Source: Oscillospiraceae bacterium (GTDB taxonomy: Bacteria; Bacillota; Clostridia; Oscillospirales; Acutalibacteraceae). From it: 64,000 nt of DNA. Location: positions 1 to 64,000 of the forward strand of contig SVPP01000006.1 in NCBI GenBank assembly GCA_015065765.1, given 5' to 3'. Under the pieces are notes generated by a model. That model was not told where the DNA came from and ran no database searches. It saw only the letters and a list, made by a program, of their open reading frames with translations. Made by a program: the position numbers and the translations under genes. This document shows, one piece after another, positions 1-64,000 of this stretch. Within the stretch, counting starts at the first letter, position 1. Each line of letters starts with the position of its first letter.

Positions 1-1242
1 AATATCAACGTGCAGATGAACTACTGGCCTGCCGAGCCGGGCAACATGCCTGAAGCCATGAAGCCCTTTGTGCATTTCATGAAAATGATAAGCTTTTTCG
101 GCAAGGAAACCGCCAGAAAGCTCCTTGATTGCGACGGCTGGATTATTAACCACACAACCGACATTTTCGGTCGCACAGGGCCTCATGACACCATTCACTG
201 CTTCTTCCCTATGGCAGGTCCGTGGCTTTGTCTCAATCTGTGGGAGCATTATGAATTTTCAGGAGACATTGAGATTCTAAAAGAAATTTATCCTATTCTG
301 AAAGGTGCATGCGAATTTCTCCGTGATTATCTGATTGAAGACGGAGAAGGCAGACTTACTACTGCACCCTCCAATTCTCCCGAAAACTGGTTCTATTATG
401 ATAATAAAAACGGCGAAAGAAAGAGCAGTATGTTCACTCATGGTGCAACAATCGACTTTGAAATCATCCGTGCACTCTACACAAGAGTAATTTATGCCTG
501 CAATACACTCGGGGTTGACAAGGACTTTGTTCAGACAATGAAAAACATTCTTGAAAAGCTCCCGCCACTGCGTGTAAGTGAACGCTACGGCACTATTTGT
601 GAATGGATTAAGGACTACGAAGAGGTTGAGCCGAATCACCGCCATATTTCTCACTTGTTTGCTCTTTATCCCGGAGATGAAATAAACGAAATGAACCCCG
701 AAATCTATGAGGCTGCAAAAAAGACAATTGCGCGCCGTCTCTCACGCGGTGGTGGCTCTACAGGCTGGTCACGTGCATGGACCATCAACTTCTATGCCCG
801 ACTTAAAGACAGTGAAATGGCATGGGAGCATCTGCAGCAGCTGATTACAAAATTTACCGCAAACAACCTTTTCGATATTCACCCGCCCTTCCAGATTGAC
901 GGCAACTTCGGCGGTGTAGCCGGCATCAACGAAATGCTGATACAAAGCCATCTCGGTGAGCCCGGCAAACGTATTATTGAAATCCTGCCGGCAATACCTG
1001 AAGCATGGAAAAGCGGCTCTGTATCAGGTCTGAAAGCACGCGGAAACTTCACTGTTGATATTGTGTGGGATGAATGTAAAGCCACGAAGCTTAATATAAC
1101 CTCAGCCCATAGTAACACACTTCGTCTTAAGCTCAATGACAGAACAGGCGAAATCAAAACTACAAAAGCTTATGCAATCGAAAACGGCATATTTATAGCC
1201 GAGCTAACTGCCGGTGAAACGGTTGAAATTGAATTTGTATAA
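1..1242 (+). CDS. GH95 alpha-L-fucosidase, C-terminal part (5' end outside window)
   Basis: The reading frame is open from base 1, so the gene starts upstream. The first residues, NINVQMNYWPAEPGN, match the highly conserved (alpha/alpha)6-barrel segment of glycoside hydrolase family 95, followed by an HTTDIFGRTGP stretch, then RHISHLFALYPG and GRSRG/TGWSRAW-like segments and IDGNFGGVAGINEMLIQSH, all typical of GH95. The family hydrolyses terminal alpha-1,2-fucose (some members act on L-galactose) from host glycans and plant polymers. About 410 residues are visible of a usual 750-800, so the N-terminal beta-sandwich is missing because of the window edge. No signal peptide can be judged. It ends with a beta-rich tail and an intrinsic terminator 27 bp later. 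Confidence 0.9.
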   Translation, partial: NINVQMNYWPAEPGNMPEAMKPFVHFMKMISFFGKETARKLLDCDGWIINHTTDIFGRTGPHDTIHCFFPMAGPWLCLNLWEHYEFSGDIEILKEIYPILKGACEFLRDYLIEDGEGRLTTAPSNSPENWFYYDNKNGERKSSMFTHGATIDFEIIRALYTRVIYACNTLGVDKDFVQTMKNILEKLPPLRVSERYGTICEWIKDYEEVEPNHRHISHLFALYPGDEINEMNPEIYEAAKKTIARRLSRGGGSTGWSRAWTINFYARLKDSEMAWEHLQQLITKFTANNLFDIHPPFQIDGNFGGVAGINEMLIQSHLGEPGKRIIEILPAIPEAWKSGSVSGLKARGNFTVDIVWDECKATKLNITSAHSNTLRLKLNDRTGEIKTTKAYAIENGIFIAELTAGETVEIEFV

Positions 1243-1268
1243 AAAATGGTAATTATTTTCCGGCATAA

Positions 1269-1298
1269 AAAAAGCACCCATATGGGTGCTTTTTATTT
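1269..1298 (+). terminator. Rho-independent terminator of the GH95 gene
   Basis: AAAAAGCACCCAT pairs perfectly with ATGGGTGCTTTTT and is followed by more T residues. The hairpin is palindromic and A/T-flanked on both sides, so it could act in both directions. Confidence 0.8.
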
Positions 1299-1330
1299 GT
1301 CTGACTACTCCAACTTTAATACAAAATTGG

Positions 1331-1410
1331 GAGGGTTTCAAATTTAAGAGTATGGTTTCAAATTGAGAGTGAGAGTTTCATTTTCAAAGGTATAGTTTCA
1401 AATGGAGTTT
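1331..1410. repeat. Four degenerate 20-bp tandem repeats with GTTTCA core
   Basis: GTTTCA begins at 1335, 1355, 1375 and 1395, exactly 20 bp apart. Three of the four copies extend to GTTTCAAAT. The flanking ten bases are only loosely conserved (GAGG/TATG/GAGA/TATA before the core). The array ends at the stop codon of the minus-strand zinc-ribbon gene, so it lies in that gene's 3' region. No function is known. Confidence 0.7.
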
Positions 1411-1711
1411 ACTTTTTCTTTTTTGCTACTGCTGCAAGAATTCCTGAAGCTGTTGCCGCCACACTTAACACTCCTGTACCAATCTTGGCGAGATTTTCAC
1501 CACTTTTTACCTTTGCATCATCCTTTTTAGCCTGACAACCTAAACATAATTTTTTTGAGCTGTCCGGTAAAAAAGTATGACATTTTTCGCATACAAATGA
1601 AAGTTCATTACCACATCTTGGGCAAAAAGAATCTTCTTTATGAGCATGTACTTTTTTCTTGCACATAACGCAGTCTGGATTTATACAACCTTTTTTTGCT
1701 TTAATCTTCAT
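1409..1711 (-). CDS. Small double zinc-ribbon protein with Gly/Ala hydrophobic tail
   Basis: 100-residue protein. The N-terminal two thirds hold four CxxC-like pairs (CINPDCVMCKKK, CPRCG, CEKC, CLGC), a tandem zinc-ribbon pattern. A short linker is followed by a small hydrophobic Gly/Ala/Val/Ile stretch (about residues 75-95) and a terminal KKKK. The tail could be a membrane or glycine-zipper segment. ATG 1711 was chosen over the upstream ATG at 1720 because GAGG at 1721-1724 is 9 bases from it. The gene overlaps the end of the 345-aa gene by 11 bp, so the two are translationally coupled. I do not recognise a named family. Confidence 0.7.
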   Translation of the reverse strand: MKIKAKKGCINPDCVMCKKKVHAHKEDSFCPRCGNELSFVCEKCHTFLPDSSKKLCLGCQAKKDDAKVKSGENLAKIGTGVLSVAATASGILAAVAKKKK

Positions 1712-2738
1712 TGTTACCATCCTCTATAAATAAATAATACTCCTCACTGCCAGAAGATAAGTGTTTTCGTATTTCACTCGCATCAAGTCTTAATCTTGCA
1801 CGAGATTGCCACAATCCACTAATCGTTCCATTGTCATTAACATCACACTGTGAAAGAATATTTGCTTTGTCTGCTATTGTGCTTTCAATGAAACGAGAAT
1901 ATTCATCAAGTACATTTGCCATTGCTAAAAATTCGTTCTGTTCACAGTAAATGGCGGCTCGAGCTAAAGTTGCCTGATGGATGAAACTGAAAGCTTTATT
2001 TATACTTTCCATTCTACTTTGGATTGCTTCATATTTTTTACCACGCAGCTTGTTGTATTGACCGGAGGTTAAATATTCAATGTCAGATTCCATTGTTACA
2101 CTAAGCCTTTGCGTTCCATCCGAAAGTGCTCTTATAGCTTGTGCCATTAAAGCACTTTTCATTTCAGGATTTGTAACAGATTTCGCTTCAAGGTATAAAT
2201 TCATACCACTGTAAAAAAGAGCAATTCTATCGTTTTGCTGACCTTGTAAAACATCAAGTACACTACTGTTTATCATTACTATTTGGTCAGACACTTGCTG
2301 TAACTGTTCTTGTATCGCTTTTAATTGAAGAGCATTTGCCATTTCAACTGTATCGATTCCTTTACGAAAAAACTCCTCTTTAATATCCAATTTTGCACCA
2401 TAGTGACCATTGGCATCTCGTAATTGAGCTCTTATTTTACCATGTTCTTTTACTAATTTAAGGTAACCTTTATCAATTGCTTCCTTGGTGGCATCATTAA
2501 TATCAACAACAAAGCGACTCTCTTTTTTAAACGACTGTGCAATTTGAGAGGTAGTTGATGCCTCTTTTATTACTGCTCGATACACACCTTCGGCAATTGC
2601 ATCCGCTTGAGCTAATTTATTGCTCAAACTATTTGCAAAAAACTGAATAGCATAATGTGGATCTCTTGGTGACAAAACTTCAATCTCTGTGCCTGACGAT
2701 TCTGGCTTGAGATTTTCAGCAACGATAATGTCATTCAT
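1701..2738 (-). CDS. Unrecognised 345-aa helical protein, partner of the zinc-ribbon gene
   Basis: No signal peptide or membrane segment is visible. The middle (about residues 130-165, rich in Q, E, L and I: LQLKAIQEQLQQVSDQI) looks like coiled coil, and most of the rest reads as alpha-helical. An acidic C-terminus ends in EDGNNED. It has a strong GGAGG site 7 bases before ATG and its own promoter at 2783-2812. The stop lies inside the start region of the zinc-ribbon gene, so the two genes form a tight cassette. I could not assign a family or function. A cytosolic scaffold or regulatory protein is one possibility, but that is a guess. Confidence 0.75.
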   Translation of the reverse strand: MNDIIVAENLKPESSGTEIEVLSPRDPHYAIQFFANSLSNKLAQADAIAEGVYRAVIKEASTTSQIAQSFKKESRFVVDINDATKEAIDKGYLKLVKEHGKIRAQLRDANGHYGAKLDIKEEFFRKGIDTVEMANALQLKAIQEQLQQVSDQIVMINSSVLDVLQGQQNDRIALFYSGMNLYLEAKSVTNPEMKSALMAQAIRALSDGTQRLSVTMESDIEYLTSGQYNKLRGKKYEAIQSRMESINKAFSFIHQATLARAAIYCEQNEFLAMANVLDEYSRFIESTIADKANILSQCDVNDNGTISGLWQSRARLRLDASEIRKHLSSGSEEYYLFIEDGNNED

Positions 2739-2782
2739 AACAACACCTCCCTTGGAGTATTCATTTGAACGTTTGCGGATAT

Positions 2783-2812
2783 ATTATAACATATTATATA
2801 TCCACTTTACAA
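2783..2812 (-). promoter_or_regulatory. Sigma-A-type promoter of the 345-aa/zinc-ribbon pair
   Basis: On the minus strand TTGTAA (2807-2812) and a perfect TATAAT (2783-2788) are separated by 18 bp, about 45 bp upstream of the start codon. Confidence 0.6.
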
Positions 2813-2842
2813 CTATAAATTCAGCAGAGTCCGGAAACTTGG

Positions 2843-2882
2843 ACAAAAAACAACCCCACCTGAATGTCATTTTCAAGTGGGG
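2843..2882 (-). terminator. Second terminator-like hairpin downstream of ssrA
   Basis: CCCCAC...TGAA pairs with TTCA...GTGGGG (2854-2882, one mismatch). On the minus strand it is followed by TTGTTTTTTG. It sits between ssrA and the 345-aa gene and would back up the first ssrA terminator. Confidence 0.55.
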
Positions 2883-2956
2883 TAGCATTTTGCCTTTATT
2901 CTTATTTTCTAATCTCTGCGAAGCACCATTCAAGTGCGTTTCCGTTGTTTTTGAGT

Positions 2957-2992
2957 ATAAAAAAGACCAAAACCCCTATATTTCAAGGGATT
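2957..2992 (-). terminator. Rho-independent terminator of ssrA
   Basis: On the minus strand AATCCCT and AGGGGTT form a 7-bp stem (one G-U pair) followed by TTGGTCTTTTTT. It lies 30 bp past the tmRNA 3' end. A further perfect 7-bp stem (ACCTAAG/CTTAGGT, 3004-3022) abuts the CCA end and may be part of 3' processing. Confidence 0.65.
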
Positions 2993-3021
2993 TCGGCTGT
3001 ATTACCTAAGCTGTACTTAGG

Positions 3022-3370
3022 TGGTGGAGATGGCGGGAGTCGAACCCGCGTCCGAAAACTCATTCTCACAACTTTCTACGAGTGTAGCCAATTTTTTAAG
3101 ATTCCCCTCAAAGCACGTCAGTTGGCAAACTCACTTATCGGGTAGCCTTTGATGCATGACAGGTTACAAGGCGCTCACCTGTTCACGTTCACCACTAATC
3201 GACGCCCTTAAATAAGCCGTGGTACTCTTATTCAGGACGGGCGCTTAGTTAAGCAGCCTGTAAAACTGTGTTTTTGTCGTTTATTTTTAAACGTTGCGAT
3301 TTTTAAAGTGGCACCGCACCACTACTCGCTTATCATGATTCAAAATCCCCGTCGAAATCCTTTCATCCCC
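3022..3370 (-). ncRNA. ssrA: tmRNA (transfer-messenger RNA)
   Basis: The 5' end reads GGGGATGAAAGGATTTCGAC and the 3' end CGGGTTCGACTCCCGCCATC...CCA, which pair into the tRNA-like acceptor and T-arm of tmRNA. Total length is 349 nt, normal for the family. The tag reading frame on the minus strand ends NDKNTVLQAA-stop (about 3249-3285), then pseudoknot-type stems follow. tmRNA with SmpB rescues ribosomes on broken mRNA and tags the nascent peptide for proteolysis. The resume codon could not be fixed with certainty. smpB lies about 830 bp upstream on the same strand. Confidence 0.95.
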
Positions 3371-3405
3371 ATATATTCGCTTACGCTCAAGGTAAGAGGT
3401 AAGAA

Positions 3406-3434
3406 GTAATAGTGAAAAGGTTCAAAACTTTCAA
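3406..3434 (-). promoter_or_regulatory. Promoter of ssrA
   Basis: Minus-strand TTGAAA (3429-3434) and TATTAC (3406-3411) are 17 bp apart, which would start transcription about 30 nt before the mature tmRNA 5' end, consistent with RNase P trimming. Confidence 0.5.
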
Positions 3435-3453
3435 TCACATTTATATTTTCAAC

Positions 3454-3489
3454 GTACATATATGGAATATTCATATTCCATATATGTAC
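3454..3489. repeat. Perfect 17-bp inverted repeat with 2-base spacer
   Basis: GTACATATATGGAATAT is followed by TC and its exact reverse complement. It lies 8 bp past the stop codon of the HTH gene and upstream of the ssrA promoter. It is AT-rich with almost no loop and no clean T-run, so it is not a textbook terminator. A protein-binding palindrome or cruciform-prone site is also possible. Confidence 0.7.
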
Positions 3490-3497
3490 CTTTTCAA

Positions 3498-4052
3498 TTA
3501 TTCAATAACAAACCTCACAACCGTGTCATCATTTGACTCAACTTTAAAAACCTCTCCTGTTGCTCCATTTTCAACAAGATTAATTATTTCATCAAGCTGT
3601 TCACCGCTTAAGGTTCCGTTACCCATAACCCCTGCTATTCCGTTGCCCATTTTTGCAAATCTCTTCGCTGCAGTAAATGGAAACGACACCACAACGGGCT
3701 TTTGCTCAGGCTTTTCAACTCTGATTACAAATTTCAGCTTGCTTGTATCAATTACTGTTTCTACTTTTGGTAACTCAGTTCCTGTCGGTTTTCTTCCCGT
3801 CAGAAGCTCATCTACAGACACACCTAATATCTGTGATATTTTCGGAAGAAGCTGAATATCGGGACACGAAACATCGTTTTCCCATTTTGATACCGCCTGA
3901 GGTGTAACATCAAGAAGCTCTGCAAAAGCTTCCTGCGTATATCCGCACTTTTTTCTGCCTTCAGCAATTCTTTCACCTAATGTTACAGAATTGATTTCTT
4001 TCACATTTTCTTCAACAGGTGCTTCTTGTTCTTTTCTTTTGAATATTGACAT
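3498..4052 (-). CDS. XRE-family HTH regulator with YvlB/LiaX-like C-terminal domain
   Basis: 184 residues. Residues about 25-85 form a Cro/C1-type HTH (LGERIAEGRKKCGYTQEAFAELL...VSKWENDVSCPDI). The C-terminal half (KLKFVIRV...VVVSFPFTAAKRFAK...LDEIINLVENGATGEVFKVES...VVRFVIE) resembles the small domain found in YvlB/LiaX-type proteins. That resemblance is from memory of the pattern. ATG 4052 was preferred to 4058 because GGAG is 7 bases away. It lies between smpB and ssrA on the same strand. The targets are unknown, and dyads at 4155-4203 upstream may be its own operators. Confidence 0.8.
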   Translation of the reverse strand: MSIFKRKEQEAPVEENVKEINSVTLGERIAEGRKKCGYTQEAFAELLDVTPQAVSKWENDVSCPDIQLLPKISQILGVSVDELLTGRKPTGTELPKVETVIDTSKLKFVIRVEKPEQKPVVVSFPFTAAKRFAKMGNGIAGVMGNGTLSGEQLDEIINLVENGATGEVFKVESNDDTVVRFVIE

Positions 4053-4154
4053 AGTCATTCTCCTTTTTTCGGCTGAGCCGTTTTTACAATTAAATTTTAA
4101 TGGAGAATTTCAAAAATTTTAATATAGCAAAGGTTGAAAACAGCGGAAATTTCT

Positions 4155-4203
4155 CAACTATCGGTTGTTTTTGTTTAAAAATCAACTAAACCAACAGTTG
4201 TTT
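4155..4203. promoter_or_regulatory. Two CAAC/GTTG dyads upstream of the HTH gene
   Basis: CAAC-TATCG-GTTG at 4155-4167, and AATCAAC at 4180-4186 facing GTTGTTT at 4197-4203. The second resembles the AATCAAC...GTTGATT dyads near serC (12346-12364) and the TipAS gene (41339-41361). It could also fold as a weak smpB terminator. Confidence 0.35.
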
Positions 4204-4662
4204 TCAGCCTTTATCACGTAAAGCACGTTCAACATCACGTGCAGCATCCTTCTTTGCGGCAACTGCACGCTTATCATACAGCTTTTTACCTTTGCAAAGT
4301 CCGATTTCTGCTTTCGCTCTGCCTTTGACAAAATAGATTGAAAGCGGAATAAGGGTAAGTCCCTGCTGTTTTGTAAGTCCGAAATAACGGTTGATTTCTC
4401 GCTTATGGAGAAGAAGCTTTTTAGGTCTCATAGGGTCACGATTGAAAATATTGCCGTGCTCGTAAGGACTGATGTGCATTCCGTGGATGAAAACTTCTCC
4501 ATCCTTGAAGCTGCACCATGAATCTTTGAGATTCACCTTGCCCTGACGGACAGATTTAACTTCCGTACCGAAAAGCTCAAGTCCCGCTTCAATCGTTTCT
4601 TCAACAAAATAGTCGTGATACGCTTTTTTGTTGGTTGCTACTGATTTGTTTTCACTTTTCAT
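4204..4662 (-). CDS. smpB: SsrA-binding protein SmpB
   Basis: 152 residues, the usual length. Contains the SmpB core: [44 protein letters not shown], the [12 protein letters not shown] segment, and a basic tail ([26 protein letters not shown]) that enters the empty mRNA channel during trans-translation. It binds tmRNA and delivers it to stalled ribosomes. ATG 4662 was preferred to an in-frame GTG at 4671 because AAAGGG lies 10 bases upstream of the ATG. It follows recR by 65 bp and is probably cotranscribed with the dnaX block. Confidence 0.97.
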
Positions 4663-4727
4663 GCGTATCACGCCCTTTCATAATACTAATTTATTTTGAA
4701 ATAATCAAATGTAAATTATTCAAAAAA

Positions 4728-5327
4728 TTACAGAATCTGTCTGCCTTCAATCGCCCTCTGAAGTGTGATTTCGTCAGCATACTCAAGGTCACCGCCTACA
4801 GGCACACCGTAAGCAAGACGTGAAACAGTCACCCCAAAGGGTTTTATAAGCTTTGACAGATACATGGCTGTTGCCTCACCCTCAACAGTAGGGTCAGTCG
4901 CCATGATAACTTCCTTTATATCTCCCGCTGCCACTCTTGAAATGAGAGATTTCACATTCAGCTCATCAGGTCCTATGCCGTTAATGGGTGAAATAGCACC
5001 GTGAAGAACATGATATGTACCCTTGAACTCACGTGTTCTCTCAAAAGCCAGAACATCTGCTGGATTTTCCACAACACAGACAAGACTTTTATCCCTTGTA
5101 ATACTTGCACAGATAGGACACAGGTCACTGTCGGTCAGGTCACCGCAGACTGAACATCTGTGAATTTTTTCGTGAGCATCAATTATGCACTGAGCAAAAT
5201 TCTTCGCATCTTTTTCTGACATTCCCAGTACATGGAACGCAATACGCTGTGCACTTTTCTTTCCTATGCCCGGCATGCGTTCAAACTGCTCAATAAGACG
5301 GGCAAGGGGTGCGACCTTGTAGCCCAT
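4728..5327 (-). CDS. recR: Recombination protein RecR
   Basis: 199 residues, standard size. It shows an N-terminal helix-hairpin-helix (RMPGIGKKSAQRIAFHVL), a four-Cys zinc finger (CSVCGDLTDSDLCPIC, residues about 57-72), a TOPRIM domain (VCVVENPADVLAFERT and ATDPTVEGEATA), and a Walker-B-like tail SRLAYGVPVGGDLEYAD. RecR works with RecF/RecO to load RecA at gaps. Its ATG overlaps the ybaB stop as TAATG, the common dnaX-ybaB-recR arrangement. Confidence 0.98.
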   Translation of the reverse strand: MGYKVAPLARLIEQFERMPGIGKKSAQRIAFHVLGMSEKDAKNFAQCIIDAHEKIHRCSVCGDLTDSDLCPICASITRDKSLVCVVENPADVLAFERTREFKGTYHVLHGAISPINGIGPDELNVKSLISRVAAGDIKEVIMATDPTVEGEATAMYLSKLIKPFGVTVSRLAYGVPVGGDLEYADEITLQRAIEGRQIL

Positions 5328-5677
5328 TAAAACAGACCACCAAGTCCGCCAAGACCGCCGAGACCTGCTTTTGCGCTTTCCATAGCACTCTCCATAGCAT
5401 CAACAGATTTTTTGATTGCTTCATTGACTGCTGCAACTACCATATCTTCAAGCATTTCTGCATCATCGGGATCGATTACTTCAGGATCAATCTTGATTCT
5501 CTTAACTTCATGAGTGCCAAGAACAACTGCTTCAACTGCTCCGCCGCCTGCTGATGCTGTGAACTCTGTCTGCTCAATTTCTGCCTGCTTTGCTTCCATA
5601 TCAGCCTGCATATCCTGAATTTTCTTGAGCATTGCTGCCTGATTCATACCACCCTGGTTGGGAATTCTTGCTTTCAT
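5327..5677 (-). CDS. ybaB: YbaB/EbfC nucleoid-associated protein
   Basis: 116 residues. The core AAMLKKIQDMQADMEAKQAEIEQTEFTASAGGGAVEAVVLG...IKIDPEVIDPDDAEMLEDMVVAAVNEAIKKS is the YbaB signature. The family forms DNA-binding dimers of pincer shape. The C-terminus ends in a Gly/Leu repeat (GLGGLGGLGGLF), commonly seen in Firmicutes members. It lies between dnaX (12 bp upstream) and recR (1-base overlap). Confidence 0.96.
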   Translation of the reverse strand: MKARIPNQGGMNQAAMLKKIQDMQADMEAKQAEIEQTEFTASAGGGAVEAVVLGTHEVKRIKIDPEVIDPDDAEMLEDMVVAAVNEAIKKSVDAMESAMESAKAGLGGLGGLGGLF

Positions 5678-5689
5678 TTTCTTTTCCTC

Positions 5690-7372
5690 CTAATTAACAT
5701 CAAACGGAATATTACTTGCGTTTGCTTTTTTCATAAACTCATCAAGGGGATCTTTTTTCGCACCGGGAACTTCTTTTTTTACTTCCCCTTTGAAAATTCC
5801 TAATCTGTATTTTCTGCCCGATGCTTTATATATAGCCTCACTCAGCGCTTTTCTGTGAGTATCAATTCTGATAAACTGGTCAAGAGTGGGATTGAAACTG
5901 TTGATAAGCACGAAATCGCCTCTCTGAACTGCACTTGAGCCTGCAAGCAAGCCTCTGAGTGGCTTATCGGTTTCACCGAGAATTGCCAGTGTTTCTGCCC
6001 ACAGCGGGAAAGGCTTATCACCTTCTGTTGAAGTCTGAGGCTGAGTCTCTGCTCTGGGTTTCTCCACAGGTTTTGTTTCCTGCACAGGAGGAATAAAATC
6101 ATCTTCCTCAGGTGGTGGAGGTGTGAAGCTGTCCTCAACAGGAAGAGATGGTTTCTTCACTTCCTCTTTTTTCGGCTCTTCTACCGGCTTCGTTTCGGTT
6201 TTTATAACCACTCTTTCGCCCTGTGCTACTGCAGAAAGCTTCATTTCAAGCTCTGCTACACGTGACAAAAGACCTTTATTTGTTTCATCTAGTTTCGGCG
6301 AGCAGATTCTCACCATAGCCATCTCTGTTTCTATTCTGCCCGAAAGTCCCCTCTTGATATTTGCAAGAGTGTTTTCAAGCTGTGAAAGACAATAGAGTAT
6401 ATTTTCAAGTGTAAATTTCTGAGATTGGTTGCTGATTTTCTGCAGTTCCTCTGCAGTACAGATAATCAGGCCTTCTGCCTTTTTGACTGTTTTGACAACC
6501 ATCAGGTTTCTGAAATGAGAGATCAGTTCACTGCAAAGTCTTTCCATATCGCAGGAAGCGTTGTGCAGGTCATCAATCATCTGAAAAACTTTTGCTGTAT
6601 CTTTTTCGTTGAGTGCATCTGCCAGGTCGTAGAGATATGTTTTACCTGCCATTCCTGCTGCACTCTCAACAACTTCGGCGGTTATATTTTTGCTTCTTGA
6701 TGCACACTGGTCAAGAAGCGACAAAGCGTCTCTCAGTGCACCGTCCGCAATAGAAGCTACTAACGCTGCCGCAGAATCATCTATTGTGAGACCTTCAGAC
6801 TGACAGACAAATTTCAGCCTTTTCACAATATCCTCAACAGGAATTCTTCTGAAATCAAAACGCTGACAACGTGAAAGAATTGTAGGAGGAAGCTTGTGAA
6901 CCTCTGTCGTAGCCAGAATGAATTTTACGTGCTCGGGCGGTTCTTCAAGAGTTTTGAGAAGTGCATTGAAAGCCTCGATAGTGAGCATATGAACTTCGTC
7001 GATAATATAAACTCTGTATTTCGCATTTGCAGGGGTAAAAGCAGCTTCGTCTGTCAAATCGCGGATATTGTCAACACCTCTGTTACTTGCGGCGTCGATT
7101 TCAATAACATCAAGAATTGAAGAGTTATCAATTCCTCTGCAAATCTCACATTCATTGCAAGGATTACCATCCTGAGGATTCAGACAGTTGACAGCCTTAG
7201 CAAGAATTCGTGCACAAGTTGTTTTGCCTGTACCGCGTGAGCCGTTGAAAAGATATGCGTGGGAAATCTTACCCTCTTTAAGTTCGTTGGCAAGAGTGGA
7301 TGTAACATGCTCCTGTCCTACAATATCGCTGAAAACCTGTGGTCTGTATTTTCTGTAAAGCACCTGATACAT
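5690..7372 (-). CDS. dnaX: DNA polymerase III subunits gamma and tau
   Basis: 560 residues. The N-terminal AAA+ clamp-loader ATPase has YRKYRPQVFSDIVGQEHV, Walker A GSRGTGKTT, a zinc-binding Cys cluster (CLNPQDGNPCNECEIC), Walker B VYIIDEVHML and sensor SRCQRFDF. A Pro/Glu/Lys-rich linker (about residues 385-450) precedes a tau-type C-terminal domain. The protein loads the beta clamp and ties polymerase to helicase. ATG 7372 was chosen over an in-frame GTG at 7381 because AAAGG lies 9 bases before it. It is transcribed behind the SRP RNA gene, as in Bacillus. Confidence 0.97.
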   Translation of the reverse strand: MYQVLYRKYRPQVFSDIVGQEHVTSTLANELKEGKISHAYLFNGSRGTGKTTCARILAKAVNCLNPQDGNPCNECEICRGIDNSSILDVIEIDAASNRGVDNIRDLTDEAAFTPANAKYRVYIIDEVHMLTIEAFNALLKTLEEPPEHVKFILATTEVHKLPPTILSRCQRFDFRRIPVEDIVKRLKFVCQSEGLTIDDSAAALVASIADGALRDALSLLDQCASRSKNITAEVVESAAGMAGKTYLYDLADALNEKDTAKVFQMIDDLHNASCDMERLCSELISHFRNLMVVKTVKKAEGLIICTAEELQKISNQSQKFTLENILYCLSQLENTLANIKRGLSGRIETEMAMVRICSPKLDETNKGLLSRVAELEMKLSAVAQGERVVIKTETKPVEEPKKEEVKKPSLPVEDSFTPPPPEEDDFIPPVQETKPVEKPRAETQPQTSTEGDKPFPLWAETLAILGETDKPLRGLLAGSSAVQRGDFVLINSFNPTLDQFIRIDTHRKALSEAIYKASGRKYRLGIFKGEVKKEVPGAKKDPLDEFMKKANASNIPFDVN

Positions 7373-7409
7373 CCTGCTCACCCTTTCTTTCGATGGAAAT
7401 TAAATAAAA

Positions 7410-7549
7410 AGCTTTGCCTTGGTCATATGACGTGCAGGCGGACTGTGGCGCACAGCGCTAACCGCTTAATGCTGCTCGATTCCCCGCCTGACATGGTTCA
7501 CGGCGCCCCGTCGCACAGGACCCACACGCCACATGACCAAAACAAAGCT
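7410..7549 (-). ncRNA. ffs: Signal recognition particle RNA, small (Alu-less) type
   Basis: The minus strand contains the SRP S-domain pattern GGTCCTGTGCGAC, then GTGAACCATGTCAGG, then GGGGAATCGAGCAGCATTAAGC, and the pairing strand GCGCCACAGTCCGCC. The outer strands (AGCTTTG...TTGGTCATGTG with CATATGACCAA...CAAAGCT) form a long closing helix, giving about 140 nt, with T-rich sequence after the helix that probably ends transcription. It binds Ffh for cotranslational targeting. The location just upstream of dnaX matches other Firmicutes. Confidence 0.9.
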
Positions 7550-7567
7550 CTTGTTTCGGTAATTGTT

Positions 7568-7596
7568 ATTATACTATAGTTTCCCCGAAAATGCAA
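7568..7596 (-). promoter_or_regulatory. Strong promoter of the SRP RNA gene
   Basis: Minus-strand TTGCAT (7591-7596), 17-bp spacer, perfect TATAAT (7568-7573). The expected start is near 7560, about 11 nt before the helix. Confidence 0.75.
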
Positions 7597-7613
7597 GAGG
7601 AAATCCAAGCTTT

Positions 7614-8411
7614 TTAAATTTCTGAAATAATTTTTGCAATTGCAGCTTCTGTATTTGCTACAGTTATAAAATCTGCCTTTTCAAGAACAGACGGTATTGC
7701 ATTTGAAACCGCATACCCCTTATCTGCTTTTTCAATCATGGGGATATCATTTTCATGGTCTCCCACGCAGATAAGAGTGTGAACAGCAGGGAACATCTTT
7801 TTCAGTTCCAGCGCTCTCTCACCCTTCGTTGCAGTAAGTGCCAGAACCTCCTGACCTGTCTGCCAGCTTCTGGGAAGATAACAACAATGAGAATATTTTC
7901 CCTTTAAAGACTTCTGAAAAGTCAGCGTTGATTCTTCGTCTGTTCCGCGAAAAACAAACTTGTACCAATCTTCATGCAAAGAAATAATTTTTCTGAATTT
8001 TTCCTCAAAGTTTTCTTCCGAAAACTGCAAGCAGAATTCCTCAGTTTCAGCAATTATATAAACCTCTTCAAGAGAATTTCTGAATTTTTCAAAAGCTTCA
8101 AGAGGAATGCCCAGAACTGATCTTGGTAAAAATACAGACTTCAGAATTTTATCATTTACATGGTCATAAATTGATGCACCGTTTACAGTAATCATAGGAA
8201 TATTCGGTGTAACAAAAGGAAAAATCTTTTCTCTTATGTAAAAAGGTCTTCTGCCTGTGGAAAAAGTGAAAAGTCCTCCGCCTGCCTTGAATTTTTCTAT
8301 GGCTTCACAGTTTTCGTTGCTGATATGTACATTATCGCTTCCGTCCTCCGGCGGTTCTGTCAGAGTTCCGTCAAGGTCGGTGCAAATCATATATCCCTCA
8401 TATTTTCCCAC
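7614..8411 (-). CDS. Cof-type HAD-superfamily hydrolase (subfamily IIB)
   Basis: 265 residues. HAD motif I is MICTDLDGTLTEP near the N-terminus, motif II FTFSTGRRP, and the late motifs TKGERALELKK and VGDHENDIPMIEKADKGYAVSNA, the Cof/IIB arrangement with a large cap domain between. Such enzymes dephosphorylate small sugar or nucleotide phosphates, and the substrate is not predictable here. GTG 8411 was chosen over GTG 8420 because AGAGG lies 8 bases before it. It follows gpmI across a strong hairpin, so it may be expressed by read-through. Confidence 0.88.
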   Translation of the reverse strand: MGKYEGYMICTDLDGTLTEPPEDGSDNVHISNENCEAIEKFKAGGGLFTFSTGRRPFYIREKIFPFVTPNIPMITVNGASIYDHVNDKILKSVFLPRSVLGIPLEAFEKFRNSLEEVYIIAETEEFCLQFSEENFEEKFRKIISLHEDWYKFVFRGTDEESTLTFQKSLKGKYSHCCYLPRSWQTGQEVLALTATKGERALELKKMFPAVHTLICVGDHENDIPMIEKADKGYAVSNAIPSVLEKADFITVANTEAAIAKIISEI

Positions 8412-8429
8412 AAGTATCACCTCTTTTGG

Positions 8430-8469
8430 TTTATAAAAAGTGTCTGCTGTGTTACACGGCAGACACTTT
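8430..8469 (-). terminator. Rho-independent terminator after gpmI
   Basis: AAAGTGTCTGC and GCAGACACTTT form a perfect 11-bp stem at 8437-8469. On the minus strand the stem is followed by a T-run. It starts 8 bp past the gpmI stop codon. Confidence 0.85.
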
Positions 8470-8476
8470 GAATTTT

Positions 8477-9994
8477 TTATTTTACGAGAAGACTTTCGCC
8501 TGTCATTTCCTTAGGCTGCTCAAGTCCCATAATATCAAGAAGAGTGGGGCAAAGATCACAAAGTTTGCCGCCTTCTTTAAGCTGATATTCGCTGCCGACT
8601 GTGATAACGGGAACAGGGTTTGTTGAGTGAGGTGTAAAAGCCTCTCCTGTTTCGTCAAGCATCTTGTCAGCGTTGCCGTGGTCAGCAGTAATAATCATCT
8701 TACCGCCCATTTTTGCCACTGCATCTGAAAGTCTGCCTACACACTCGTCAACAGCCTCTACTGCTGCAACTGCTGCCTCAAAGATACCTGTGTGGCCAAC
8801 CATATCGCAGTTTGCATAGTTGATGATGATAACATCATATTTTCCTGCAAGCACCTGGTCTACAACTGCATCTGTAACCTCGTATGCGCTCATTTCGGGC
8901 TTCATATCGAAAGTTGCTACATCAGGTGAGTTAATAAGGATTCTGTCTTCGCCGGGGAACTGAGCCTCAACACCGCCGTTGAAGAAGAAAGTTACGTGAG
9001 CATATTTCTGAGTTTCAGCAATACGAAGCTGTGTCATACCGAGAGATGAAACATATTCACCCATTGTCATTGTAAGGTCCTCGTTAGCAAATGCAACAGT
9101 AACATTAGGCATTGTTGCATCGTACTGAGTCATACATACATATTTTACAGGGAAGAAGCCGTTCTTTCTCTCAAAGCCGTCAAATGCGGGATCAACAAAC
9201 ATACGGGTCAACTGTCTTGCTCTGTCAGGACGGAAGTTGAAGCAGATAACAGAATCGTTTTCTTTGATAAGTCCATCCTTATCGATAACAACAGGAAGAA
9301 CAAATTCGTCTGTAACACCATTTGCATATGATTCTTTCATAGCCTTAACGGGGCAATCGCACTGGTTGCCTTCGCCGTAAACCATAGCAGCATAAGCCTT
9401 TTCTTCTCTGTCCCATGCGAAGTCACGGTCCATAGCATAGTATCTGCCTGAGATTGTTGCAATTTTACCCAGACCGATTTCTGCAAATTTATCAAGGCAA
9501 TCCTGCATGAAGCCTGCGCCTGACTCAACAGATACGTCACGTCCGTCTGTGATAGCGTGAACGTAAACCTTATCAAGGCCTTTAGCCTTTGCCATCTCAA
9601 CAATACCGAAAAGATGCTCAATATGGCTGTGAACACCGCCATCTGAAAGGAGACCTACGAGATGAAGAGCTGTACCCTTTTCGAGGCAAGAATCCATTGC
9701 ACTGCTAAGTTCCTTATTATTAACAAGTTCACCATCTTTGATTGTTTTTGAAATCTTAACAAGCATCTGGTAAACAACTCTGCCGGCACCGATATTTGTG
9801 TGACCAACTTCAGAGTTACCCATCTGTCCATCGGGAAGACCAACATCAAGACCTGATGCACCGATAAGTGTGTGGGGGTTTTCGGCAAAAAGTTTATCAA
9901 GACAAGGAGTTTTCGCAGCCTCAATAGCATTTCCCTTTGCACCGGGGTTTGAACCGAAACCGTCCATTATACATAAAACATAAGGTTTTTTCAT
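8477..9994 (-). CDS. gpmI: 2,3-bisphosphoglycerate-independent phosphoglycerate mutase
   Basis: 505 residues, normal for iPGM. N-terminal metal motif VLCIMDGFGSNP, catalytic serine S61 in DGQMGNSEVGHTNIGAGR, the HSHIEH and ITDGRDV substrate-domain motifs, and the C-terminal metal ligands NYANCDMVGHTG and ITADHGNADKM. It interconverts 3- and 2-phosphoglycerate using two Mn ions. Third gene of a pgk-tpiA-gpmI glycolytic run; the RBS AGAGG is well placed, 15 bp after tpiA. Confidence 0.98.
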   Translation of the reverse strand: MKKPYVLCIMDGFGSNPGAKGNAIEAAKTPCLDKLFAENPHTLIGASGLDVGLPDGQMGNSEVGHTNIGAGRVVYQMLVKISKTIKDGELVNNKELSSAMDSCLEKGTALHLVGLLSDGGVHSHIEHLFGIVEMAKAKGLDKVYVHAITDGRDVSVESGAGFMQDCLDKFAEIGLGKIATISGRYYAMDRDFAWDREEKAYAAMVYGEGNQCDCPVKAMKESYANGVTDEFVLPVVIDKDGLIKENDSVICFNFRPDRARQLTRMFVDPAFDGFERKNGFFPVKYVCMTQYDATMPNVTVAFANEDLTMTMGEYVSSLGMTQLRIAETQKYAHVTFFFNGGVEAQFPGEDRILINSPDVATFDMKPEMSAYEVTDAVVDQVLAGKYDVIIINYANCDMVGHTGIFEAAVAAVEAVDECVGRLSDAVAKMGGKMIITADHGNADKMLDETGEAFTPHSTNPVPVITVGSEYQLKEGGKLCDLCPTLLDIMGLEQPKEMTGESLLVK

Positions 9995-10009
9995 TTTATA
10001 TACCTCTTC

Positions 10010-10777
10010 TTATTTGCTTGCAGCCTTTACGATTGTAGCAAAATCTGCAGCCTTGAGTGATGCACCGCCGATAAGACCGCCGTCTACATGATATTTTGCA
10101 ACAAGTGCATCAGCGTTACCTGCGTTCATTGAACCGCCGTACTGAATTGTAACTGATTCAGCAACTTCTTCACCGTATGCTTCAGCAATCGCTGCACGAA
10201 CAAAGCCGTTACCTTCGTCAGCCTGATCATCAGTTGCTGTAACGCCTGTACCGATAGCCCATACAGGCTCGTATGCGATGATAACGTTTTTAAGATCTTC
10301 TGCTGATACATTTGTAAGAGCCATCTTTGTCTGATATTTAAGGAGTGTTTCTGTGTAACCGAGATTTCTCTGTTCAAGTGTTTCACCAACGCAAACGATA
10401 GGTTTAAGACCTGCTTTGAGAGCAGCGAGTGTGCGAAGGTTTACTGTCTGGTCTGTTTCACCGAAGTAAGTTCTTCTCTCTGAGTGACCGATAACAACAT
10501 ATTCAACGCCCATTTCTTTGAGCATGCCTGTTGATACTTCACCTGTGTATGCACCGCTTTCAGCCCAATGACAGTTCTCTGCACCGATTTTAATATTTGA
10601 GCCTTCTGCTGCTGCAAGAGCTGCTGAAAGATCAACAAAAGGTACGCAAAGTACAACTTCGCAACCTGCATCTGCTACGAGGGGTTTCATTTCTTCAATA
10701 AGAGCTTTTGCTTCTGCGGGAGTTTTGTTCATTTTCCAGTTACCTGCGATAACTGCTTTACGGAGATTCTTATTCAT
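10010..10777 (-). CDS. tpiA: Triosephosphate isomerase
   Basis: 255 residues. Shows the TIM motifs AGNWKMNKT (Asn/Lys of the active site), catalytic H98 in VVIGHSERR, catalytic E170 in IIAYEPVWAIGTG, and the phosphate-binding YGGSMNAGNA and GGLIGGASL. It interconverts dihydroxyacetone phosphate and glyceraldehyde 3-phosphate. AAAGGATG precedes the start. It is separated from pgk by 177 bp containing a hairpin element. Confidence 0.98.
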   Translation of the reverse strand: MNKNLRKAVIAGNWKMNKTPAEAKALIEEMKPLVADAGCEVVLCVPFVDLSAALAAAEGSNIKIGAENCHWAESGAYTGEVSTGMLKEMGVEYVVIGHSERRTYFGETDQTVNLRTLAALKAGLKPIVCVGETLEQRNLGYTETLLKYQTKMALTNVSAEDLKNVIIAYEPVWAIGTGVTATDDQADEGNGFVRAAIAEAYGEEVAESVTIQYGGSMNAGNADALVAKYHVDGGLIGGASLKAADFATIVKAASK

Positions 10778-10884
10778 ATCTGTTTCATCCTTTCAAAATT
10801 TCTGCACCGCAGATTATTTTCTCGTATCTGCGATGCTGTTATATAACAATAAATTACAATTTATCTGTATGCCTATTGATAGAT

Positions 10885-10933
10885 GCTCCCCTTGAAAAAG
10901 CAAGGGGAGCTGTCGTTTTCGTTAGAAAAGGAC
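10885..10933. repeat. Two-hairpin intergenic element between pgk and tpiA
   Basis: GCTCCCCTTG pairs perfectly with CAAGGGGAGC across a 6-base loop. It is followed at once by GTCGTTTTC/GAAAAGGAC (one mismatch) and then ACTGAGGGGA. There is no T-run on the minus strand, so it is not an ordinary terminator. The layout suggests a dispersed REP/MITE-like element; another hairpin cluster lies at 14739-14886. Confidence 0.5.
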
Positions 10934-10954
10934 TGAGGGGATTTTTCGTTTAAA

Positions 10955-12145
10955 TTATTTCTCGTTAAGAGCAACGATACCGGGAAGCTCTTTGCCTTCA
11001 AGGTATTCAAGAGATGCGCCACCGCCTGTTGAGATGTGGCTCATCTTGTCAGCAAAGCCAAGCTTCTGAACTGCTGCTGCAGAGTCGCCACCGCCTACGA
11101 TTGAAATTGAACCGCTTTCAGCGATAGCTGTTGCAACTGCGATTGTACCTGAAGCAAAGTTTTTCCATTCAGAAACACCCATGGGTCCGTTCCAGATAAC
11201 TGTGCCTGCACCCTTGATAGCATCTGCGAAGAGAGCTTCTGTCTTAGGACCAATATCAAGACCCATCCAACCATCGGGGATGTTGTCTGAATCAACAAGC
11301 ATTGTTTCTGTATCTTCTTTGTATTCTTTACCAAGTCTGTTATCAACGGGGATAAGGAATTTAACGCCTTTTTCTTCAGCCTTAGCCATCATTTCCTTAG
11401 CAAGGTCAATCTTATCTTCTTCACAGATTGAAGTACCTACACTGTAGCCCTTAGCTGCGAAGAATGTGTAAGCCATACCGCCACCAACGATAAGTGTATC
11501 AACCTTTTCCATAAGGTTTGTGATAACGCCGATTTTGTCTGAAACCTTAGCACCACCGAGGATAGCAACGAGAGGTCTCTGGGGATTTTCAAGAGCGCCG
11601 CCGATATATTCAAGCTCTTTACGGATAAGGTAACCGCCTACTGCGGGAAGATAGTCAGCAACACCTGTTGTTGAAGAGTGAGCTCTGTGAGCTGAACCGA
11701 ATGCATCGTTTACATAGATTTCAGCAAGTGATGCAAGAGCCTTTGAGAATTCGGGATCATTCTTTGTTTCTTCTGCATGGAAACGTACATTTTCGAGAAG
11801 AAGAACTTCACCTTCTTTAAGGTCTGCAGCAAGTGACTGTGCACTCTCACCGATAACGTCTTTTGCCATTTTAACTTCGAGACCGAGAAGCTCGCCAAGT
11901 CTTGCAGCTACAGGAGCAAGTGAGAATTCAGGCTTGAATTCACCCTTAGGTCTGCCGAGGTGTGAGCAAAGGATAAGCTTTGCACCGTTATCAAGGAGAT
12001 ATTTGATTGTGGGAAGAGATGCTACGATTCTCTTGTCGCTTGTGATAACTCCGTTTTCCATTTTTACGTTGAAATCGCAACGAACAAGAACTTTCTTGCC
12101 TTTTACGTCGATGTCTTCAACTGATTTCTTGTTTAATACGTTCAT
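10955..12145 (-). CDS. pgk: Phosphoglycerate kinase
   Basis: 396 residues. N-terminal substrate domain [32 protein letters not shown]; a hinge with [15 protein letters not shown]; and the nucleotide domain with [21 protein letters not shown] and a C-terminal [11 protein letters not shown]...[20 protein letters not shown]. It transfers phosphate from 1,3-bisphosphoglycerate to ADP. First gene of the glycolytic run, with its own promoter and an AAAGGAAG ribosome site. Diverges from serC across 358 bp. Confidence 0.98.
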
Positions 12146-12177
12146 GTGCTGACTTCCTTTCAGAAATTTATTTACTT

Positions 12178-12205
12178 ATTATATAGTATAGGGTTTTTGT
12201 GCCAA
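12178..12205 (-). promoter_or_regulatory. Promoter of pgk-tpiA-gpmI
   Basis: Minus-strand TTGGCA (12200-12205), 16-bp spacer, perfect TATAAT (12178-12183), about 35 bp upstream of the pgk start. Confidence 0.65.
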
Positions 12206-12345
12206 AATACACACTATCCCTAATCACCGCATACTATTGTATTATATTGAGAAAATTTTTTCAAGTAGCAATATTGATAAACATTGAAAAATTTTTGTTA
12301 AAGTTTTGTCATTTTGAGTATTTCAGAATAGCAAGTCTTTGTTTT

Positions 12346-12364
12346 AATCAACTGTTGGTTGATT
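12346..12364. promoter_or_regulatory. AATCAAC-N5-GTTGATT dyad upstream of serC
   Basis: Perfect 7-bp inverted repeat, 48 bp upstream of the serC -35 box in the pgk/serC divergent region. The same half-sites occur at 41339-41361 and, less perfectly, at 4180-4203. Candidate regulator-binding site. The rest of 12206-12412 is AT-rich with nothing else recognised. Confidence 0.4.
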
Positions 12365-12412
12365 ATTTTTCCATATTTTAGGATTTTTTTATGTTTTTTC
12401 TCTTTTTTACCA

Positions 12413-12441
12413 TTGACAGTAGACTAAAAGTGGAGTAACAT
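12413..12441 (+). promoter_or_regulatory. Promoter of serC-serA
   Basis: Consensus TTGACA (12413-12418), 17-bp spacer, TAACAT (12436-12441), 62 bp before the serC start. Confidence 0.65.
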
Positions 12442-12503
12442 TAGAAGTAATTTATTTGACTTTTTTGGTAAAAGTCCGGTGTATATTTTAGGAGGCTACA
12501 ATT

Positions 12504-13586
12504 ATGGCAAGAGTTTACAATTTCTCAGCGGGACCTTCAATGCTCCCCGAATCAATCCTTAACCGCGCAGCAGCAGAAATGCTCGACTACGAGGGCAGCG
12601 GTCAGTCAGTAATGGAAATGTCTCACCGCTCAAAAGTTTTTGACAAAATCGCCAAGGACACAGAAGCTCTCTTCAGAGAGGTTTACAATGTGCCCGACAA
12701 CTACAAAATTCTTTTCCTTCAGGGCGGTGCTTCACTTCAGTTTGCAGCAATTCCCCTGAACCTTATGAACAAGAACAAAAAAGCTGACTACGTCCTCACA
12801 GGTCAGTTTTCAACCAAAAGCTATAAAGAAGCATCAAAATACGGCGATGTAGTCGCAATCGCATCTTCAAAGGATGAAAACTTCTCATACATCCCTAAAT
12901 TCTCAAAAGAAGATGTACGTGAAGACGCTGACTATGTTCACATCTGCTTCAACAACACAATTTATGGTACAAAATACCCCTATATTCCTGATACAGGTGA
13001 CATTCCTCTCGTAGCCGATGTATCTTCGTGCTTCCTTTCTGAACCTCTCGACATCAGCAAATTCGGCATGATTTACGGCGGTGCACAGAAAAATGTTGCT
13101 CCCGCAGGACTTACAATCGTAATCATCCGTGAAGACCTCATCGGTAATGCAAGAGAGGAATGTCCCTCAATCACTGACTACAAGCAGGTAGCAGACGCGG
13201 ATTCAATGTACAACACTCCCCCCTGCTGGAACATCTACATGTGTAAACTTATGCTTGAGTGGATCAAGACTACAGGCGGCATGGAAGCTATGAAGGAAAG
13301 AAACCTCAAGAAAGCTAATATCCTTTATGATTACATTGACTCAACAGATTTCTATATCAACACAGTAAGAAAAGAAGACCGTTCAATGATGAACGTAACT
13401 TTCGTAACTCCCAGCGAAGAGCTTAATGCAAAATTCGTTTCAGAAGCAGCTGCAGCGGGCTTTGTAAACCTTAAAGGTCACAGATCTGTAGGTGGCATGA
13501 GAGCTTCTATCTACAACTCAATGCCTATCGAAGGTGTTGAAAAGCTTGTTGAATTCATGAAAGAATTCGAGAAAAATAACAAATAA
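12504..13586 (+). CDS. serC: Phosphoserine aminotransferase
   Basis: 360 residues, class-V PLP enzyme. Opens with VYNFSAGPSMLPE, has LFLQGGASLQFAAIPLNL, the PLP-binding lysine K196 in YGGAQKNVAPAGLTIVI, and the C-terminal VGGMRASIYNSMP. It converts 3-phosphohydroxypyruvate and glutamate to phosphoserine and 2-oxoglutarate. GGAGG precedes the ATG. It forms a two-gene operon with serA (12 bp gap), supplying serine from the glycolytic intermediate made by the divergent pgk run. Confidence 0.98.
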   Translation: MARVYNFSAGPSMLPESILNRAAAEMLDYEGSGQSVMEMSHRSKVFDKIAKDTEALFREVYNVPDNYKILFLQGGASLQFAAIPLNLMNKNKKADYVLTGQFSTKSYKEASKYGDVVAIASSKDENFSYIPKFSKEDVREDADYVHICFNNTIYGTKYPYIPDTGDIPLVADVSSCFLSEPLDISKFGMIYGGAQKNVAPAGLTIVIIREDLIGNAREECPSITDYKQVADADSMYNTPPCWNIYMCKLMLEWIKTTGGMEAMKERNLKKANILYDYIDSTDFYINTVRKEDRSMMNVTFVTPSEELNAKFVSEAAAAGFVNLKGHRSVGGMRASIYNSMPIEGVEKLVEFMKEFEKNNK

Positions 13587-13598
13587 GGAGAGAAAGAC

Positions 13599-14729
13599 AT
13601 GAACAACATTCTCACTTTAAATAAAATCGCAGCATGCGGTACAGATAAATTCGACAAAACAAAATACACTTGTGGCGATGCAGTTGAAAACCCCGTTGCA
13701 ATTATGGTAAGAAGCGCATCAATGCATGAAACGGTTCTTGACGAAAACACAATCGCAATTGCAAGAGCAGGCGCCGGCACAAACAACATTCCCGTAGAAA
13801 AATGTGCCGAGGAAGGCGTATGCGTTTTCAACACACCCGGTGCAAACGCAAACGCAGTTAAAGAGCTTGTAATTTTAGGACTTCTTATGGCTTCACGTAA
13901 GGTAGGAAATGCACTTGACTGGTGCAAGACTCTCAAGGGTGAAGGCGATGAAGTAGGCAAGAAGGTTGAAAAAGGCAAATCGGCTTTTGCAGGTCCTGAA
14001 ATTCTCGGTAAAACTCTCGGTGTTGTTGGTCTCGGTGCTATCGGTGCGCTTGTTGCAAATGCAGCAAATGCTCTTGGCATGACAATCGTAGGCTATGACC
14101 CTTTCATTACTGAAGAAGGCAAAAAGAGATTACCTGCTGATACAACAATTTATACTGACCTTGCAGACCTCTACAAAGTCAGTGACTATATCTCACTGCA
14201 TCTGCCCCTTAACGAAAACACAAAGAACATGATCAACAAAGAAACCTTTGCTATCATGAAGGACGGCGTGAGAATCGTAAACTTTGCACGTGGTGGTCTT
14301 GTTGAATCAGCTGCTCTTATCGAAGCTCTCGAAAGCGGCAAAGCAGCAGCTTATGTGACAGACTTCCCCTCAGATGAGGTTATCGGTGTTGACGGTGTAA
14401 CTGCAATCCCCCATCTCGGTGCATCAACACCAGAAAGCGAAGATAACTGTGCGATGATGGCAGCAGATGAGCTTATCGCTTACATTGAAAAAGGCGAAAT
14501 CAAGAACTCTGTAAATCTTCCCAACATGCTCCTCGGAAATATTGAGGGTGCAAGAACATGCATCATTCACAAAGATGACGAAACAGTTCTCACTCAGATC
14601 AAAAACATCCTCGGCGATGTTAAAACTGCAGCAAAGAAAGGTTACGCTTACACTGTAGCAGACGTTGACGCTGACGAAAAAGCTCTCGCTGCAATTGACG
14701 GAATAAAGAGAGTCAGAGTTATCAAATAA
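13599..14729 (+). CDS. serA: D-3-phosphoglycerate dehydrogenase
   Basis: 376 residues, the short form. NAD-binding GxGxxG in KTLGVVGLGAIGALVANAA, a conserved NFARGGLVE segment (Arg), YDPF after strand 2, catalytic His in IPHLGASTPESEDN, and an early RAGAGTNNIPVEKC. A reduced C-terminal domain (about residues 310-376) replaces the full ACT regulatory domain and ends IKRVRVIK. It catalyses the first committed step of serine synthesis. A GGAGAGAAAG ribosome site follows the serC stop. Confidence 0.95.
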   Translation: MNNILTLNKIAACGTDKFDKTKYTCGDAVENPVAIMVRSASMHETVLDENTIAIARAGAGTNNIPVEKCAEEGVCVFNTPGANANAVKELVILGLLMASRKVGNALDWCKTLKGEGDEVGKKVEKGKSAFAGPEILGKTLGVVGLGAIGALVANAANALGMTIVGYDPFITEEGKKRLPADTTIYTDLADLYKVSDYISLHLPLNENTKNMINKETFAIMKDGVRIVNFARGGLVESAALIEALESGKAAAYVTDFPSDEVIGVDGVTAIPHLGASTPESEDNCAMMAADELIAYIEKGEIKNSVNLPNMLLGNIEGARTCIIHKDDETVLTQIKNILGDVKTAAKKGYAYTVADVDADEKALAAIDGIKRVRVIK

Positions 14730-14738
14730 GATAAGTAA

Positions 14739-14886
14739 GATTATTACACCAATAATCTCCTTATATACACCAACGAATCCCCTGCGACTAATGGGCGTTA
14801 AGTCGCAGGGGATTCACCGTTCCATCATAAAAAACTCCTCTGTCATCCCCGAGCGTAAACGAGGAATCTGAGGAGATTTTATTTTA
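14739..14886. repeat. Three consecutive hairpins between serA and prmA
   Basis: AGATTATT/AATAATCT at 14739-14758; a perfect 15-bp stem at 14775-14815 (GAATCCCCTGCGACT and its complement, 11-base loop); and CTCCTC...GAGGAG at 14835-14875 with an inner CCCGA/CGAGG-type stem, flanked by A-run and T-run. The third can act as a bidirectional terminator for the converging serA and prmA genes. The second looks like a dispersed intergenic repeat. Confidence 0.55.
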
Positions 14887-14890
14887 CCTT

Positions 14891-15814
14891 TTATTTCTTC
14901 TTACATTCAAAGCAGAGCCAGTTACTCTTTTCGTGTCTCGCTATGATTTCAAAACCATATTTTTCAAAAGCATCCGTAACTTCCTTTTCCCTCACATCAA
15001 TGATACCGCTTGTGATGAAAATACCGTCATCCGCGAGATAATCATGCACCTGTGAAGTAAAGAGAATAATAATGTCAGCCACTATGTTTGCAACGATAAC
15101 ATCGAATTTTCCTGTTACCTTATCAGCAAGATTTCCGTGTATGACCTTCAGTTTATCTTCACCGAATCCGTTGATTTCACCGTTTTCTTTTGCGGTTTTA
15201 ACCGCAAGCTTATCAATGTCAACGCCTGTTGCATTTTCGGCACCAAGAAGAAGTGAAGCCACTGAAAGAATACCGCTTCCGCATCCCAGATCAAGAACAG
15301 TCTTGCCCGGCTCAATGTATTTTTCAAGAGTTTCAAGGCAAAGACGTGTTGTTTCGTGTGTGCCTGAACCGAATGCAAGCCCCGGCTCAATACTGAGAAC
15401 TGCCCTGCCCTCGCTGTCCACATTTTCTTCCCACAGAGGACGGATAAGCAATCTCTCACCGATTTTCATGGGCTTGAAATATGCCTTCCAGTTGTTTTCC
15501 CAGTCCTCATTTCTGCACTGTTTTGTGTTAATTGTATGCTCAATTTTTTCAGCGTTATATCTCTCACTTAAAAATGCCACGGCCTCAAAAGGATTTTCCT
15601 CAGGAGAAATGTAAACATGAACAATACCCTTTGTTCTGTCTTTTTTCAGCAAATCCTCATCAAAAAGGTCAATGTTTGCAATTTCCCATGTTTCCTCTTC
15701 AAGAGTTCTGTAATCTTCAATATAAATTCCGTAAGGCACCACCATCTGTGCAATGTCTCCGGCTTTGTCAACATCCTTTGCCGGAACCTCAATAGAAACT
15801 TCTGTCCAATCCAT
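14891..15814 (-). CDS. prmA: Ribosomal protein L11 methyltransferase
   Basis: 307 residues. Starts MDWTEVSIEVPAKDVDKAGDIAQ, with the PrmA N-terminal domain, then the class-I SAM fold TVLDLGCGSGILSVASLLLGA, VDIDKLAVKTAKENGEING and VIVANIVADII. The segment GLAFGSGTHETTRLCLE is a PrmA hallmark. It trimethylates L11. ATG 15814 was chosen because GAGGTG lies just upstream; an upstream in-frame extension to 15916 overlaps the YhaM gene and lacks a ribosome site. It follows the YhaM gene by 10 bp in one operon. Confidence 0.95.
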   Translation of the reverse strand: MDWTEVSIEVPAKDVDKAGDIAQMVVPYGIYIEDYRTLEEETWEIANIDLFDEDLLKKDRTKGIVHVYISPEENPFEAVAFLSERYNAEKIEHTINTKQCRNEDWENNWKAYFKPMKIGERLLIRPLWEENVDSEGRAVLSIEPGLAFGSGTHETTRLCLETLEKYIEPGKTVLDLGCGSGILSVASLLLGAENATGVDIDKLAVKTAKENGEINGFGEDKLKVIHGNLADKVTGKFDVIVANIVADIIILFTSQVHDYLADDGIFITSGIIDVREKEVTDAFEKYGFEIIARHEKSNWLCFECKKK

Positions 15815-15824
15815 TCTTTTCACC

Positions 15825-16796
15825 TCAATCAAGATTTGCTTCTGTGCTGATTTCACGTCTTCCGTGGTTGTAAAGCTTTCTGTTGTCCAGTGCCCACTGT
15901 CTTGTTGAAAAATCACCGGGCTTTACATTTTCAAGAGCATCGTTAAATTCATAAATCGTCGCGTCAAGTGTGTCAAGCTGAGAAAGCACTTCCGCTTCAA
16001 CGAAAAGAGGTCTCACTGCTGCACCGTATTCGGGAATACCGTGGTGAGAAATGAGCATGTGTTCAAGGAGCACTGCAGTGTCCTCAGACGTTCCGATTTC
16101 CTTGGCGGTTTCTCGTACAATCATTGCACCCTTCACGAGATGTCCTACAAGTGTACCTTCAACGCTGTAGCCTGTTGCCATACCTGTAGAAGAAACCTCA
16201 AACTCATCTATTTTTGCTATATCGTGCAGAATTGCGCCACCAAGAAGAAGATCTCTGTCAAGAGTCGGATATATCTTACATGCATTTTCTGCCAGTCTGA
16301 TAATTGACAGAGTGTGGTAAAGAAGACCGCCTCTCATAGCATGGTGAAGCTTAAATGCTGCAGGCCAGTAAACGAGCTTATCCTCATATTTTGCAAGAAT
16401 AGTTTTTACAAGCTCTTTGATTTCCGCATCTTCAAATGTTTCAACAACGGAAAGAATACTTTTCAGCATTTCCTCTCCCGTATAGCTTGCACTGGGAACA
16501 AAATCCTCAATACGCACACCGTCCGCATCTGTACATTCGCGGATTCTTTCCACTCTGAATTGCACATCTCCGTTGTATTCATTCATTCTACCGCGTACTT
16601 TGATGAGCATATTAGCTTCAAAATGACTATGAAGATTTTCTTTATAGTCCCAGAATTTAGCTACTATTTCTCCACTCGAATCCGAAAGCACAAGATCAAG
16701 GTAAGTAAGACCTTTTGCAGTTGTTTTCTTTTCGAGTGATTTTATCAGACAATATCCTTCGAGAATATCGGGTGTAGGTGTGTTTACAAAATTCAT
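15825..16796 (-). CDS. yhaM: YhaM-type 3'-5' exoribonuclease (OB-fold plus HD domain)
   Basis: 323 residues, the family's usual length. N-terminal OB-fold (YLDLVLSDSSGEIVAKFWD...LIKVRGRMNEYNGDVQFRVERI), then an HD domain: HHAMRGGLLYHTLSIIRLAE, GGAILHDIAKIDEF, LVGHLVKGAMIV, LEHMLISHHG. The HD metal ligands are all present. In Bacillus YhaM trims RNA and some ssDNA. Own promoter at 16843-16871; prmA follows in the same operon. Confidence 0.9.
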   Translation of the reverse strand: MNFVNTPTPDILEGYCLIKSLEKKTTAKGLTYLDLVLSDSSGEIVAKFWDYKENLHSHFEANMLIKVRGRMNEYNGDVQFRVERIRECTDADGVRIEDFVPSASYTGEEMLKSILSVVETFEDAEIKELVKTILAKYEDKLVYWPAAFKLHHAMRGGLLYHTLSIIRLAENACKIYPTLDRDLLLGGAILHDIAKIDEFEVSSTGMATGYSVEGTLVGHLVKGAMIVRETAKEIGTSEDTAVLLEHMLISHHGIPEYGAAVRPLFVEAEVLSQLDTLDATIYEFNDALENVKPGDFSTRQWALDNRKLYNHGRREISTEANLD

Positions 16797-16842
16797 TACC
16801 GTTTTTCCTCACTTTTCAGATTTAAAATATACTTTACATTTT

Positions 16843-16871
16843 ATTATACAATATTTCACCGCTTTTTACAA
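16843..16871 (-). promoter_or_regulatory. Promoter of yhaM-prmA
   Basis: Minus-strand TTGTAA (16866-16871), 17-bp spacer, perfect TATAAT (16843-16848). Confidence 0.6.
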
Positions 16872-16911
16872 TAACATAGTGTACTTTTTTACACACAAGC
16901 GTACTTTTTAC

Positions 16912-16942
16912 ACAAAAACTGCCCTCACGAAAGTGAGAGCAG
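16912..16942 (-). terminator. Rho-independent terminator of the GNAT/NUDIX/nucleosidase operon
   Basis: CTGCCCTCAC-GAAA-GTGAGAGCAG hairpin (one mismatch, tetraloop) at 16919-16942. On the minus strand TTTTTG follows. It lies 21 bp past the GNAT stop. Confidence 0.75.
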
Positions 16943-16962
16943 AGTGCTTGCAAAATATATTG

Positions 16963-17505
16963 TCAAAGAGCAATCCAGAATCTCTTCAGATTGCGATTTC
17001 TGTCTTGTTCATATACTGTGGATTCATAGACACCACCATTGTTAAGTATTGTTTTTTCGCTTCCGATATTGTTATCAATACAGGATATAAGTATTTTATC
17101 AAGACCGATTTCTTTGCAATAAGGAATAACGGCTTTAAGCATTGAAGTCGCATAACCCTTTCTTCTTTCGTCAGGTTTTATTGAATACCCGATATGACCG
17201 CCAAATTCTGAAAGCCAATCATTGAAATAATGGCGAACCTGTATCATACCCACAAGTCGATTATCAGCCTTGCGGATGTAGAAAAACTGCGTTGACAAAA
17301 CCCACCCGTCAGGAAGTGTTTCGGGCAATGTGTATTTTCTGCTCTCCGAAATATATGTAAGCGAATCCTCGCATCTGCGCAGAGGACCGCAACCATCCAT
17401 TGAGGAGTTCGCATCCAGGAAAGCCCGCTTATATTCAGCAATCTGTTCTGCGTATTCCTCACTTGGTTCAATCAAAAAGAAATCGCCTGCATCTATTTTT
17501 ATCAT
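16963..17505 (-). CDS. GNAT-family N-acetyltransferase (RimJ/RimL-like)
   Basis: 180 residues. Acetyl-CoA binding region IGYSIKPDERRKGYATSMLKAVIPYCKEIGLDKILISC follows a beta strand with RLVGMIQVRHYFND; the end, NIGSEKTILNNGGVYES, is the RimJ/RimL-like C-terminal motif. The substrate cannot be inferred. It sits 6 bp after the NUDIX gene and is last in a three-gene operon. Confidence 0.85.
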   Translation of the reverse strand: MIKIDAGDFFLIEPSEEYAEQIAEYKRAFLDANSSMDGCGPLRRCEDSLTYISESRKYTLPETLPDGWVLSTQFFYIRKADNRLVGMIQVRHYFNDWLSEFGGHIGYSIKPDERRKGYATSMLKAVIPYCKEIGLDKILISCIDNNIGSEKTILNNGGVYESTVYEQDRNRNLKRFWIAL

Positions 17506-17511
17506 AATTTG

Positions 17512-17970
17512 TTACCTCGTTTTATGTTTTGTAATATATTCTTCAATCGCAGGTATATTAGGCTTAAAAATGTCATCGGGAAGATCAGAAATATCAAAAA
17601 ATTTTAAGTTTTCTACTTCTCCTGCCTGGCACTTCAAATTACCCTCGTAGTTTTTGCAGATAAAAACGATATCGATATTTGATACTTCATCACCATTGGG
17701 ATAAATGTTGTGCAGCTCCTTACCTGAAAAAACTCCTAAAAGAGATAGTTGTTTAGCAATTAAACCTGTTTCTTCATATAATTCTCTTCTGGCAGTATCT
17801 TCAACTTTTTCGTCTATTTCTACCGAACCGCCTGCATAACCCCAAGTGTTATTATCACTGCGTAATTGAAGCAAAATGCGACCCAATTCATCTATCACAA
17901 TAACACTTGCACCGACTTGCAATAAAGGTCTGTGTCCAACCGCTTTTCTCAAATCCATTATATAGCTCAT
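17512..17970 (-). CDS. NUDIX hydrolase
   Basis: 152 residues. A complete NUDIX box is visible: GGSVEIDEKVEDTARRELYEETG (G-x5-E-x7-REUxEExGU), preceded by VIVIDELGRILLQLR and a WGYAGG strand. Such enzymes cleave nucleoside diphosphate-linked compounds; a house-cleaning or ADP-ribose role would fit the neighbouring nucleosidase. Middle gene of the operon, 31 bp after the nucleosidase. Confidence 0.9.
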   Translation of the reverse strand: MSYIMDLRKAVGHRPLLQVGASVIVIDELGRILLQLRSDNNTWGYAGGSVEIDEKVEDTARRELYEETGLIAKQLSLLGVFSGKELHNIYPNGDEVSNIDIVFICKNYEGNLKCQAGEVENLKFFDISDLPDDIFKPNIPAIEEYITKHKTR

Positions 17971-18001
17971 ATCAACTCACCTTGCTTACATAAAAAGTTT
18001 A

Positions 18002-18685
18002 TCAGCCTATATATTTTACGGATGACTGCAGAGCAAGTGGTAAATACTCGTCAATAATTTTATTCATTACAATTGAAACATTGGTAAAAAATGAATTCAA
18101 CTGTTCTTCATTTTGTGTTTCTTGTTCATTAATTGGGAAATCGGATATACCTTTTATTATAATGCATTCAACATTGTTTGCCTTGCAAATATAAGCTATC
18201 GCTGCTGATTCTGTATCTGCAATAGTTATTCCATTTTCTTTTAATTCTAAATAATCTTTCCACATAACAACAGCTTTATCTGCAGTTCCTATTGTACCTG
18301 TCAGTACATCAAAATCTAATAAATTCAAATCGAAAGAAACGGTAAAACCATCCTTAATCAACGGCTCTTGTTCTTTTACAGTACAATCATATTGCACCGC
18401 TTTATCCGGAATAAATACATCCAAGTTTTTAAATCTATCATCTATACCTGCACAGGTTCCTGCAACTATTATTTTCTTTAAATTAAAATGGTCTATCACA
18501 TATTGTGTGGCTGCAGAACAGTTAACTTTTCTAACGCCACATCTATAAAAAAGCACACTTTCTCCATTTATTTCAGTAGTAAAATACTCTCCAAACGGAT
18601 ACTTGATACAACGATCTACATTCATTTGAAACCTATCTAAAACAGCTTTCCATTCTCTTTTGGCCGAAACACTTATCCCTATCAT
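18002..18685 (-). CDS. Nucleoside phosphorylase/nucleosidase (PNP/UDP family, MTA/SAH nucleosidase-like)
   Basis: 227 residues. Begins MIGISVSAKREWKAV, with a glycine-containing VAGTCAGIDDRF phosphate/ribose segment, DTESAAIAYICKANN in place of the usual D-M-E-G-A substrate motif, and IKGISDFP with the catalytic Asp. This is the PNP_UDP_1 fold of MTA/SAH nucleosidases and nucleoside phosphorylases. The altered DTES motif makes the exact substrate unsure. First gene of the nucleosidase-NUDIX-GNAT operon, perhaps nucleotide salvage. Confidence 0.75.
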   Translation of the reverse strand: MIGISVSAKREWKAVLDRFQMNVDRCIKYPFGEYFTTEINGESVLFYRCGVRKVNCSAATQYVIDHFNLKKIIVAGTCAGIDDRFKNLDVFIPDKAVQYDCTVKEQEPLIKDGFTVSFDLNLLDFDVLTGTIGTADKAVVMWKDYLELKENGITIADTESAAIAYICKANNVECIIIKGISDFPINEQETQNEEQLNSFFTNVSIVMNKIIDEYLPLALQSSVKYIG

Positions 18686-18747
18686 AATGCTACTCCTATG
18701 TTATACTACAGTCTTTTTGTAAATCCAAAACTCTAAATAATAAATGC

Positions 18748-18777
18748 ATTATACCACACCCATGCCAAACAAATCAA
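18748..18777 (-). promoter_or_regulatory. Promoter of the nucleosidase operon
   Basis: Minus-strand TTGATT (18772-18777), 18-bp spacer, TATAAT (18748-18753). Confidence 0.5.
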
Positions 18778-18880
18778 TCTGAATTCGTATTCTCGAACTC
18801 ATAACCTCAAATTCTCTTTCAAATTTTGACTCTCATGAATCAACATCCGTATTTTTGTATAAAATTTCTCAAAAATCCTA

Positions 18881-18909
18881 TTGACAAATCGATAATCATA
18901 CTGTATAAT
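18881..18909 (+). promoter_or_regulatory. Consensus promoter of tRNA-Pro
   Basis: Perfect TTGACA (18881-18886), 17-bp spacer, perfect TATAAT (18904-18909), about 30 bp before the tRNA. Confidence 0.85.
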
Positions 18910-18939
18910 GTATGAGTCGTCAGATGTGACGGACAAAAT

Positions 18940-19015
18940 CCGGGTGTGGCGCAGCTGGTAGCGCGCTTGACTGGGGGTCAAGAGGCCGTGAGTTCAAGTC
19001 TCGCCACTCGGACCA
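18940..19015 (+). tRNA. tRNA-Pro, anticodon GGG, CCA encoded
   Basis: Acceptor CCGGGTG pairs with CACTCGG (one G-U). D-arm region GGCGCAGCTGGTAGCGC, anticodon stem CTTGA/TCAAG around a loop carrying GGG, T-arm GTGAGTTCAAGTCTCGC, discriminator A, and CCA in the genome. Its 3' end from 18993 is part of the attachment duplication, so the element restores an intact tRNA. Confidence 0.95.
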
Positions 19016-19069
19016 TCTGAAAGAGTCTGAAAACGTTGATTTATCAAGGTTTTCAGGCTTTTTTATTTT
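18993..19069 (+). repeat. Left attachment site (attL), tRNA-Pro 3' end plus terminator
   Basis: The first 25 bases (TTCAAGTCTCGCCACTCGGA...) and the last 50 are identical to 28211-28287, with two mismatches at 19018-19019. Divergence begins exactly at 19070. Confidence 0.9.
19027..19069 (+). terminator. tRNA-Pro terminator
   Basis: CTGAAAAC and GTTTTCAG form an 8-bp stem around GTTGATTTATCAAG, followed by GCTTTTTTATTTT. It is duplicated within the right attachment site. Confidence 0.85.
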
Positions 19070-19085
19070 GCCACAAAACACAAAA

Positions 19086-19107
19086 TGGTCCTTATTTGGT
19101 CCTTATT
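19086..19107 (+). repeat. Left subterminal pair of TGGTCCTTATT
   Basis: Two exact head-to-tail copies of an 11-mer, 17 bp inside the left att repeat. The identical pair occurs at 28074-28095. Candidate integrase arm-type sites. A 19-bp palindrome (ACGAGCAAA-A-TTTGCTCGT, 19123-19141) lies 15 bp further in. Confidence 0.7.
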
Positions 19108-19186
19108 AACAAAAAAGTGAGTACGAGCAAAATTTGCTCGTCAAGTCTTACCAATTCTTCTTTTGATATTCTCACCTAAGAATTAC

Positions 19187-19215
19187 TTGTTAATCTATTA
19201 AAAATATATTATAAT
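19187..19215 (+). promoter_or_regulatory. Promoter of the membrane-anchored protein gene
   Basis: TTGTTA (19187-19192), 17-bp spacer, TATAAT (19210-19215), 52 bp before the start codon. Confidence 0.55.
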
Positions 19216-19267
19216 GTGATCTATAAAGTTTTTGTAACTTTTCTTGAACCAAATGGGAGGACATAGA

Positions 19268-20128
19268 ATGAATTTATCTTTCTTTAAAATAAAAAAACGA
19301 AAAACTACTCGTCCAATCAAAGAAAAAAATAATCTAAAATTTTTTGAATCAAAATTGCAAATTATAGTCTCAATCTTGACAATTCTTGGTATAAGCATAG
19401 CCTCAACCACAGGTTTTGTCATTGAGCGTTTACCTTGTGTACAACGAAATATTGCAGAAAAAAATGTTGAAAAAATCAAAGTAACCGAAAGCAAAGAATA
19501 TATTGAAAGTATACTTGGATTGCCACAACAAACAACAGAAATCGAGTACACAGATAGCAAACAAAAAACTACATCTGGCAAAAAAAGCATTTTCATTAAC
19601 GAATATTACACGTTCATAATTTATTTCGATGAATCCAATAGTTGCATCGGATATTTTTTAATTAGTAACGATGATGATTTTTCTCCCAAACTGCATCGCG
19701 GCAAAAACTTATTCGATTTAAGCATTTCCGAATCAGGAATAGATAATATGGGATTTCTTTCAGCAATGGGACATTTTGCAAATAATCGACCTGATTGTTC
19801 TTCTTTTCACATTCAGTATTATACACACCACATTTCTTTAAATGGTTGTTATGTAGGTGTGGGAATTTCAACTTTAGGTGAAATTGATAAAGATAGAACA
19901 CAAGCTTTGATTGATTATTCACCTCATTGGATTAATGGCTACTCTGTCACAACAGACGATAATAAAAATAGAATGGAAACGCTTGGAGACAACTTTGCAA
20001 AGATGAAGCCCAATGTTTTTTCTGTATTTTTAGCAAACGATACATATGATGTCGATGAATTATTAAGCAGAGAACTACAACTGTGCTTATCTGCAACCCA
20101 TATTGACTTGCGCATATTATCAGAATAA
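19268..20128 (+). CDS. Membrane-anchored protein of the element, possibly ETEC_3214-like
   Basis: 286 residues. A basic N-terminus (KIKKRKTTRPIKEKNN) precedes one membrane segment (about residues 32-55, LQIIVSILTILGISIASTTGF). The rest is a soluble domain with EYIESILGLPQQTTEIEY, FINEYYTFIIYFD, GYFLISND and a later mixed alpha/beta part. The layout recalls NCBI's ETEC_3214-domain proteins, but that is from memory and uncertain. ATG 19268 was picked because GGGAGG lies 7 bases before it. It lies between attL and the recombination genes and is transcribed toward a shared terminator. Whether it works with the TIR proteins is unknown. Confidence 0.65.
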   Translation: MNLSFFKIKKRKTTRPIKEKNNLKFFESKLQIIVSILTILGISIASTTGFVIERLPCVQRNIAEKNVEKIKVTESKEYIESILGLPQQTTEIEYTDSKQKTTSGKKSIFINEYYTFIIYFDESNSCIGYFLISNDDDFSPKLHRGKNLFDLSISESGIDNMGFLSAMGHFANNRPDCSSFHIQYYTHHISLNGCYVGVGISTLGEIDKDRTQALIDYSPHWINGYSVTTDDNKNRMETLGDNFAKMKPNVFSVFLANDTYDVDELLSRELQLCLSATHIDLRILSE

Positions 20129-20133
20129 AAATT

Positions 20134-20183
20134 AGTAAACCCCGAAAACTCTTTTTCACAAGAATTTTCGGGGTTTACTTTTT
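20134..20183. terminator. Bidirectional terminator between the membrane protein and xis
   Basis: AGTAAACCCCGAAAA pairs perfectly with TTTTCGGGGTTTACT (20134-20179), then TTTTTG. The A-rich left flank lets it also serve the convergent excisionase gene. Related hairpins are at 39159-39195 and 50744-50778. Confidence 0.8.
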
Positions 20184-20193
20184 GCTTTCAATA

Positions 20194-20394
20194 TTAAATT
20201 TTGTTTTTTCCTGATAAATAGGCATAAAGATTCTCCATATCAATTAACGCTTTATTCCCTATGTCAACAGCGGGAATTTTGTTTTCCTTAACCAGTCTGC
20301 GAAGACCTCTTTCTGTGAGGGCTGTTTTGCTGTCATAATCTTTTATTTCTTTGATTGCCTCTTTTATTGTGCGCATTTTAGGGCCGCCAGGCAT
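20194..20394 (-). CDS. Excisionase-like small HTH protein
   Basis: 66 residues. MRTIKEAIKEIK...TALTERGLRRLVKENKIPAVDIGNKALIDMENLYAYLSG has the winged-helix pattern of excisionase/MerR-like DNA-binding proteins. GGAGG lies 7 bases before ATG 20394. It is divergent from the integrase, as is usual for Xis/Int pairs, and would steer excision of the element. Longer in-frame starts up to 20475 would run through the integrase promoter and are unlikely. Confidence 0.7.
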   Translation of the reverse strand: MPGGPKMRTIKEAIKEIKDYDSKTALTERGLRRLVKENKIPAVDIGNKALIDMENLYAYLSGKNKI

Positions 20395-20415
20395 TTTACC
20401 ACCTCCTTTTTTGTG

Positions 20416-20456
20416 AACGTTGCCACGTTGACTTAAGTTATTTCTTGAGTTATAAT
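20416..20456 (+). promoter_or_regulatory. Integrase promoter with overlapping AACGT dyad
   Basis: TTGACT (20428-20433), 17-bp spacer, TATAAT (20451-20456). An AACGT-TGCC-ACGTT dyad (20416-20429) touches the -35 box and lies between the two divergent genes, so it could be an operator for Xis or another regulator. Confidence 0.55.
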
Positions 20457-20498
20457 ATAAACGGAAACCGAACAAATGTACGTTTTCCGAAATATTTT

Positions 20499-20996
20499 AT
20501 GAAAGAAGTTGATTTTATAGGAAGATACGAAAAACGCGGAAAAGGATACCGCCTGAAAGTTTATAACGGTTATGACGCCAACCACAATCAGATTGTGGAA
20601 ACAAAAACATGGATTCCTGATTCGGGTATGACCGAAAAACAAATTATCAAAGAAGTAGAGCGTCAACTCGTCTTGTTTGAAGAAGAAGTAAAAAACGGAT
20701 CTTATGTCTCTGCAAATGTAAAATTTGAAGTAATGGCAGAAAAATTTCTTGAACAAGCTTCTCTTGAAGGAAATCTCAAACAACTCACACTCGAACGCCT
20801 TAAAGACTGCAGAGAAAGAACATACAAAGCTATAGGACACATGAGGCTCGACCGTATCACAACTGCTCATATTCAGAATTTTATAAACAGCCTCGCACAG
20901 GACGGAGCCAACAAACAAACCGGTAAAAAACTTTCAACAAAAACGCAGAAAGCCTTCTTTAACGAGTTCGTGATAAAGCTCTGTTGCAAGAACTGA
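20499..20996 (+). pseudogene. Tyrosine integrase, N-terminal fragment (catalytic domain lost)
   Basis: ATG 20499 begins KEVDFIGRYEKRGKGYRLKVYNGYD, an arm-binding domain typical of Tn916-like integrases, followed by a SAM-like core-binding domain (FEVMAEKFLEQASLEG...TYKAIGHMRLDRITTAHIQNFINSL...GKKLSTKTQ). Homology stops near 20945, where the DNA becomes the reverse strand of a TIR gene, and translation runs 15 or so junk codons to a stop. The R-H-R-Y catalytic domain is absent, so the protein cannot recombine DNA. A start further upstream (TTG 20445) is excluded because it precedes the promoter's start site. Confidence 0.85.
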
Positions 20997-21518
20997 ATCA
21001 GGTGTTCTTCTGCCGTTTGAATCAGTTTCTTTATAGCAGATGAACACATCAAAAGGCTCTTCTTTCTGTGAAATTTCAAGAATACCTTTCTGTATTTCAT
21101 CAATTGCTTTTGCTTCTGATTCGTAAACATCTTTCTGCAAAGCATCGGCATATTTTATTGCAGATTTGTAGTCTTCATCCATGAAAACAGAAGTAAACTG
21201 TGCACGGTTGACTGTAGGCACTCGTTTGTGACTTGTAGGGTCTTCCACATATTCAATACCATATCTGCACAATACAATTGACCAATAGCTTTCTGCATCA
21301 GTCTTGTCCTCGTTAAGTATGTTTTCATAAATTGACATTGCCTTGTCGAATTCATTGTTTCTGCGGAAATGGTTTGCCCTGTCATAAAGATTTGCTTTAC
21401 GCTCATCTCCAAGTTTCGGCAGAGTCTGTTTTGTGCCGCAGTATTCGCACTCTGCTACAGTTTTATTGTCGTTAATTTCAAGTGAGCCACCGCACATTTT
21501 ACATTTAAATATAGCCAT
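20934..21518 (-). pseudogene. Third zinc-ribbon/TIR paralog, truncated inside the TIR domain
   Basis: About 188 genuine residues: zinc ribbon (CKMCGG...CEYCG), TPR-like helices (NLYDRANHFRRNNEFDKAMSIYENIL), then the start of the TIR domain (EEPFDVFICYKETDSNGRRTPDSVLATELYHELVKEGF). Both intact paralogs continue KVFFARITLED at this point, but here LRFC-stop follows, read from integrase DNA. Everything after the second TIR helix, including the conserved Glu, is lost. Last in the TIR operon, 17 bp after the 1133-aa gene. It is more diverged than the other two copies are from each other. Confidence 0.85.
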
Positions 21519-21535
21519 GATTTTCCCCTCGCAAA

Positions 21536-24500
21536 TTAATAATCTTTCTCTTTACCGCAAGAACTGCATTTTTTAGTGAATAAGCCTTTGAAAGTGCCAC
21601 CGCAATGCTGACAAAGTCCCTGCGCGCGACGATTACTTCTGCATCTTTCCATTTCTTTTCTTTCTTCTTCTCTCTTCTTTCTTTCTTCTTCCTGACGCCT
21701 TTCTTCAGCTTTTTTAGCTTCGTCAATTGCTTTACGCTTCTCGTCCCAATTATAAATATTATCAAAGAGTTTCCATGCCTGAGCATCTCTCAGTGTTTCA
21801 TTATGTTCTCCACTAACGGTAACCGTTCCATCTGTTTTCAAATATATACCATACTCAACCTCAATTCCATTTATATTGATATCGCCAATCAGTTTCTCGC
21901 TATAGAAAGTTCCATCTACTTTAAAAAAGACCGGAAATCTTTCATATGAACTTATACAATTCAAACGCACCGCAACAACATCCTGAAGATCCTCTTTTTT
22001 ATTTTTCATAATTAGATTGCTGACAATCTCACCATTTTCCTTACATCCAAAAATATAATCACCTTCAGCATAAATTGCTGCAATATTCCTCCAACCATGG
22101 ACAAAGTTTTTTAAGTTGGTTTTGGAACCGCTAATATCGCTAATTTCGATAACTTTTACAGTACCGTTTTTTCTTAAAGCAGCTAAAAATCTCCGACCCA
22201 AACAGATATCAACAATATTTTCTAAACTATTTATTTCTTTTATATAACTATCATATTTTTTGAATTTTTTACCGGCATAAAGAACTGTACCATCAGATTT
22301 CAAACCTATCGTGTATTGCGAGCCTGCAGAAACTGCAACTATATCCTTCCAGTCTGATACATCGCATTTACCGTAATCATTATCGCCAACAGCCACAACT
22401 GTACCATCTGACTTCAAGCCAACTGTATGATAATATCCTGTGCTTACGGCAACTATATCTCTCCATTTTCCTATATTGCATTGGCCATATTCATTGTCAC
22501 CTACTGCCACAACGGTGCCATCAATATTAACGCCCACCATATGAGACCCATAATCAGCACTAACCAAACTTTTTGCCCTTTTGATAGCTTTCAATACAGT
22601 CTCTTTTTTATCTATTCTTACTCTGATCTTTTGTAAAATTTCTTTTGGAACATTTGTACCTGTGTGACTTTCATATATCTTTATTCTTTTTTCTAAAATT
22701 TCTTCAGATAATGATTTTTCAATTTCCTGCAATTCCCATGGAGTTTCTTCAGATTCTCTTTTTCTTCTTTTTTCTTCAACCTCTTTTTCAAAATTTTCAA
22801 TATCATCAAATACTTTTATGCCTTTATATGCATAAAGTGAATCTGAATCTGTAGAAATGATTGTACCATCCGTTTTAAGCCCTATAGTTTCTTCCCCTTT
22901 CAAATACACTGCTATAATGTTCTTCCATTCTTTTACATTACATTGACCTTCTTTATTTCTGCCTACAGCAACAACTGTGCCGTCTGATTTCAGCCCTACG
23001 ATGTGAGCATACGCCGTTGACACTGCAATAATATCCTTCCAGTCTTCTACATTATATTGACCGTCGTCATTTTTACCTGTCAAAACAACTGTGCCATCTC
23101 TTTTGATACCTATTACAGTGTTACCTGTAGCTGCAATCGTCACAACATCTTTCCAATCAGAAACATTGCATTGACCATAATAGTTGTTACCGACTGCCAC
23201 CACTGTTCCGTCCTTTTTAAGACCTACGGTTAGATTTGTTAATGCTAAAACAGAAATAATATCTTTCCAATCTGAAATATCGCATTGTCCATCATGATTT
23301 TGTCCGACAGCTACTACAGTTCCGTCTTTTTTCAGACCTACTGTATGAGAACTGCTTGTATCTACCGAAACAATATCTGTCCAATCCGATACATTACACT
23401 GGCCATGCACGTTATTTCCGCAAGCCAGTACAGTTCCATCCGATTTCACACCAACAATGTGATTACTGCAAGAAATGCTTACAATATCTGTCCAAAGCTC
23501 AAACTCTCCGCCTGTGCCACTAACACCATCAAATGTAACAGTGCCATCTGTCATAAGCATAACACCATTTGACACTTCTTTGACAGATTTGCCTGACCAA
23601 CACTTATTTCTGTATGTACCGTCAGATTTCACTCCGATACTATCACCTAAAAACTCTTTAACTTTTTTGTGATATAATAAAATTTGGGATTTTTTCAAAT
23701 CATCTGCTTCTCGTAAAAATTGATAGCTTTTGTCGGCTTTTTCTTTAACAGCTTCCAAACGATTCTTTTCTTCGCCCGTTGCTATTTTTAAAGCTCGCAT
23801 GAAATCATTGTCTGCATTCAGATCAACTGTTATGTTTTCCAATTCACCTAAAGAAGACAATCTTAAACGACACAAAGTTTTACCAGCATAGGCCATTGCA
23901 TCCATTGGGTTTTCATCAAGAGCTTTTTCAAAATATTCGTTTGCTTTCTCGTACTCTTTGTCTTCAAGGTAAAAATATCCGCGTGTTGTCAATGTACCGC
24001 TCGCAGATTTTACTTCTGCAACAGTATTTGCATTGGCCGTGTTTACGCCCACAATTTTCTCAACACCTCTTGTTAAATCCTGCATGAAGCCGATTTTGCT
24101 CATGTCCTGTGCCTGAAGTGCTTTGAATTCGTCGGGCAAATCATATGCATCCATATCTTTATAGCAAGGAATGATAATCTTTGACTTATCCTTTAACACA
24201 AGTTTCAGGAATCGTGACCATTCATTTTTAACCCACACTGCGTGGAAATGCTCATATTTTGTACCAACAACAAGCATTACTTTCGCACTGTTGAGTGCCG
24301 CAAAGATATAAGGCTCATACATCTGTCCAAGCTTATCTTCAAGTGTGATTCTTGCAAAGAAAACCTTCATTCCTTTTGCAGTAAGTGAATCGTAAATATC
24401 CTGTGCAAGGACACTGTCAATTGTTCTTTCACCTTTGTCGTCTGTTTCTTTATAGCAAATGAAAACATCATAGGGCTTTTCGTTCTTACTGATGGACAGA

Positions 24501-24937
24501 ATCTCCTCCATGATTCGGTCAACTTCTCTTGCCTCATCACGATAAACCTTCTGTGCTACAACATCAGCGTATTCCATTGCCATGTTGAAATTTTCGTCAG
24601 ATGACAATTTTTCAAATGATGCACGATGGCATGTGGGGATTTTCTTTGCAGTTACAGGGTCATCCACATATTCAATACCGTAATTACAAAGACAAAGTCC
24701 CCAGTATGCTTCCGCTTCTTCAGGAAACTCTGCAATAATATTTTCGTAGATGCCTGCTGCCTTGTCGAATTCACTGTTCAGACGAAGCCTGTTTGCTCTG
24801 TTGAAAAGATTTACTTTCTTTTCACTGTCAAGTACAGGCACTGTCTGTGTTGTACCGCAATATTCACATTCTATAACATTAACATCGGTTTCGATATTAA
24901 GATCTCCACCGCACATTTTACATTTAAAAATAGCCAT
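21536..24937 (-). CDS. Zinc-ribbon / TIR / RCC1-repeat protein, 1133 aa
   Basis: Order of parts: zinc ribbon C6, C9, C24, C27; TPR-like helices 45-145; TIR domain about 155-295 (PYDVFICYKETD, RITLEDKLGQMYEPYIFAAL, VWVKNEWSRF with E239 at the place of the TIR NADase glutamate); another TPR unit 317-350; a first run of RCC1-like repeats about 430-715 built on GLKSDGTVVAVG and GQCNVSDWKDI; a helical insertion 725-815; a second RCC1 run about 820-1050; a charged coiled coil rich in E and R; and a C-terminal zinc ribbon (CQHCGG...CSSCG). No signal peptide. TIR domains in bacteria often degrade NAD or make signal nucleotides on sensing phage. The beta-propeller could be the sensor. The activity here is inferred. 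Confidence 0.88.
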   Translation of the reverse strand: MAIFKCKMCGGDLNIETDVNVIECEYCGTTQTVPVLDSEKKVNLFNRANRLRLNSEFDKAAGIYENIIAEFPEEAEAYWGLCLCNYGIEYVDDPVTAKKIPTCHRASFEKLSSDENFNMAMEYADVVAQKVYRDEAREVDRIMEEILSISKNEKPYDVFICYKETDDKGERTIDSVLAQDIYDSLTAKGMKVFFARITLEDKLGQMYEPYIFAALNSAKVMLVVGTKYEHFHAVWVKNEWSRFLKLVLKDKSKIIIPCYKDMDAYDLPDEFKALQAQDMSKIGFMQDLTRGVEKIVGVNTANANTVAEVKSASGTLTTRGYFYLEDKEYEKANEYFEKALDENPMDAMAYAGKTLCRLRLSSLGELENITVDLNADNDFMRALKIATGEEKNRLEAVKEKADKSYQFLREADDLKKSQILLYHKKVKEFLGDSIGVKSDGTYRNKCWSGKSVKEVSNGVMLMTDGTVTFDGVSGTGGEFELWTDIVSISCSNHIVGVKSDGTVLACGNNVHGQCNVSDWTDIVSVDTSSSHTVGLKKDGTVVAVGQNHDGQCDISDWKDIISVLALTNLTVGLKKDGTVVAVGNNYYGQCNVSDWKDVVTIAATGNTVIGIKRDGTVVLTGKNDDGQYNVEDWKDIIAVSTAYAHIVGLKSDGTVVAVGRNKEGQCNVKEWKNIIAVYLKGEETIGLKTDGTIISTDSDSLYAYKGIKVFDDIENFEKEVEEKRRKRESEETPWELQEIEKSLSEEILEKRIKIYESHTGTNVPKEILQKIRVRIDKKETVLKAIKRAKSLVSADYGSHMVGVNIDGTVVAVGDNEYGQCNIGKWRDIVAVSTGYYHTVGLKSDGTVVAVGDNDYGKCDVSDWKDIVAVSAGSQYTIGLKSDGTVLYAGKKFKKYDSYIKEINSLENIVDICLGRRFLAALRKNGTVKVIEISDISGSKTNLKNFVHGWRNIAAIYAEGDYIFGCKENGEIVSNLIMKNKKEDLQDVVAVRLNCISSYERFPVFFKVDGTFYSEKLIGDININGIEVEYGIYLKTDGTVTVSGEHNETLRDAQAWKLFDNIYNWDEKRKAIDEAKKAEERRQEEERKKREEERKEMERCRSNRRAQGLCQHCGGTFKGLFTKKCSSCGKEKDY

Positions 24938-24954
24938 TATTATAACCTCACAAA

Positions 24955-27675
24955 TTAATAATCTTTCTCTTTACCGCAAGAACTGCATTTTTTAGTGAAT
25001 AAGCCTTTGAAAATGCCACCGCAATGCTGACAAAGTCCCTGCGCGCGACGATTACTTCTGCGTCTTTCCATTTCTTTTCTTTCTTCTTCTCTCTGTCTTC
25101 TTTCCTCTTCTTCTCTCTGTCTTCTTTCTTCAACCTGGCGCGCTTCTGCCATCCTAAGTTTTTCCGAAAGTATTTTATGCTCTTCATCCCAATTATAAAT
25201 ATTATCAAAAAGTATCCATTTTTTAGCTTCCGGGAAAAATTTGCATTCAATTGTTCCATTCTTTCTCAGTTGAACAGATGACTTAGTGGCAATAACATCA
25301 CTGGGAATGGTTTTGTCAAACAAGCCAACCCTCTCACCATCGTTTTTCAAGCCTGTAATAACTTGCAATTCCAGAAGTGCAATAATGTCGTCCCATTTCT
25401 TAAAATCATCATATGTACTATACTTTCCTTTAACTACCACTCTTCCTTCTTTTGTCAAACATGCCAATGCGTCTGGAAGAGCAAAAATTGATTTAATATT
25501 TTTAGGACACCATTGATATAGATAATCAATAAGATTGAATTTTACTGGTTGTATTTGCCATGTTCTATTAGCCGAAGCCGCTGTATAAACTTTTCCGTCA
25601 GCAGATAATGCCGCAAAGAAATAATCGCCTGAACTAATCTGAACAATGTTCTCCCACGTCTCAACACATGGCTGATAAAAAGACATATCTCTGTCCATTT
25701 TTTTGTCATGGGTAACAACAACTTTTCCGTTAGACATAAGACCCATAGTATGATATTTCGTTGTAGCTATAGAAATAATATTCTTCCATTCACTAACATC
25801 ATTTTGACTATAATCATTATCTTTATCATTAACATTAGTGGATACCACTCTTCCATCTGATTGCAAGCCAACTGTATGATACTCATTTGTACTTACTTCA
25901 ATAATATCTCTCCATTTTTCCACATGACAAGCTTCATCCTGTGCATTCTCACCAGTTGCCAAAACAGTACCATCAACTTTCACAGCTATTAAACGTTTAT
26001 TTCCATAGCAACTGAATAATTTTTTTGCCGTATTAACCGCTTTAATCAACTGTGCATTTTCCTCTTTCTTTGATTCAATAATAGCCTGTCTTTCTTCAAT
26101 TAGTTGCTCACAACGCAAAAGAAGTTCATCCGCATCTTTCCAGCCTGAAATTTTTTCAAGTAATTCTTTTGCCTCAAAATATTGTGACAATTCCGTTTGA
26201 TTCATTTTGTTTTCAGCCTCAAAACGAATCTTTTCTTTCGGCATATCATCAAATTTTTCTTTACATTCTTTTGCAAGTTCTTCAGAATCCAGATATCCAC
26301 CTAAAGATTCAAAAAGGTTCCTCGCTCTTTCATATGTTTTTGCTGCATACTGAATATAAAATGGATCTTTCTTTTCTTTATCAGCTTTTCTAATAAAACT
26401 TGTAGCGTTTTCGTATTTCTTTTCTATTTGTTCACATTGTCTTGAAAAACCAAAAATTAATTTTCTTTTATCCGCTTTTTCTTTAATTGATTCTAAATGA
26501 TTTTTTTCTTCACCTTCTGCAACTCGAATAGCGCGCATAAAGTCTTTATCTGCATCCAGATCAACTATTATATTTTCCAATTCATCTAAAGAAGACAGTC
26601 TCAAGCGAAGCAATGTTTTACCAACGTAAGCCATTGCATCCAACGGATTTTCATCAAGAGCTTTTTCAAAATATTCGTTCGCTTTCTCGTACTCTTTGTC
26701 TTCAAGGTAAAAATATCCGCGTGTTGTCAAAGCACCGCTTGTATTTTTTGTTTCGGCAACAGAATTTCCACCGGATGCAACAACTCCGATAATTTTCTCA
26801 ATACCTCTTACCAAATCCTGCATGAAGCCGATTTTGCCCATATCCTGTGCCTGAAGTGCTTTGAATTCATCAGGCATATCGTATGCATCCATATCTTTAT
26901 AGCAAGGGATAAGAACCTTTGATTTGTCCTTCGCCATAAGTTTCAGGAATCTTGACCACTCATTTTTAACCCACACTGCATGGAAATACTCGTATTTTGT
27001 GCCGACAGAAAGTAACACCTTTGCGCTGTTGAGTGCTGCAAAAATGTAAGGTTCATACATCTGACCAAGTTTATCTTCAAGTGTGATTCTTGCGAAGAAT
27101 ACTTTCATCCCTTTTGCAGTGAGTGAATCGTAAATATCCTGTGCAAGGACACTGTCGATTGTTCTTTCGCCCTTATCATCTGTTTCTTTGTAGCAGATAA
27201 AAACGTCATACGGCTTTTCGTTCTTGCTGATTGACAGAATTTCATCCATAATGCGGTCAATTTCTCTTGCTTCATCACGATAAATCTTCTGCGCAACAAC
27301 ATCAGCATATTCCATTGCCATTTTGAAATTTTCATCAGATGACAATTTTTCAAATGATGCTCGGTGACATGTGGGAATTTTCTTCGCCGTTGCAGGGTCA
27401 TCCACATATTCTATACCGTAATTGCAAAGGCAAAGTCCCCAATATGCCTCTGCCTCTTCGGGAAACTCTGCAATAATATTTTCATAGATGCCTGCCGCTT
27501 TGTCAAATTCACTGTTCAGACGAAGCCTGTTTGCTCTATTGAAAAGATTTACTTTCTTTTCACTGTCAAGTGCAGGCACTGTCTGAGTTGTTCCGCAGTA
27601 TTCGCATTCTACAACATTAACATCAGCTTCAATATTCAGGTCTCCGCCGCACATTTTACATTTAAAAATAGCCAT
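24955..27675 (-). CDS. Zinc-ribbon / TIR / helical-repeat / RCC1 protein, 906 aa
   Basis: Same plan as its neighbour: zinc ribbon at C6, C9, C24, C27; TPR-like helices; TIR at about 155-295 with E239 in VWVKNEWSRF. The first 395 residues are near-identical to the 1133-aa paralog, as are the last 50 (coiled coil plus CQHCGG...CSSCG ribbon). Between them the proteins diverge: this one has two helical repeats (LGGYLDSEELAKEC and ISGWKDADELLLRC, about 395-560) and a shorter, more degenerate RCC1-like region (about 565-860). It follows the RHH regulator by 22 bp and precedes the 1133-aa gene by 17 bp. Function is unknown; a NAD-consuming or signalling effector with a variable sensor is the inference. 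Confidence 0.88.
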   Translation of the reverse strand: MAIFKCKMCGGDLNIEADVNVVECEYCGTTQTVPALDSEKKVNLFNRANRLRLNSEFDKAAGIYENIIAEFPEEAEAYWGLCLCNYGIEYVDDPATAKKIPTCHRASFEKLSSDENFKMAMEYADVVAQKIYRDEAREIDRIMDEILSISKNEKPYDVFICYKETDDKGERTIDSVLAQDIYDSLTAKGMKVFFARITLEDKLGQMYEPYIFAALNSAKVLLSVGTKYEYFHAVWVKNEWSRFLKLMAKDKSKVLIPCYKDMDAYDMPDEFKALQAQDMGKIGFMQDLVRGIEKIIGVVASGGNSVAETKNTSGALTTRGYFYLEDKEYEKANEYFEKALDENPLDAMAYVGKTLLRLRLSSLDELENIIVDLDADKDFMRAIRVAEGEEKNHLESIKEKADKRKLIFGFSRQCEQIEKKYENATSFIRKADKEKKDPFYIQYAAKTYERARNLFESLGGYLDSEELAKECKEKFDDMPKEKIRFEAENKMNQTELSQYFEAKELLEKISGWKDADELLLRCEQLIEERQAIIESKKEENAQLIKAVNTAKKLFSCYGNKRLIAVKVDGTVLATGENAQDEACHVEKWRDIIEVSTNEYHTVGLQSDGRVVSTNVNDKDNDYSQNDVSEWKNIISIATTKYHTMGLMSNGKVVVTHDKKMDRDMSFYQPCVETWENIVQISSGDYFFAALSADGKVYTAASANRTWQIQPVKFNLIDYLYQWCPKNIKSIFALPDALACLTKEGRVVVKGKYSTYDDFKKWDDIIALLELQVITGLKNDGERVGLFDKTIPSDVIATKSSVQLRKNGTIECKFFPEAKKWILFDNIYNWDEEHKILSEKLRMAEARQVEERRQREEEERRQREEERKEMERRRSNRRAQGLCQHCGGIFKGLFTKKCSSCGKEKDY

Positions 27676-27697
27676 GATTTTCCCTCACAGAATATGT

Positions 27698-27883
27698 TTA
27701 TTTAATTTCAAGATTATCTACAGAAAATTCTATGAATTTCTGTATGATTTCATTTCTCGTCCTTCCCGTTGTTGTTGCTATTTCATCAACAACAGAAATC
27801 AACTCATTAGGTAAGCGAACAGAAACCACAGAAGAATCGCCTCTGAATTTTCTTGAAGAAATTGTCAGTTTTTTGTGCTCCAT
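27698..27883 (-). CDS. Ribbon-helix-helix (CopG/Arc-type) regulator
   Basis: 61 residues. SSVVSVRLPNELISVVDEIATTTGRTRNEIIQKFIEFSVDN is a clear RHH fold: one beta strand (VVSVRLP) and two helices. AGGAGG precedes the ATG. It is first in the TIR operon and probably autoregulates it from the inverted repeat at 27915-27948. It could alternatively be an antitoxin-like protein, but no small toxin gene is adjacent. Confidence 0.85.
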   Translation of the reverse strand: MEHKKLTISSRKFRGDSSVVSVRLPNELISVVDEIATTTGRTRNEIIQKFIEFSVDNLEIK

Positions 27884-27914
27884 CCGACACTCCTCCTTAT
27901 AAATTTACAATATA

Positions 27915-27949
27915 TGACAATTATATTACATTTGTAGTTTGATTGTCAA
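27915..27949 (-). promoter_or_regulatory. Promoter and candidate RHH operator of the TIR operon
   Basis: Minus-strand TTGACA (27944-27949) and TATAAT (27920-27925) with an 18-bp spacer. TGACAAT (27915-27921) and ATTGTCA (27942-27948) are perfect inverted copies, one over each promoter box, a layout suited to repression. Confidence 0.65.
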
Positions 27950-28073
27950 TAAGAATATAGTTTTTACATATATTTTTACGTATAAAAGAAAATGCAGAAA
28001 AACCTAAAAATAAAGTCTTTCTGCTTTTGCTGTCTGTAAATCCTCATAACTACATCATGAAGATAACAAATTC

Positions 28074-28095
28074 TGGTCCTTATTTGGTCCTTATT
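28074..28095 (+). repeat. Right subterminal pair of TGGTCCTTATT
   Basis: Two exact tandem copies identical to and in the same orientation as 19086-19107, 115 bp inside the right att repeat. The surrounding 27950-28210 has no convincing gene. It also holds a GCAGAAA/TTTCTGC hairpin (27994-28024) with a TTTT tail. Confidence 0.7.
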
Positions 28096-28210
28096 TTTAT
28101 GAAAACACATGTTAAAACGTGCAAACATATGAAAAATTGAAGATCAAGAAACGCCCATTTACTGCGCTTTATGACGTGATGTGCAACATTTCGCGAAGCG
28201 TTCTTAAGTT

Positions 28211-28287
28211 TTCAAGTCTCGCCACTCGGACCATCGAAAAGAGTCTGAAAACGTTGATTTATCAAGGTTTTCAGGCTTTTTTATTTT
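28211..28287 (+). repeat. Right attachment site (attR)
   Basis: Copy of the tRNA-Pro 3' end (20 bases plus CCA) and the complete tRNA terminator, matching 18993-19069 except at 28236-28237. No tRNA 5' part precedes it. Confidence 0.9.
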
Positions 28288-28385
28288 ATCAAAGCACCAT
28301 GTGCTCTTTATTTTGGTCTAATTTAATAAACTTTAGCAACACAGACGATTACCTTTTTCTCTCACTTGTTTCGATAAAAATAATA

Positions 28386-28414
28386 TTGATTGTTTCAAAA
28401 TTAATTGTTATAAT
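28386..28414 (+). promoter_or_regulatory. Promoter of the GH28-like gene
   Basis: TTGATT (28386-28391), 17-bp spacer, TATAAT (28409-28414), with an 86-nt leader. Nothing else is recognised in 28288-28500. Confidence 0.6.
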
Positions 28415-28500
28415 GAAATCTGATAATAAATAAAAAACTTTACAGGCCGGACTGCACAGATAATTCAGCACGAAATTGACCATTGCGAGGGGATATTGAT

Positions 28501-30144
28501 ATGAAGAAATTTATTTTATGCTCGGTTTTAACATTATGTATTATTTTCTCACTTTCTACAGTCGGTTCAGCACAAAGCGGACCGATATTTGAACCTCTCG
28601 TCTATCCTGAAGAAGCAGTTACAGCTTTCAAAGAAGAAATGCTCGGCAGAGTGTCAACCGGTCCTGATTATGTTTCAAACCGCGGATACGAAGAAAACGG
28701 ACTTTATATGTCCCCTTATTGGAGTTGTGAAATCGAAGGAAAAGATGTTCCCGTATATGCGGTTATGAGCTACAATGAAGATGTAAACAGAGGCGTTCTG
28801 CAATCGGTTGTTACGATTTTCGTTCAAGATTTTGCTGACGGAATCAACATCACTCTTATTCAGAAAATCTCACAAATTGATTCGGCCATTATTCTGCCTT
28901 CAAAGCTCGGTGCTACTGCCTGTGTGAAGGGCAATTCTGTCGGTTTCACTGCAACAAAGTTAGGCGCATACACCTGCCTGATAAACGGTGATTCATTGAA
29001 TGATGCCATCACCGTGTTTGTTAAAGAATACACTGATGAAAATGCTGAAATAGGCGAATACATAAATCAGTACGGTGAAGACAGGGTAAAGGTTTTCCCT
29101 GCAGGATTTTATGAGACGGAATATATCGACACAAGCGACTGTGACGTAATTTACTTCTGCAGAGGCTCGTTTGTTTCTGCAAAACATATTTATGATGTAC
29201 GAAGTGATGAAGAAGCTGCAACCTTACCTCACAGAAATACTTTTCTTGATGTTTTTTCAAGAGACGGCGTTATAATTGACGGCTCGGGCACTATAGATTT
29301 TAATCGTCTTGACCGTAATGAACGCTCACTTATGAATGTATCTCTCTGCAAGAATTGCAGTTTGTCGGGACTGACCTTTATTAACCCGCCCGTATGGACC
29401 GTTACCGTTTATGCAACATCGGACAGCACTATAGACGATTTTACAATTTTCGGCTACCGTACGAACAGCGATGCCATAAATATATGCGGCTGCGAAAACA
29501 TGGAAATTGCAAACTGCTTTGCACGAAACGGTGATGACTGCTACAGTGTAAAAACAACAAATGCAGATTTTGACGCGAGAAACATCACATTTAAAAACTG
29601 CATCGGCTGGAGTAACAAATGCCGTTGCTTCGGCATCACCGGAGAAGTTTATGCGCCAATTGAAAACATAACCTTTACAGACTGCGATGTGCTTTACAGA
29701 AATGCAAACTGGGATAACAATAAGGTTGCCTCTCTGACCGTTGCCGTTGAAATGGGCGGTTCACCTATAGAAAATGTTCTGTTTGAAAACATCAACATAT
29801 ACCGTGATGACGGAAGAGCTTTTTACTGTGCAGTAAATAACGACATAGAAAATTGCAAGGTAAGCGGAGTTGTTTTCAGAAACGTCACATACAATTCTGC
29901 CGAGCGATCAAAGATTGCTTCCATTCAGAGTCTGAACGGCTCCGAAACGGAATTCAAAGCGTTTATTTACAGACTGCTCAGGCTCTTCTTCCCTATGTGC
30001 GAAGAAAGCTTCGGCCACCTTATCCCCGGCAACAACGATGTTGAAGTAAAGCTTGAAAATGTTATTGCAAACGGCATAAAGCTTAATCCTTTCAATCTGA
30101 TTTTCAACATTGAAACGAAAGGAAACGAAAACATATCGTTTTAA
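28501..30144 (+). CDS. Secreted right-handed beta-helix glycosidase, GH28-like
   Basis: 547 residues. Signal peptide KKFILCSVLTLCIIFSLSTVGSAQS. Residues about 200-490 form parallel beta-helix coils (IDGSGTIDFN, NVSLCKNCSLSGLTFINPPVWTV, NSDAINICGCENMEIANCFARNGDDCYSVKT), matching the polygalacturonase pattern with Asp and Asp-Asp in the catalytic coil (about 321-350). The N-terminal 180 residues look like an extra beta domain. Probably cleaves a polysaccharide outside the cell; substrate uncertain. GAGGGG precedes ATG 28501. The C-terminus may be cut short by a one-base frameshift in TTTT near 30140, since a further 15 sensible codons follow in another frame. Confidence 0.8.
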   Translation: MKKFILCSVLTLCIIFSLSTVGSAQSGPIFEPLVYPEEAVTAFKEEMLGRVSTGPDYVSNRGYEENGLYMSPYWSCEIEGKDVPVYAVMSYNEDVNRGVLQSVVTIFVQDFADGINITLIQKISQIDSAIILPSKLGATACVKGNSVGFTATKLGAYTCLINGDSLNDAITVFVKEYTDENAEIGEYINQYGEDRVKVFPAGFYETEYIDTSDCDVIYFCRGSFVSAKHIYDVRSDEEAATLPHRNTFLDVFSRDGVIIDGSGTIDFNRLDRNERSLMNVSLCKNCSLSGLTFINPPVWTVTVYATSDSTIDDFTIFGYRTNSDAINICGCENMEIANCFARNGDDCYSVKTTNADFDARNITFKNCIGWSNKCRCFGITGEVYAPIENITFTDCDVLYRNANWDNNKVASLTVAVEMGGSPIENVLFENINIYRDDGRAFYCAVNNDIENCKVSGVVFRNVTYNSAERSKIASIQSLNGSETEFKAFIYRLLRLFFPMCEESFGHLIPGNNDVEVKLENVIANGIKLNPFNLIFNIETKGNENISF

Positions 30145-30214
30145 TAACAAGCTTGACGGCGTTATAAAAATTGCCGTTACAAATGAATAAGATTTATACA
30201 GAAGGTGAAAAACC

Positions 30215-31279
30215 ATGTGCAAAAAAATTACCGCAGTGTTACTTGCTTTAACTATACTTCTTGCTTTACCTTTAGGGGCATCTGCAGAAGAAAGTGTTCC
30301 TGAAAAGGAAGGTTATGTGCTTGATTTCAGCACTGAATTCAATGATGAGCTGAACACAGAATACTGGTTGCCTCAGTATCTGCCTCACTGCACTACCAAC
30401 ATAGAAGGTGCTTCTGCAAGGTACAGAATTGAAAACGGTTGCCTTAATCTTTTTCTCACAAAGGATTCGCCTGATTATTTCGGCGGTCAACCGGGTTCAA
30501 CAGACCCTGACAACCTTTTATGGATAGCTAACGGAATTCAGACGTGGGAAAAGAATCACCTGCACCCCGGTGGTAACCAACAGATGAATGTTGAGCCCTA
30601 CGAAGGGTATGCCACACAGTACGGCTACTTTGAAATACGGATGAAAATGCCTGACACTAAAGGTGGCGGATATGCTTCCTGGTGGCTTATCGGCACGCAG
30701 GACGATATGAGCCCTGACGGAACAACTTCGGAACAGAACGGTGAAATTGATGTTCTGGAAACCTTCTTTGAAACTCCAGGAGTGTTCGAGCCAAAGGTTC
30801 ACCCATGGAATGACGAAAGCCTTAACGAGTGGTCAGACAAAGTTACCCTTGAAGGTGAGCCGACAGATTACATAAACCAATTCCACACCTATGCTATGGA
30901 CTGGAGACCTGAAGGAATAACGTTTTATGTGGACGGAAAAGAAGTAGCCGAAACATACGAGTCGCCACAATACAGAATGTGTATGATTCTGTCTATGTAC
31001 ATCAACTCTGATTTCAGCGGTTGGGATAATCCTGAAAACAATTATCCCATAGAATGGCTGATTGATTATGTCCGTGTTTACAAAGATAAAAATGGTTATG
31101 ATGAAAGTGACAGACTTAATGACTTCCAGCGTTTTATAAAAGATATCTGCAACTCCCTCTGTGCATTCAGACAGAATGTTGCTTTATTTTTCGAAAACCT
31201 TTGCACACAATTTTGTCTTTTCTTTGAGCAGATTTTAAGCCGGATACCTGTGCTGTACACAACAAAAAAGTTCAATTAA
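30215..31279 (+). CDS. Secreted GH16-family beta-glucanase-like enzyme
   Basis: 354 residues with signal peptide (CKKITAVLLALTILLALPLGASA). The jelly-roll core has the GH16 catalytic motif ExDxxE as NGEIDVLETF (E177, D179, E182), preceded by YGYFEIRMKMPDTKGGGYASWWLIG and followed by FHTYAMDWRPEGITFYVDGKEV and WLIDYVRVYKD. The family cleaves beta-1,3 or mixed-linkage glucans, agars, carrageenans or host keratan-type chains; the exact target is not predictable. The last 50 residues are an unusual aromatic and Cys-rich tail (DICNSLCAFRQNVALFFENL). It follows the GH28-like gene by 70 bp, probably one operon. Confidence 0.9.
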   Translation: MCKKITAVLLALTILLALPLGASAEESVPEKEGYVLDFSTEFNDELNTEYWLPQYLPHCTTNIEGASARYRIENGCLNLFLTKDSPDYFGGQPGSTDPDNLLWIANGIQTWEKNHLHPGGNQQMNVEPYEGYATQYGYFEIRMKMPDTKGGGYASWWLIGTQDDMSPDGTTSEQNGEIDVLETFFETPGVFEPKVHPWNDESLNEWSDKVTLEGEPTDYINQFHTYAMDWRPEGITFYVDGKEVAETYESPQYRMCMILSMYINSDFSGWDNPENNYPIEWLIDYVRVYKDKNGYDESDRLNDFQRFIKDICNSLCAFRQNVALFFENLCTQFCLFFEQILSRIPVLYTTKKFN

Positions 31280-31309
31280 AAATCAGCACGGATAAAAAGT
31301 TACAAGTCC

Positions 31310-31333
31310 GAACCGTTGATTTACCAAGGGTTC
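31310..31333 (+). terminator. Hairpin after the GH16 gene
   Basis: GAACC/GGTTC stem around GTTGATTTACCAAG. The loop is nearly the same as in the tRNA-Pro terminator (GTTGATTTATCAAG), but no T-run follows, so it is a weak candidate. Confidence 0.35.
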
Positions 31334-31382
31334 AGAACCATTATACACAACGACTTTTCAGAGTAGCGTGAAAAGAAAAGGC

Positions 31383-31411
31383 TTGACAAACTAAATCCAA
31401 TGTGTTATTCT
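31383..31411 (+). promoter_or_regulatory. Promoter of the leader-ORF/methyltransferase operon
   Basis: Perfect TTGACA (31383-31388), 17-bp spacer, TATTCT (31406-31411); predicted start about 20 bases before the leader ORF. Confidence 0.6.
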
Positions 31412-31438
31412 TGTCAAAATTCAATTTGAGGTATTATT

Positions 31439-31552
31439 ATGAACACATATCTTTTCAAAAAACATGATATGGATGTGAATTGGCTTGCACAGTATGATTA
31501 TCAGTCATCACCGGGCAGGCTTATACCTCTATATTCATTTTGGGAGAGATAA
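31439..31552 (+). CDS. 37-aa leader peptide, candidate attenuation uORF
   Basis: ATG with GAGG 7 bases upstream; begins MNTYLFKKHDMDVNW and ends SPGRLIPLYSFWER. It lies between a promoter and a strong intrinsic terminator, upstream of a methyltransferase gene with its own ribosome site. That layout is known from ribosome-stalling leaders that induce antibiotic-resistance genes. I do not know a named family for this peptide. Confidence 0.6.
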   Translation: MNTYLFKKHDMDVNWLAQYDYQSSPGRLIPLYSFWER

Positions 31553-31574
31553 CACTATATTTCCATATGTTTAT

Positions 31575-31617
31575 AACGGTGTAAGTAGCTGCAGATACTT
31601 ACACCGTTTTATTTTTT
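31575..31617 (+). terminator. Intrinsic terminator between leader ORF and methyltransferase (attenuator)
   Basis: AACGGTGTAAGTA and TACTTACACCGTT form a perfect 13-bp stem with an 8-base loop, followed by TTATTTTTTAT. It would stop transcription before the methyltransferase unless antitermination occurs. Confidence 0.8.
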
Positions 31618-31637
31618 ATCTTAAAAGGAGAATTGTT

Positions 31638-32483
31638 ATGAAATTGTTTGATTTAATCAAAAAGAAACTTTTCAAAAAGCAACATGTAAAAACAGGCGAT
31701 CATCTTGTAGATTTTTATAACCGTATTGACGAGGATTCCCGTCTTTTATCAAAGCACGGGCAAATTGAGTTTCTGACAACCGTGAAATACATTGAGAAGT
31801 ATCTGAAAGACGGTATGAAGATTATAGAAATCGGTGCGGCTACAGGCAGATATTCTCATTATTTTGCTCAGAAGGGTTTTGAGGTTGATGCAGTTGAACT
31901 CATTGAGCATAATATTGAAATTTTCAAAGCAAAAACTCTGCCCGATGAGGAAGTCACCATCAGGCAAGGGAATGCAATCAATCTGGCTGAATATCCCGAT
32001 GGTAATTATGATGTAACGCTTTTGCTTGGACCGATGTATCACCTTTATACTGTAGAAGAACAGAAAAAAGCTCTGTCTGAAGCAATCAGAATCACGAAAC
32101 CCGACGGCTACATCTTTGTTGCGTACTGTATGGTTGACCCTTCTGTTTTAACAGGAATTTTCAAAAATAATAAGGTTCAGCAAAGCATCGATGACGGGCT
32201 GATTAATACAGAAACATTTGAAACATATTTCCCTCCCCATGGTGTTTTCAAGCTATACACGAGAGATGAAATTTTTGAATTGACAGAAGAACTGAATGCG
32301 GAAAGACTGCATTTTCTTGCAACCGACGGCTATACCCTTCATATGCGTGACGTAATAGATAAAATGGATAACGAAACCTATGAACTGTATCTGAAATACC
32401 ATTTCAAAACCTGTGAAAGACAGGATTTAGTCGGCACATCGCACCACACACTTGATGTGTTGAGAAAGGAGCAGACACTATGA
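31638..32483 (+). CDS. Class I SAM-dependent methyltransferase
   Basis: 281 residues. SAM-binding motif MKIIEIGAATGRYSHYFAQKGFEVDAVE, acidic residue at the end of strand 2, YDVTLLLGPMYHLYTVEEQKKAL at strand 4, then IRITKPDGYIFVAYC. The N-terminus is basic (KLFDLIKKKLFKKQ). AAAAGGAG precedes ATG 31638; frames opening further upstream run through the terminator. First structural gene of a coupled four-gene set. The target is unknown; the leader and terminator suggest inducible expression. Confidence 0.85.
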   Translation: MKLFDLIKKKLFKKQHVKTGDHLVDFYNRIDEDSRLLSKHGQIEFLTTVKYIEKYLKDGMKIIEIGAATGRYSHYFAQKGFEVDAVELIEHNIEIFKAKTLPDEEVTIRQGNAINLAEYPDGNYDVTLLLGPMYHLYTVEEQKKALSEAIRITKPDGYIFVAYCMVDPSVLTGIFKNNKVQQSIDDGLINTETFETYFPPHGVFKLYTRDEIFELTEELNAERLHFLATDGYTLHMRDVIDKMDNETYELYLKYHFKTCERQDLVGTSHHTLDVLRKEQTL

Positions 32484-33601
32484 TTAAATATCCAAACTAT
32501 GACAGAAGCATACTTTCAATTGCTTCATCAGTTTTAAACCATTTTAGCGTTAAGGACTGCCAACACAAGACCTTACCCGAATTTGATAAATTACTTGAGA
32601 AAGATTACAAAAACATTATAGTAATTCTTTTTGACGGATTAGGAACTTCGATACTTAACTACCACCTCAAAGAAAACGACTTTTTGAGAAAGCATTATGT
32701 AACCGATATTTCTTCCGTTTTCCCATCGACAACCGTTGCTGCAACTACATCCATTTTGAGTGGCTACTCCCCTTTGGAATGTGGTTGGCTCGGTTGGGAC
32801 TTATACTTTGAGGAAATCGGTGAAAACGTTGCAGTTTTCAAAAACACTTTACAAAGGGACGGTGAGCGTGCCGCAAAATACAACGTAGCTCACAAATACA
32901 TTCCTTACAAAAACATTATGCAAAGAATTGGAAAGGTCAAGGGCAGAAAAAGTGCTTACTGTGTAGCCTTCTTTTCAAAATACCGCATCAAAAGTGTTGA
33001 AGATATTTGCAAGACCATTTATAAGCTTTCCAAAAAGAGAAAGAAGAAATACATATACGCTTATTGGAATCAGCCTGACCATGCAATGCACGGTCACGGA
33101 GTAACAAGTCCTGAAGCACACAAAGAGATTCTGCATATTAACAGCGAGGTAGAAAAGCTTTGCGGTAAATTGAAGGATTCGCTTGTAATCATAACTGCAG
33201 ACCACGGACTTTGTGATGGGAAAACAGAATATTTAGAGGACTATCCCCAAATAACAGAACTACTAAAAATACAACCATCCATTGAACCAAGAGCATTAAG
33301 TTTCTTTGTTAAAGACGGAAGAACAGAAAAATTCAAAACAGAATTCAATAAAATTTTTGGAGAGTCTTTCAGGTTAATGACAAAGGACGAGGTTTTCTCT
33401 GAAAATATTTTAGGTTTTGGAACACCTCATCCGAAAACTGCAGACTTTATAGGTGACTTTTTCGCAGTTGCTCTTGGTGAAATCAATATTGACTATAAAC
33501 GAGGTGATTTTGAAATGGTTGGTGTTCACGCAGGTCTCACAGAAGAAGAAATGACTGTTCCCTTTATAGCAATAGAGACTGAAAAGAGGAAACGACGATG
33601 A
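32480..33601 (+). CDS. Alkaline-phosphatase-superfamily phosphodiesterase/pyrophosphatase
   Basis: 373 residues. IIVILFDGLGTSILNYH carries the first metal Asp; FPSTTVAATTSILSGYSP carries the catalytic Thr; YAYWNQPDHAMHGHG and VIITADHGLCDG give further metal ligands, with a late H in VGVHAGLT. This is the nucleotide pyrophosphatase/phosphodiesterase branch. No signal peptide, so probably cytoplasmic. It overlaps the methyltransferase stop as ATGA and the following GNAT start as ATGA, so all three are translationally coupled. Confidence 0.85.
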   Translation: MIKYPNYDRSILSIASSVLNHFSVKDCQHKTLPEFDKLLEKDYKNIIVILFDGLGTSILNYHLKENDFLRKHYVTDISSVFPSTTVAATTSILSGYSPLECGWLGWDLYFEEIGENVAVFKNTLQRDGERAAKYNVAHKYIPYKNIMQRIGKVKGRKSAYCVAFFSKYRIKSVEDICKTIYKLSKKRKKKYIYAYWNQPDHAMHGHGVTSPEAHKEILHINSEVEKLCGKLKDSLVIITADHGLCDGKTEYLEDYPQITELLKIQPSIEPRALSFFVKDGRTEKFKTEFNKIFGESFRLMTKDEVFSENILGFGTPHPKTADFIGDFFAVALGEINIDYKRGDFEMVGVHAGLTEEEMTVPFIAIETEKRKRR

Positions 33602-34158
33602 ATATAATACAAAAAATAAAACAGATAAAATACATAAAAACCACACCCACACTTCAAACTGAAAGGCTGATTTTACGTCCTATTACACCAAAGGATGCAG
33701 ATGCAGCTTTTGTATGGTTGAGTGATGAAAAGGTTAATAAATTCATGCCTTATAACCTTTACAAAAACACAGACGAGGTTTTGCTTTGGATAAATGTAAT
33801 TCTTCCCGATAGCGATAAATACCACTGGGGATTTATGCTTAAAGAAAACAATCTGTTAATCGGCAGCGGAAGCATAGGGCCTGACAAGGGTAACCCCGAT
33901 GAGTGGGGATTCGGTTATAATATTCGTTCTGATTACTGGAACAAGGGCTTTGCTACAGAGGCTGCAAAAAGGATGATTGAGTTTGCACATAAAGAACACG
34001 GCATTAAAGATTTTGTTGCAAGCCATGCTGTTGATAATCCTGCTTCGGGCAGAGTTATGGAAAAATGCGGTCTTACTTTTGAGCGTTACACTGAATACAG
34101 CACATTTGATGGTAAAGAAAAATTCAAAGCAAAATCATATAAATTGCATTTGGAGTGA
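33598..34158 (+). CDS. GNAT N-acetyltransferase (RimJ/RimL-like)
   Basis: 186 residues. LQTERLILRPITPKDADAAFVWLSDEKVNKFMPY is a RimJ/RimL-type start; acetyl-CoA motif GYNIRSDYWNKGFATEAAKRMIEFAHKEHG; NPASGRVMEKCGLTFERYTEY at the end. In this setting acetylation of a small molecule or peptide is possible, but nothing in the sequence fixes the substrate. ATGA overlap with the upstream gene; 6 bp before the second methyltransferase. Confidence 0.85.
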   Translation: MNIIQKIKQIKYIKTTPTLQTERLILRPITPKDADAAFVWLSDEKVNKFMPYNLYKNTDEVLLWINVILPDSDKYHWGFMLKENNLLIGSGSIGPDKGNPDEWGFGYNIRSDYWNKGFATEAAKRMIEFAHKEHGIKDFVASHAVDNPASGRVMEKCGLTFERYTEYSTFDGKEKFKAKSYKLHLE

Positions 34159-34164
34159 TGATTT

Positions 34165-34929
34165 ATGAAAATAAAACATATTGATAATGGTCGTTTTTTT
34201 GACTTCGGTAAAGCCTCTGCTGAATATGCAAAATACAGAGATATCTACCCTGAAAGGCTTTACGAAGAATTATACGCACTTGGCGTAGGACGCAAAAACA
34301 CTTCCTGGCTTGATATAGGCACCGGCACAGGCGTTCTGCCATTTAACCTCTGTAACTATGGTGCAAGTATAACAGGCGTTGATATTTCTGAAAGTCAGAT
34401 TGAAGTTGCAAAAACGTTGACTATAGAAAAAGGTGTTAATAATGTGAGTTTTCTCGTTTCTCCTGCTGAAACAACACCTTTTGAAGATAACAGTTTTGAC
34501 TGCATTACTGCGGCACAATGCTTTTGGTATTTTGACAGAGATAGAATTATTAATGAAATTAAGCGGCTTATTAAACCCGGCGGAGTGTTTGTGAAAATCT
34601 ATATGAGTTACACCCTTGATGATGAAATTGCTGAAAAATCTCACGAGCTTGTCAAGAAACTGAATAAGAACTGGACTCCCGGAGCATCGGGTTCAAAAGA
34701 TATGTATAACCATCCTTTTGAAAATAGCAAGCTTGATGTTTTCGAGTGCAAAATACCGTTTACAAGGGAAAGTTGGCACGGAAGAATGTCAGCCTGTCGC
34801 GGAACGATGGCATCTATGGATGAAGAAACATTTAAAAAGTGGAATAAAGAACATAAAGAACTGCTTAAAAATTATCCCGACACATTTGAAATAAGGCACA
34901 AGGTTTATATAGCCTCATACAAATTTTGA
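34165..34929 (+). CDS. Class I SAM-dependent methyltransferase (UbiE/Methyltransf_11 type)
   Basis: 254 residues. Motif I SWLDIGTGTGVLPFNLCNYGASITGVDIS, motif II region FEDNSFDCITAAQCFWYFD, post-motif EIKRLIKPGGVFVKIYMSY. The C-terminal half is typical of small-molecule methyltransferases. Last gene of the four-gene operon; its sequence is not closely related to the first methyltransferase. Target unknown. Confidence 0.87.
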   Translation: MKIKHIDNGRFFDFGKASAEYAKYRDIYPERLYEELYALGVGRKNTSWLDIGTGTGVLPFNLCNYGASITGVDISESQIEVAKTLTIEKGVNNVSFLVSPAETTPFEDNSFDCITAAQCFWYFDRDRIINEIKRLIKPGGVFVKIYMSYTLDDEIAEKSHELVKKLNKNWTPGASGSKDMYNHPFENSKLDVFECKIPFTRESWHGRMSACRGTMASMDEETFKKWNKEHKELLKNYPDTFEIRHKVYIASYKF

Positions 34930-34932
34930 TAG

Positions 34933-35013
34933 TCACACTTTTCTGCACTTCACAATTGCCTCAGTTATATCAGTAGGCACAAGCTCGCCGTGCTGATTAT
35001 AGTGAGTATTCAT
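34933..35013 (-). CDS. Possible 26-aa ORF or gene remnant
   Basis: Minus-strand frame MNTHYNQHGELVPTDITEA... ends in a stop just past the methyltransferase gene. It reads like real protein sequence and a 13-bp palindrome (ACAGGAATCCTGT, 35017-35029) precedes it, but only a weak AGGA is near the start. It may be a fragment of a decayed gene. Confidence 0.2.
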   Translation of the reverse strand: MNTHYNQHGELVPTDITEAIVKCRKV

Positions 35014-35088
35014 AACACAGGAATCCTGTATTTCAGATTAAATTCCGGGTTACGGCATTTCTCGCTTTTAACTGAAGAAAATGTCTTG

Positions 35089-35117
35089 TTGAAGTTATGT
35101 CTTAAATGTGGTATAAT
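35089..35117 (+). promoter_or_regulatory. Promoter of the GH110-like gene
   Basis: TTGAAG (35089-35094), 17-bp spacer, TATAAT (35112-35117). The same box set (TTGAAG, 17, TATAAT) precedes the TipAS gene. Confidence 0.6.
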
Positions 35118-35147
35118 AACCGAAAAAATAATCGGAAGGAGATTTTT

Positions 35148-37007
35148 ATGCTTCTGAAATTAGTTTCATTTATTGCATCAATATTGTTATTATTCACTTC
35201 ATCTGCAATAGCTCCACAAAAGCCGGATGTACTCGTTGAAATACTTGATAACTTAAGCGAGAACAGAACGGCAGACGAGATAAATGGTGCAGCCGGGACA
35301 AAATTCTATATTCAGCGACCGAAAAATGAAATGCTTACAGAGGTTAAGGCTTCTGCTTTCGGACTTTCGGAAAGTAACGAAGATAATTTTTCTGCTTTTC
35401 AGAGTGCACTTAATTACTGCTCCGAACATCCGCAGACAAAGCTTGTTATTGACAAAGGCACATATTATTTCAAAAGCCTTAACGGACTTGATGCCAACAA
35501 CTGCACGGATTTGCTTATTGAAGGAAACGATGCAACCTTTGTTTTCTCCTCAACCGGTTATAAGTTTTTTATCAGAAACAGCGACTGCGTTGAAATCCGC
35601 AACCTTAATTTTGATTGGAACTGGACAGAAAGCCCACTTGCTTCGGTTGTCACCGTTCAAAACAGTAACGCAGATACTCACACGCTTGACCTTGTATTCA
35701 AGGATGCTGAATACTGTAAAGAAAACTGCAGACTGATGGCAATTACTCAATGTGACACTGAAACATATACCTTCGGTGCAAAATATTCATCAAAAGAGGT
35801 TTATCTTTATCAGGACGGAACAAACATAAAATCAGTCCGGAAGATTTCTGATAATACTCTGCGTGTTACTCATAACAGCTGTATGGACAATTTTCATGAC
35901 GGTGAAACATATATACTCAGACACTATGTCTATGACGGAACGATTTTTAATCTCCGGGATTACAGCAAAAATTTAACCTTTGACAATGTCAGTATTTACG
36001 GAAGTGCCGGTATGGCTTATATCTGTGAAGGCAACTGCTCACATTTTCAGATTATCAATAACTTTATCGGTGTCAATCCCCAAAACAAAGATAAACGATG
36101 CGTGTCCCTGACAGCCGACGCGATTCATATTGTAAACACCGATGGTTGCTTCAATATTTCGGGTTGTGACATAAGCGGAATGGGCGATGATGCTATTAAC
36201 GTTCATGACGGACTCGGATATATTTCAGCAATAAACGGTAACACCCTAACGCTTGTCGCTTCGGCAATGAGGCTGAGCAAAGGTGACACTCTTGCGTTTA
36301 AGAATGACAAATTTGAGAACACAGATTTAACCGCAAAAATCGTTTCTGTCAAAGATCTTGATTGGATAACAAAAGAGGTTGTCATTGAGGCGTTGCCCGA
36401 GAGCGTAAAGGAAGGTTGGACCGCCTACAATACAGAATGCGGCAGCGATAATTACGTTATCACGAACAATTATTTCCACGAAAACAGAGCAAGAGGTCTG
36501 CTTCTTCAATCTTCAAACGGGCTCTGCGAGAACAACCGTTTTTATAAAACTATGGCACAGGCAATAAAGGTTGTTATGGATATTGAACCCACTCTTTGGC
36601 AGGAAGGCACAGGCGTTGATAACCTTATCATACAGAATAACACCTTTGAAAAGTGTAATTACAGTGACTGGGGTTCTGTAATTGAAATCGGCACAAATAT
36701 TGCAGGCAGAAGTGCAGAAACAGCCGTTTTTACCAATATTGAAATCAGCTCTAACAAGTTTACTGACATTCCGTCAATGCTGATGAGAGCGGATAATGCG
36801 AATGGTTTTGTTTTCCGTAATAACACGATTGATACCGGTGAATTCTTTGAGAAAAATTCAATTCAAGGCAGAGTTCAATTCGGAAAATTCTGTTCAAATG
36901 TCACCTACGCAGATAATATTTTTGCAGACAGTGGATTTTTAAAATTCAAAGAAATTGTGAAAGCAACAGATATCTGCGTCTGGGCACAAATCAATTCGCA
37001 GTTCTGA
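35148..37007 (+). CDS. Secreted right-handed beta-helix glycosidase, GH110-like
   Basis: 619 residues with signal peptide (LLKLVSFIASILLLFTSSAIA). Many short beta-helix coils: LDANNCTDLLIEGNDATFVF, SGCDISGMGDDAINVHDGLGYI with an Asp pair, YFHENRARGLLLQSSNGLCENNRFYKTMAQAI, and IIQNNTFEKCNYSDWG. The GDDAINVHD coil and ENRARG coil resemble GH110 alpha-1,3-galactosidases, which act on blood-group B and related host glycans; I rate the family call as moderate. ATG 35148 follows GGAAGGAG; an earlier in-frame ATG lies upstream of the transcription start. Confidence 0.7.
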   Translation: MLLKLVSFIASILLLFTSSAIAPQKPDVLVEILDNLSENRTADEINGAAGTKFYIQRPKNEMLTEVKASAFGLSESNEDNFSAFQSALNYCSEHPQTKLVIDKGTYYFKSLNGLDANNCTDLLIEGNDATFVFSSTGYKFFIRNSDCVEIRNLNFDWNWTESPLASVVTVQNSNADTHTLDLVFKDAEYCKENCRLMAITQCDTETYTFGAKYSSKEVYLYQDGTNIKSVRKISDNTLRVTHNSCMDNFHDGETYILRHYVYDGTIFNLRDYSKNLTFDNVSIYGSAGMAYICEGNCSHFQIINNFIGVNPQNKDKRCVSLTADAIHIVNTDGCFNISGCDISGMGDDAINVHDGLGYISAINGNTLTLVASAMRLSKGDTLAFKNDKFENTDLTAKIVSVKDLDWITKEVVIEALPESVKEGWTAYNTECGSDNYVITNNYFHENRARGLLLQSSNGLCENNRFYKTMAQAIKVVMDIEPTLWQEGTGVDNLIIQNNTFEKCNYSDWGSVIEIGTNIAGRSAETAVFTNIEISSNKFTDIPSMLMRADNANGFVFRNNTIDTGEFFEKNSIQGRVQFGKFCSNVTYADNIFADSGFLKFKEIVKATDICVWAQINSQF

Positions 37008-37023
37008 TACAAACAAAGCATAA

Positions 37024-37063
37024 CTCCACAATGAAGAACATGGCTAAGCCTTTCATTGTGGAG
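37024..37063 (+). terminator. Terminator after the GH110-like gene
   Basis: CTCCACAATGA and TCATTGTGGAG form a perfect 11-bp stem followed by TATTGTTTTC. The 37064-37419 stretch beyond holds the next promoter and no convincing gene. Confidence 0.65.
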
Positions 37064-37328
37064 TATTGTTTTCTCATTAAATAAACGAAGTAATAATTTT
37101 AACGGATACCCGTAAGAAAGTTTTATTATCACTGTCATTTTCTTTTACAGAAGCATTACTGATATAACTAACAGAGTGATAATATATAGTAACATCACCT
37201 GATGCTGCCCTCTGAAAATACAATTTTTCCGACTCCGCTTGTTCTAACAAATTTATTTTTATTCCCTTCATATTGTATAAGCTATACTTTATGGTGGAAA
37301 AATTCTCTTGTCAGGAGAGTTTGTTTCA

Positions 37329-37370
37329 ATAAACAGGTTATTGTTTATTTTTTCAAAAACTGATATTATC
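37329..37370 (+). promoter_or_regulatory. Promoter and AATAAACA dyad of the HTH-TPR gene
   Basis: TTGTTT (37342-37347), 17-bp spacer, TATTAT (37365-37370). AATAAACA-N6-TGTTTATT (37329-37350) is a perfect dyad over the -35 box, a likely autoregulatory operator. Confidence 0.55.
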
Positions 37371-37419
37371 AGTGTGTAACCACGGCCGGGTTAACTTAAA
37401 AGTTGAAAGGTGATATGCT

Positions 37420-38511
37420 ATGACAATCTATTTCGGAGAAAACCTTAAAAAACTTCGTAAATCAAAGGACCTCACTCAGGAAGCATTGGCAGATTTCCTC
37501 GGTATGTCATTCCAGGCAATAAGCAAATGGGAACGTGGTGAAACATACCCTGACATAACTATGCTTCCCGTAATCGCATCATTCTTTGGCGTTACCGTTG
37601 ACAGCCTTCTCGGTACGGACATGATTGAAAAAGAAAAGCAGATTGGTGAATATTGTAAAGAATATTCACGCTTGTGGACTGAGGGTAAAATAAAAGAAGT
37701 AAGAGATATGCTCAAAAACGCAATTACCGAATTTCCCGGCAATTATGACCTGCTTGCAAAATATCTGAACGCACTTATTCATGCACAATATGACGACGAT
37801 TATCTTCTTTCGATAAAAGCAGAAGTTTACAGAGTTTATGACACCATACAGAATTACTGCACTATTGACAGCATCAGAATATGGACCAAGAAGCTCATGT
37901 GCCGTTATATGCGTGACCTGAGCCTTATAGGAAACAGCGGTGTAGATATTGCTGACGCTGAAAAAATTCTTGAGCAAATGCCTGTTATGCAGAATACAAG
38001 AGATTACGAAGCAATGTACATGTATCCCAATGATGACGAAAAACGAGCTCGTGCCTGTGCAAACGGAATTTCCGAAATGCTCCGTCTTTTCGGTGAAATA
38101 ATGAACAGAAAATATAAGAATTTTCTCGACGCAGACGGCGACATCTCCGAAGCATACATCAACCTGGTTGAAAAGGTTATGCCTGACGGAGATTATGGCA
38201 AGAGCCATTATCTTATGGTAATCAACCATCACCGCCTTGGTGTCAAAAAATATGTTGCAGGGGATGTAAAATCTGCCCTTGAGCATTTTGAAAAAGGCCT
38301 CAAACTTGCAAAAAGCTATGACGAAATGCCTGACCTTCTTATACACTCTTCAAATGCCGTAAAGGGACTTGAATTTGACAAAACGAAAGCATATCGTTTT
38401 TGGGAAGGCTCATTCCTTGAGGATATGAAAGAAGGTCTGCTAAACAGACCTGAGCTTTCCGATGAATTCAAAAGCAGCAAAGAATTCAGAAAAATTATGG
38501 AAATTTTCTGA
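37420..38511 (+). CDS. XRE-family HTH regulator with helical-repeat C-terminal domain
   Basis: 363 residues. Cro/C1-type HTH at 1-65 (FGENLKKLRKSKDLTQEALADFLGMSFQAISKWERGETYPDI). The remaining 300 residues are helical, with TPR-like pairs such as LKNAITEFPGNYDLLAKYLNALIHAQ and ALEHFEKGLKLAKSYDEMPDLLIHS. HTH plus TPR is known from peptide-sensing regulators and from many uncharacterised Clostridia proteins; no signalling-peptide gene is seen nearby. Single gene between a dyad-covered promoter and a strong terminator. Confidence 0.88.
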   Translation: MTIYFGENLKKLRKSKDLTQEALADFLGMSFQAISKWERGETYPDITMLPVIASFFGVTVDSLLGTDMIEKEKQIGEYCKEYSRLWTEGKIKEVRDMLKNAITEFPGNYDLLAKYLNALIHAQYDDDYLLSIKAEVYRVYDTIQNYCTIDSIRIWTKKLMCRYMRDLSLIGNSGVDIADAEKILEQMPVMQNTRDYEAMYMYPNDDEKRARACANGISEMLRLFGEIMNRKYKNFLDADGDISEAYINLVEKVMPDGDYGKSHYLMVINHHRLGVKKYVAGDVKSALEHFEKGLKLAKSYDEMPDLLIHSSNAVKGLEFDKTKAYRFWEGSFLEDMKEGLLNRPELSDEFKSSKEFRKIMEIF

Positions 38512-38552
38512 ACAGCCTTCAACGAAGTCAGCTTTACTTTCTTAATAAAAAT

Positions 38553-38596
38553 ACCTGACGGACTTATGCTGAGCATCTAACGTAAGTCCGTCAGGT
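38553..38596. terminator. Terminator after the HTH-TPR gene
   Basis: ACCTGACGGACTTA pairs perfectly with TAAGTCCGTCAGGT across a 16-base loop, with an A-run before and TATCTT after. The next 247 bp (38597-38843) hold no gene; only a GGGGCG/CGC...CCCC hairpin-like stretch near 38650-38675 is noticed. Confidence 0.65.
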
Positions 38597-38843
38597 TATC
38601 TTAATGAACTCGCTATCTGCAAAAGTACCCTTTCAGGAACATCCGGGTGGGGCGTAAAAAAACGCGCAACCCCTATAGTGTTGTATGTGTATAGCGGTCA
38701 TCTAAGATTTGTGTTGGTTTATTTCTGTTGTCTTCATCATTATAACATCTATAATCCATTATTCCAATAGTATTTCAGCCCCACATCAAATATTTTTTCA
38801 AATTATATGGGTTAGAATATTATGAAAGGATGGTGACGTTGTA

Positions 38844-39149
38844 ATGGAAGAAAAAGATTTTGCATTAAGACTTGCACAGCTCAGAGAAAAGAAAGGAGTA
38901 TCTGCCAGAGATATGAGTTTGTCTATGGGGCAAAACCCCGGATATATCAATAATATTGAATCAGGCAAATCTCTTCCGTCACTACCTGGAATTTTCTATA
39001 TTTGTGATTATTTAAGTGTAACTCCCAGTGAGTTTTTCGATTTAGAATCAAAGAATCCAACAAAAGTAAATGAGTTACTTGATGCAGCAAAGAATCTGAG
39101 TGATGATCAATTGGACCATCTCATTGCCATTGTAAAAGGATTGAAATGA
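38844..39149 (+). CDS. Small XRE-family HTH regulator
   Basis: 101 residues. Residues 5-65 are a helix-turn-helix (FALRLAQLREKKGVSARDMSLSMGQNPGYINNIESGKSLPSL), followed by YICDYLSVTPSEFFD and a short helix pair (NLSDDQLDHLIAIVKGL) that probably dimerises. GGATGGTGA precedes the start. Stand-alone gene ending in a strong terminator; target unknown. Confidence 0.88.
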   Translation: MEEKDFALRLAQLREKKGVSARDMSLSMGQNPGYINNIESGKSLPSLPGIFYICDYLSVTPSEFFDLESKNPTKVNELLDAAKNLSDDQLDHLIAIVKGLK

Positions 39150-39158
39150 ACATAACGA

Positions 39159-39204
39159 ACCCCGGAAGTTCTTTATTACCAAGAACTTCCGGGGTCTCTT
39201 TTTG
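39159..39204. terminator. Bidirectional terminator between HTH gene and lipase-like gene
   Basis: ACCCCGGAAGTTCTT pairs perfectly with AAGAACTTCCGGGGT across 7 bases, then CTCTTTTTG. Serves both converging genes and belongs to the CCCCGGAA hairpin set seen at 20134 and 50744. Confidence 0.85.
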
Positions 39205-39218
39205 ATTATTCAGTTTAA

Positions 39219-41129
39219 TTAATAATAATCCCTTGCCCCGTAAAGCTTAAGCATAAGGTCACTTAAAGTTTTGAAAATCGGGGTAAGAACTCCGTTCAGC
39301 TCATACTTTTCAAATGGTTTGTCATCTTCAAATCCAAGCTCGTAAAGCTTGGTATAAAGAGCTTTTTCTGCTTGTCTTGCATCATCAAAGTTCCATGCAC
39401 GTTTTGCAAGTTCTTTGACTGCTGTTTCATATGCAGCATCAAGCTCTGCTTTATCTTCAGCAGAAACTGAAGAAATCTGTTCTTCAGTAAGCCTTTCGTA
39501 TGTGTTAATTACGTCACCAAGACCATCTACGTCTCTGTATTCGTTGAACTGAGGATATCCGCCGTTGTTTACTCTTGCGTCAGTAATTGATTTGTTTGTT
39601 GCGATATCAACGCAAAGGGCAATAACATCTTCAACAGATGACTGAAGTTTAAGATGGCTCTGATTTTTAACAAACCACGTTCTGTCAGGAAGAGCACATG
39701 TGCCTGCATCAAGTGAACCATCAGGAGAAATATAGCTTTCATCAATTGCAGGCTTATAATTTTCAGGAAGAACTTCTCCGTATTTTGCAGATGTTGCACC
39801 TAAAGATGTTGACTGAATCTGAATGATGTTGTCCGAGCTGTAGTTCCAGTTTTCAATAACACTTGGAAGAGGAAGTCCATAACCGCAGATTACAAAAATA
39901 TCCATACCTTCTTCAGAAAGTTTCTTAGCTGTAGCACCTGCGTTTTTCTGGATTTCATAATATTCATCAGTCTTTGCTTTCAGCGCAGCATGAGCTTCGT
40001 CTGAAATGTATTTCGCAGCAAGTGCTTCGTATTCTGCACTGGGAACAAGTGCCCACATTGACGGACAGTTCATAATAAGATTACCGAGAACTTCTTTTAT
40101 TACTCTGCCTGCTATGTAATCAACATCATCTGCAAAAAAGCTGTGAGGAATAATTCTTGTTACAAAGTTGAGGAGATAACCAAGCCAGTCCATGCCACCG
40201 TCGGCAAGCTGAAGGATAAGAGGAAGCATTTCCGAATAGAAAAGTTCACTGTCATCAAAGCTGAACGCAGCATTCATAAGGTCACTGAGAAGATATGAAC
40301 CGTCAGTTGCTGCTGCAGCGTAAATTACTCTGTCAATATCGTCAGGGTTGCAATATTTTGCAAGATATGCATTGCCTATTGTGCCACCGAGACTGATGAA
40401 AACAACTGTTACTTTATCGTGACCGGTCTGCTCTTTAACCATCTGAATGTAAGAATCAAGTCTTTCCGCAGTTTCAAGAGTGTCACCGAATGAACTGTAT
40501 GCGAAATAATATGCGTGATCATAACCTGCTTTTTCGCAATAATCCGTAATGTCAACCTGAGCCTTGATAAAATCATACTCATGCTCATATTTATATGAGG
40601 GAAGAGTGTTTCCGTTATCATCCTTTTTATAGCCCTGAGCATAGCCGTAAGACTTATCTGGCTTCGTCATAGCAACCTCATCTGAATACCAGTATTCATC
40701 AACATGTACTCCGTTTGTACGTGTACCGTCTGCGTTAAAATAATGAGAGTTAAATGCAGTGTCAACAACTCTTACAAGCTCGTCAATAAAAATATCCCTG
40801 TTACCTGTAATAAGACCAAGAACAAGCTTAAGAAGGATTGAAGGAATAGCGTTTGTGATTGTTTTCATATCAAACATAAACTGCATATCCATACCCTCGA
40901 CGATGGGAAAACCGTCACTTGTGAGAATATCGTTACCCTCTTTGTCCTGAACATAAACCTGTGACTGCATAATGCCGTGAACAACAACTATTGGTGTGTA
41001 TTCGCATTCACCTTCGCACTCCGTCAGACAATTGTGATCATATTCAGGAATCGGTTTTGCCGCAAAAACAGAAAATCCTGTTGTCACAACAATAACTGTT
41101 GCAAGTAAAATGCTTATAAATTTTTTCAT
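39219..41129 (-). CDS. Secreted alpha/beta-hydrolase, lipase/LCAT-like
   Basis: 636 residues with signal peptide (KKFISILLATVIVVTTGFSVFA). The oxyanion strand reads YTPIVVVHGIM, and the nucleophile elbow is VVFISLGGTIGNAYLA, where Ser is kept but the usual first Gly of GxSxG is Ile/Phe. A late NQSHLKLQ may supply the His and DIFVICGYGLPLP sits at the acid strand. A CLTECEGECEY motif follows the signal. The C-terminal 100 residues are helical. Likely an extracellular lipase or acyltransferase. AGGAGG precedes ATG 41129. Confidence 0.75.
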   Translation of the reverse strand: MKKFISILLATVIVVTTGFSVFAAKPIPEYDHNCLTECEGECEYTPIVVVHGIMQSQVYVQDKEGNDILTSDGFPIVEGMDMQFMFDMKTITNAIPSILLKLVLGLITGNRDIFIDELVRVVDTAFNSHYFNADGTRTNGVHVDEYWYSDEVAMTKPDKSYGYAQGYKKDDNGNTLPSYKYEHEYDFIKAQVDITDYCEKAGYDHAYYFAYSSFGDTLETAERLDSYIQMVKEQTGHDKVTVVFISLGGTIGNAYLAKYCNPDDIDRVIYAAAATDGSYLLSDLMNAAFSFDDSELFYSEMLPLILQLADGGMDWLGYLLNFVTRIIPHSFFADDVDYIAGRVIKEVLGNLIMNCPSMWALVPSAEYEALAAKYISDEAHAALKAKTDEYYEIQKNAGATAKKLSEEGMDIFVICGYGLPLPSVIENWNYSSDNIIQIQSTSLGATSAKYGEVLPENYKPAIDESYISPDGSLDAGTCALPDRTWFVKNQSHLKLQSSVEDVIALCVDIATNKSITDARVNNGGYPQFNEYRDVDGLGDVINTYERLTEEQISSVSAEDKAELDAAYETAVKELAKRAWNFDDARQAEKALYTKLYELGFEDDKPFEKYELNGVLTPIFKTLSDLMLKLYGARDYY

Positions 41130-41155
41130 AGTATCATCCTCCTTTTTATAAAACA

Positions 41156-41184
41156 AGATTATCATTTTTTTTTCTTAAAGTCAA
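41156..41184 (-). promoter_or_regulatory. Promoter of the lipase-like gene
   Basis: Minus-strand TTGACT (41179-41184), 17-bp A-rich spacer, TAATCT (41156-41161). Confidence 0.45.
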
Positions 41185-41275
41185 TAACTTTTCATAAGCA
41201 AACTACAATTTAAAATCTTTTGCCGAGCAGGGGCATTTCTGCATTCTTGTTTTTCATCCACAGAAAAATGTCAGG

Positions 41276-41304
41276 TTGAAGTTACTCTTCCGGTATGGTA
41301 TAAT
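41276..41304 (+). promoter_or_regulatory. Promoter of the TipAS gene
   Basis: TTGAAG (41276-41281), 17-bp spacer, TATAAT (41299-41304). Confidence 0.6.
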
Positions 41305-41338
41305 AATTCTTACAAATAAGAATTTGTTTGTGTGTTTT

Positions 41339-41361
41339 AATCAACATTTGTAGAGTTGATT
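41339..41361. promoter_or_regulatory. AATCAAC-N9-GTTGATT dyad in the TipAS leader
   Basis: Same half-sites as the serC-upstream dyad at 12346, here downstream of the predicted transcription start and 24 bp before the start codon. Could be an operator or an RNA stem. Confidence 0.4.
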
Positions 41362-41384
41362 CTTATGAAAAAGGAGAAGCCGTT

Positions 41385-41768
41385 ATGAAAATATCTGATA
41401 ACAACAGAATTGAAAAAGAAGCCCGGAAAAAATGGGGCGAAACAAATGCTTACAAAGAGTATTGCGGAAAAAGTAAAGGCTATACCGAGGAAAAATACGC
41501 GTTTCTCGCTGAGGGCATGAATGATATTTTCGCAGAGTTTGCAGTCTGTATGAAAAACGATGAAAAACCTGATTCGGAAAACACACAGAATCTTGTGAAA
41601 AAGTTGCAGGGTTATATCACAGAAAACTACTACACTTGTACAAAGGAAATTCTGTCAGGTCTTGGTCAGATGTATGTTCTTGATGAAAGATTCAAGCATA
41701 ACATCGATAAACAAGATGCCGGCACAGCAGAGTTTGTAAGCAATGCGATTAAATTTTATTGCAGATAA
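41385..41768 (+). CDS. Stand-alone TipAS antibiotic-recognition domain protein
   Basis: 127 residues: ARKKWGETNAYKEYCGKSKGYTEEKYAFLAEGMNDIFAEFA, then LVKKLQGYITENYYTCTKEILSGLGQMYVLDERFKHNID and GTAEFVSNAIKFYC. This is the TipAS fold, which in TipAL binds thiopeptides and other drugs covalently or tightly. The MerR DNA-binding half of TipAL is missing and no MerR gene is adjacent, so it resembles the short TipAS form that sequesters drug. The Cys in YYTC aligns in the region of the thiopeptide-reactive area but I cannot confirm equivalence. AAGGAG precedes ATG 41385. Confidence 0.85.
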   Translation: MKISDNNRIEKEARKKWGETNAYKEYCGKSKGYTEEKYAFLAEGMNDIFAEFAVCMKNDEKPDSENTQNLVKKLQGYITENYYTCTKEILSGLGQMYVLDERFKHNIDKQDAGTAEFVSNAIKFYCR

Positions 41769-41853
41769 AATAAGTCGTTCAGGTTATCTGCTCCGGTTTA
41801 TCCGTAAGCTTGACATGTGATGGCAAAAGATAAAGAAAAATCCTTTTAAAATC

Positions 41854-41881
41854 TTGACAAAAAAAGAACTTGTGTTATAAT
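41854..41881 (+). promoter_or_regulatory. Promoter of the V-type ATPase operon
   Basis: Perfect TTGACA (41854-41859), 16-bp spacer, perfect TATAAT (41876-41881), leaving a leader of about 127 nt. Confidence 0.7.
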
Positions 41882-41910
41882 AAACCTTGTTAAGTCAATA
41901 ATGTATTTAG

Positions 41911-41953
41911 GGAACCAGCTGACTGCAGAGGACGTTGGTTCCTTTGTGTTTTT
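41911..41953 (+). terminator. Terminator-like hairpin in the V-ATPase leader
   Basis: GGAACCAGC pairs with GTTGGTTCC (one G-U) and is followed by TTTGTGTTTTT. A second hairpin, TGTGTTT...AAACACA (about 41945-41967), overlaps the T-run and could compete with it. This suggests attenuation of the operon. No short ORF or known riboswitch was recognised. Confidence 0.5.
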
Positions 41954-42015
41954 CAGAGAAACACACAAAAATCACATTACTGTTATTCAGAACAAACTAA
42001 AAAGGAGACTGTATA

Positions 42016-42624
42016 ATGGAAATACAACTTCAGGAACTTATTGACCAGATCAAAAATGACGGGGTAAAAGCGGCTGAATCTCAGGCTGAAATGATACTCA
42101 GCACCGCAAAGGCCGAGGCCGAAAAAATTATCTCTGATGCGCAGGCGCAGGCAGACAAGATTATAGCCGATGCCAAAAACGAGAATGAAAAAATCGTCAG
42201 ATCCGGCGAGGACGCAATCCGTCAGGCGGGACGTAATCTTCTTATTTCTTTCAGGGAAAGCGTCACAAGAGAGCTCAAGGCAATTGTGGATAATAATGTA
42301 AATACAGTTTATTCAACAGATTCCTTTGCAAAACTTATTATCAATACTATTGAATGCTGGGCAAGCAAGCCTGAATCAGAGGACATCTCTGTAATTTTAA
42401 ACAGCAACGACCTTGCAAGTCTCGAAGAAACGCTGCTTGCAGAACTTAAGAAAAAAATGCTTGAAGGCGTTACACTCAAAGCAAATGATAATTTTGACGG
42501 CGGATTCAGAATCGCTGTTGATAACGGTGCAGTTTACTATGATTATTCTGCTGAGGCTGTTACAGACATGCTGTCAAATTATCTAAGCCCCAGAGTAACC
42601 GCACTTCTGAAAGAGGCTGAATAA
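42016..42624 (+). CDS. ntpE: V-type ATPase subunit E
   Basis: 202 residues. The N-terminal half is a long Ala/Glu/Lys coiled coil (AAESQAEMILSTAKAEAEKIISDAQAQADKIIADAKNE) as in the peripheral stalk of V/A-ATPases; the C-terminal half is globular (KMLEGVTLKANDNFDGGFRIAVDNGAVYYDYSAEAVTDML). First gene of a seven-gene operon in the order E, DUF2764, A, B, D, I, K. AAAAGGAG lies upstream. It ties the catalytic head to the membrane part. Confidence 0.92.
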   Translation: MEIQLQELIDQIKNDGVKAAESQAEMILSTAKAEAEKIISDAQAQADKIIADAKNENEKIVRSGEDAIRQAGRNLLISFRESVTRELKAIVDNNVNTVYSTDSFAKLIINTIECWASKPESEDISVILNSNDLASLEETLLAELKKKMLEGVTLKANDNFDGGFRIAVDNGAVYYDYSAEAVTDMLSNYLSPRVTALLKEAE

Positions 42625-42626
42625 TT

Positions 42627-43184
42627 ATGGCTGAATATTATCTGATATCTCAGTTACCGTCACTTGACGGTATTTCAGAAAGCACTCCTCTTCCTATTAC
42701 GGAAGAGAGATTCCGGGAGCTTTGTCAGCGTTTTCTGAGCAAGAAAGCGTGTCGCGAACTAGAAAATTTATCTCTTGTGCCGTCTGTATTTCCTGAAAAG
42801 TCAGCTTCTGCGCTGATTGAAAAATGGAATGATGGCGAAAGAAATCTTCGCATTGCTCTTGCAAAGCTTCGTGCTGATAAAATGAACAAACACTTTGATG
42901 CAGAAATCCAGGTCCTCCCTGCAGAGCTTTTGCAGACAGTGCGGACTGCTCTTGAAATTGAAAGTCCTATGGAAGCGGAAAATTTTCTGAACCGCTACCG
43001 TCTAGATTTTCTTGAAACACTCAGACCGATGGATTCGTTTTCGGAAGAATTCGTGTTCTATTACGGATTGAAGCTGAAACTCATTGAGCGTATAAGACAG
43101 TTTGATTCGGAAAGCGGAGAATCTGCATACAGAAATATATATAACTCTATTATGAATGGAGACAGATCGGAGGTTATACAATGA
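42627..43184 (+). CDS. DUF2764 protein of the V-ATPase operon (C-subunit-like)
   Basis: 185 residues. MAEYYLISQLPSLDGISESTPLPITEERFRELC is the typical opening of the DUF2764 family that sits between subunits E and A in Chlamydia, spirochaete and Bacteroidetes V-ATPase operons. Largely helical. It may take the role of subunit C or another stalk component, since no recognisable C gene is present; that is an inference. Two bases after ntpE, and overlapping ntpA by 4 bases. Confidence 0.8.
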   Translation: MAEYYLISQLPSLDGISESTPLPITEERFRELCQRFLSKKACRELENLSLVPSVFPEKSASALIEKWNDGERNLRIALAKLRADKMNKHFDAEIQVLPAELLQTVRTALEIESPMEAENFLNRYRLDFLETLRPMDSFSEEFVFYYGLKLKLIERIRQFDSESGESAYRNIYNSIMNGDRSEVIQ

Positions 43185-44950
43185 CCGAAAATAAAGGTAA
43201 AGTAGTAAGCATTAACGGAAACCTTGTATCAGTCAGTTTTGATGGCAATGTTTCCATGAACGAAATCTGCTTCGTTAATGTTGATAATACAAAACTCAAA
43301 AGTGAAGTTATCCGTATCCGAGGAAACATCGCACAGATTCAGGTTTACGAAATGACCGGCGGCATAAAATGCGGTGATGACGTTGAATTCACCGGGGAAA
43401 TGCTGTCTGCACAGCTTGGTCCCGGTCTTCTCGGACAGATTTACGACGGACTGCAGAACCCTCTGCCTGTATTGGCACAGCAGGCCGGCTGGTTTCTTGA
43501 AAGAGGAATCTACGCCGACGGACTCAACGCCGAAAAGAAATGGGAATTTACTCCCACTGCAAAGGTCGGCGATAACTTACGTGCAGGGGAATATTTAGGA
43601 ACAGTTCCGGAAGGCCCCTTTACACACAAAATTTTTGTTCCCTTCTACCTTCTCGGCAATTATACTCTGAAATCAATTGCCGACAAGGGTGAATATACCG
43701 TTAACGAAACAGTTGCTATTCTTACAGACGAGAGAGGCAGAGAAATTCCCGTTTCCATGTCATTCAGATGGCCTGTAAAAAGAGCTGTAAAATGCTACAG
43801 CGAAAGACTTGCACCCACAGAAACAATGGAAACAAAGGTGCGTCTTATTGACTCTTTCTTCCCCGTTGCAAAAGGCGGAACTTATTGTACTCCCGGTCCC
43901 TTCGGTGCAGGTAAAACTGTTTTACAGCACACAACTTCAAAATACGCAGATGTTGACATAGTTATTATCGCTGCCTGTGGCGAGCGTGCAGGTGAAGTTG
44001 TTGAAACTCTCACCGAATTCCCTGAACTTACAGATCCCAGAACAGGACGTTCTCTTATGGAAAGAACAATTATTGTGTGTAATACTTCTTCAATGCCCGT
44101 TGCTTCCCGTGAAGCATCAGTTTACACAGCAGTAACACTTGCCGAGTATTACAGACAAATGGGTCTCAATGTCCTGATGCTCGCTGACTCCACATCACGT
44201 TGGGCACAGGCGATGCGTGAAATGTCAGGCAGACTTGAAGAAATCCCCGGTGAAGAAGCCTTCCCTGCATACCTTGAATCATATATCGCCGCTTTCTATG
44301 AAAGAGCAGGTTGCGTACGCCTTCCTGACGGAAGCAAAGGTTCAGTTACAATCGGCGGTACTGTTTCTCCTGCAGGCGGTAACTTTGAAGAGCCCGTAAC
44401 TCAGGCTACTCTCAAGGTTGTAGGCGCTTTCCACGGATTATCACGTGAACGCTCAGATGCAAGAAAATATCCTGCAATTGACCCGCTTATTTCATGGTCT
44501 AAATATAATACGGTAACTGATTCTGCAAAATCCGGCTTCTTGAAAAACATTCTTCTCCACGGCGATGAAATCGGATCGATGATGAAAGTTGTGGGCGAAG
44601 AAGGCACAACTATTTCAGACTATGTTATCTACCTTAAAGCAGAAATGCTCGATTCCGTTTATCTCCAGCAGAACACCTTTGACCCCATTGAGGCTAACTG
44701 CACAACAGCCCGTCAGCGTTATGTTACAGATAAACTGGTATATGTTCTCGGCAGTGAATATTCACTTGACAGCAAGGACAATGCAAGAAGTTTCTTTAAC
44801 CGTATGCGTCAGAAATTCATTGACTGGAACTATACAGAATTCGGAAGTGATGCTTTCAAAAATGCAGAGTCCGAAATAGATACAATATATTCTGAAGGTC
44901 AGGGCAAAGCAAGCCGTGAAGCAGAGATTTTGTTAAAGGATGGTGAGTGA
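43181..44950 (+). CDS. ntpA: V-type ATPase catalytic subunit A
   Basis: 589 residues. The Walker A is [11 protein letters not shown] (about residue 240). Other landmarks are [73 protein letters not shown] and the [20 protein letters not shown] segment of the A-type subunit, plus the non-homologous insert (about 110-190) that marks V-type A subunits. It hydrolyses ATP (or makes it, if run in reverse). Overlaps its neighbours at both ends. Confidence 0.97.
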
Positions 44951-44952
44951 GA

Positions 44953-46248
44953 ATGAATAAAGTTTTTAACAGAATCGAATCAATTACAGGTAACGTTATC
45001 ACCGTCAGAGCAGAGGGTGTCAGATACCATGAGCTCGCTCAGATAAATACCCGCTTCGGCAAATCTCTCGCAGAAGTCAATAAAATTGACGGAGACCTTG
45101 TTTCTCTGCAGGTTTTTGCAGGCGGTCAGGGTATTTCAACAGGTGATGAAGTCCGCTTTCTCGGTCATGAAATGCGTGTATCTTTCAGCGAAGACCTTCT
45201 TGGCAGAATTTTCAACGGTTCAGGTGAACCGAGAGATAAGGGCCCTGCACTCACTGATAACATGAAGCCTATCGGCGGACCTTCAGTCAACCCTACAAAG
45301 CGTATTCTTGCGAACCGAATGATGAGAACCAACATTCCCATGATTGATATGTTCAACACACTTGTTGTTTCACAGAAGCTTCCCATCTTCTCAATTTCCG
45401 GTGAGCCTTATAACCAGCTCCTTGCAAGAATTGCACTGCAGGCAGAAGCTGATGTTATCGTTCTCGGCGGTATGGGTCTTAAATATGACGATTTTCTTTA
45501 CTTCAAAGAAGAACTTTCAAATGGCGGTGCACTCAGCAAAACAGTTATGTTTATTCACACCGCATCTGACCCTACAGTTGAATGTATGATGATTCCCGAT
45601 ATGGCGCTTGCTGTAGCAGAGCAGTTTGCTTTGCAGGATAAGGATGTTCTTGTGCTTCTCACCGATATGACTAACTTTGCCGATGCTATGAAAGAAATTG
45701 CCATCACTCAGGAACAGGTTCCCTCAAACCGAGGATATCCCGGTGACCTTTATTCACAGCTTGCGTCCCGATATGAAAAGGCTGTTGACTTTGATGACTC
45801 AGGCTCTGTTACAGTTCTTGCTGTTACAACAATGCCAGGTGATGACGTAACTCATCCTGTTCCCGATAATACAGGCTACATTACAGAAGGTCAGTATTAT
45901 CTCAAGGGCGGACGAATTGAACCCTTCGGTTCACTTTCCCGTCTTAAACAGAATGTCAACAGTAAAACCCGTAAGGACCACCGTATCCTTATGGACTCTA
46001 TGATCAGATTATATTCATCCTATAAAGAAACACTGGAAAAGAAAAACATGGGATTCTCCATGAATAGCTGGGATGAGAAATTATTGAAATACGGTCAGCT
46101 TTTTGAAAACAAGCTTATGGATTTATCAGTTAATCTCACTCTTGAAGAAGCTCTTGACCTTGGCTGGGAAATCCTTGCAGAATGTTTCGAAAAGGATGAA
46201 ACCGGTATAAAATCCGACCTTACAGACGAATTCTGGAAAGTTAAGTAA
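44953..46248 (+). CDS. ntpB: V-type ATPase subunit B
   Basis: 431 residues from ATG 44953 (an in-frame GTG at 44947 overlaps the ntpA stop but lacks better spacing). Contains [48 protein letters not shown] in place of a full Walker [43 protein letters not shown] and ITEGQYYL. Regulatory, non-catalytic partner of subunit A in the alternating hexamer. Confidence 0.97.
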
Positions 46249-46259
46249 GGAGGATTAAA

Positions 46260-46892
46260 GTGGCAAAAATCAAACTGACTAAAAATGAGTTGAAGATACA
46301 GAAAGATGCTCTCAAAATGTATCGGAGATATTTGCCTACCCTGACACTCAAAAAGCAACAGCTTCAGGCTGAAATCCGCACCATTGAAGCAAAAGCCGAA
46401 TCAGTAAGAAAAAGCAGAGAAAATCTGGAAAAGGGCTTCAGTTCATGGATTGCCGTTTTCAGCGAAACAGAAGCTTTTCCTGACGGAATAATCACCGTAA
46501 GTAATATCCGCAAGGGTTATGGAAACATCGCAGGTGTTACAATTCCGACCTTTGAAGGTGCTGATTTTTCAAGAGGCGATTATGATTTATACAAAACTCC
46601 CCTCTGGGTCGACATTGCCGCAAACCATATGGAAAAAGCTATGTCACTTGACCTTGAGGCTGAGGTGTTGGATGAGCAGGTCAGACTTCTCAGACAGGAA
46701 CTTCACGCAACCACACAGAGAGTCAATCTGTTCGAAAAGGTTAAAATCCCCGAAACAGAGGAAAACATCAAAAAAATATCAATTTATATGGCGGACCAAC
46801 AGGTAAGTGCCGTTGTCCGTTCAAAAATATCAAAACGTAAAATAGCATCACGTAGCGAAATATCTTCGGAAACGGAGGTGTACTCGTTATGA
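46260..46892 (+). CDS. ntpD: V-type ATPase subunit D
   Basis: 210 residues from a GTG start with TAAGGAGG ideally placed. Begins AKIKLTKNELKIQKDALKMYRRYLPTLTLKKQQLQ and has long N- and C-terminal helices (EVLDEQVRLLRQELHATTQRVNLFEKVKIPETEENIKKI) that form the central rotor shaft. Overlaps ntpI by 4 bases (ATGA). Confidence 0.93.
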   Translation: MAKIKLTKNELKIQKDALKMYRRYLPTLTLKKQQLQAEIRTIEAKAESVRKSRENLEKGFSSWIAVFSETEAFPDGIITVSNIRKGYGNIAGVTIPTFEGADFSRGDYDLYKTPLWVDIAANHMEKAMSLDLEAEVLDEQVRLLRQELHATTQRVNLFEKVKIPETEENIKKISIYMADQQVSAVVRSKISKRKIASRSEISSETEVYSL

Positions 46893-48820
46893 TAGTGCCT
46901 ATGAAAAAAGTATCTCTCATAATCAAGGGAGATAAAAAATCCGAAACGCTGAAAAAACTCCGTAGCCTTGGAATTATTCACATTGAATCACTGGAAGGTA
47001 CAGGAAAAAAGCTTGAAGAACTGAGAGAAAGAGTTTCGGTGCTCGAAAGTGCACTTTTCAGCATATCGGAGAAGAAAAATAAAAAGGCTGAGAATCAGCA
47101 TCTTGACACTGCTCAGTCAATTTCCGTATCACAGGAAATAGTCGCTCTTGAGGAAGAAAAAAAGCTCTGTTCAGGCAAACTTCACGTCCTCTGCTCGGAA
47201 CTCGAAAGGTTATCAACTTGGGGTGAACTTGCTCCTGAAGAGCTTGATGAGTTGGCGAAAAAGGGAATCGAAATTTCACTTTATGAGATGCCGAAAGCAG
47301 AATATGAAAATCTCGGTGAAAACGTAAAAACAATCGCCTTGCAAAAGACAAAAGCTTCTGTAAAATTCCTGCTTATCAAATCAGGAACTGAAACGGAAAA
47401 AGAAATTGTTGATTCGCTGAAAAGCTACAAACTTGAATTGCCGGAAATTTCGACGGTGAAAATCAGGCAGAAGGTTGAAAGTTTAAACAACAGAGTTAAA
47501 GAAATTGACGAAAAGATTTCTTCCTGTTCAGGCTGTGCCGACAGCATAAAAAAAGCAATCAAAGCTTGTGAAAAAGAAATCGAATTTGAGATTTATGCTA
47601 CAGGTATGGCGAATGAAACGTTATCATCCGATGGACAAAGTGACGTTTCCGTTGCATACTTCACAGGTTACGTGGAGGAGGAAAACCTTGAGCGTCTTAA
47701 AGAAACTGCAAAGGAAAATTGTTGGGGACTTCTTGTTGAAAATCCCACAGAAGAGGATGATGTGCCTACCAAGCTGAAGAACAACAAGTTTGTCAGTCTT
47801 ATTTATCCCCTTACGGATTTCCTTGGCACAGTGCCCGGATATTTTGAATATGATATCTCAGGTTGGTTCCTGTCATTCATACTCATTTTCTTCGGAATTA
47901 TTTTCGGCGACGGTGGCTACGGACTGCTCATATGTGCAGTAACAGGAATACTGATTGCAAAATCACTCATATCAAAGAAAAAAGTTCCCCCTGCATTTTT
48001 GCTTATCGGTCTTTTTGGTTTATCGACTATTCTCTGGGGAACACTGACCTGCACATGGTTTGGTCTTTCAGCAGAACAGTTACCCGAATGGCTTCAGAAG
48101 TTGTCAATTCCTGTAATTTCCAATGTTTATACCGACAGAATATGGTATCCGTTCTGGACACAGGGCAGATATGGTCTTACAACTGCGCAGAATCTTCAGA
48201 TATTCTGTTTCTCGTTAGCACTTGTTCAGCTTACTGTAGCACACATCAAGGTTGCTTCAAGAAACAGAAAATCAATCAAAATTCTCGGTGACATCGGTTC
48301 GATCATGCAACTTATCGGTATTTTTTACGTGGTACTCAGCTTCGTTGTGAATGCCGATGTATTCAGTTTCGGTCTGGTAATAGGCGGTATTCCTGTCGGT
48401 ACTGTTGCCCTCATCATGGTTATAACAGGTTTTGTTATGAGCTTCGTGTTCTCAAACTACGAAGGAAACATTATCAAATCCATACTTGCAAGCCTTAAAA
48501 ATATAGTTTCGGTTCTGCTTGGTGTTGTCAATGTTTTCTCAGATATAGTTTCCTATATACGACTCTGGGCAGTAGGTCTTGCAGGTGCTGCAATATCTGC
48601 AACTGTCAATGAACTGGCAGGTCCCTTACTGGGCAACTTCATGTTTATGATACTTGCGATTATACTTCTTGTGTTCGGTCACGGACTTAATATGATACTC
48701 AATGTTCTGTCTGTTATTGTTCACGGCATACGACTTAACACGCTGGAGTTTTCATCGCATCTTGATATGTCCTGGAGCGGACATAAATTCAAACCTTTCA
48801 AAGAACAAATTGAAAAATAA
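46889..48820 (+). CDS. ntpI: V-type ATPase subunit I (a-subunit)
   Basis: 643 residues. The N-terminal 300 are a cytoplasmic coiled-coil collar (LEELRERVSVLESALFS, VESLNNRVKEIDEKISS). The C-terminal half has about seven membrane segments, beginning ISGWFLSFILIFFGIIFGDGGYGLLI and including FSDIVSYIRLWAVGLAGAAISATVNELAG, where the conserved Arg of YIRLWAVGLA faces the ion-binding rotor ring. GGAGGTG sits 8 bases before ATG 46889. Confidence 0.95.
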   Translation: MIVPMKKVSLIIKGDKKSETLKKLRSLGIIHIESLEGTGKKLEELRERVSVLESALFSISEKKNKKAENQHLDTAQSISVSQEIVALEEEKKLCSGKLHVLCSELERLSTWGELAPEELDELAKKGIEISLYEMPKAEYENLGENVKTIALQKTKASVKFLLIKSGTETEKEIVDSLKSYKLELPEISTVKIRQKVESLNNRVKEIDEKISSCSGCADSIKKAIKACEKEIEFEIYATGMANETLSSDGQSDVSVAYFTGYVEEENLERLKETAKENCWGLLVENPTEEDDVPTKLKNNKFVSLIYPLTDFLGTVPGYFEYDISGWFLSFILIFFGIIFGDGGYGLLICAVTGILIAKSLISKKKVPPAFLLIGLFGLSTILWGTLTCTWFGLSAEQLPEWLQKLSIPVISNVYTDRIWYPFWTQGRYGLTTAQNLQIFCFSLALVQLTVAHIKVASRNRKSIKILGDIGSIMQLIGIFYVVLSFVVNADVFSFGLVIGGIPVGTVALIMVITGFVMSFVFSNYEGNIIKSILASLKNIVSVLLGVVNVFSDIVSYIRLWAVGLAGAAISATVNELAGPLLGNFMFMILAIILLVFGHGLNMILNVLSVIVHGIRLNTLEFSSHLDMSWSGHKFKPFKEQIEK

Positions 48821-48831
48821 GGAGAATCATT

Positions 48832-49257
48832 ATGAATTTAGGATTATTAGCAACAGCTTTATCAATGGGTATCGCCGCAATCGGTTCTGCAATCGGTATC
48901 GGTATTGCAGGTCAGGCATCAATCGGTGCCTGGAAAAAATGCTATATGAGCAACAAAGCAGCACCTTTCATTCTTACAGTTTTTGCAGGTGCGCCCCTTA
49001 CACAGACAATTTACGGCTTCCTTCTTATGCAGCAGATGAAATCAGCTACCTCTGATCCCGCATTCCTTCTGGGTCTCGGTATTGCATCAGGTCTTGCAAT
49101 GGCAATCTCCGCAGTATTCCAGGGTAAAGCAGGTGCTGCAGGTGCAGATGCGCTTGCCGAAACCGGTAAAGGCTTCTCTCAGTACATCACTGTTGTAGGT
49201 CTTTGTGAAACAGTTGCTCTTTTCGCACTTGTTTTCAGCATGGTTGCCCTCGGATAA
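48832..49257 (+). CDS. ntpK: V-type ATPase proteolipid subunit K
   Basis: 141 residues, four membrane helices. Two half-repeats: SMGIAAIGSAIGIGIAGQASIGAW...FILTVFAGAPLTQTIYGFLLM and LGLGIASGLAMAISAVFQGKAGAAGA...VGLCETVALFALVFSMVALG. The ion-carrying Glu is in helix 4 (CETVALF), with Thr-Gln in helix 2 (PLTQTIYG) and Gln in VFQGK. In Enterococcus NtpK equivalent Thr, Gln, Gln and Glu bind sodium, so a Na+-coupled enzyme is plausible. Last gene of the operon, before a strong terminator. Confidence 0.95.
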   Translation: MNLGLLATALSMGIAAIGSAIGIGIAGQASIGAWKKCYMSNKAAPFILTVFAGAPLTQTIYGFLLMQQMKSATSDPAFLLGLGIASGLAMAISAVFQGKAGAAGADALAETGKGFSQYITVVGLCETVALFALVFSMVALG

Positions 49258-49284
49258 TCAACGAAAAAGCGGCAAATATATGCA

Positions 49285-49319
49285 AAAAGTGGGTGATATC
49301 CGGTGTATCACCCACTTTT
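49285..49319 (+). terminator. Terminator of the V-ATPase operon
   Basis: AAAAGTGGGTGATA pairs perfectly with TATCACCCACTTTT across a 7-base loop, 28 bp past ntpK. Confidence 0.8.
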
Positions 49320-49406
49320 AAATTACGATTTCTTTGTTTTTGTCTATAATTTTTATATCGTGAATGCGTAAAAACGACACTTAACTGAAAGGTGTGAATC
49401 AATCTG

Positions 49407-49979
49407 ATGCTTATTCTTGAAAATTGTAATGCTGAAATTTCTGTGATACGCAGCAAGAGAAAATCAATTTCGGTAGAGATCAAAGCGGGCAATGTTATAG
49501 TCCGTGCACCGCTGAGAATGAAAGATAAAGAAATACAGAAATTTATTGAAAGCAAAAAGAACTGGATTGAAAAACATCTCCTGATATTTGCTGAAAGGCA
49601 AAAGAAACTGAAGGATTTGAAGCCATATACCGAAAAAGAGTTAAAAGAAATTGTGGCAGATGCCAAAAGAATAATCCCTGAACGAACACAATATTATGCA
49701 GAGAAAATCGGCGTTGACTATAACAGAATATCTGTCAGGAAACAACACAAACGCTGGGGAAGTTGTTCTTCTCAGGGAAATCTTAACTTCAACTGCCTTT
49801 TAGTACTTCTGCCTGATGAAGTTCTCGACAGTGTTGTCGTTCATGAGCTTTGCCACAGAAAACAGATGAATCATTCCGCAAAATTCTATGCGGAAGTTGA
49901 GAAAGCATTTCCCGAATACAGAAAATGGCACAAATGGTTAAACGACAACGGCGGACAGTATCTTGCCCGCTTACCTTAA
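49407..49979 (+). CDS. YgjP-type zinc metallopeptidase (DUF45)
   Basis: 190 residues. The zinc site is VVHELCHRKQMNHSAKFYAEVEKAFPEY (HExxH with a third ligand), and RKQHKRWGSCSSQGNLNFNCLLVLLP is the hallmark strand of the YgjP/DUF45 family. The N-terminal part (VIRSKRKSISVEIKAGNVIVRAP) is also typical. Usually found as a stand-alone gene; the substrate is not established. GAAAGGTG lies upstream. No operon partner. Confidence 0.9.
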   Translation: MLILENCNAEISVIRSKRKSISVEIKAGNVIVRAPLRMKDKEIQKFIESKKNWIEKHLLIFAERQKKLKDLKPYTEKELKEIVADAKRIIPERTQYYAEKIGVDYNRISVRKQHKRWGSCSSQGNLNFNCLLVLLPDEVLDSVVVHELCHRKQMNHSAKFYAEVEKAFPEYRKWHKWLNDNGGQYLARLP

Positions 49980-49989
49980 AATCGAAAAG

Positions 49990-50027
49990 CCGTCCGAGTG
50001 TAACACCCGGACGGTTTGCTTATTTTT
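49990..50027. terminator. Terminator between the DUF45 gene and the PnuC-like gene
   Basis: CCGTCCG-A-GTG/CAC-C-CGGACGG stem at 49990-50014, then TTTGCTTATTTTTG on the plus strand. The two genes converge here; the T-run runs into the 3' end of the PnuC-like gene. Confidence 0.7.
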
Positions 50028-50682
50028 GTTGCTGAGTATCATACAGCCTTTTTGCCTGAAAGAAAGCAAAGACAATGCATATAAAGGAATACACTGAATA
50101 AATAAGATATGTGGCTATTTCAGGAGAATCACTAAGCATTGTTATATACAGAATTATACTGATCACACCGTTGATAATCATTAAAAATGTGTATTCAACA
50201 AAGGCAAACATCGTGAGAAAATAAATCAGTATACCCAGCAGGTTTATTATACTGTCCAGAAAAACATATTTTGCACCTATAAGCGGAAGTAGAATCCACA
50301 TAGCCGCCAACGCACCGATAAACCCGAACAGAACAATTACCCTCTGTTTCCGGCTCATCTTACGCAACACAGTGGAATGCTCCCACTTGTTTTTATTCCA
50401 GCGGATAAAAGTTAAAATCTGAATCGGAAAAGAAAACAGTAAAGCAGAAAATGCTGAACCGTAGAGACTATAATAAATGTAAACCGCACCGTAAAGCAAT
50501 GAATTTATACCACCCATCAGGCTTGCAAATCGGCTTATCCTGGTCTGAAGCAGAGAAATCACCAAAGAAACATACAAAGGCAATATTCTCAAAAAACTCT
50601 GCTGATAGTAAACACCTGCAATAGTGATAAGTATTGCCGTGAATACCATAAGTATGATAATAAATATATCTTTCTTGCGCAA
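50020..50682 (-). CDS. PnuC-like membrane transporter
   Basis: 220 residues with about seven membrane helices. The SLMGGINSLLYGAVYIYYSLYGSAFSALLFSFPIQILTFIRWNKNKW segment and INLLGILIYFLTMFAFVEYTFLMIINGVISIILYI match the PnuC (nicotinamide riboside and related vitamin) transporter layout. The TTG at 50682 is preferred as start because AAGGAG lies 9 bases before it; an in-frame ATG at 50709 lacks a ribosome site and sits close to a TATAAT (50719-50724). If the TIR proteins consume NAD, NAD-precursor uptake is a curious but unlinked neighbour. Confidence 0.75.
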   Translation of the reverse strand: MRKKDIFIIILMVFTAILITIAGVYYQQSFLRILPLYVSLVISLLQTRISRFASLMGGINSLLYGAVYIYYSLYGSAFSALLFSFPIQILTFIRWNKNKWEHSTVLRKMSRKQRVIVLFGFIGALAAMWILLPLIGAKYVFLDSIINLLGILIYFLTMFAFVEYTFLMIINGVISIILYITMLSDSPEIATYLIYSVYSFICIVFAFFQAKRLYDTQQQK

Positions 50683-50743
50683 AACCGCTCTCTCCTTCCC
50701 TCTTCTCATTTACAGCCGATTATAATAAATTTCTCAACACAAA

Positions 50744-50787
50744 CCCCGGAATCTCTTAAATTTCAAGAACTTCCGGGGATTATTGTT
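50744..50787. terminator. CCCCGGAA hairpin between metallophosphoesterase and PnuC genes
   Basis: CCCCGGAA (50744-50751) pairs with TTCCGGGG (50771-50778); an inner TCTT/AAGA-type pairing is possible. It is followed on the plus strand by ATTATTGTTTTTT. Related to the hairpins at 20134 and 39159. Confidence 0.55.
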
Positions 50788-50847
50788 TTTTCAGATTTTA
50801 CTGTTACTCACCTTGACAAAATTCATATCAGGCTTCTCATTTATGTG

Positions 50848-52209
50848 TCATTCTTTTCCCAAAAACTCAAGCACCGCATTATAGTCATCAATGCCATAAT
50901 TACCTACACTGTGTTTAAGAGTTTCATACAGATCAAGCTCTTCACCCTGAGAGCCTTTTATCTTTTTGACAAAGAACCTTATTCTTCTGAACACCTTAAG
51001 AAGAGTATCTCCCTCAGGTGTTCCCTCAACAAAAGGTTGGTTACCTTCAAAAAGATATCTTACAATATCAATTGCAAGGTCAACAAAAGAATTATCCTTT
51101 ATCCTCTTGTCTGCCCTTACAAATAAAAGTCTTGTAAATTTCCCGATTGTCATTACTGACAGCTTTTTACCAAAAAATCTGACAACTTTAATGATAACCG
51201 GTGATTTTTTGATTCTGAGTTTTCCGAGGAAACGTTCGGTATCATGTTCCATAGAATATATGTACATTCTTATCATTTTTTCAAACTGAACTTTAAGATA
51301 TTCTTTTCCTGTCAGACCTTTTTTATCCCAGTCAAACTCGGGAACGGGAATACTTTTTATCTCAACAATGTCTTTATCTTTAATCGTTACAAGACGCATA
51401 AAAGCAGGACAACCGATGACAGAGCCTGTGCATACATCGTAAAATTTATTACCCTTTTCCGTTTCCGCAACATTTATACTCTGATTGTGCATGTGCCCCG
51501 TAAATATCAGGTGAACTCCGTTATCTGCAAGAGTTTCAATAAGCTTTTTGCTACCCTTTTGTCTTGCATCACCTATCAGTGCCAGCATAGGCTGACCGGG
51601 AAGAACGGGATAATGCTCCATGGCAATCATAATTTTGCCGTCTGCCTGAGCCGTTTTCGCCTGTTCTTCAATCCACGCGAGGAATTCCTCGGAATACTCA
51701 ACATTTTTCTTTTCAGGTGTATCGTTACATATTACAAGCAGTCTCACATCTTCCGAAAGTTCTGCAACATAAGACATGTGCTCTTTGTTGAACTCAATTG
51801 CATCGTCAAAGCCGAATTCTCTGTAGAAGTCATAAAGTTCCGAAAAATCTGTACCTTCAATTGTAATTCGTCCTGTGTCGTTGAAACCGAAAGAGGTGTC
51901 ATTATAGTCGTGTCCTGCAGTTACAACAAAAATCTTTTTACCACTTTTTTCTTTGAAATCCTTAAGGAGTGATGAAAAAGCCCTGTTACTCTCCTTCTCA
52001 CCATTGAAAGAAAGGTCTCCTGCAATAAGAACAATATCTGCTTCCTTACTTTCTTCAAGATAGCGGAATACAGCCTTGTTTATGCTTTCAGTTTCAGCAA
52101 AACACTTCTGCTCACTTTCCATAAATTTTTCATATTCTTCTCCGTAAGCACCGAGAGAATTTTTAAAATAGTGAGTATCTGTAATGACATAGAATTTTAA
52201 CTCTTTCAT
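50848..52209 (-). CDS. Calcineurin-like metallophosphoesterase
   Basis: 453 residues. Metal motifs in order: FYVITDTHYF (D, H), VLIAGDLSFNGE (GD), VVTAGHDYND where GNHD is altered to GHD, MIAMEHYPVL and HLIFTGHMHNQS. The C-terminal 150 residues are basic and helical and could bind a membrane or nucleic acid. Cytoplasmic (no signal). It follows nanA by 32 bp in one operon, so it may act on a phosphorylated intermediate of glycan use; that is only contextual. Confidence 0.8.
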   Translation of the reverse strand: MKELKFYVITDTHYFKNSLGAYGEEYEKFMESEQKCFAETESINKAVFRYLEESKEADIVLIAGDLSFNGEKESNRAFSSLLKDFKEKSGKKIFVVTAGHDYNDTSFGFNDTGRITIEGTDFSELYDFYREFGFDDAIEFNKEHMSYVAELSEDVRLLVICNDTPEKKNVEYSEEFLAWIEEQAKTAQADGKIMIAMEHYPVLPGQPMLALIGDARQKGSKKLIETLADNGVHLIFTGHMHNQSINVAETEKGNKFYDVCTGSVIGCPAFMRLVTIKDKDIVEIKSIPVPEFDWDKKGLTGKEYLKVQFEKMIRMYIYSMEHDTERFLGKLRIKKSPVIIKVVRFFGKKLSVMTIGKFTRLLFVRADKRIKDNSFVDLAIDIVRYLFEGNQPFVEGTPEGDTLLKVFRRIRFFVKKIKGSQGEELDLYETLKHSVGNYGIDDYNAVLEFLGKE

Positions 52210-52241
52210 GCCATTTCACCTCTTTCATAAAGCAAAAAGTT

Positions 52242-53168
52242 TTATTTGATCCACTTTTGAACTGCCTCTTCAACAAGAGAAGCTGTCTTCCCGACAATTT
52301 TCTCGTCGCCGTCAGCAAGATTAAGAAGAGGCTCTCTTACTCCGCCGAGTTCAAGACCTGCTCTCAGTTTAAGAGCTGCTTTTGCTACCGCGTACATATT
52401 TCCTTTTGCTGAACACATGGTGTAAATTACTTCATTGATATCATCCTGAAGCTTACCTGCATTTTCAAATTCGCCGTTTTTGATCATTTCATCGAGTTTT
52501 ACAAAAAGTTCAGGCATAACACCGTAAGTGCCGCCGATACCGCCTTCTGCACCGATAAGTCTTCCGCCTACAAACTGCTCATCAGGACCATTGAAAACTA
52601 TAATCTCTCTGCCGTTCATTTTTGCCTGTCTTCTGAACATCTGAATATCCTGAATCGGCATTGAAGAGTTCTTCACACCGATAACTTTAGGATTTTTAAG
52701 CATTTCCTCGAAAAGTGACGGTGTAAGTGCCACACCTGCAAGCTGAGGAATGTTATAGATAATATAATCTGTGTTTGGTGCTGCCGCAGAAATATCGTTC
52801 CAGTATTTCGCGATAGCTCTTTCAGGTAATTTGAAATATATGGGCGGAATTGTTGCAATAGCATCAACTCCCAGTGATTCTGCGTGACGTGCAAGCTCGC
52901 AGCTGTCCTTTGTGTTGTTGCATGCAACATGAGCAATTATTGTAATTCTGCCTTTTGCAACTTTCATAACTGCTTCAAGAGTCTGTTTTCTCTCTTCAAC
53001 GCTGAGATAAATACATTCGCCTGAAGAGCCGCCTACATAAAGACCTTTTACACCTTTTTCAATGAGGAATTCAACAAGCTGTTTTGTTCCCTCAACGGAC
53101 ACATTTCCTTCATCGTCGTAGCAAGCATAAAATGCAGGAATAACGCCTTTGTACTTATCAAGTTTCAT
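52242..53168 (-). CDS. nanA: N-acetylneuraminate lyase (DapA/NanA family)
   Basis: 308 residues, TIM-barrel aldolase. GGSSGECIYLSVEER is the pyruvate-binding GGS/TGE loop, Y138 lies in DYIIYNIPQLAGVALT and the Schiff-base K166 in KVIGVKNSSM. The YNIP..AGV..T signature points to N-acetylneuraminate lyase rather than dihydrodipicolinate synthase. It splits sialic acid into pyruvate and N-acetylmannosamine. Divergent from the GH151-like gene, beside amino-sugar genes, which fits mucin use; no nanE or nanK is in the window. GGAGG precedes the start. Confidence 0.88.
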   Translation of the reverse strand: MKLDKYKGVIPAFYACYDDEGNVSVEGTKQLVEFLIEKGVKGLYVGGSSGECIYLSVEERKQTLEAVMKVAKGRITIIAHVACNNTKDSCELARHAESLGVDAIATIPPIYFKLPERAIAKYWNDISAAAPNTDYIIYNIPQLAGVALTPSLFEEMLKNPKVIGVKNSSMPIQDIQMFRRQAKMNGREIIVFNGPDEQFVGGRLIGAEGGIGGTYGVMPELFVKLDEMIKNGEFENAGKLQDDINEVIYTMCSAKGNMYAVAKAALKLRAGLELGGVREPLLNLADGDEKIVGKTASLVEEAVQKWIK

Positions 53169-53243
53169 ATTAATGACCTCCTGTCAGTATTTTCAATATT
53201 GATTATATCACACAAAATAAAAATAATCTACTGTAAATTTATA

Positions 53244-53272
53244 TTGTTTTGCAGGCTGATGTGTGTTACAAT
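53244..53272 (+). promoter_or_regulatory. Promoter of the glycan operon
   Basis: TTGTTT (53244-53249), 17-bp spacer, TACAAT (53267-53272), just ahead of the GH151-like gene. On the other strand TATAAT (53202-53207) may belong to nanA. Confidence 0.5.
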
Positions 53273-53300
53273 AAAGTACAACAAAAGGAGTTGTGAGATT

Positions 53301-55247
53301 ATGATTAGAAAAAGACAGGTTCATCTTGATTTCCACACAAACGGAACACTGCCCGTAGGTAAAAATTTTTCAAAAGAACAGTTTCAGGCTGCACTGAAAG
53401 CAGGCCATGTAAACTCGATAACAGTTTTTTCAAAATGTCATCACGGCTGGTCATACCACCCCACTGAAGCAAATAAAATCCATCCTGAGCTTGATTTTGA
53501 TTTGCTGGGTGCTCAGCTTGAAGCCTGCAAGGAAATTGACGTAAATGCTCCCGTTTATATTTCCGCAGGATTTGACGAAAAAGACTGGGAAAAGCATCCT
53601 GAATGGAGATACAAACGCTCTGACGATAAAGCAGATTGTGATGAATATGAAAGCGAAGTACATTTTCATCTTCTCTGCTTCAACACAGAATATCTTGATG
53701 TTCTCTGCTCACAGATTGAAGAGGTTATGATAAAATACAACCCCTGCGGAATTTTCCTCGACATCGTAGCTCCCCGATTCTGTTACTGCGAAAAATGCAA
53801 AGAAGACATGAAAAATCTCGGTCTTGATATTGAAAACGAAGCAGACAGAAAAAGTTTTGAAAATATAGTTTACAAAAAATATACCGATGCCACAAATGCA
53901 GCTGTCAGAAAGCACAGTGACACCGCTACAATCTTCCATAACGGCGGTCACATTCCGAAAGGCGATTACGGCATCATTGAAGCCAACACTCACCTTGAGC
54001 TTGAAAGCCTTCCTACAGGTGGCTGGGGCTATGACCATTTTCCCTTGTCTTCAGCTTATGTGCGTTCTCTCAAGGACACAGACTTTCTCGGCATGACAGG
54101 CAAATTCCATCATTCCTGGGGTGAATTCGGCGGTTTCAAGCATCCCAATGCTCTTATCTACGAAACTGCTCTGTCTGTTGCAAACGGTGCCGGATGCTCC
54201 ATAGGCGACCAGATGCACCCTCTCGGTGAAATGAACATGGCAACCTACAACCTTATCGGCAAAGCATATTCTCTTATCGAAGAAAAAGAACCATGGCTCG
54301 ATGGTGCTGAAAATGTGGCAGATATTGCAGTTTTAAGTGCAGAGGCACTGACAGGCGGAAGAGACTCAAAAGCTGACATCGGTGCAAACAGAATGCTTCT
54401 CGAAAACAATTGTCTCTACAATTTCGTTGACAGCACAATGGATTTTTCAGAATACAAATTGCTGATTCTCCCTGACATCGAAATACTCAACAACGAAACA
54501 ATCGAGAAAATAAAAGCTTATGCAAAAAATGGCGGTAAGGTTATCGCAAGCGGTAAAGCACTGACACAGAACGGCAGCTTTTTCCTTGACATCGGTGCCG
54601 AATACAAAGGCGAAAATGAATATAAGCCCACATATTTCATCCCCGCTTTTGAAACAGTATGCGGAAAGACAGAATATATCATGAAATGCAAAGCCTTTAA
54701 GATTGAAACAAATGATTGCGAAACAGTGGCATATATGCAGAATCCTTACTTCAACAGAACGAAAGAGCATTTCTGCTCACATGCACATGCTCCCAACAAT
54801 CCGGATGAGAATTTTCCCGGTGCAGTTGTCAAGGGAAATATTGCTTACATCGGTTGGGATATTTTCACCGCCTACGCTTCTCACGGTCACCTTTGCTTCA
54901 AAGAGCTTTTCACTTATACTCTGGAAAAATTAATGGGTGATGAATTCACAGTTTCTGCAGGCATCCCCGACAAGGCAGTTGTAACATACACAAGACAGGA
55001 AAAGGAAAAGAGAAACATTCTTCACCTTCTCTTTGCACATACAACTGTCAGAGGCGAAGACACAGAGGTTATTGAGGACACCGTTCCCCTTTACAATGTA
55101 AAATGCTCCGTGAAGAAAGAAACAAAGCCCTCAAGAGTAGTTCTTGAGCCTCAGGGAAAAGAGCTTGACTTTGAATACAATGATGGCAAAGCAGAGTTTA
55201 CAGTACCTGAAATTGACATTCATCAGATGGTTGCAATTGAAGATTGA
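53301..55247 (+). CDS. Intracellular glycoside hydrolase, GH151-like fucosidase candidate
   Basis: 648 residues, no signal peptide. IRKRQVHLDFHTNGTLPVGKNFSKEQFQAALKAGHVNSITVFSKCHHGWSYHPT matches the N-terminal barrel of the GH151/GH29-like clan, with CGIFLDIVAPRFCYCEKC near the nucleophile position. The middle (IAVLSAEAL..., YKLLILPDIEILNNETIEKIKAYAKNGGKVIASG) is a beta-galactosidase-trimerisation-type domain. GH151 members are alpha-L-fucosidases; this family call is from memory. ATG 53301 follows AAAGGAG. First gene of an operon with a sugar symporter. Confidence 0.7.
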   Translation: MIRKRQVHLDFHTNGTLPVGKNFSKEQFQAALKAGHVNSITVFSKCHHGWSYHPTEANKIHPELDFDLLGAQLEACKEIDVNAPVYISAGFDEKDWEKHPEWRYKRSDDKADCDEYESEVHFHLLCFNTEYLDVLCSQIEEVMIKYNPCGIFLDIVAPRFCYCEKCKEDMKNLGLDIENEADRKSFENIVYKKYTDATNAAVRKHSDTATIFHNGGHIPKGDYGIIEANTHLELESLPTGGWGYDHFPLSSAYVRSLKDTDFLGMTGKFHHSWGEFGGFKHPNALIYETALSVANGAGCSIGDQMHPLGEMNMATYNLIGKAYSLIEEKEPWLDGAENVADIAVLSAEALTGGRDSKADIGANRMLLENNCLYNFVDSTMDFSEYKLLILPDIEILNNETIEKIKAYAKNGGKVIASGKALTQNGSFFLDIGAEYKGENEYKPTYFIPAFETVCGKTEYIMKCKAFKIETNDCETVAYMQNPYFNRTKEHFCSHAHAPNNPDENFPGAVVKGNIAYIGWDIFTAYASHGHLCFKELFTYTLEKLMGDEFTVSAGIPDKAVVTYTRQEKEKRNILHLLFAHTTVRGEDTEVIEDTVPLYNVKCSVKKETKPSRVVLEPQGKELDFEYNDGKAEFTVPEIDIHQMVAIED

Positions 55248-55263
55248 AAAGGAGTAAAAAACT

Positions 55264-56658
55264 ATGAACGATTACAAAACCACCTGGGGTGAAAAGTTCG
55301 GCTACGGCATAGGTGCCATAGGTCTTGATTTATCATACGGACTTTTCTATTCATTCCTTTCCTACTACCTTTCAAGCGTTTTAGGACTGAAAGAAGGCTT
55401 CCTTCTTCTTATCACTCCCCTTGCCCGAATCTGGGACGGCATCAACGACCCCATGATGGGAACAATAGTTGACAGCACAAAAACTAAAATGGGCAAATAC
55501 AGACCTTGGATTATTATCGGTGCTCTGTCAAATGCCATTGTTCTGTCACTTCTCTTCACTTCCTTCGGCATGAGCGGAACAAAGCTTTATATTTACATAG
55601 CAGTGATGTATGTCCTCTGGGGCATGACAAACACAATGGCTGACATCCCTTACTGGTCAATGGTACCCTCATTTACTAATGATCCCAAGGACAGAAACCT
55701 GGTTGCAACCGTTGCACGTACTTTCAGCGGTATCGGTCAGGGACTTATCAGCATTCTCACACCAATTGTTCTCCCCCTTCTTTCTGAAGGAATGGTTAAA
55801 ACAGACAAGGGCTACAGTGCAGACGGTTTCTCAAAGTGGGCAATCATCTGCGGTATTCTTCTTGTTTTTTTTGCTGTTATCTGCGTTCTTTCAACTAAGG
55901 AAAGACATGTGGTTTACAACAATGAAAAATTCAGCTTCAAAAAAGTTTTCAAGGTTATTGCAAAGAATGACCAGTTAGTTGTTTTCATGATTTTCGCAAT
56001 GATTTCCAACGCAGGCTGGTACTTAACAAGCGGTACTGCAGTTTACTATTTCAACGATGTTTTAGGCGAACCAACGGCTCAGAGTCTTTTCTCAACAATC
56101 GGTGCAGTCGGCTCTGCTCTGGGACTTCTTGTAATTCCACTTCTCAGCAAAAAATTCTCAAACCGTACAATTTATCAGATTTCGCTTGGTATTGCCATAG
56201 TGGGCTATGTGCTGATGTACATTTTCGGACCAATTCTCAAAATCACAATTGCCCTTGACTTAAGCTACACAATTGCAAGTATCGGTATCGGTTCCATGTT
56301 TGTGGCTCAGACAATTTTCCTTGCAGATATTGTTGACTACGGCGAATACAAAATGGGAACCCGAAATGAAAGCATCACTTTCTCAATGAAAGGCTTCCTG
56401 CAGAAAATGGCTTACACTGTTCAGACAATTTTCCTCTTCGGCGGTCTGGGACTGATGAACTATAACGAACAGATTACAACAGGTCCTGTAAACGAGGCTA
56501 CAAAATCAGCAATCGGAATCATCTGCTTTGCAGTGCCTCCCGTTCTGATTCTCATTTCACTGATTATTTTCAGAACAAAGTTCAGAATTCACGGCGATCT
56601 GCGTACAGAAATTCATGATCATATTTCTGCAAAAAGAGCATCAGAAAAATCTGAATAA
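55264..56658 (+). CDS. GPH-family sugar:cation symporter (MelB-like)
   Basis: 464 residues with about 12 membrane helices. EKFGYGIGAIGLDLSYGLFYSFLSYYLSSVLG at the start, RIWDGINDPMMGTIVDSTKTKMGKYRPWI (the family's DPxxG/KxGRxRP loop), WGMTNTMADIPYWSMVPSFTNDPKDRNLVATVARTFSGIG, and the central YNNEKFSFKKVFKVIAKND loop are characteristic of glycoside-pentoside-hexuronide symporters. It probably imports the oligosaccharide cut by the adjacent cytoplasmic hydrolase using Na+ or H+, and a sodium-pumping V-ATPase would fit. Sits 16 bp after the hydrolase. Confidence 0.93.
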   Translation: MNDYKTTWGEKFGYGIGAIGLDLSYGLFYSFLSYYLSSVLGLKEGFLLLITPLARIWDGINDPMMGTIVDSTKTKMGKYRPWIIIGALSNAIVLSLLFTSFGMSGTKLYIYIAVMYVLWGMTNTMADIPYWSMVPSFTNDPKDRNLVATVARTFSGIGQGLISILTPIVLPLLSEGMVKTDKGYSADGFSKWAIICGILLVFFAVICVLSTKERHVVYNNEKFSFKKVFKVIAKNDQLVVFMIFAMISNAGWYLTSGTAVYYFNDVLGEPTAQSLFSTIGAVGSALGLLVIPLLSKKFSNRTIYQISLGIAIVGYVLMYIFGPILKITIALDLSYTIASIGIGSMFVAQTIFLADIVDYGEYKMGTRNESITFSMKGFLQKMAYTVQTIFLFGGLGLMNYNEQITTGPVNEATKSAIGIICFAVPPVLILISLIIFRTKFRIHGDLRTEIHDHISAKRASEKSE

Positions 56659-56670
56659 TGGTGAATTGAC

Positions 56671-57762
56671 ATGACTCTTAAATTCAAAAACAAACAGTTT
56701 AAAATAATGCAGGTTGCAGACACTCAGGAAGGTAAAAAAGTAAGTCCTGATCTGCTTAACCTTCTGAATGCTGCCATCGAAAAAGAAAAACCTGATTTAG
56801 TTGTTTATTCAGGTGACCAGATATGGAACATCGCATCTTTCAAAGGCAACAAAAAAACTGTTCACGATGTTTTATACAAAATTACCGAACCTGCACATTC
56901 AAGAAGGATTCCTTTCACAATCTGTTTCGGAAACCATGACAGACAGGTTGGCGTTTCAAATGCTGAACAGTTTGAAATATACAAAACCATTCCTTGTTTT
57001 GTCGGTGAAAGTGCCGAGGGAATTGACGGCGTTGCAAACCATGTGATTGAAATTGCAGACGGTGATGAAATCAAGTTTCTTCTTTACTGTATCGACAGTC
57101 ACACCAGTCTGAAAATCGGATATGACCATGTTCACGAAAACCAGATTGAATGGTACAGAACAGTACGCGACGAATATGAGAAAAAATGCGGAAAACTTAT
57201 TCCGTCAATCGTCATTCAGCACATACCTGTTCCTGAAGTTCTTGAACTTCTTAAAGAAGTAAAAAAAGGTACAAAAGGTGCAGTACAAGGTTTCAGAAAT
57301 CATGCAGGCAAATGGTATATGCTTGACAAAACGAAAGTAAATGCAGAAGGCTTTATGAAAGAGTCTCCTGCCGACCCTATGGAAAACGGTGGTCAGTTTG
57401 ATGCAATGGCTGAAAAGGGTGACGTAAAAGGCATTTACTTCGGTCATGACCACATAAATTCCTTCAACGGAAAAGTAAGAGGCATTGACGTTGGTTACAC
57501 TCAGGGCGCAGGATTCCATATTTACGGACCGGGACTTGACAGAGGTGTAAGAATAATTGATCTGAACACAGACGGCACATTTGAAACATATGACCGAAGA
57601 TACAGAGATTTAGTAGGCAAAAAGGTTAAAGAAAAATTCCGCTACACTCTCTATCAGCTTATGCCGACAAATGTATATGAGGCTTTCCACAAGGGAATAA
57701 AGATTCTGGCTATCCTCGCAATTATTGCAATAATCGTGTTGATTATAAAATTTCTGAAATAA
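56671..57762 (+). CDS. Metallophosphoesterase with C-terminal membrane anchor
   Basis: 363 residues. Metal motifs KIMQVADTQEG (D, usual H replaced by Q), VVYSGDQIW, TICFGNHDRQV, SIVIQHIPVP and GIYFGHDHINSFNG, all in order for a calcineurin-like phosphoesterase of the purple-acid-phosphatase-like branch. The last 20 residues (ILAILAIIAIIVLIIKFLK) are a membrane anchor, leaving the catalytic part in the cytoplasm. 12 bp after the symporter; a lipid- or sugar-phosphate substrate is possible. Confidence 0.85.
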   Translation: MTLKFKNKQFKIMQVADTQEGKKVSPDLLNLLNAAIEKEKPDLVVYSGDQIWNIASFKGNKKTVHDVLYKITEPAHSRRIPFTICFGNHDRQVGVSNAEQFEIYKTIPCFVGESAEGIDGVANHVIEIADGDEIKFLLYCIDSHTSLKIGYDHVHENQIEWYRTVRDEYEKKCGKLIPSIVIQHIPVPEVLELLKEVKKGTKGAVQGFRNHAGKWYMLDKTKVNAEGFMKESPADPMENGGQFDAMAEKGDVKGIYFGHDHINSFNGKVRGIDVGYTQGAGFHIYGPGLDRGVRIIDLNTDGTFETYDRRYRDLVGKKVKEKFRYTLYQLMPTNVYEAFHKGIKILAILAIIAIIVLIIKFLK

Positions 57763-57790
57763 CAATCCCCTTCTCAAAGGAAGTGACTGT

Positions 57791-58375
57791 ATGATAATCA
57801 GGCCTTACGAAGAAAAGGACAAGGAAAGTGTACGCTTCATCTGCCTTAACAGTAACGGACCGTGCAAATCATCTGAAAAAGAAATAAACTATCTGCTCGC
57901 TACATACTGCGATTATTACATTGAAGAAGAAGGCATAAACTGCTTTGTTGCTGCAGATGAAAACGATAATGCCGTAGGCTATATTTTATGTGCTGAAAAT
58001 TACGATAATTTCTGCAAAGTTTTCCGCAGAAAATATCTGACAAAAATCAGCAGACGCGATATGAAACACCGGTTATATGCAGCCTTATCCGACTTTTTTC
58101 AAAGAAAATATAAAAAGATATATCCTGCGCATCTTCATATTGATATTCTTCCCCAATATCAGAGAATGGGACTGGGACATATGCTTATGGATGCACTATG
58201 CCAAAACTTAAAAAGCAAAGGTATAAGCGGTGTCTGTCTTACCGCAGGGGTAAAGAACGAAAAAGGCAGAAATTTCTATGAAAAATACGGCTTTACTCTG
58301 CTTGAAGAAATGCCTGTCGCTGCTGTTTACGCTTTGAAAATATGTTGTGAGACAAACCGGCCAGAATATCCGTAA
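57791..58375 (+). CDS. GNAT acetyltransferase, paralog of the GH84-adjacent GNAT
   Basis: 194 residues. IIRPYEEKDKESVRFICLNSNGPCKSSEKEINYLLATYCDYYIEEEGINCFVA, then AHLHIDILPQYQRMGLGHMLMDALCQNLKSKGISGVCLTAG (acetyl-CoA loop QRMGLGH) and NFYEKYGFTLLEE. Over half its positions match the protein at 62168-62722. Such GNATs resemble the acetyltransferase-like domain attached to some O-GlcNAcases. Its role in the operon is unknown. Ends before a strong terminator. Confidence 0.85.
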   Translation: MIIRPYEEKDKESVRFICLNSNGPCKSSEKEINYLLATYCDYYIEEEGINCFVAADENDNAVGYILCAENYDNFCKVFRRKYLTKISRRDMKHRLYAALSDFFQRKYKKIYPAHLHIDILPQYQRMGLGHMLMDALCQNLKSKGISGVCLTAGVKNEKGRNFYEKYGFTLLEEMPVAAVYALKICCETNRPEYP

Positions 58376-58402
58376 TTTTATTACAGCTCAGAAGAACTTT
58401 TT

Positions 58403-58435
58403 AAACTCCTACTTTGAGTAGGAGTTTTGCTTTTG
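58403..58435 (+). terminator. Terminator between the symporter and amino-sugar operons
   Basis: AAACTCCTACT-TTG-AGTAGGAGTTT hairpin (58403-58427), then TGCTTTTG. Confidence 0.8.
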
Positions 58436-58451
58436 TGTGATAAAATTTAGG

Positions 58452-58479
58452 TTGAATTTTATGAGTTTTGTATTATAAT
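58452..58479 (+). promoter_or_regulatory. Promoter of the amino-sugar kinase/murQ operon
   Basis: TTGAAT (58452-58457), 16-bp spacer, TATAAT (58474-58479), 19 bp before the start codon. Confidence 0.6.
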
Positions 58480-58498
58480 AAGGTTTGGAGGGGTAAAT

Positions 58499-59608
58499 AT
58501 GACGGAAAGAAATATCACCTTTGGCAAAAACCTTAAAGCTTTGAGGAAAAAGAAAGGCTTAACACGGGCATGCCTTGCAGAAAAAATTTCATACTCTGAA
58601 AAATCAATTGAAAAATGGGAAAGCGGAAACTCTATTCCCCCTGTTGCTACAGTATGCAAATTAGCAGAACTTTTCGGTGTTTCCGTCGACTCACTTATTT
58701 TTACCCGGAATGTGGAAATAAAATATCTCTTTGGTATTGACGGTGGAGGAACAAAAACAGATTTTCTTCTTACAGATTTAAACGGAAATGAAATAAAAAG
58801 AATTATTCTCGGTCCTTCAAACCCTGTAAGTGCAGGCATAGATAACACTAAAAAGTGTCTTGATCAAGGGATAAATCAGATCTGCGGCGACATAGACAAG
58901 CGTAAAATTTCTCTCTTTGCAGGAATTGCGGGAGGAATCAGCGGTAACAACAAAGAAACTATAAATAAATTTTTATCATCTTTCGGATTCGGTAAATTAC
59001 AAAATGCAAGCGATACCGACAGTGCTCTTGAAGTTGCACTCTCCGGCGAAAACGGTGTTGCAGTAATTATCGGAACAGGAATTGTAGCTTTTTGCCAGGT
59101 TGGCGGAAAACGCCACCGAATCGGTGGATGGGGTTATCTCATTGACAAGGGCGGAAGCGGCTTTCATCTTGGTGCTGATGCACTCAACTCAGCCTTACAG
59201 TTCGTTGACGGAAGAGGCGGTAGTGAAATGATTCTGCAGATGATTGAAAAGAAGCTGAGAAAACCTCTCTCTGATTCAATCTCGGAAATATATCAGGGTG
59301 GAAATCCGTATATAGCTTCTTTTTCTTCTGTAGTTTTTGATTCTTATGAAAAAGGCGACAGAGAAGCTGAAAAAATCCTTGACAGAAACGTTTCCGAAAT
59401 CGCAAAAATTATTGAAACAGGCTATGATTTACTGAAAGGTAAAAAAGGAAAAATTGTTCTCTGTGGGGGACTCAGCCAAAGACAGAATATCCTGAAACCC
59501 TTCCTTGAAAATCATCTGAGAAAAGAAATTCAATTTGAATTTTCAGATAAAGATATGGTGACAGGTGCAGTATCTCTTGCAAAGAAAAACATTAATAAAA
59601 GAGGTTAA
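58499..59608 (+). CDS. HTH-fused N-acetylglucosamine/muramic acid kinase (BadF/BcrA ATPase type)
   Basis: 369 residues. Residues 1-70 are an XRE HTH (FGKNLKALRKKKGLTRACLAEKISYSEKSIEKWESGNSIPPV). From about 75 a complete ASKHA sugar kinase follows: KYLFGIDGGGTKTDFLLTDLNG, SLFAGIAGGISG, NGVAVIIGTGIVAF, IGGWGYLIDKGGSGFHLGADAL and IVLCGGLSQRQN. This is the GlcNAc-kinase/MurK branch of BcrAD_BadFG. The fusion suggests a self-regulating kinase. 4 bp before murQ; they act in series on muramic acid or GlcNAc. Confidence 0.88.
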   Translation: MTERNITFGKNLKALRKKKGLTRACLAEKISYSEKSIEKWESGNSIPPVATVCKLAELFGVSVDSLIFTRNVEIKYLFGIDGGGTKTDFLLTDLNGNEIKRIILGPSNPVSAGIDNTKKCLDQGINQICGDIDKRKISLFAGIAGGISGNNKETINKFLSSFGFGKLQNASDTDSALEVALSGENGVAVIIGTGIVAFCQVGGKRHRIGGWGYLIDKGGSGFHLGADALNSALQFVDGRGGSEMILQMIEKKLRKPLSDSISEIYQGGNPYIASFSSVVFDSYEKGDREAEKILDRNVSEIAKIIETGYDLLKGKKGKIVLCGGLSQRQNILKPFLENHLRKEIQFEFSDKDMVTGAVSLAKKNINKRG

Positions 59609-59611
59609 ATT

Positions 59612-60415
59612 ATGCTCAGAACTGAAATGCGTAACCCTAAAACATATAACCTTGACAAAATGAATACACATGACATGCTGAAAATTATAAGCGATGAAAA
59701 CCTGAATGTTTTTTCTGCGGTTGAAAAAGCTTTACCTGGCATTGAAAAAGCCTGTGATGCCGTAACTCAAACGATAAAAAACGGCGGCAGAGTTTTCTAT
59801 ATCGGCAGCGGAACATCAGGAAGGCTTGGTGTATGCGATGCAGCAGAATGTCCTCCTACATTCGGTGTACCTTATGATTTGTTCAACGGCATTATTGCAG
59901 GCGGCAGAGAGTGCATGTTCAAGGCGGCAGAAAATGCTGAGGACAACGCTGATTTATCAGTGGAAGATCTGAAAAATAATGAATTTTCCTGCAAAGATAT
60001 TTTAATCGGCATTTCCGCATCAGGCTCTGCTTCTTATGTGATTTCAGCAATCAATTACGCAAAGAGTCTGGGGTCAAAAACTGTTTCAATCACCAACAAT
60101 CCTGATACACAAATGGAAACACTTGCAGACATCGGCATTTGCGCCGACACAGGAGAAGAGGTTGTAACCGGCTCAACGAGAATGAAAGCCGGAACTGCAC
60201 AGAAAATTATCCTCAACATGATTTCAACTGTTTCAATGACAAAATGCGGTTGCGTTTATGAAAACATGATGATAAATTTAAAACCTACAAACAAAAAACT
60301 CCGCAAAAGAATGATCGGAATTGTGACTGAAATTCTTAAATGCAATGAAGAAAAAGCAGAGGAACTTCTTGAAGAAAATTTCTGGAATATCAGGTCTACA
60401 GTGGAGGGTAAATAA
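59612..60415 (+). CDS. murQ: N-acetylmuramic acid 6-phosphate etherase
   Basis: 267 residues, slightly short (family about 300). RVFYIGSGTSGRLGVCDAAECPPTFG holds the sugar-phosphate loop and catalytic E79; EDNADLS and ISASGSASYVISAINYAKSLG and VVTGSTRMKAGTAQKIILNMISTVSM are all characteristic SIS-fold motifs. It converts MurNAc-6-P to GlcNAc-6-P and lactate, feeding peptidoglycan sugars into glycolysis. Its stop overlaps the next start as TAATG. Confidence 0.96.
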   Translation: MLRTEMRNPKTYNLDKMNTHDMLKIISDENLNVFSAVEKALPGIEKACDAVTQTIKNGGRVFYIGSGTSGRLGVCDAAECPPTFGVPYDLFNGIIAGGRECMFKAAENAEDNADLSVEDLKNNEFSCKDILIGISASGSASYVISAINYAKSLGSKTVSITNNPDTQMETLADIGICADTGEEVVTGSTRMKAGTAQKIILNMISTVSMTKCGCVYENMMINLKPTNKKLRKRMIGIVTEILKCNEEKAEELLEENFWNIRSTVEGK

Positions 60416-62154
60416 TGAGCATTTATAAATTGTGCGAAAACGGTGAAAGTAATTTTCACATTGTAAATCATCAATATTCCGATGAAACTGTACGCTACGC
60501 TTGCTCTGAACTTCAGAAATATATCCTCAAAGCTACAAATACAGTTATTCCCTATTTTTCTGACCGGTGTCCTATGCGCGGGCCTGAAATCCGAATAGGC
60601 GCAGATGTGCGAAATGAAACAAAATGGGAAGAAAATTTACACAGTGAAGGTTTTGTTATCCGCGGTGACGCTGAACATATTACAATCACCGGAAAAACTT
60701 CACGCGGTGTTCTTTACGGTGTTTACAGGTTTCTTGAAATTTTTCTTGGCTTCAGATGCTTTACAAAAGATGTTGAAACGATTAATACTCTTGACACTTT
60801 TGAAATTGAACTGACAGAAATCCGCGAAGAGCCTGCATTTGATTTCCGCGATGCATATTTCAGAAATGCCTTTGACGGAGATTTCTGTGCAAAAAATAAA
60901 CTTAATTCAAGCCTGGGTGACATTTCAACAGCAAAAGGCGGAAGAATGAAATGGTTCAACTTCCATCATTCATTCTGTGACCTTGTGCCGGAAAAAGATT
61001 ATTTCGAAACTCATCCTGAATATTTTTCTGAGATTGACGGAAAGAGAACTCGTGACAGTCAGCTTTGTCTGACAAATCCTGACGTTCTGAAAATCGCAGA
61101 AAAAACTCTCAGAAAATGGATAAAAGAAAATCCCGAATGTGTTGTTTTTTCTGTGGCACAGAATGACAATGCACTTCGCTGTCAGTGCGAAAAATGTAAG
61201 GCACTTGAAAAAGAAGAGGAAAGTCCTGCAGGACCTATAATTCATTTCGTAAACAAGCTTGCAGATTTAATAAAAGAAGATTACCCACATATTTTTCTTC
61301 ACACCTTCGCTTACATGTATTCCGTTCCTGCACCGAAGAAAGTTGAGGCACGAGACAACGTAATTGTCCGTCTTTGCTCTATTGATTGCAGATTCGATAA
61401 GCCATTTGAAGTTCTTGCAGAAGAAAATACCCACGGCAGTGAAAACGAATTTGTTAGTGCCCTGAAAGATTGGCAGAATCACGCAAAGCAGCTTTATGTC
61501 TGGGATTACGCAGTAAATTTTGAAAACTATCTTCAGCCTTTTCTTCATTTCCACACACTGAAAGAAAACATTCAGTTTTTCAAAAAAACAGGTGTAAAAG
61601 GTCTGCTTGAGCAAGGCAACTTTGCCTACGGCGGAGGTGCTTCATGCGATGATCTGAAAGCATATATTATCAGCCGTCTTCTGTGGAATCCCGACACAGA
61701 CATTGATGATGAAATGAAGAGGTTTTTCACTGCTGTTTACGGAAAAGAACCAGGAAGATACATCAAAGAATATGTAACTCTTATGGAAGACGCCTGTTCA
61801 TCTGCACGTCTTTCCATTTATCAGCATCCTGATGCTGACTATTTAAATGATGAACTGGTTTCAGAATGTGACAAACTTTTCAGAAAGGCTATAGATTGTG
61901 CAGAAAATGAAAATCATCTTTGCAATATCCGAAAGGAATACCTTGCAATCAGATTTTTACAACTCACAAGAATGGAAATTGATACGCCCCATCGCACCGA
62001 AATGATAGAAGAATTTTTCAAAGATGTAAAAAGTTTCGGCATTACGGAAATCATGGAAAGAGTTTCTCTCCCGATTTCAAAGCACGCAATGATAATCAGC
62101 CGATATGCAAAAGAATTTGAGGGCGAATACAGAGTGTACTACATAATGCAGTAA
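60415..62154 (+). CDS. DUF4838 glycosidase-like protein
   Basis: 579 residues, no signal peptide. The N-terminal 150 residues (YACSELQKYILKATN, GFVIRGDAEHITITGKTSRGVLYGVYRFLE) are a hexosaminidase-type accessory domain. The rest is a DUF4838 barrel: FNFHHSFCDLVPEKDYFETHPEYFSEIDGKR, QLCLTNPDVLKIAEKTLRKWIKENP, VAQNDNALRCQCEKCKALEKEEESPAGPIIHFVNKLADLI and LEQGNFAYGGGASCDDLKAYIISRLLWNPD. The fold is related to GH20/GH67-type enzymes; no substrate is established that I know. Coupled to murQ, so an amino-sugar substrate is likely. Confidence 0.8.
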   Translation: MSIYKLCENGESNFHIVNHQYSDETVRYACSELQKYILKATNTVIPYFSDRCPMRGPEIRIGADVRNETKWEENLHSEGFVIRGDAEHITITGKTSRGVLYGVYRFLEIFLGFRCFTKDVETINTLDTFEIELTEIREEPAFDFRDAYFRNAFDGDFCAKNKLNSSLGDISTAKGGRMKWFNFHHSFCDLVPEKDYFETHPEYFSEIDGKRTRDSQLCLTNPDVLKIAEKTLRKWIKENPECVVFSVAQNDNALRCQCEKCKALEKEEESPAGPIIHFVNKLADLIKEDYPHIFLHTFAYMYSVPAPKKVEARDNVIVRLCSIDCRFDKPFEVLAEENTHGSENEFVSALKDWQNHAKQLYVWDYAVNFENYLQPFLHFHTLKENIQFFKKTGVKGLLEQGNFAYGGGASCDDLKAYIISRLLWNPDTDIDDEMKRFFTAVYGKEPGRYIKEYVTLMEDACSSARLSIYQHPDADYLNDELVSECDKLFRKAIDCAENENHLCNIRKEYLAIRFLQLTRMEIDTPHRTEMIEEFFKDVKSFGITEIMERVSLPISKHAMIISRYAKEFEGEYRVYYIMQ

Positions 62155-62167
62155 AGGATGTGACAAA

Positions 62168-62722
62168 ATGACAATCAGACGTTACGAAGAAAAAGATAAA
62201 GAAAACGTACGTTTTGTCTGTCTTAACAGCGACGGGCCGTGCAAAGCGAGAAAAAGACGACAGAATTTTCTGCTTACAACTTACTGTGATTACTTTATAG
62301 AAAAGGAAGGCAGAAACTGCTTCGTTGCGTGTGATGAAAATGACAAGGCGATAGGATATATTCTCTGTGCGGAAAACTATGATAATTTCAAGAAAGTTTT
62401 TTATTCAGAATATCTGCCGAGAATCAGAAAGTATGAGTTTAATTTCAGAAAATCTGCAATGAAATCAACGCATATTCAGGAAGAATACAAGAACGAATAT
62501 CCTGCCCATCTTCACATTGACCTTCTTCCACCATATCAACGAATGGGTCTTGGTCACAAGCTAATGGATGCCCTTTGTGAAAATTTAAAAGAAAAAGGAG
62601 TAAAAGGCGTTTGTCTGACGATGTGGTCAGGAAACAAGAAAGGCGAAAACTTTTACAAAAAATACGGTTTCACTCTTCTTGAAACAAGAGGTACTACGGC
62701 AGTTTATGCTTTGAAATTTTAA
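62168..62722 (+). CDS. GNAT acetyltransferase next to GH84
   Basis: 184 residues. TIRRYEEKDKENVRFVCLNSDGPCKARKRRQNFLLTTYCDYFIEKEGRNCFVACDEND, then AHLHIDLLPPYQRMGLGHKLMDALCENLKEKGVKGVCLTMW and NFYKKYGFTLLETRG. Complete acetyl-CoA loop (QRMGLGHK). It lies 18 bp upstream of a GH84 gene, as a separate-protein version of the GH84 plus acetyltransferase-like layout. Paralog of 57791-58375. Confidence 0.87.
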   Translation: MTIRRYEEKDKENVRFVCLNSDGPCKARKRRQNFLLTTYCDYFIEKEGRNCFVACDENDKAIGYILCAENYDNFKKVFYSEYLPRIRKYEFNFRKSAMKSTHIQEEYKNEYPAHLHIDLLPPYQRMGLGHKLMDALCENLKEKGVKGVCLTMWSGNKKGENFYKKYGFTLLETRGTTAVYALKF

Positions 62723-62740
62723 AAGAAAAGAGTGATAAGC

Positions 62741-64000
62741 TTGACTGAAAATTTTGAAGAACTTTTCGGAAATATTTTAAACGAAAACAAACTTGACATC
62801 AGCATAAATTTTGAAAATTCAAAACGCACAACCTATTGCGAAAAATCCAAAAGAATCACTGATGAAAAATACATTTTAAAGATTGTTAAAAACAAAATAG
62901 ATATCATCTGTTCGGGAGAAAAGAGTAAATTCTATGCTCTCTGCGATTTAGCAGAAAGAGTGAAAGAAAAAAATCTGTCCGACGGAGAGTTTGTTTGCTC
63001 TCCATCTTTTGCAGTGAGAGGTTACATTGAAGGCTTCTACGGAAAGCCGTGGAGCCACGAAAGCAGAAAATCTGTTCTGTGCCTTATGGCAAAAAACAGA
63101 ATTAATGCTTTTTTCTACGCGCCGAAGGATGATAGATATCACAGAGAATTATGGCGTGAAAAATATCCTGAGGATGAACTGAAAAAGCTCGAAGAGCTGA
63201 TTAAACTTTCACAAAAATATTTCATGAGTTTCAGTTTCTGCATTGCTCCCGGACTTTCGATGAAATATTCTGATGAAAAAGAATTTGAAGCCCTCCTTGA
63301 AAAAACAAAGCAGCTGTACTGTGCAGGTGTCCGCTCTTTCGGACTCCTCCTTGATGACATTGATGAAGAACTCAGCTTTGAAGAAGACAAAAAATTATAC
63401 GGAGAAACAGTAAACGCACACATCGATCTTATAAACAAATATTATGAGAATCTTCTCAAAATAGATTCTTCAATCAAGCTTACTGTCTGTCCGACTGTTT
63501 ATCACGGCAGAGGTGACGAATATTACATATCAAAATTAGGACAGAATATTTCACCGCTTATCAGTATTTTCTGGACGGGAAAAGACATCTGTTCCCGTGA
63601 ACTGACAACGCATGAAGCACTTAAGTTTTATGAAAACACTCACCATAAAGCTCTTTACTGGGATAATTACCCCGTAAACGATTGCTCAATGTTCAACGAG
63701 ATGCACATATCCCCCATTATCGGAAGAGAAAAGGATTTGTGGAAATATTCCGAGGGAATTATCGCAAACTGTATGGAATATGCTGAGTGTTCAAAAATTC
63801 CTCTTATTACAATTGCAGACTACCTGTGGGACAGTGAAAATTATGATTCACAGAAATCATGGGAAAAAGCAATAGAACAAGTCATAGGCGTGGAAAACGC
63901 AGAGAATTTCATTGTCTTTGCAGACCATCTTTATACATCATGTCTCAAAGATGCAAACTCAAGAAGGATGTATAAAGTTTTGGGAGAAATCGAAAAATCT
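62741..64000 (+). CDS. GH84 O-GlcNAcase/hyaluronidase-type hexosaminidase, 3' end outside window
   Basis: 420 residues visible from a TTG start (62741), open to the window end. The small N-terminal domain is followed by the GH84 barrel: AVRGYIEGFYGKPWSHESRKSVLCLMAKNRINAFFYAPKDDRYHRELWRE, then SFSFCIAPGL, the catalytic Asp pair in SFGLLLDDIDEE, VCPTVYHGRG, ISIFWTGKDICS and ALYWDNYPVND. Family members remove beta-GlcNAc by substrate-assisted catalysis. No signal peptide, so likely cytoplasmic. The TTG start has only a weak GAGTGAT site and could be wrong, but no ATG lies before the conserved domain. Confidence 0.88.
   Translation, partial: MTENFEELFGNILNENKLDISINFENSKRTTYCEKSKRITDEKYILKIVKNKIDIICSGEKSKFYALCDLAERVKEKNLSDGEFVCSPSFAVRGYIEGFYGKPWSHESRKSVLCLMAKNRINAFFYAPKDDRYHRELWREKYPEDELKKLEELIKLSQKYFMSFSFCIAPGLSMKYSDEKEFEALLEKTKQLYCAGVRSFGLLLDDIDEELSFEEDKKLYGETVNAHIDLINKYYENLLKIDSSIKLTVCPTVYHGRGDEYYISKLGQNISPLISIFWTGKDICSRELTTHEALKFYENTHHKALYWDNYPVNDCSMFNEMHISPIIGREKDLWKYSEGIIANCMEYAECSKIPLITIADYLWDSENYDSQKSWEKAIEQVIGVENAENFIVFADHLYTSCLKDANSRRMYKVLGEIEKS

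Follow-up and report, generated by a model that had tools for sequence, protein, structure and literature searches.

The 9.2-kb element inserted at the 3' end of the tRNA-Pro(GGG) gene in this gut Clostridia genome has in all likelihood undergone one internal deletion, which cut both its integrase gene and its third TIR gene (TIR3) and left it immobile by itself. We put the probability of this reading at roughly 80%. Within the window, i.e., the whole stretch of 64,000 nucleotides that was analysed, the genes of the element follow each other in the order ETEC_3214-domain gene, excisionase-like gene, integrase fragment, TIR3 fragment, two intact TIR-RCC1 genes and ribbon-helix-helix gene (Table 1).

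Table 1 Features of the tRNA-Pro element and its borders (window coordinates; a point in the strand column means that no strand applies).
Feature	Position	Strand	Basis
tRNA-Pro (GGG), integration target, 3' end within attL	18940..19015	+	ARAGORN
attL, 77-bp direct repeat with tRNA 3' end and terminator	18993..19069	.	97% identical to 28211-28287, spacing 9218
Left terminal repeat GGTCCTTATTTGGTCCTTATT, putative arm-type integrase site	19087..19107	+	exact 21-mer, two copies in window
Cargo gene, ETEC_3214 domain	19268..20128	+	NF043066, 36.0 bits, cut-off 35
Excisionase-like DNA-binding protein (ORF; first ATG internal)	20194..20475	-	TIGR01764, 22.1 bits, below cut-off of 28.8
Integrase 5' fragment, N-terminal part and SAM-like core-binding domain	20499..20951	+	homologue alignment, Pfam
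Deletion junction	20949..20952	.	2-3 bp ambiguity
TIR3 5' fragment: N-terminal cysteine motif, TPR-like part, start of TIR	20952..21518	-	alignment to G002 TIR protein
TIR2, intact, 1133 aa, TPR + TIR + RCC1 repeats	21536..24937	-	Pfam
TIR1, intact, 906 aa, TPR + TIR + RCC1 repeats	24955..27675	-	Pfam
Ribbon-helix-helix (CopG-type) regulator, 61 aa	27698..27883	-	PF01402
Right terminal repeat, identical to 19087-19107	28075..28095	+	exact 21-mer
attR, copy of tRNA-Pro 3' end and terminator	28211..28287	.	97% repeat; like right end in G004:C79

The break point was located by a DNA search in which window positions 20100-28100 served as the query against seven genomes of the genus. Positions 20134-20951 match contig C25 of G004, a metagenome-assembled genome of the same genus from water deer rectum (RGIG9132), with 95% DNA identity, and positions 20950-21537 match contig C6 of G002 with 87% DNA identity. 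The two alignments are independent, stem from different genomes and meet at 20950/20951 with an overlap of 2 bp. This is not chance. The junction lies at 20949-20951, and the partners share at most 2-3 bp there. It was not seen in any other genome of the genus in this search, and an exact copy was not present in viral_contigs. The integrase and TIR3 genes are convergent and, past the junction, each frame continues for a few codons in the antisense DNA of the other, such that the integrase ORF stops at 20996 and the TIR3 ORF at 20934. The original prediction had described an integrase that reads normally to STKTQ and an opposing TIR gene that reads normally to LVKEGF, each then entering the DNA of the other. 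This description proved accurate, as the frame from 20499 on the plus strand reads through KLSTKTQK, the frame from 21518 on the minus strand reads through ELVKEG(F), and both end in antisense. The same prediction placed the break near 20945; a single shared break point was indeed found, but its true position is six bases further to the right.

Alignment to the intact homologue from G004, which comprises 399 residues from the homologous methionine and is 96% identical over the 150 residues compared, shows that about 151 of 399 integrase residues remain, corresponding to a loss of at least about 0.75 kb. The whole or most of the SAM-like core-binding domain is kept (PF14659, 24.9 bits, cut-off 22.6), while the catalytic domain PF00589 with its R, HxxR and Y residues is absent from the window integrase in the Pfam search and present in the intact homologue (81.3 bits). 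Intact homologues of about 400 residues occur in G004, L080 and other relatives. Comparison with solved tyrosine integrases ('Int protein', 6emy/6emz; 'Integrase', 3nkh) gave a match of the intact G004 protein to 6emy over both the core-binding and the catalytic domain (E 2.4e-12), whereas the window copy keeps none of the latter. The frame of the fragment is open and has no defect other than the break. A search of the own genome with the C-terminal part yielded only matches of 22-31% identity. Contig C17 carries integrase fragments that might have represented the lost half, but these were dismissed because of their identity of only 25-27%.

The remnant of TIR3 amounts to about 189 of the 565 residues of the intact TIR protein from G002 (570 residues as an ORF), with 92% identity over 190 residues. 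Two thirds of the protein are gone, a loss of at least about 1.1 kb that includes the rest of the TIR domain and the conserved VKNEWSRF segment, where the catalytic glutamate of the domain would be expected. The fragment gave no Pfam match and thus does not hold a complete TIR domain; in the G002 homologue PF13676 covers residues 163-286 of the 570-residue ORF, and the fragment ends near the second strand of this domain. When the own genome was searched with the missing C-terminal part, only TIR1 and TIR2 were found. The G002 homologue scored 29.6 bits with the model for Thoeris type III ThcB4 (NF058526), below its cut-off of 220.

Both sides of the junction are enclosed by common borders, which are new evidence beyond the first reading of this DNA. 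The 77-bp direct repeats are read as attL and attR, and the 21-bp repeats just inside them, for which 0 copies are expected by chance and no further copies occur in the window even when 3 mismatches are allowed, are putative arm-type integrase sites. The right end of the element recurs on G004 contig C79 (93% over 28094-28293). Since the junction is bracketed by both borders, its two sides are parts of a single 9.2-kb element, and this speaks for an internal deletion rather than a chimeric contig. A chimera, in which two pieces of DNA, perhaps strain variants of the same element, were misjoined at 20951 by the assembler, nevertheless has to be considered because the own genome is a fragmented assembly (43 contigs, 85.81% complete), because contigs of relatives often stop beside this integrase (G004:C25, L080) and because two contigs of G091 end inside a TIR gene; these contig ends indicate that regions of this kind assemble badly. 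Against it stand not only the matching att sites and terminal repeats, but also the 2-3 bp shared at the join, which are far below any assembly overlap, and the absence of either missing half elsewhere in the own assembly. We therefore regard an assembly error as unlikely and infer a real deletion in the DNA of the cell, along with its size and the resulting loss of function. An inversion or translocation with one end in each of the two convergent genes would likewise cut both at one point, the ends being split apart and the other halves joined elsewhere; however, the own genome (85.8% complete) contains neither such a C-terminal integrase part nor a C-terminal part of TIR3, and we hold this course of events to be very improbable. 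A single internal deletion fits best with one break point of 2-3 bp ambiguity, halves that are absent from the assembly, and common att borders. The same facts support the original claim that one deletion or rearrangement took the catalytic domain of the integrase together with the C-terminal part of the TIR protein.

On the basis of these comparisons, the following sequence of events is proposed. An integrative element would have used its own integrase, a tyrosine recombinase, to enter the 3' end of tRNA-Pro(GGG). At a later time, a single internal deletion with a microhomology of at most 2-3 bp would have taken out all DNA from codon ~151 of the integrase gene to codon ~189 of the convergent TIR3 gene, i.e., at least about 1.9 kb in comparison with intact relatives plus anything that lay between. 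Devoid of its whole catalytic domain, the integrase should drive neither excision nor reintegration, and the remnant, with its att sites at either end and two intact TIR-RCC1 genes between them, would stay in the chromosome as a cargo island.

It had also been suggested that an intact relative of the element be found and the DNA between the break points mapped. This succeeded in part: an intact integrase (G004) and an intact TIR protein (G002) were found separately, but an intact element with both integrase and TIR3 was not found among 148 relatives, genome_contigs and viral_contigs, and the DNA between the breaks was not mappable. For this reason, we can only infer the ancestral arrangement with an intact integrase and TIR3 in one element. 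The element of G004 carries its 96% identical integrase at the same tRNA-Pro and has left and right ends as in the window element, but in place of the TIR genes a convergent recombinase-like gene follows the integrase, and no TIR homologue was found in the G004 genome. In L080, a metagenome-assembled genome from goat colon, the integrase is 66% identical and adjoins tRNA-Pro(CGG). Contig G004:C25 ends 0.55 kb and the L080 contig 0.94 kb past the integrase. The gene convergent to the integrase encodes a SAM-like integrase domain in both genomes (PF02899, PF13495 weakly, as seen in the L080 copy). Such recombinase-like genes are located at 11020-11535 in L076 and at 11220-12143 in L080, where both contigs end inside the gene, and the part limited by the contig had no match to PF00589. 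Homologues of the convergent gene are also close to further integrase genes in the own genome (C15, C19), which makes it a candidate for the removed DNA; judged from this gene content, the deletion may also have taken a convergent recombinase-like gene here.

Single pairwise estimates between the window and G004 gave a dN of 0.020 and a dS of 0.155 for the integrase fragment, a dS of 0.151 for the excisionase-like gene and a dS of 0.67 for chromosomal serA. As the values for the integrase and excisionase-like genes are far below that for serA, the integrase module probably passed between the two lineages after they had split. The break itself is probably recent, as suggested by the otherwise open and little changed frame of the integrase fragment. 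Intact frames in both fragments and low pairwise dN/dS values with relatives (0.13 for the integrase, 0.07 for TIR3) would also be compatible with a fusion kept for function, in which excision is blocked by an integrase stub that still binds the att sites, or the TIR proteins encoded next to the TIR3 fragment are modulated by it. These ratios, however, stem from comparisons with intact homologues and are for the most part a record of selection that preceded the break, the junction occurs in no relative, and a recent break predicts the same pattern, so that we give this idea hardly any credence. Just as far-fetched appears the related notion that the deletion was favoured because it fixed the TIR-RCC1 pair in the chromosome, with the overlapping, opposed fragments still expressed as regulators, one being an att-binding integrase stub by which excision in trans is prevented, the other a truncated TIR protein acting as partner.

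The ETEC_3214-domain gene between attL and the excisionase-like gene is missing at the same place in G004, where only about 20 bp separate the DNA aligned up to 19107 from that aligned from 20134 onwards, and therefore looks like separately acquired cargo. The excisionase-like gene adjoins the integrase also in relatives L080-L084 and L100. TIR1 and TIR2, arranged in tandem at 21536-27675, combine an N-terminal cysteine motif with TPR, TIR and RCC1 repeats and matched no curated defence family above its cut-off. TIR proteins of a similar kind are present in many relatives of the order, with up to seven matches in one genome. For a TIR protein of an amoeba, RCC1 repeats are mentioned in one paper (PMC13142454). 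ORF inspection and Pfam searches revealed no relaxase or conjugation gene in the window element.

Outside the element, to the right of attR, homology to G002 resumes at 28288-28483 in the last codons of a peptide-deformylase-like gene. In G002 and G004, sbcD-sbcC are situated between tRNA-Pro/attR and the peptide-deformylase-like stretch; they are not found there in the window, and the sole sbcC homologue of the own genome (53%) is on contig C43. A second loss or rearrangement thus seems to abut attR. A degenerate copy (68%) of the terminal-repeat region is present just outside attR at 28293-28323, perhaps left over from the end of an earlier element that occupied this site.

The expectation that the element is stranded holds only in cis, where the catalytic domain has been lost. 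Since att sites, terminal repeats and the excisionase-like gene remain, the element could still serve as a substrate for a related, intact integrase entering the cell and might be excised by it. Rescue by the other integrases encoded in the own genome appears unlikely because of their low identity to the lost part. We consider the element a clear-cut example of TIR cargo on an integrative element that has only just lost its integrase; its borders, its break point and intact congeneric homologues are all known. Should the reads confirm it, it could illustrate the way in which cargo islands are fixed. Note that such deletions are common and that no view of the field is changed.

Cis-mobilizable elements (CIMEs) have decayed from ICEs or IMEs (PMC5704250, PMC7563491). 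The window element resembles them in that attL and attR are kept 9218 bp apart, that the integration function was lost by deletion (with no cognate copy elsewhere in the assembly) while the cargo was retained, and that it sits at the 3' end of a tRNA gene, where by analogy a related element that enters this site could, in principle, mobilize it. It differs from them in having no trace of a relaxase or conjugation gene, which leaves descent from an ICE or IME unproven, and in still possessing an integrase remnant and an excisionase-like gene. The elements of G004 and L080 run off their contigs 0.5-0.9 kb past the integrase. The window element thus works like a CIME or a decayed genomic island, membership in the former class being unproven as no relaxase was seen and the contigs of the relatives end too early. 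With genomic islands at tRNA genes it shares the tyrosine integrase beside the tRNA, the second copy of the tRNA 3' end at the distal border and the broken integrase, and there is no essential difference. The event is of an ordinary, common kind and of low novelty, with the distinction that congeners here allow the break point and the two lost halves to be located.

Follow-up and report, generated by a model that had tools for sequence, protein, structure and literature searches.

A candidate ribosome-controlled transcription attenuator upstream of a methyltransferase operon in gut Clostridia

We propose that a conserved block upstream of a methyltransferase operon in the window, by which we mean the whole 64,000-nucleotide stretch of DNA analysed, is a ribosome-controlled transcription attenuator. 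It would be switched on when a ribosome stalls before region 2, the part of a short leader ORF that can act as the 5' half of an antiterminator, and we put the probability of this reading at roughly 78%. The scheme draws on the ORF, on mutually exclusive RNA pairings and on their conservation and covariation, all of them sequence or comparative evidence. The element appears to unite a leader ORF, an antiterminator and an intrinsic terminator that exclude each other, and an anti-antiterminator overlapping the ORF, as expected of an attenuator.

Results

A promoter, a 37-codon ORF with a ribosome site, a 13-bp terminator and a methyltransferase with its own ribosome site had been described in a sequence-only reading of this DNA, and we found all of them, both in the window and in its relatives (15 of 15). 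The parts of the locus are as follows.

31383..31411, + strand: sigma-70-type promoter, TTGACA-17-TATTCT (sequence scan; same block in relatives)
31428..31434, + strand: leader Shine-Dalgarno (SD) region GAGGTAT, region 0 (sequence; predicted pairing with ATACCTC at 31523-31529)
31439..31552, + strand: leader ORF, 37 codons plus stop, 37 aa (ORF call; in-frame indels in relatives)
31482..31488, + strand: region 1, GGCUUGC (codons W15-L16-A17), putative anti-antiterminator with partner GCAGGCU at 31515-31521 (predicted pairing)
31515..31541, + strand: region 2, putative antiterminator 5' half, GCAGG-CTTATACC-TC-TATA-TTCAT, inside codons 26-35 (folding, covariation)
31575..31587, + strand: region 3, terminator 5' arm, containing GGTGTAAG at 31578-31585, the putative antiterminator 3' half (folding, covariation)
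31596..31608, + strand: region 4, intrinsic terminator 3' arm, with a U-rich tract next to it at 31609-31619 (sequence, folding)
31638..32483, + strand: class I SAM methyltransferase, 281 aa, first gene and constant switch target in the window clade (family search, relatives)
32480..33601, + strand: type I phosphodiesterase / nucleotide pyrophosphatase domain protein, 373 aa, missing from some relatives but present in the majority (family search)
33598..34158, + strand: GNAT acetyltransferase (Acetyltransf_3), 186 aa, variable in relatives (family search)
34165..34929, + strand: second class I methyltransferase, 254 aa, variable in relatives (family search)

The -10 hexamer TATTCT, ending at 31411, is preceded by TG and lies 17 nt from TTGACA at 31383, and the core of the leader SD is GAGG at 31428-31431. 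The terminator stem of 13 bp spans 31575-31608, and its U-rich tail reaches about 31619. The methyltransferase SD (AGGAG, 31626-31630) comes next, with the ATG at 31638-31640, which corrects an earlier start at 31640, from where translation meets 30 stops. Scans of the window returned 8 promoter-like sites against 6.8 expected by chance and 2 terminator-like sites against 1.9, so that motif scans alone stand at background level and the case rests on conservation in relatives. Such background figures are what one would see if a chance ORF had fallen beside the ordinary terminator of an upstream transcript, the methyltransferase having a separate promoter. The comparative data already contradict that explanation, which we find scarcely credible, since they reveal one conserved block with covarying alternative pairings.

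Searching genome contigs with the methyltransferase returned 15 relatives at 72-93% identity. Their source is in every case a gut MAG labelled Clostridia or Oscillospiraceae, and each carries the promoter, ORF and terminator block upstream of the gene. The complete element is retained in 20 distinct sequences, the window and its relatives from Clostridia gut MAGs, while a leader profile search over 398 genomes of the bacterial family located it in 13, all of which also encode the methyltransferase. Leader conservation in relatives had been set beforehand as a point on which the attenuation reading could fall, and the leader proved to be conserved.

In the window clade the leader ORF measures 35-38 codons and indels inside it comprise whole codons, whereas the spacing 3' of the leader stop differs by +2, +3 or +4 nt among relatives. 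Two sequences (L060 and L061) have a frameshifted leader, in which the ORF remains open and ends at the same place. Furthermore, the SD, the start codon and the open frame are retained in the window clade and in the surveyed divergent leader types. This care for the frame argues against a metabolite- or protein-binding RNA of the riboswitch kind with an incidental ORF. The strong nucleotide conservation, which extends to codon third positions, would suit such an RNA, but the leader element gave nothing credible against Rfam at gathering or relaxed thresholds, and we regard this alternative as very unlikely.

Where two sequences encode the same residue, they use the same codon in 93% of comparisons for the leader against 65% for the methyltransferase (18 window-clade sequences, with the frameshifted L060 and L061 left out), and the N-terminal part of the leader combines a residue identity of 0.70 with a synonymous-codon identity of 0.95. 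Since residues vary yet the synonymous choice is largely fixed, nucleotides rather than residues appear to be conserved. The leader is thus probably constrained mainly as RNA, more than as a peptide, with translation kept too.

This bears on the earlier suggestion that the C-terminal peptide SPGRLIPLYSFWER is an arrest or drug-sensing motif, which our data do not support: L060 and L061 read region 2 in the other frame, where YRLQAYTSVFIL replaces RLIPLYSFW over nearly identical nucleotides, and the stretch coincides with the putative antiterminator strand. What survives of the original attenuation reading is transcription attenuation coupled to the leader, now with a mutually exclusive, covarying antiterminator. 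A peptide-specific drug arrest in the style of ErmCL or TlrB, with a methyltransferase that modifies rRNA for resistance, would explain why the ORF position and the methyltransferase target resemble erm and tlrB, and why MN(T/A/S)YL..K.DM, the N-terminal half, can be recognised in every window-clade member. We nevertheless consider it improbable, given the gap between residue and synonymous identity, the frameshift that swaps the C-terminal residues, the unrelated peptides that other clades place before the same enzyme, and the enzyme itself. The window methyltransferase falls far under every rRNA-methyltransferase cut-off of NCBIfam (Erm model, 17.4 bits against 212; RlmE, 15.2 against 269), and the NCBIfam matches listed for it include no RlmA. 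Its AlphaFold model, built on a shallow alignment, has a mean pLDDT of 48. By eye, the window leader contains no R/K-x-R/K motif.

Folding predicts an antiterminator in which CTTATACC (31520-31527, codons 28-30) pairs with the GGTGTAAG segment of the terminator 5' arm, and the final third of the ORF would be the antiterminator strand. When the transcript is folded up to the terminator loop, the prediction contains the antiterminator hairpin and a second hairpin between codons 15-17 and 26-28. The minimum-energy fold of the full transcript is the terminator form, so read-through would depend on kinetics. The antiterminator also belongs to the predicted consensus fold of 17 sequences (part of alignment columns 113-167). 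Its competitors in these models are the terminator and upstream pairings that involve the leader ribosome site and codons 15-17.

In 17 of the 24 loci tested, the leader forms a predicted duplex with the terminator 5' arm that beats dinucleotide-shuffled controls (p<=0.05), and its site is nearly always the same. In register, 22 loci provided 18 distinct region 2/region 3 pairs over 10 positions; 168 of the 180 positions pair, against a permutation mean of 158, and none of 50,000 permutations was as good. Two-sided changes occur at 5 of the 10 antiterminator positions (permutation p about 2e-5), and region 4 tracks region 3, with the 3:4 pairing kept. The covariation p-values are optimistic, as the segments were registered by eye and the loci are related. 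One example, in the order of regions 2, 3 and 4, is CTTA/GGTGTAAG/CTTACACC versus CTTG/GGTGCAAG/TTTGCACC. One D-type leader (L160) has reverted to the A/T/A state at a covarying position, and three loci carry an A-C mismatch within an otherwise intact antiterminator. Within the window clade alone, the terminator stem holds two compensated pairs, TA/CG and AT/TA, near the loop.

In clades C, D and E, 9-12 of 13 positions pair between the leader's SD-start region and the end of region 2, and these pairs covary through T-A/C-G and C-G/T-A double changes (p=0.006); the pairing is probably an anti-antiterminator that includes the ribosome site. The window-clade counterpart, GAGGTAT:ATACCTC, is short and weak (p=0.05-0.15; 0.053 in the window itself), and the codon 15-17 hairpin may replace it there. 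The region 1:2 pairing is invariant in the aligned window-clade relatives and hence without covariation support.

Methyltransferases about 50-58% identical to that of the window carry quite different leader peptides, for example MAVNIFTLNITVTMHDEDTRYWDSPGLYCRTHISV (L072), MLNRFGHKFYMFPMQFAAVVYWQKSRLTLLYPYRCK (L066) and MMLYRFYNQDSTWLDGADFTPVGLPVLCFSHK (L067), again followed by a strong terminator. These leaders have 32-42 codons as a rule and terminators of -16 to -35 kcal/mol, and they appear to be other peptides on the same switch. There is no codon or amino acid that every surveyed leader type contains, so the peptide does not disclose the signal. Classical amino-acid attenuation, in which one charged tRNA (e.g. 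Trp, Asp or Asn) is sensed and the operon metabolises that amino acid, shares the RNA logic of trp-type attenuators; the window-clade leaders all keep W15 and D10/D20, and a Trp lies just ahead of region 2 in most leader types. However, the leaders contain no run of a single codon, some types lack Trp (L062, L063, L079 and L158), Asp or Asn before region 2, the invariant window-clade codons sit in RNA helices, and the downstream genes are not amino-acid biosynthesis genes. We therefore judge this explanation to be unlikely, slightly more so than peptide arrest.

The switch leader is absent before the majority of the distant methyltransferase homologues (e.g. L070, L071, L078, L103, L105 and L109-L113), which indicates that it belongs to only part of the methyltransferase family. 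Upstream of some distant homologues (L124, L125 and L126) we observed a different conserved leader, TAAGAGCATACCTAGAGGAAA...GAGCGGTATGAAGTAAC...AGAAAGCAGG, with a terminator next to it and no clear ORF; at the gathering score, Rfam gave no match for those of L124 and L125.

A search with the D-type leader revealed further genes headed by the switch family. It lies directly before an S66 peptidase in L152 and L163, near MccF-like proteins of known structure (4e5s, E=4e-96), directly before a P-loop kinase without Pfam match (L158 and L163), and before a second methyltransferase family (L160 and L161, also L084, L086 and L096). In L165 a second-family methyltransferase follows the switch and is itself followed by an S51 peptidase; S51 peptidases can confer microcin C resistance (PMC9239234). 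The L104 operon runs from the switch through an ANT(6)-like streptomycin adenylyltransferase and a window-type methyltransferase to a further ORF. The ANT(6)-like protein scores 348 bits against PF04439 and 248.9 bits against NCBIfam ANT_6, below the cut-off of 420, which makes it a family resemblance and not a called resistance gene. Other switch-headed operons add GNATs, a 2H phosphoesterase or a nucleoside phosphorylase-like protein.

The shared theme of these operons seems to be small-molecule modification, which fits resistance or detoxification, and the range of targets supports a control of detoxification or resistance that would be induced by translation stress. The original attenuation reading is supported in this respect too, as switch relatives head resistance-type genes that include the ANT(6)-like one.

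A P-loop protein of about 193 aa, IILGPHAVGKMTVGQELAKIT, recurs in switch-headed operons (L163 at 1772-2347, L164, L166, L179, L180 and L186), and the one copy tested had no Pfam or NCBIfam match. In the window, the ORFs flanking the operon (28483-31279 and 35106-37007) resemble secreted carbohydrate-active enzymes. Inspection by eye of a large minus-strand ORF (24955-27675), starting MAIFKCKMCGGDL, suggests a zinc ribbon at its beginning and a stretch resembling TIR (YDVFICYKETDD); L202 encodes a protein that begins alike (4136-6104), downstream of a methyltransferase of the window type. Other RNA genes of the window are a tmRNA (3022-3370, minus strand), a small SRP RNA (7429-7527, minus strand) and a tRNA-Pro (18940-19015, plus strand).

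Discussion

We infer ribosome occupancy as the switch, together with the kind of inducer and the function of the enzymes. During translation at normal speed, ribosomes would cover region 2 (codons 26-35), regions 3 and 4 would form the terminator and the operon would be off. With no ribosome loaded, region 2 would be captured by an upstream partner (the leader ribosome site, codons 15-17 or both), and the terminator would form as well. A ribosome stalled or crawling before region 2 would instead cover the upstream partner and leave region 2 free to pair with region 3, which would block the terminator and allow transcription of the methyltransferase-phosphodiesterase-acetyltransferase-methyltransferase operon. 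The output would be small-molecule-modifying enzymes of a detoxification or resistance type. A drop in translation speed is the likely signal, brought about by an inhibitor either of translation or of tRNA charging, the inducer being less certain than the scheme.

The direction of the response is suggested by the anatomy and by the vmlR leader of Bacillus subtilis, the closest known logic, where the likeness is one of control logic (PMC9226507). Experiments have established the vmlR order of uORF, anti-antiterminator, antiterminator and terminator (PMC9226507). As proposed here, the uORF start region takes part in the anti-antiterminator, and stalling of the ribosome releases the antiterminator, so that intrinsic termination does not occur (PMC9226507); the identity of the uORF codons is largely dispensable (PMC9226507). 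The vmlR uORF, however, has 3 codons and lies apart from the antiterminator, whereas the ORF of 32-42 codons here contains the putative antiterminator strand, and the vmlR target is an ABC-F protein, unlike here (PMC9226507).

The tlrB/yxjB leader of B. subtilis likewise places a leader peptide and a terminator before a methyltransferase gene (PMC6851288). It differs in needing an RYR arrest motif, NusG pausing and SD sequestration of tlrB itself (PMC6851288), and its enzyme is RlmA(II) (PMC6851288), a family outside which NCBIfam places the window enzyme. The toiL uORF of E. coli and the whiB7 uORF of actinobacteria sense many translation stresses, as we propose here (PMC12121999), and for toiL it is enough that the ribosome stalls at one of several codons (PMC12121999). 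However, toiL acts on downstream translation and Rho (PMC12121999), while the output here would be an intrinsic terminator. The microcin C immunity genes mccF (S66) and mccG (S51) belong to peptidase families also found behind switch relatives (PMC9239234), but such peptidases are absent from the window's own operon and the likeness holds at family level only.

The window leader peptide had no match in plasmids; a D-type leader had one, which we judged to be chance. Exact patterns of the leader DNA did not occur in viral contigs, and a looser pattern returned 14 stretches there, dismissed as chance, without matching start region or terminator. Our literature search on leader motifs and aadE attenuation returned nothing on this element; most subscription papers lay outside that search, and an earlier description is possible.

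The element appears to be a new family within a known kind of control, ribosome-mediated attenuation. Our data point to an undescribed attenuator family, absent from Rfam, in at least 10 families of Clostridia. More tentatively, and with the odds against it, this may be a family of sensors with which gut Clostridia detect translation stress of many kinds, a single RNA switch that depends little on the leader peptide sequence serving interchangeable detoxification cassettes. If true, these cassettes would comprise methyltransferases, acetyltransferases, an ANT(6)-like nucleotidyltransferase, MccF/MccG-type peptidases, a phosphorylase and phosphodiesterases; such a set would suit a defence against 'Trojan horse' inhibitors of the nucleotide type that block tRNA charging, and the founding methyltransferase would then represent a new resistance enzyme. 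The switch would mark likely resistance or detoxification operons in uncultured gut bacteria and could be a ready reporter for what inhibits translation in them. Since it predicts function by association, it may offer a route to uncharacterised resistance-type enzymes, starting with this methyltransferase family.
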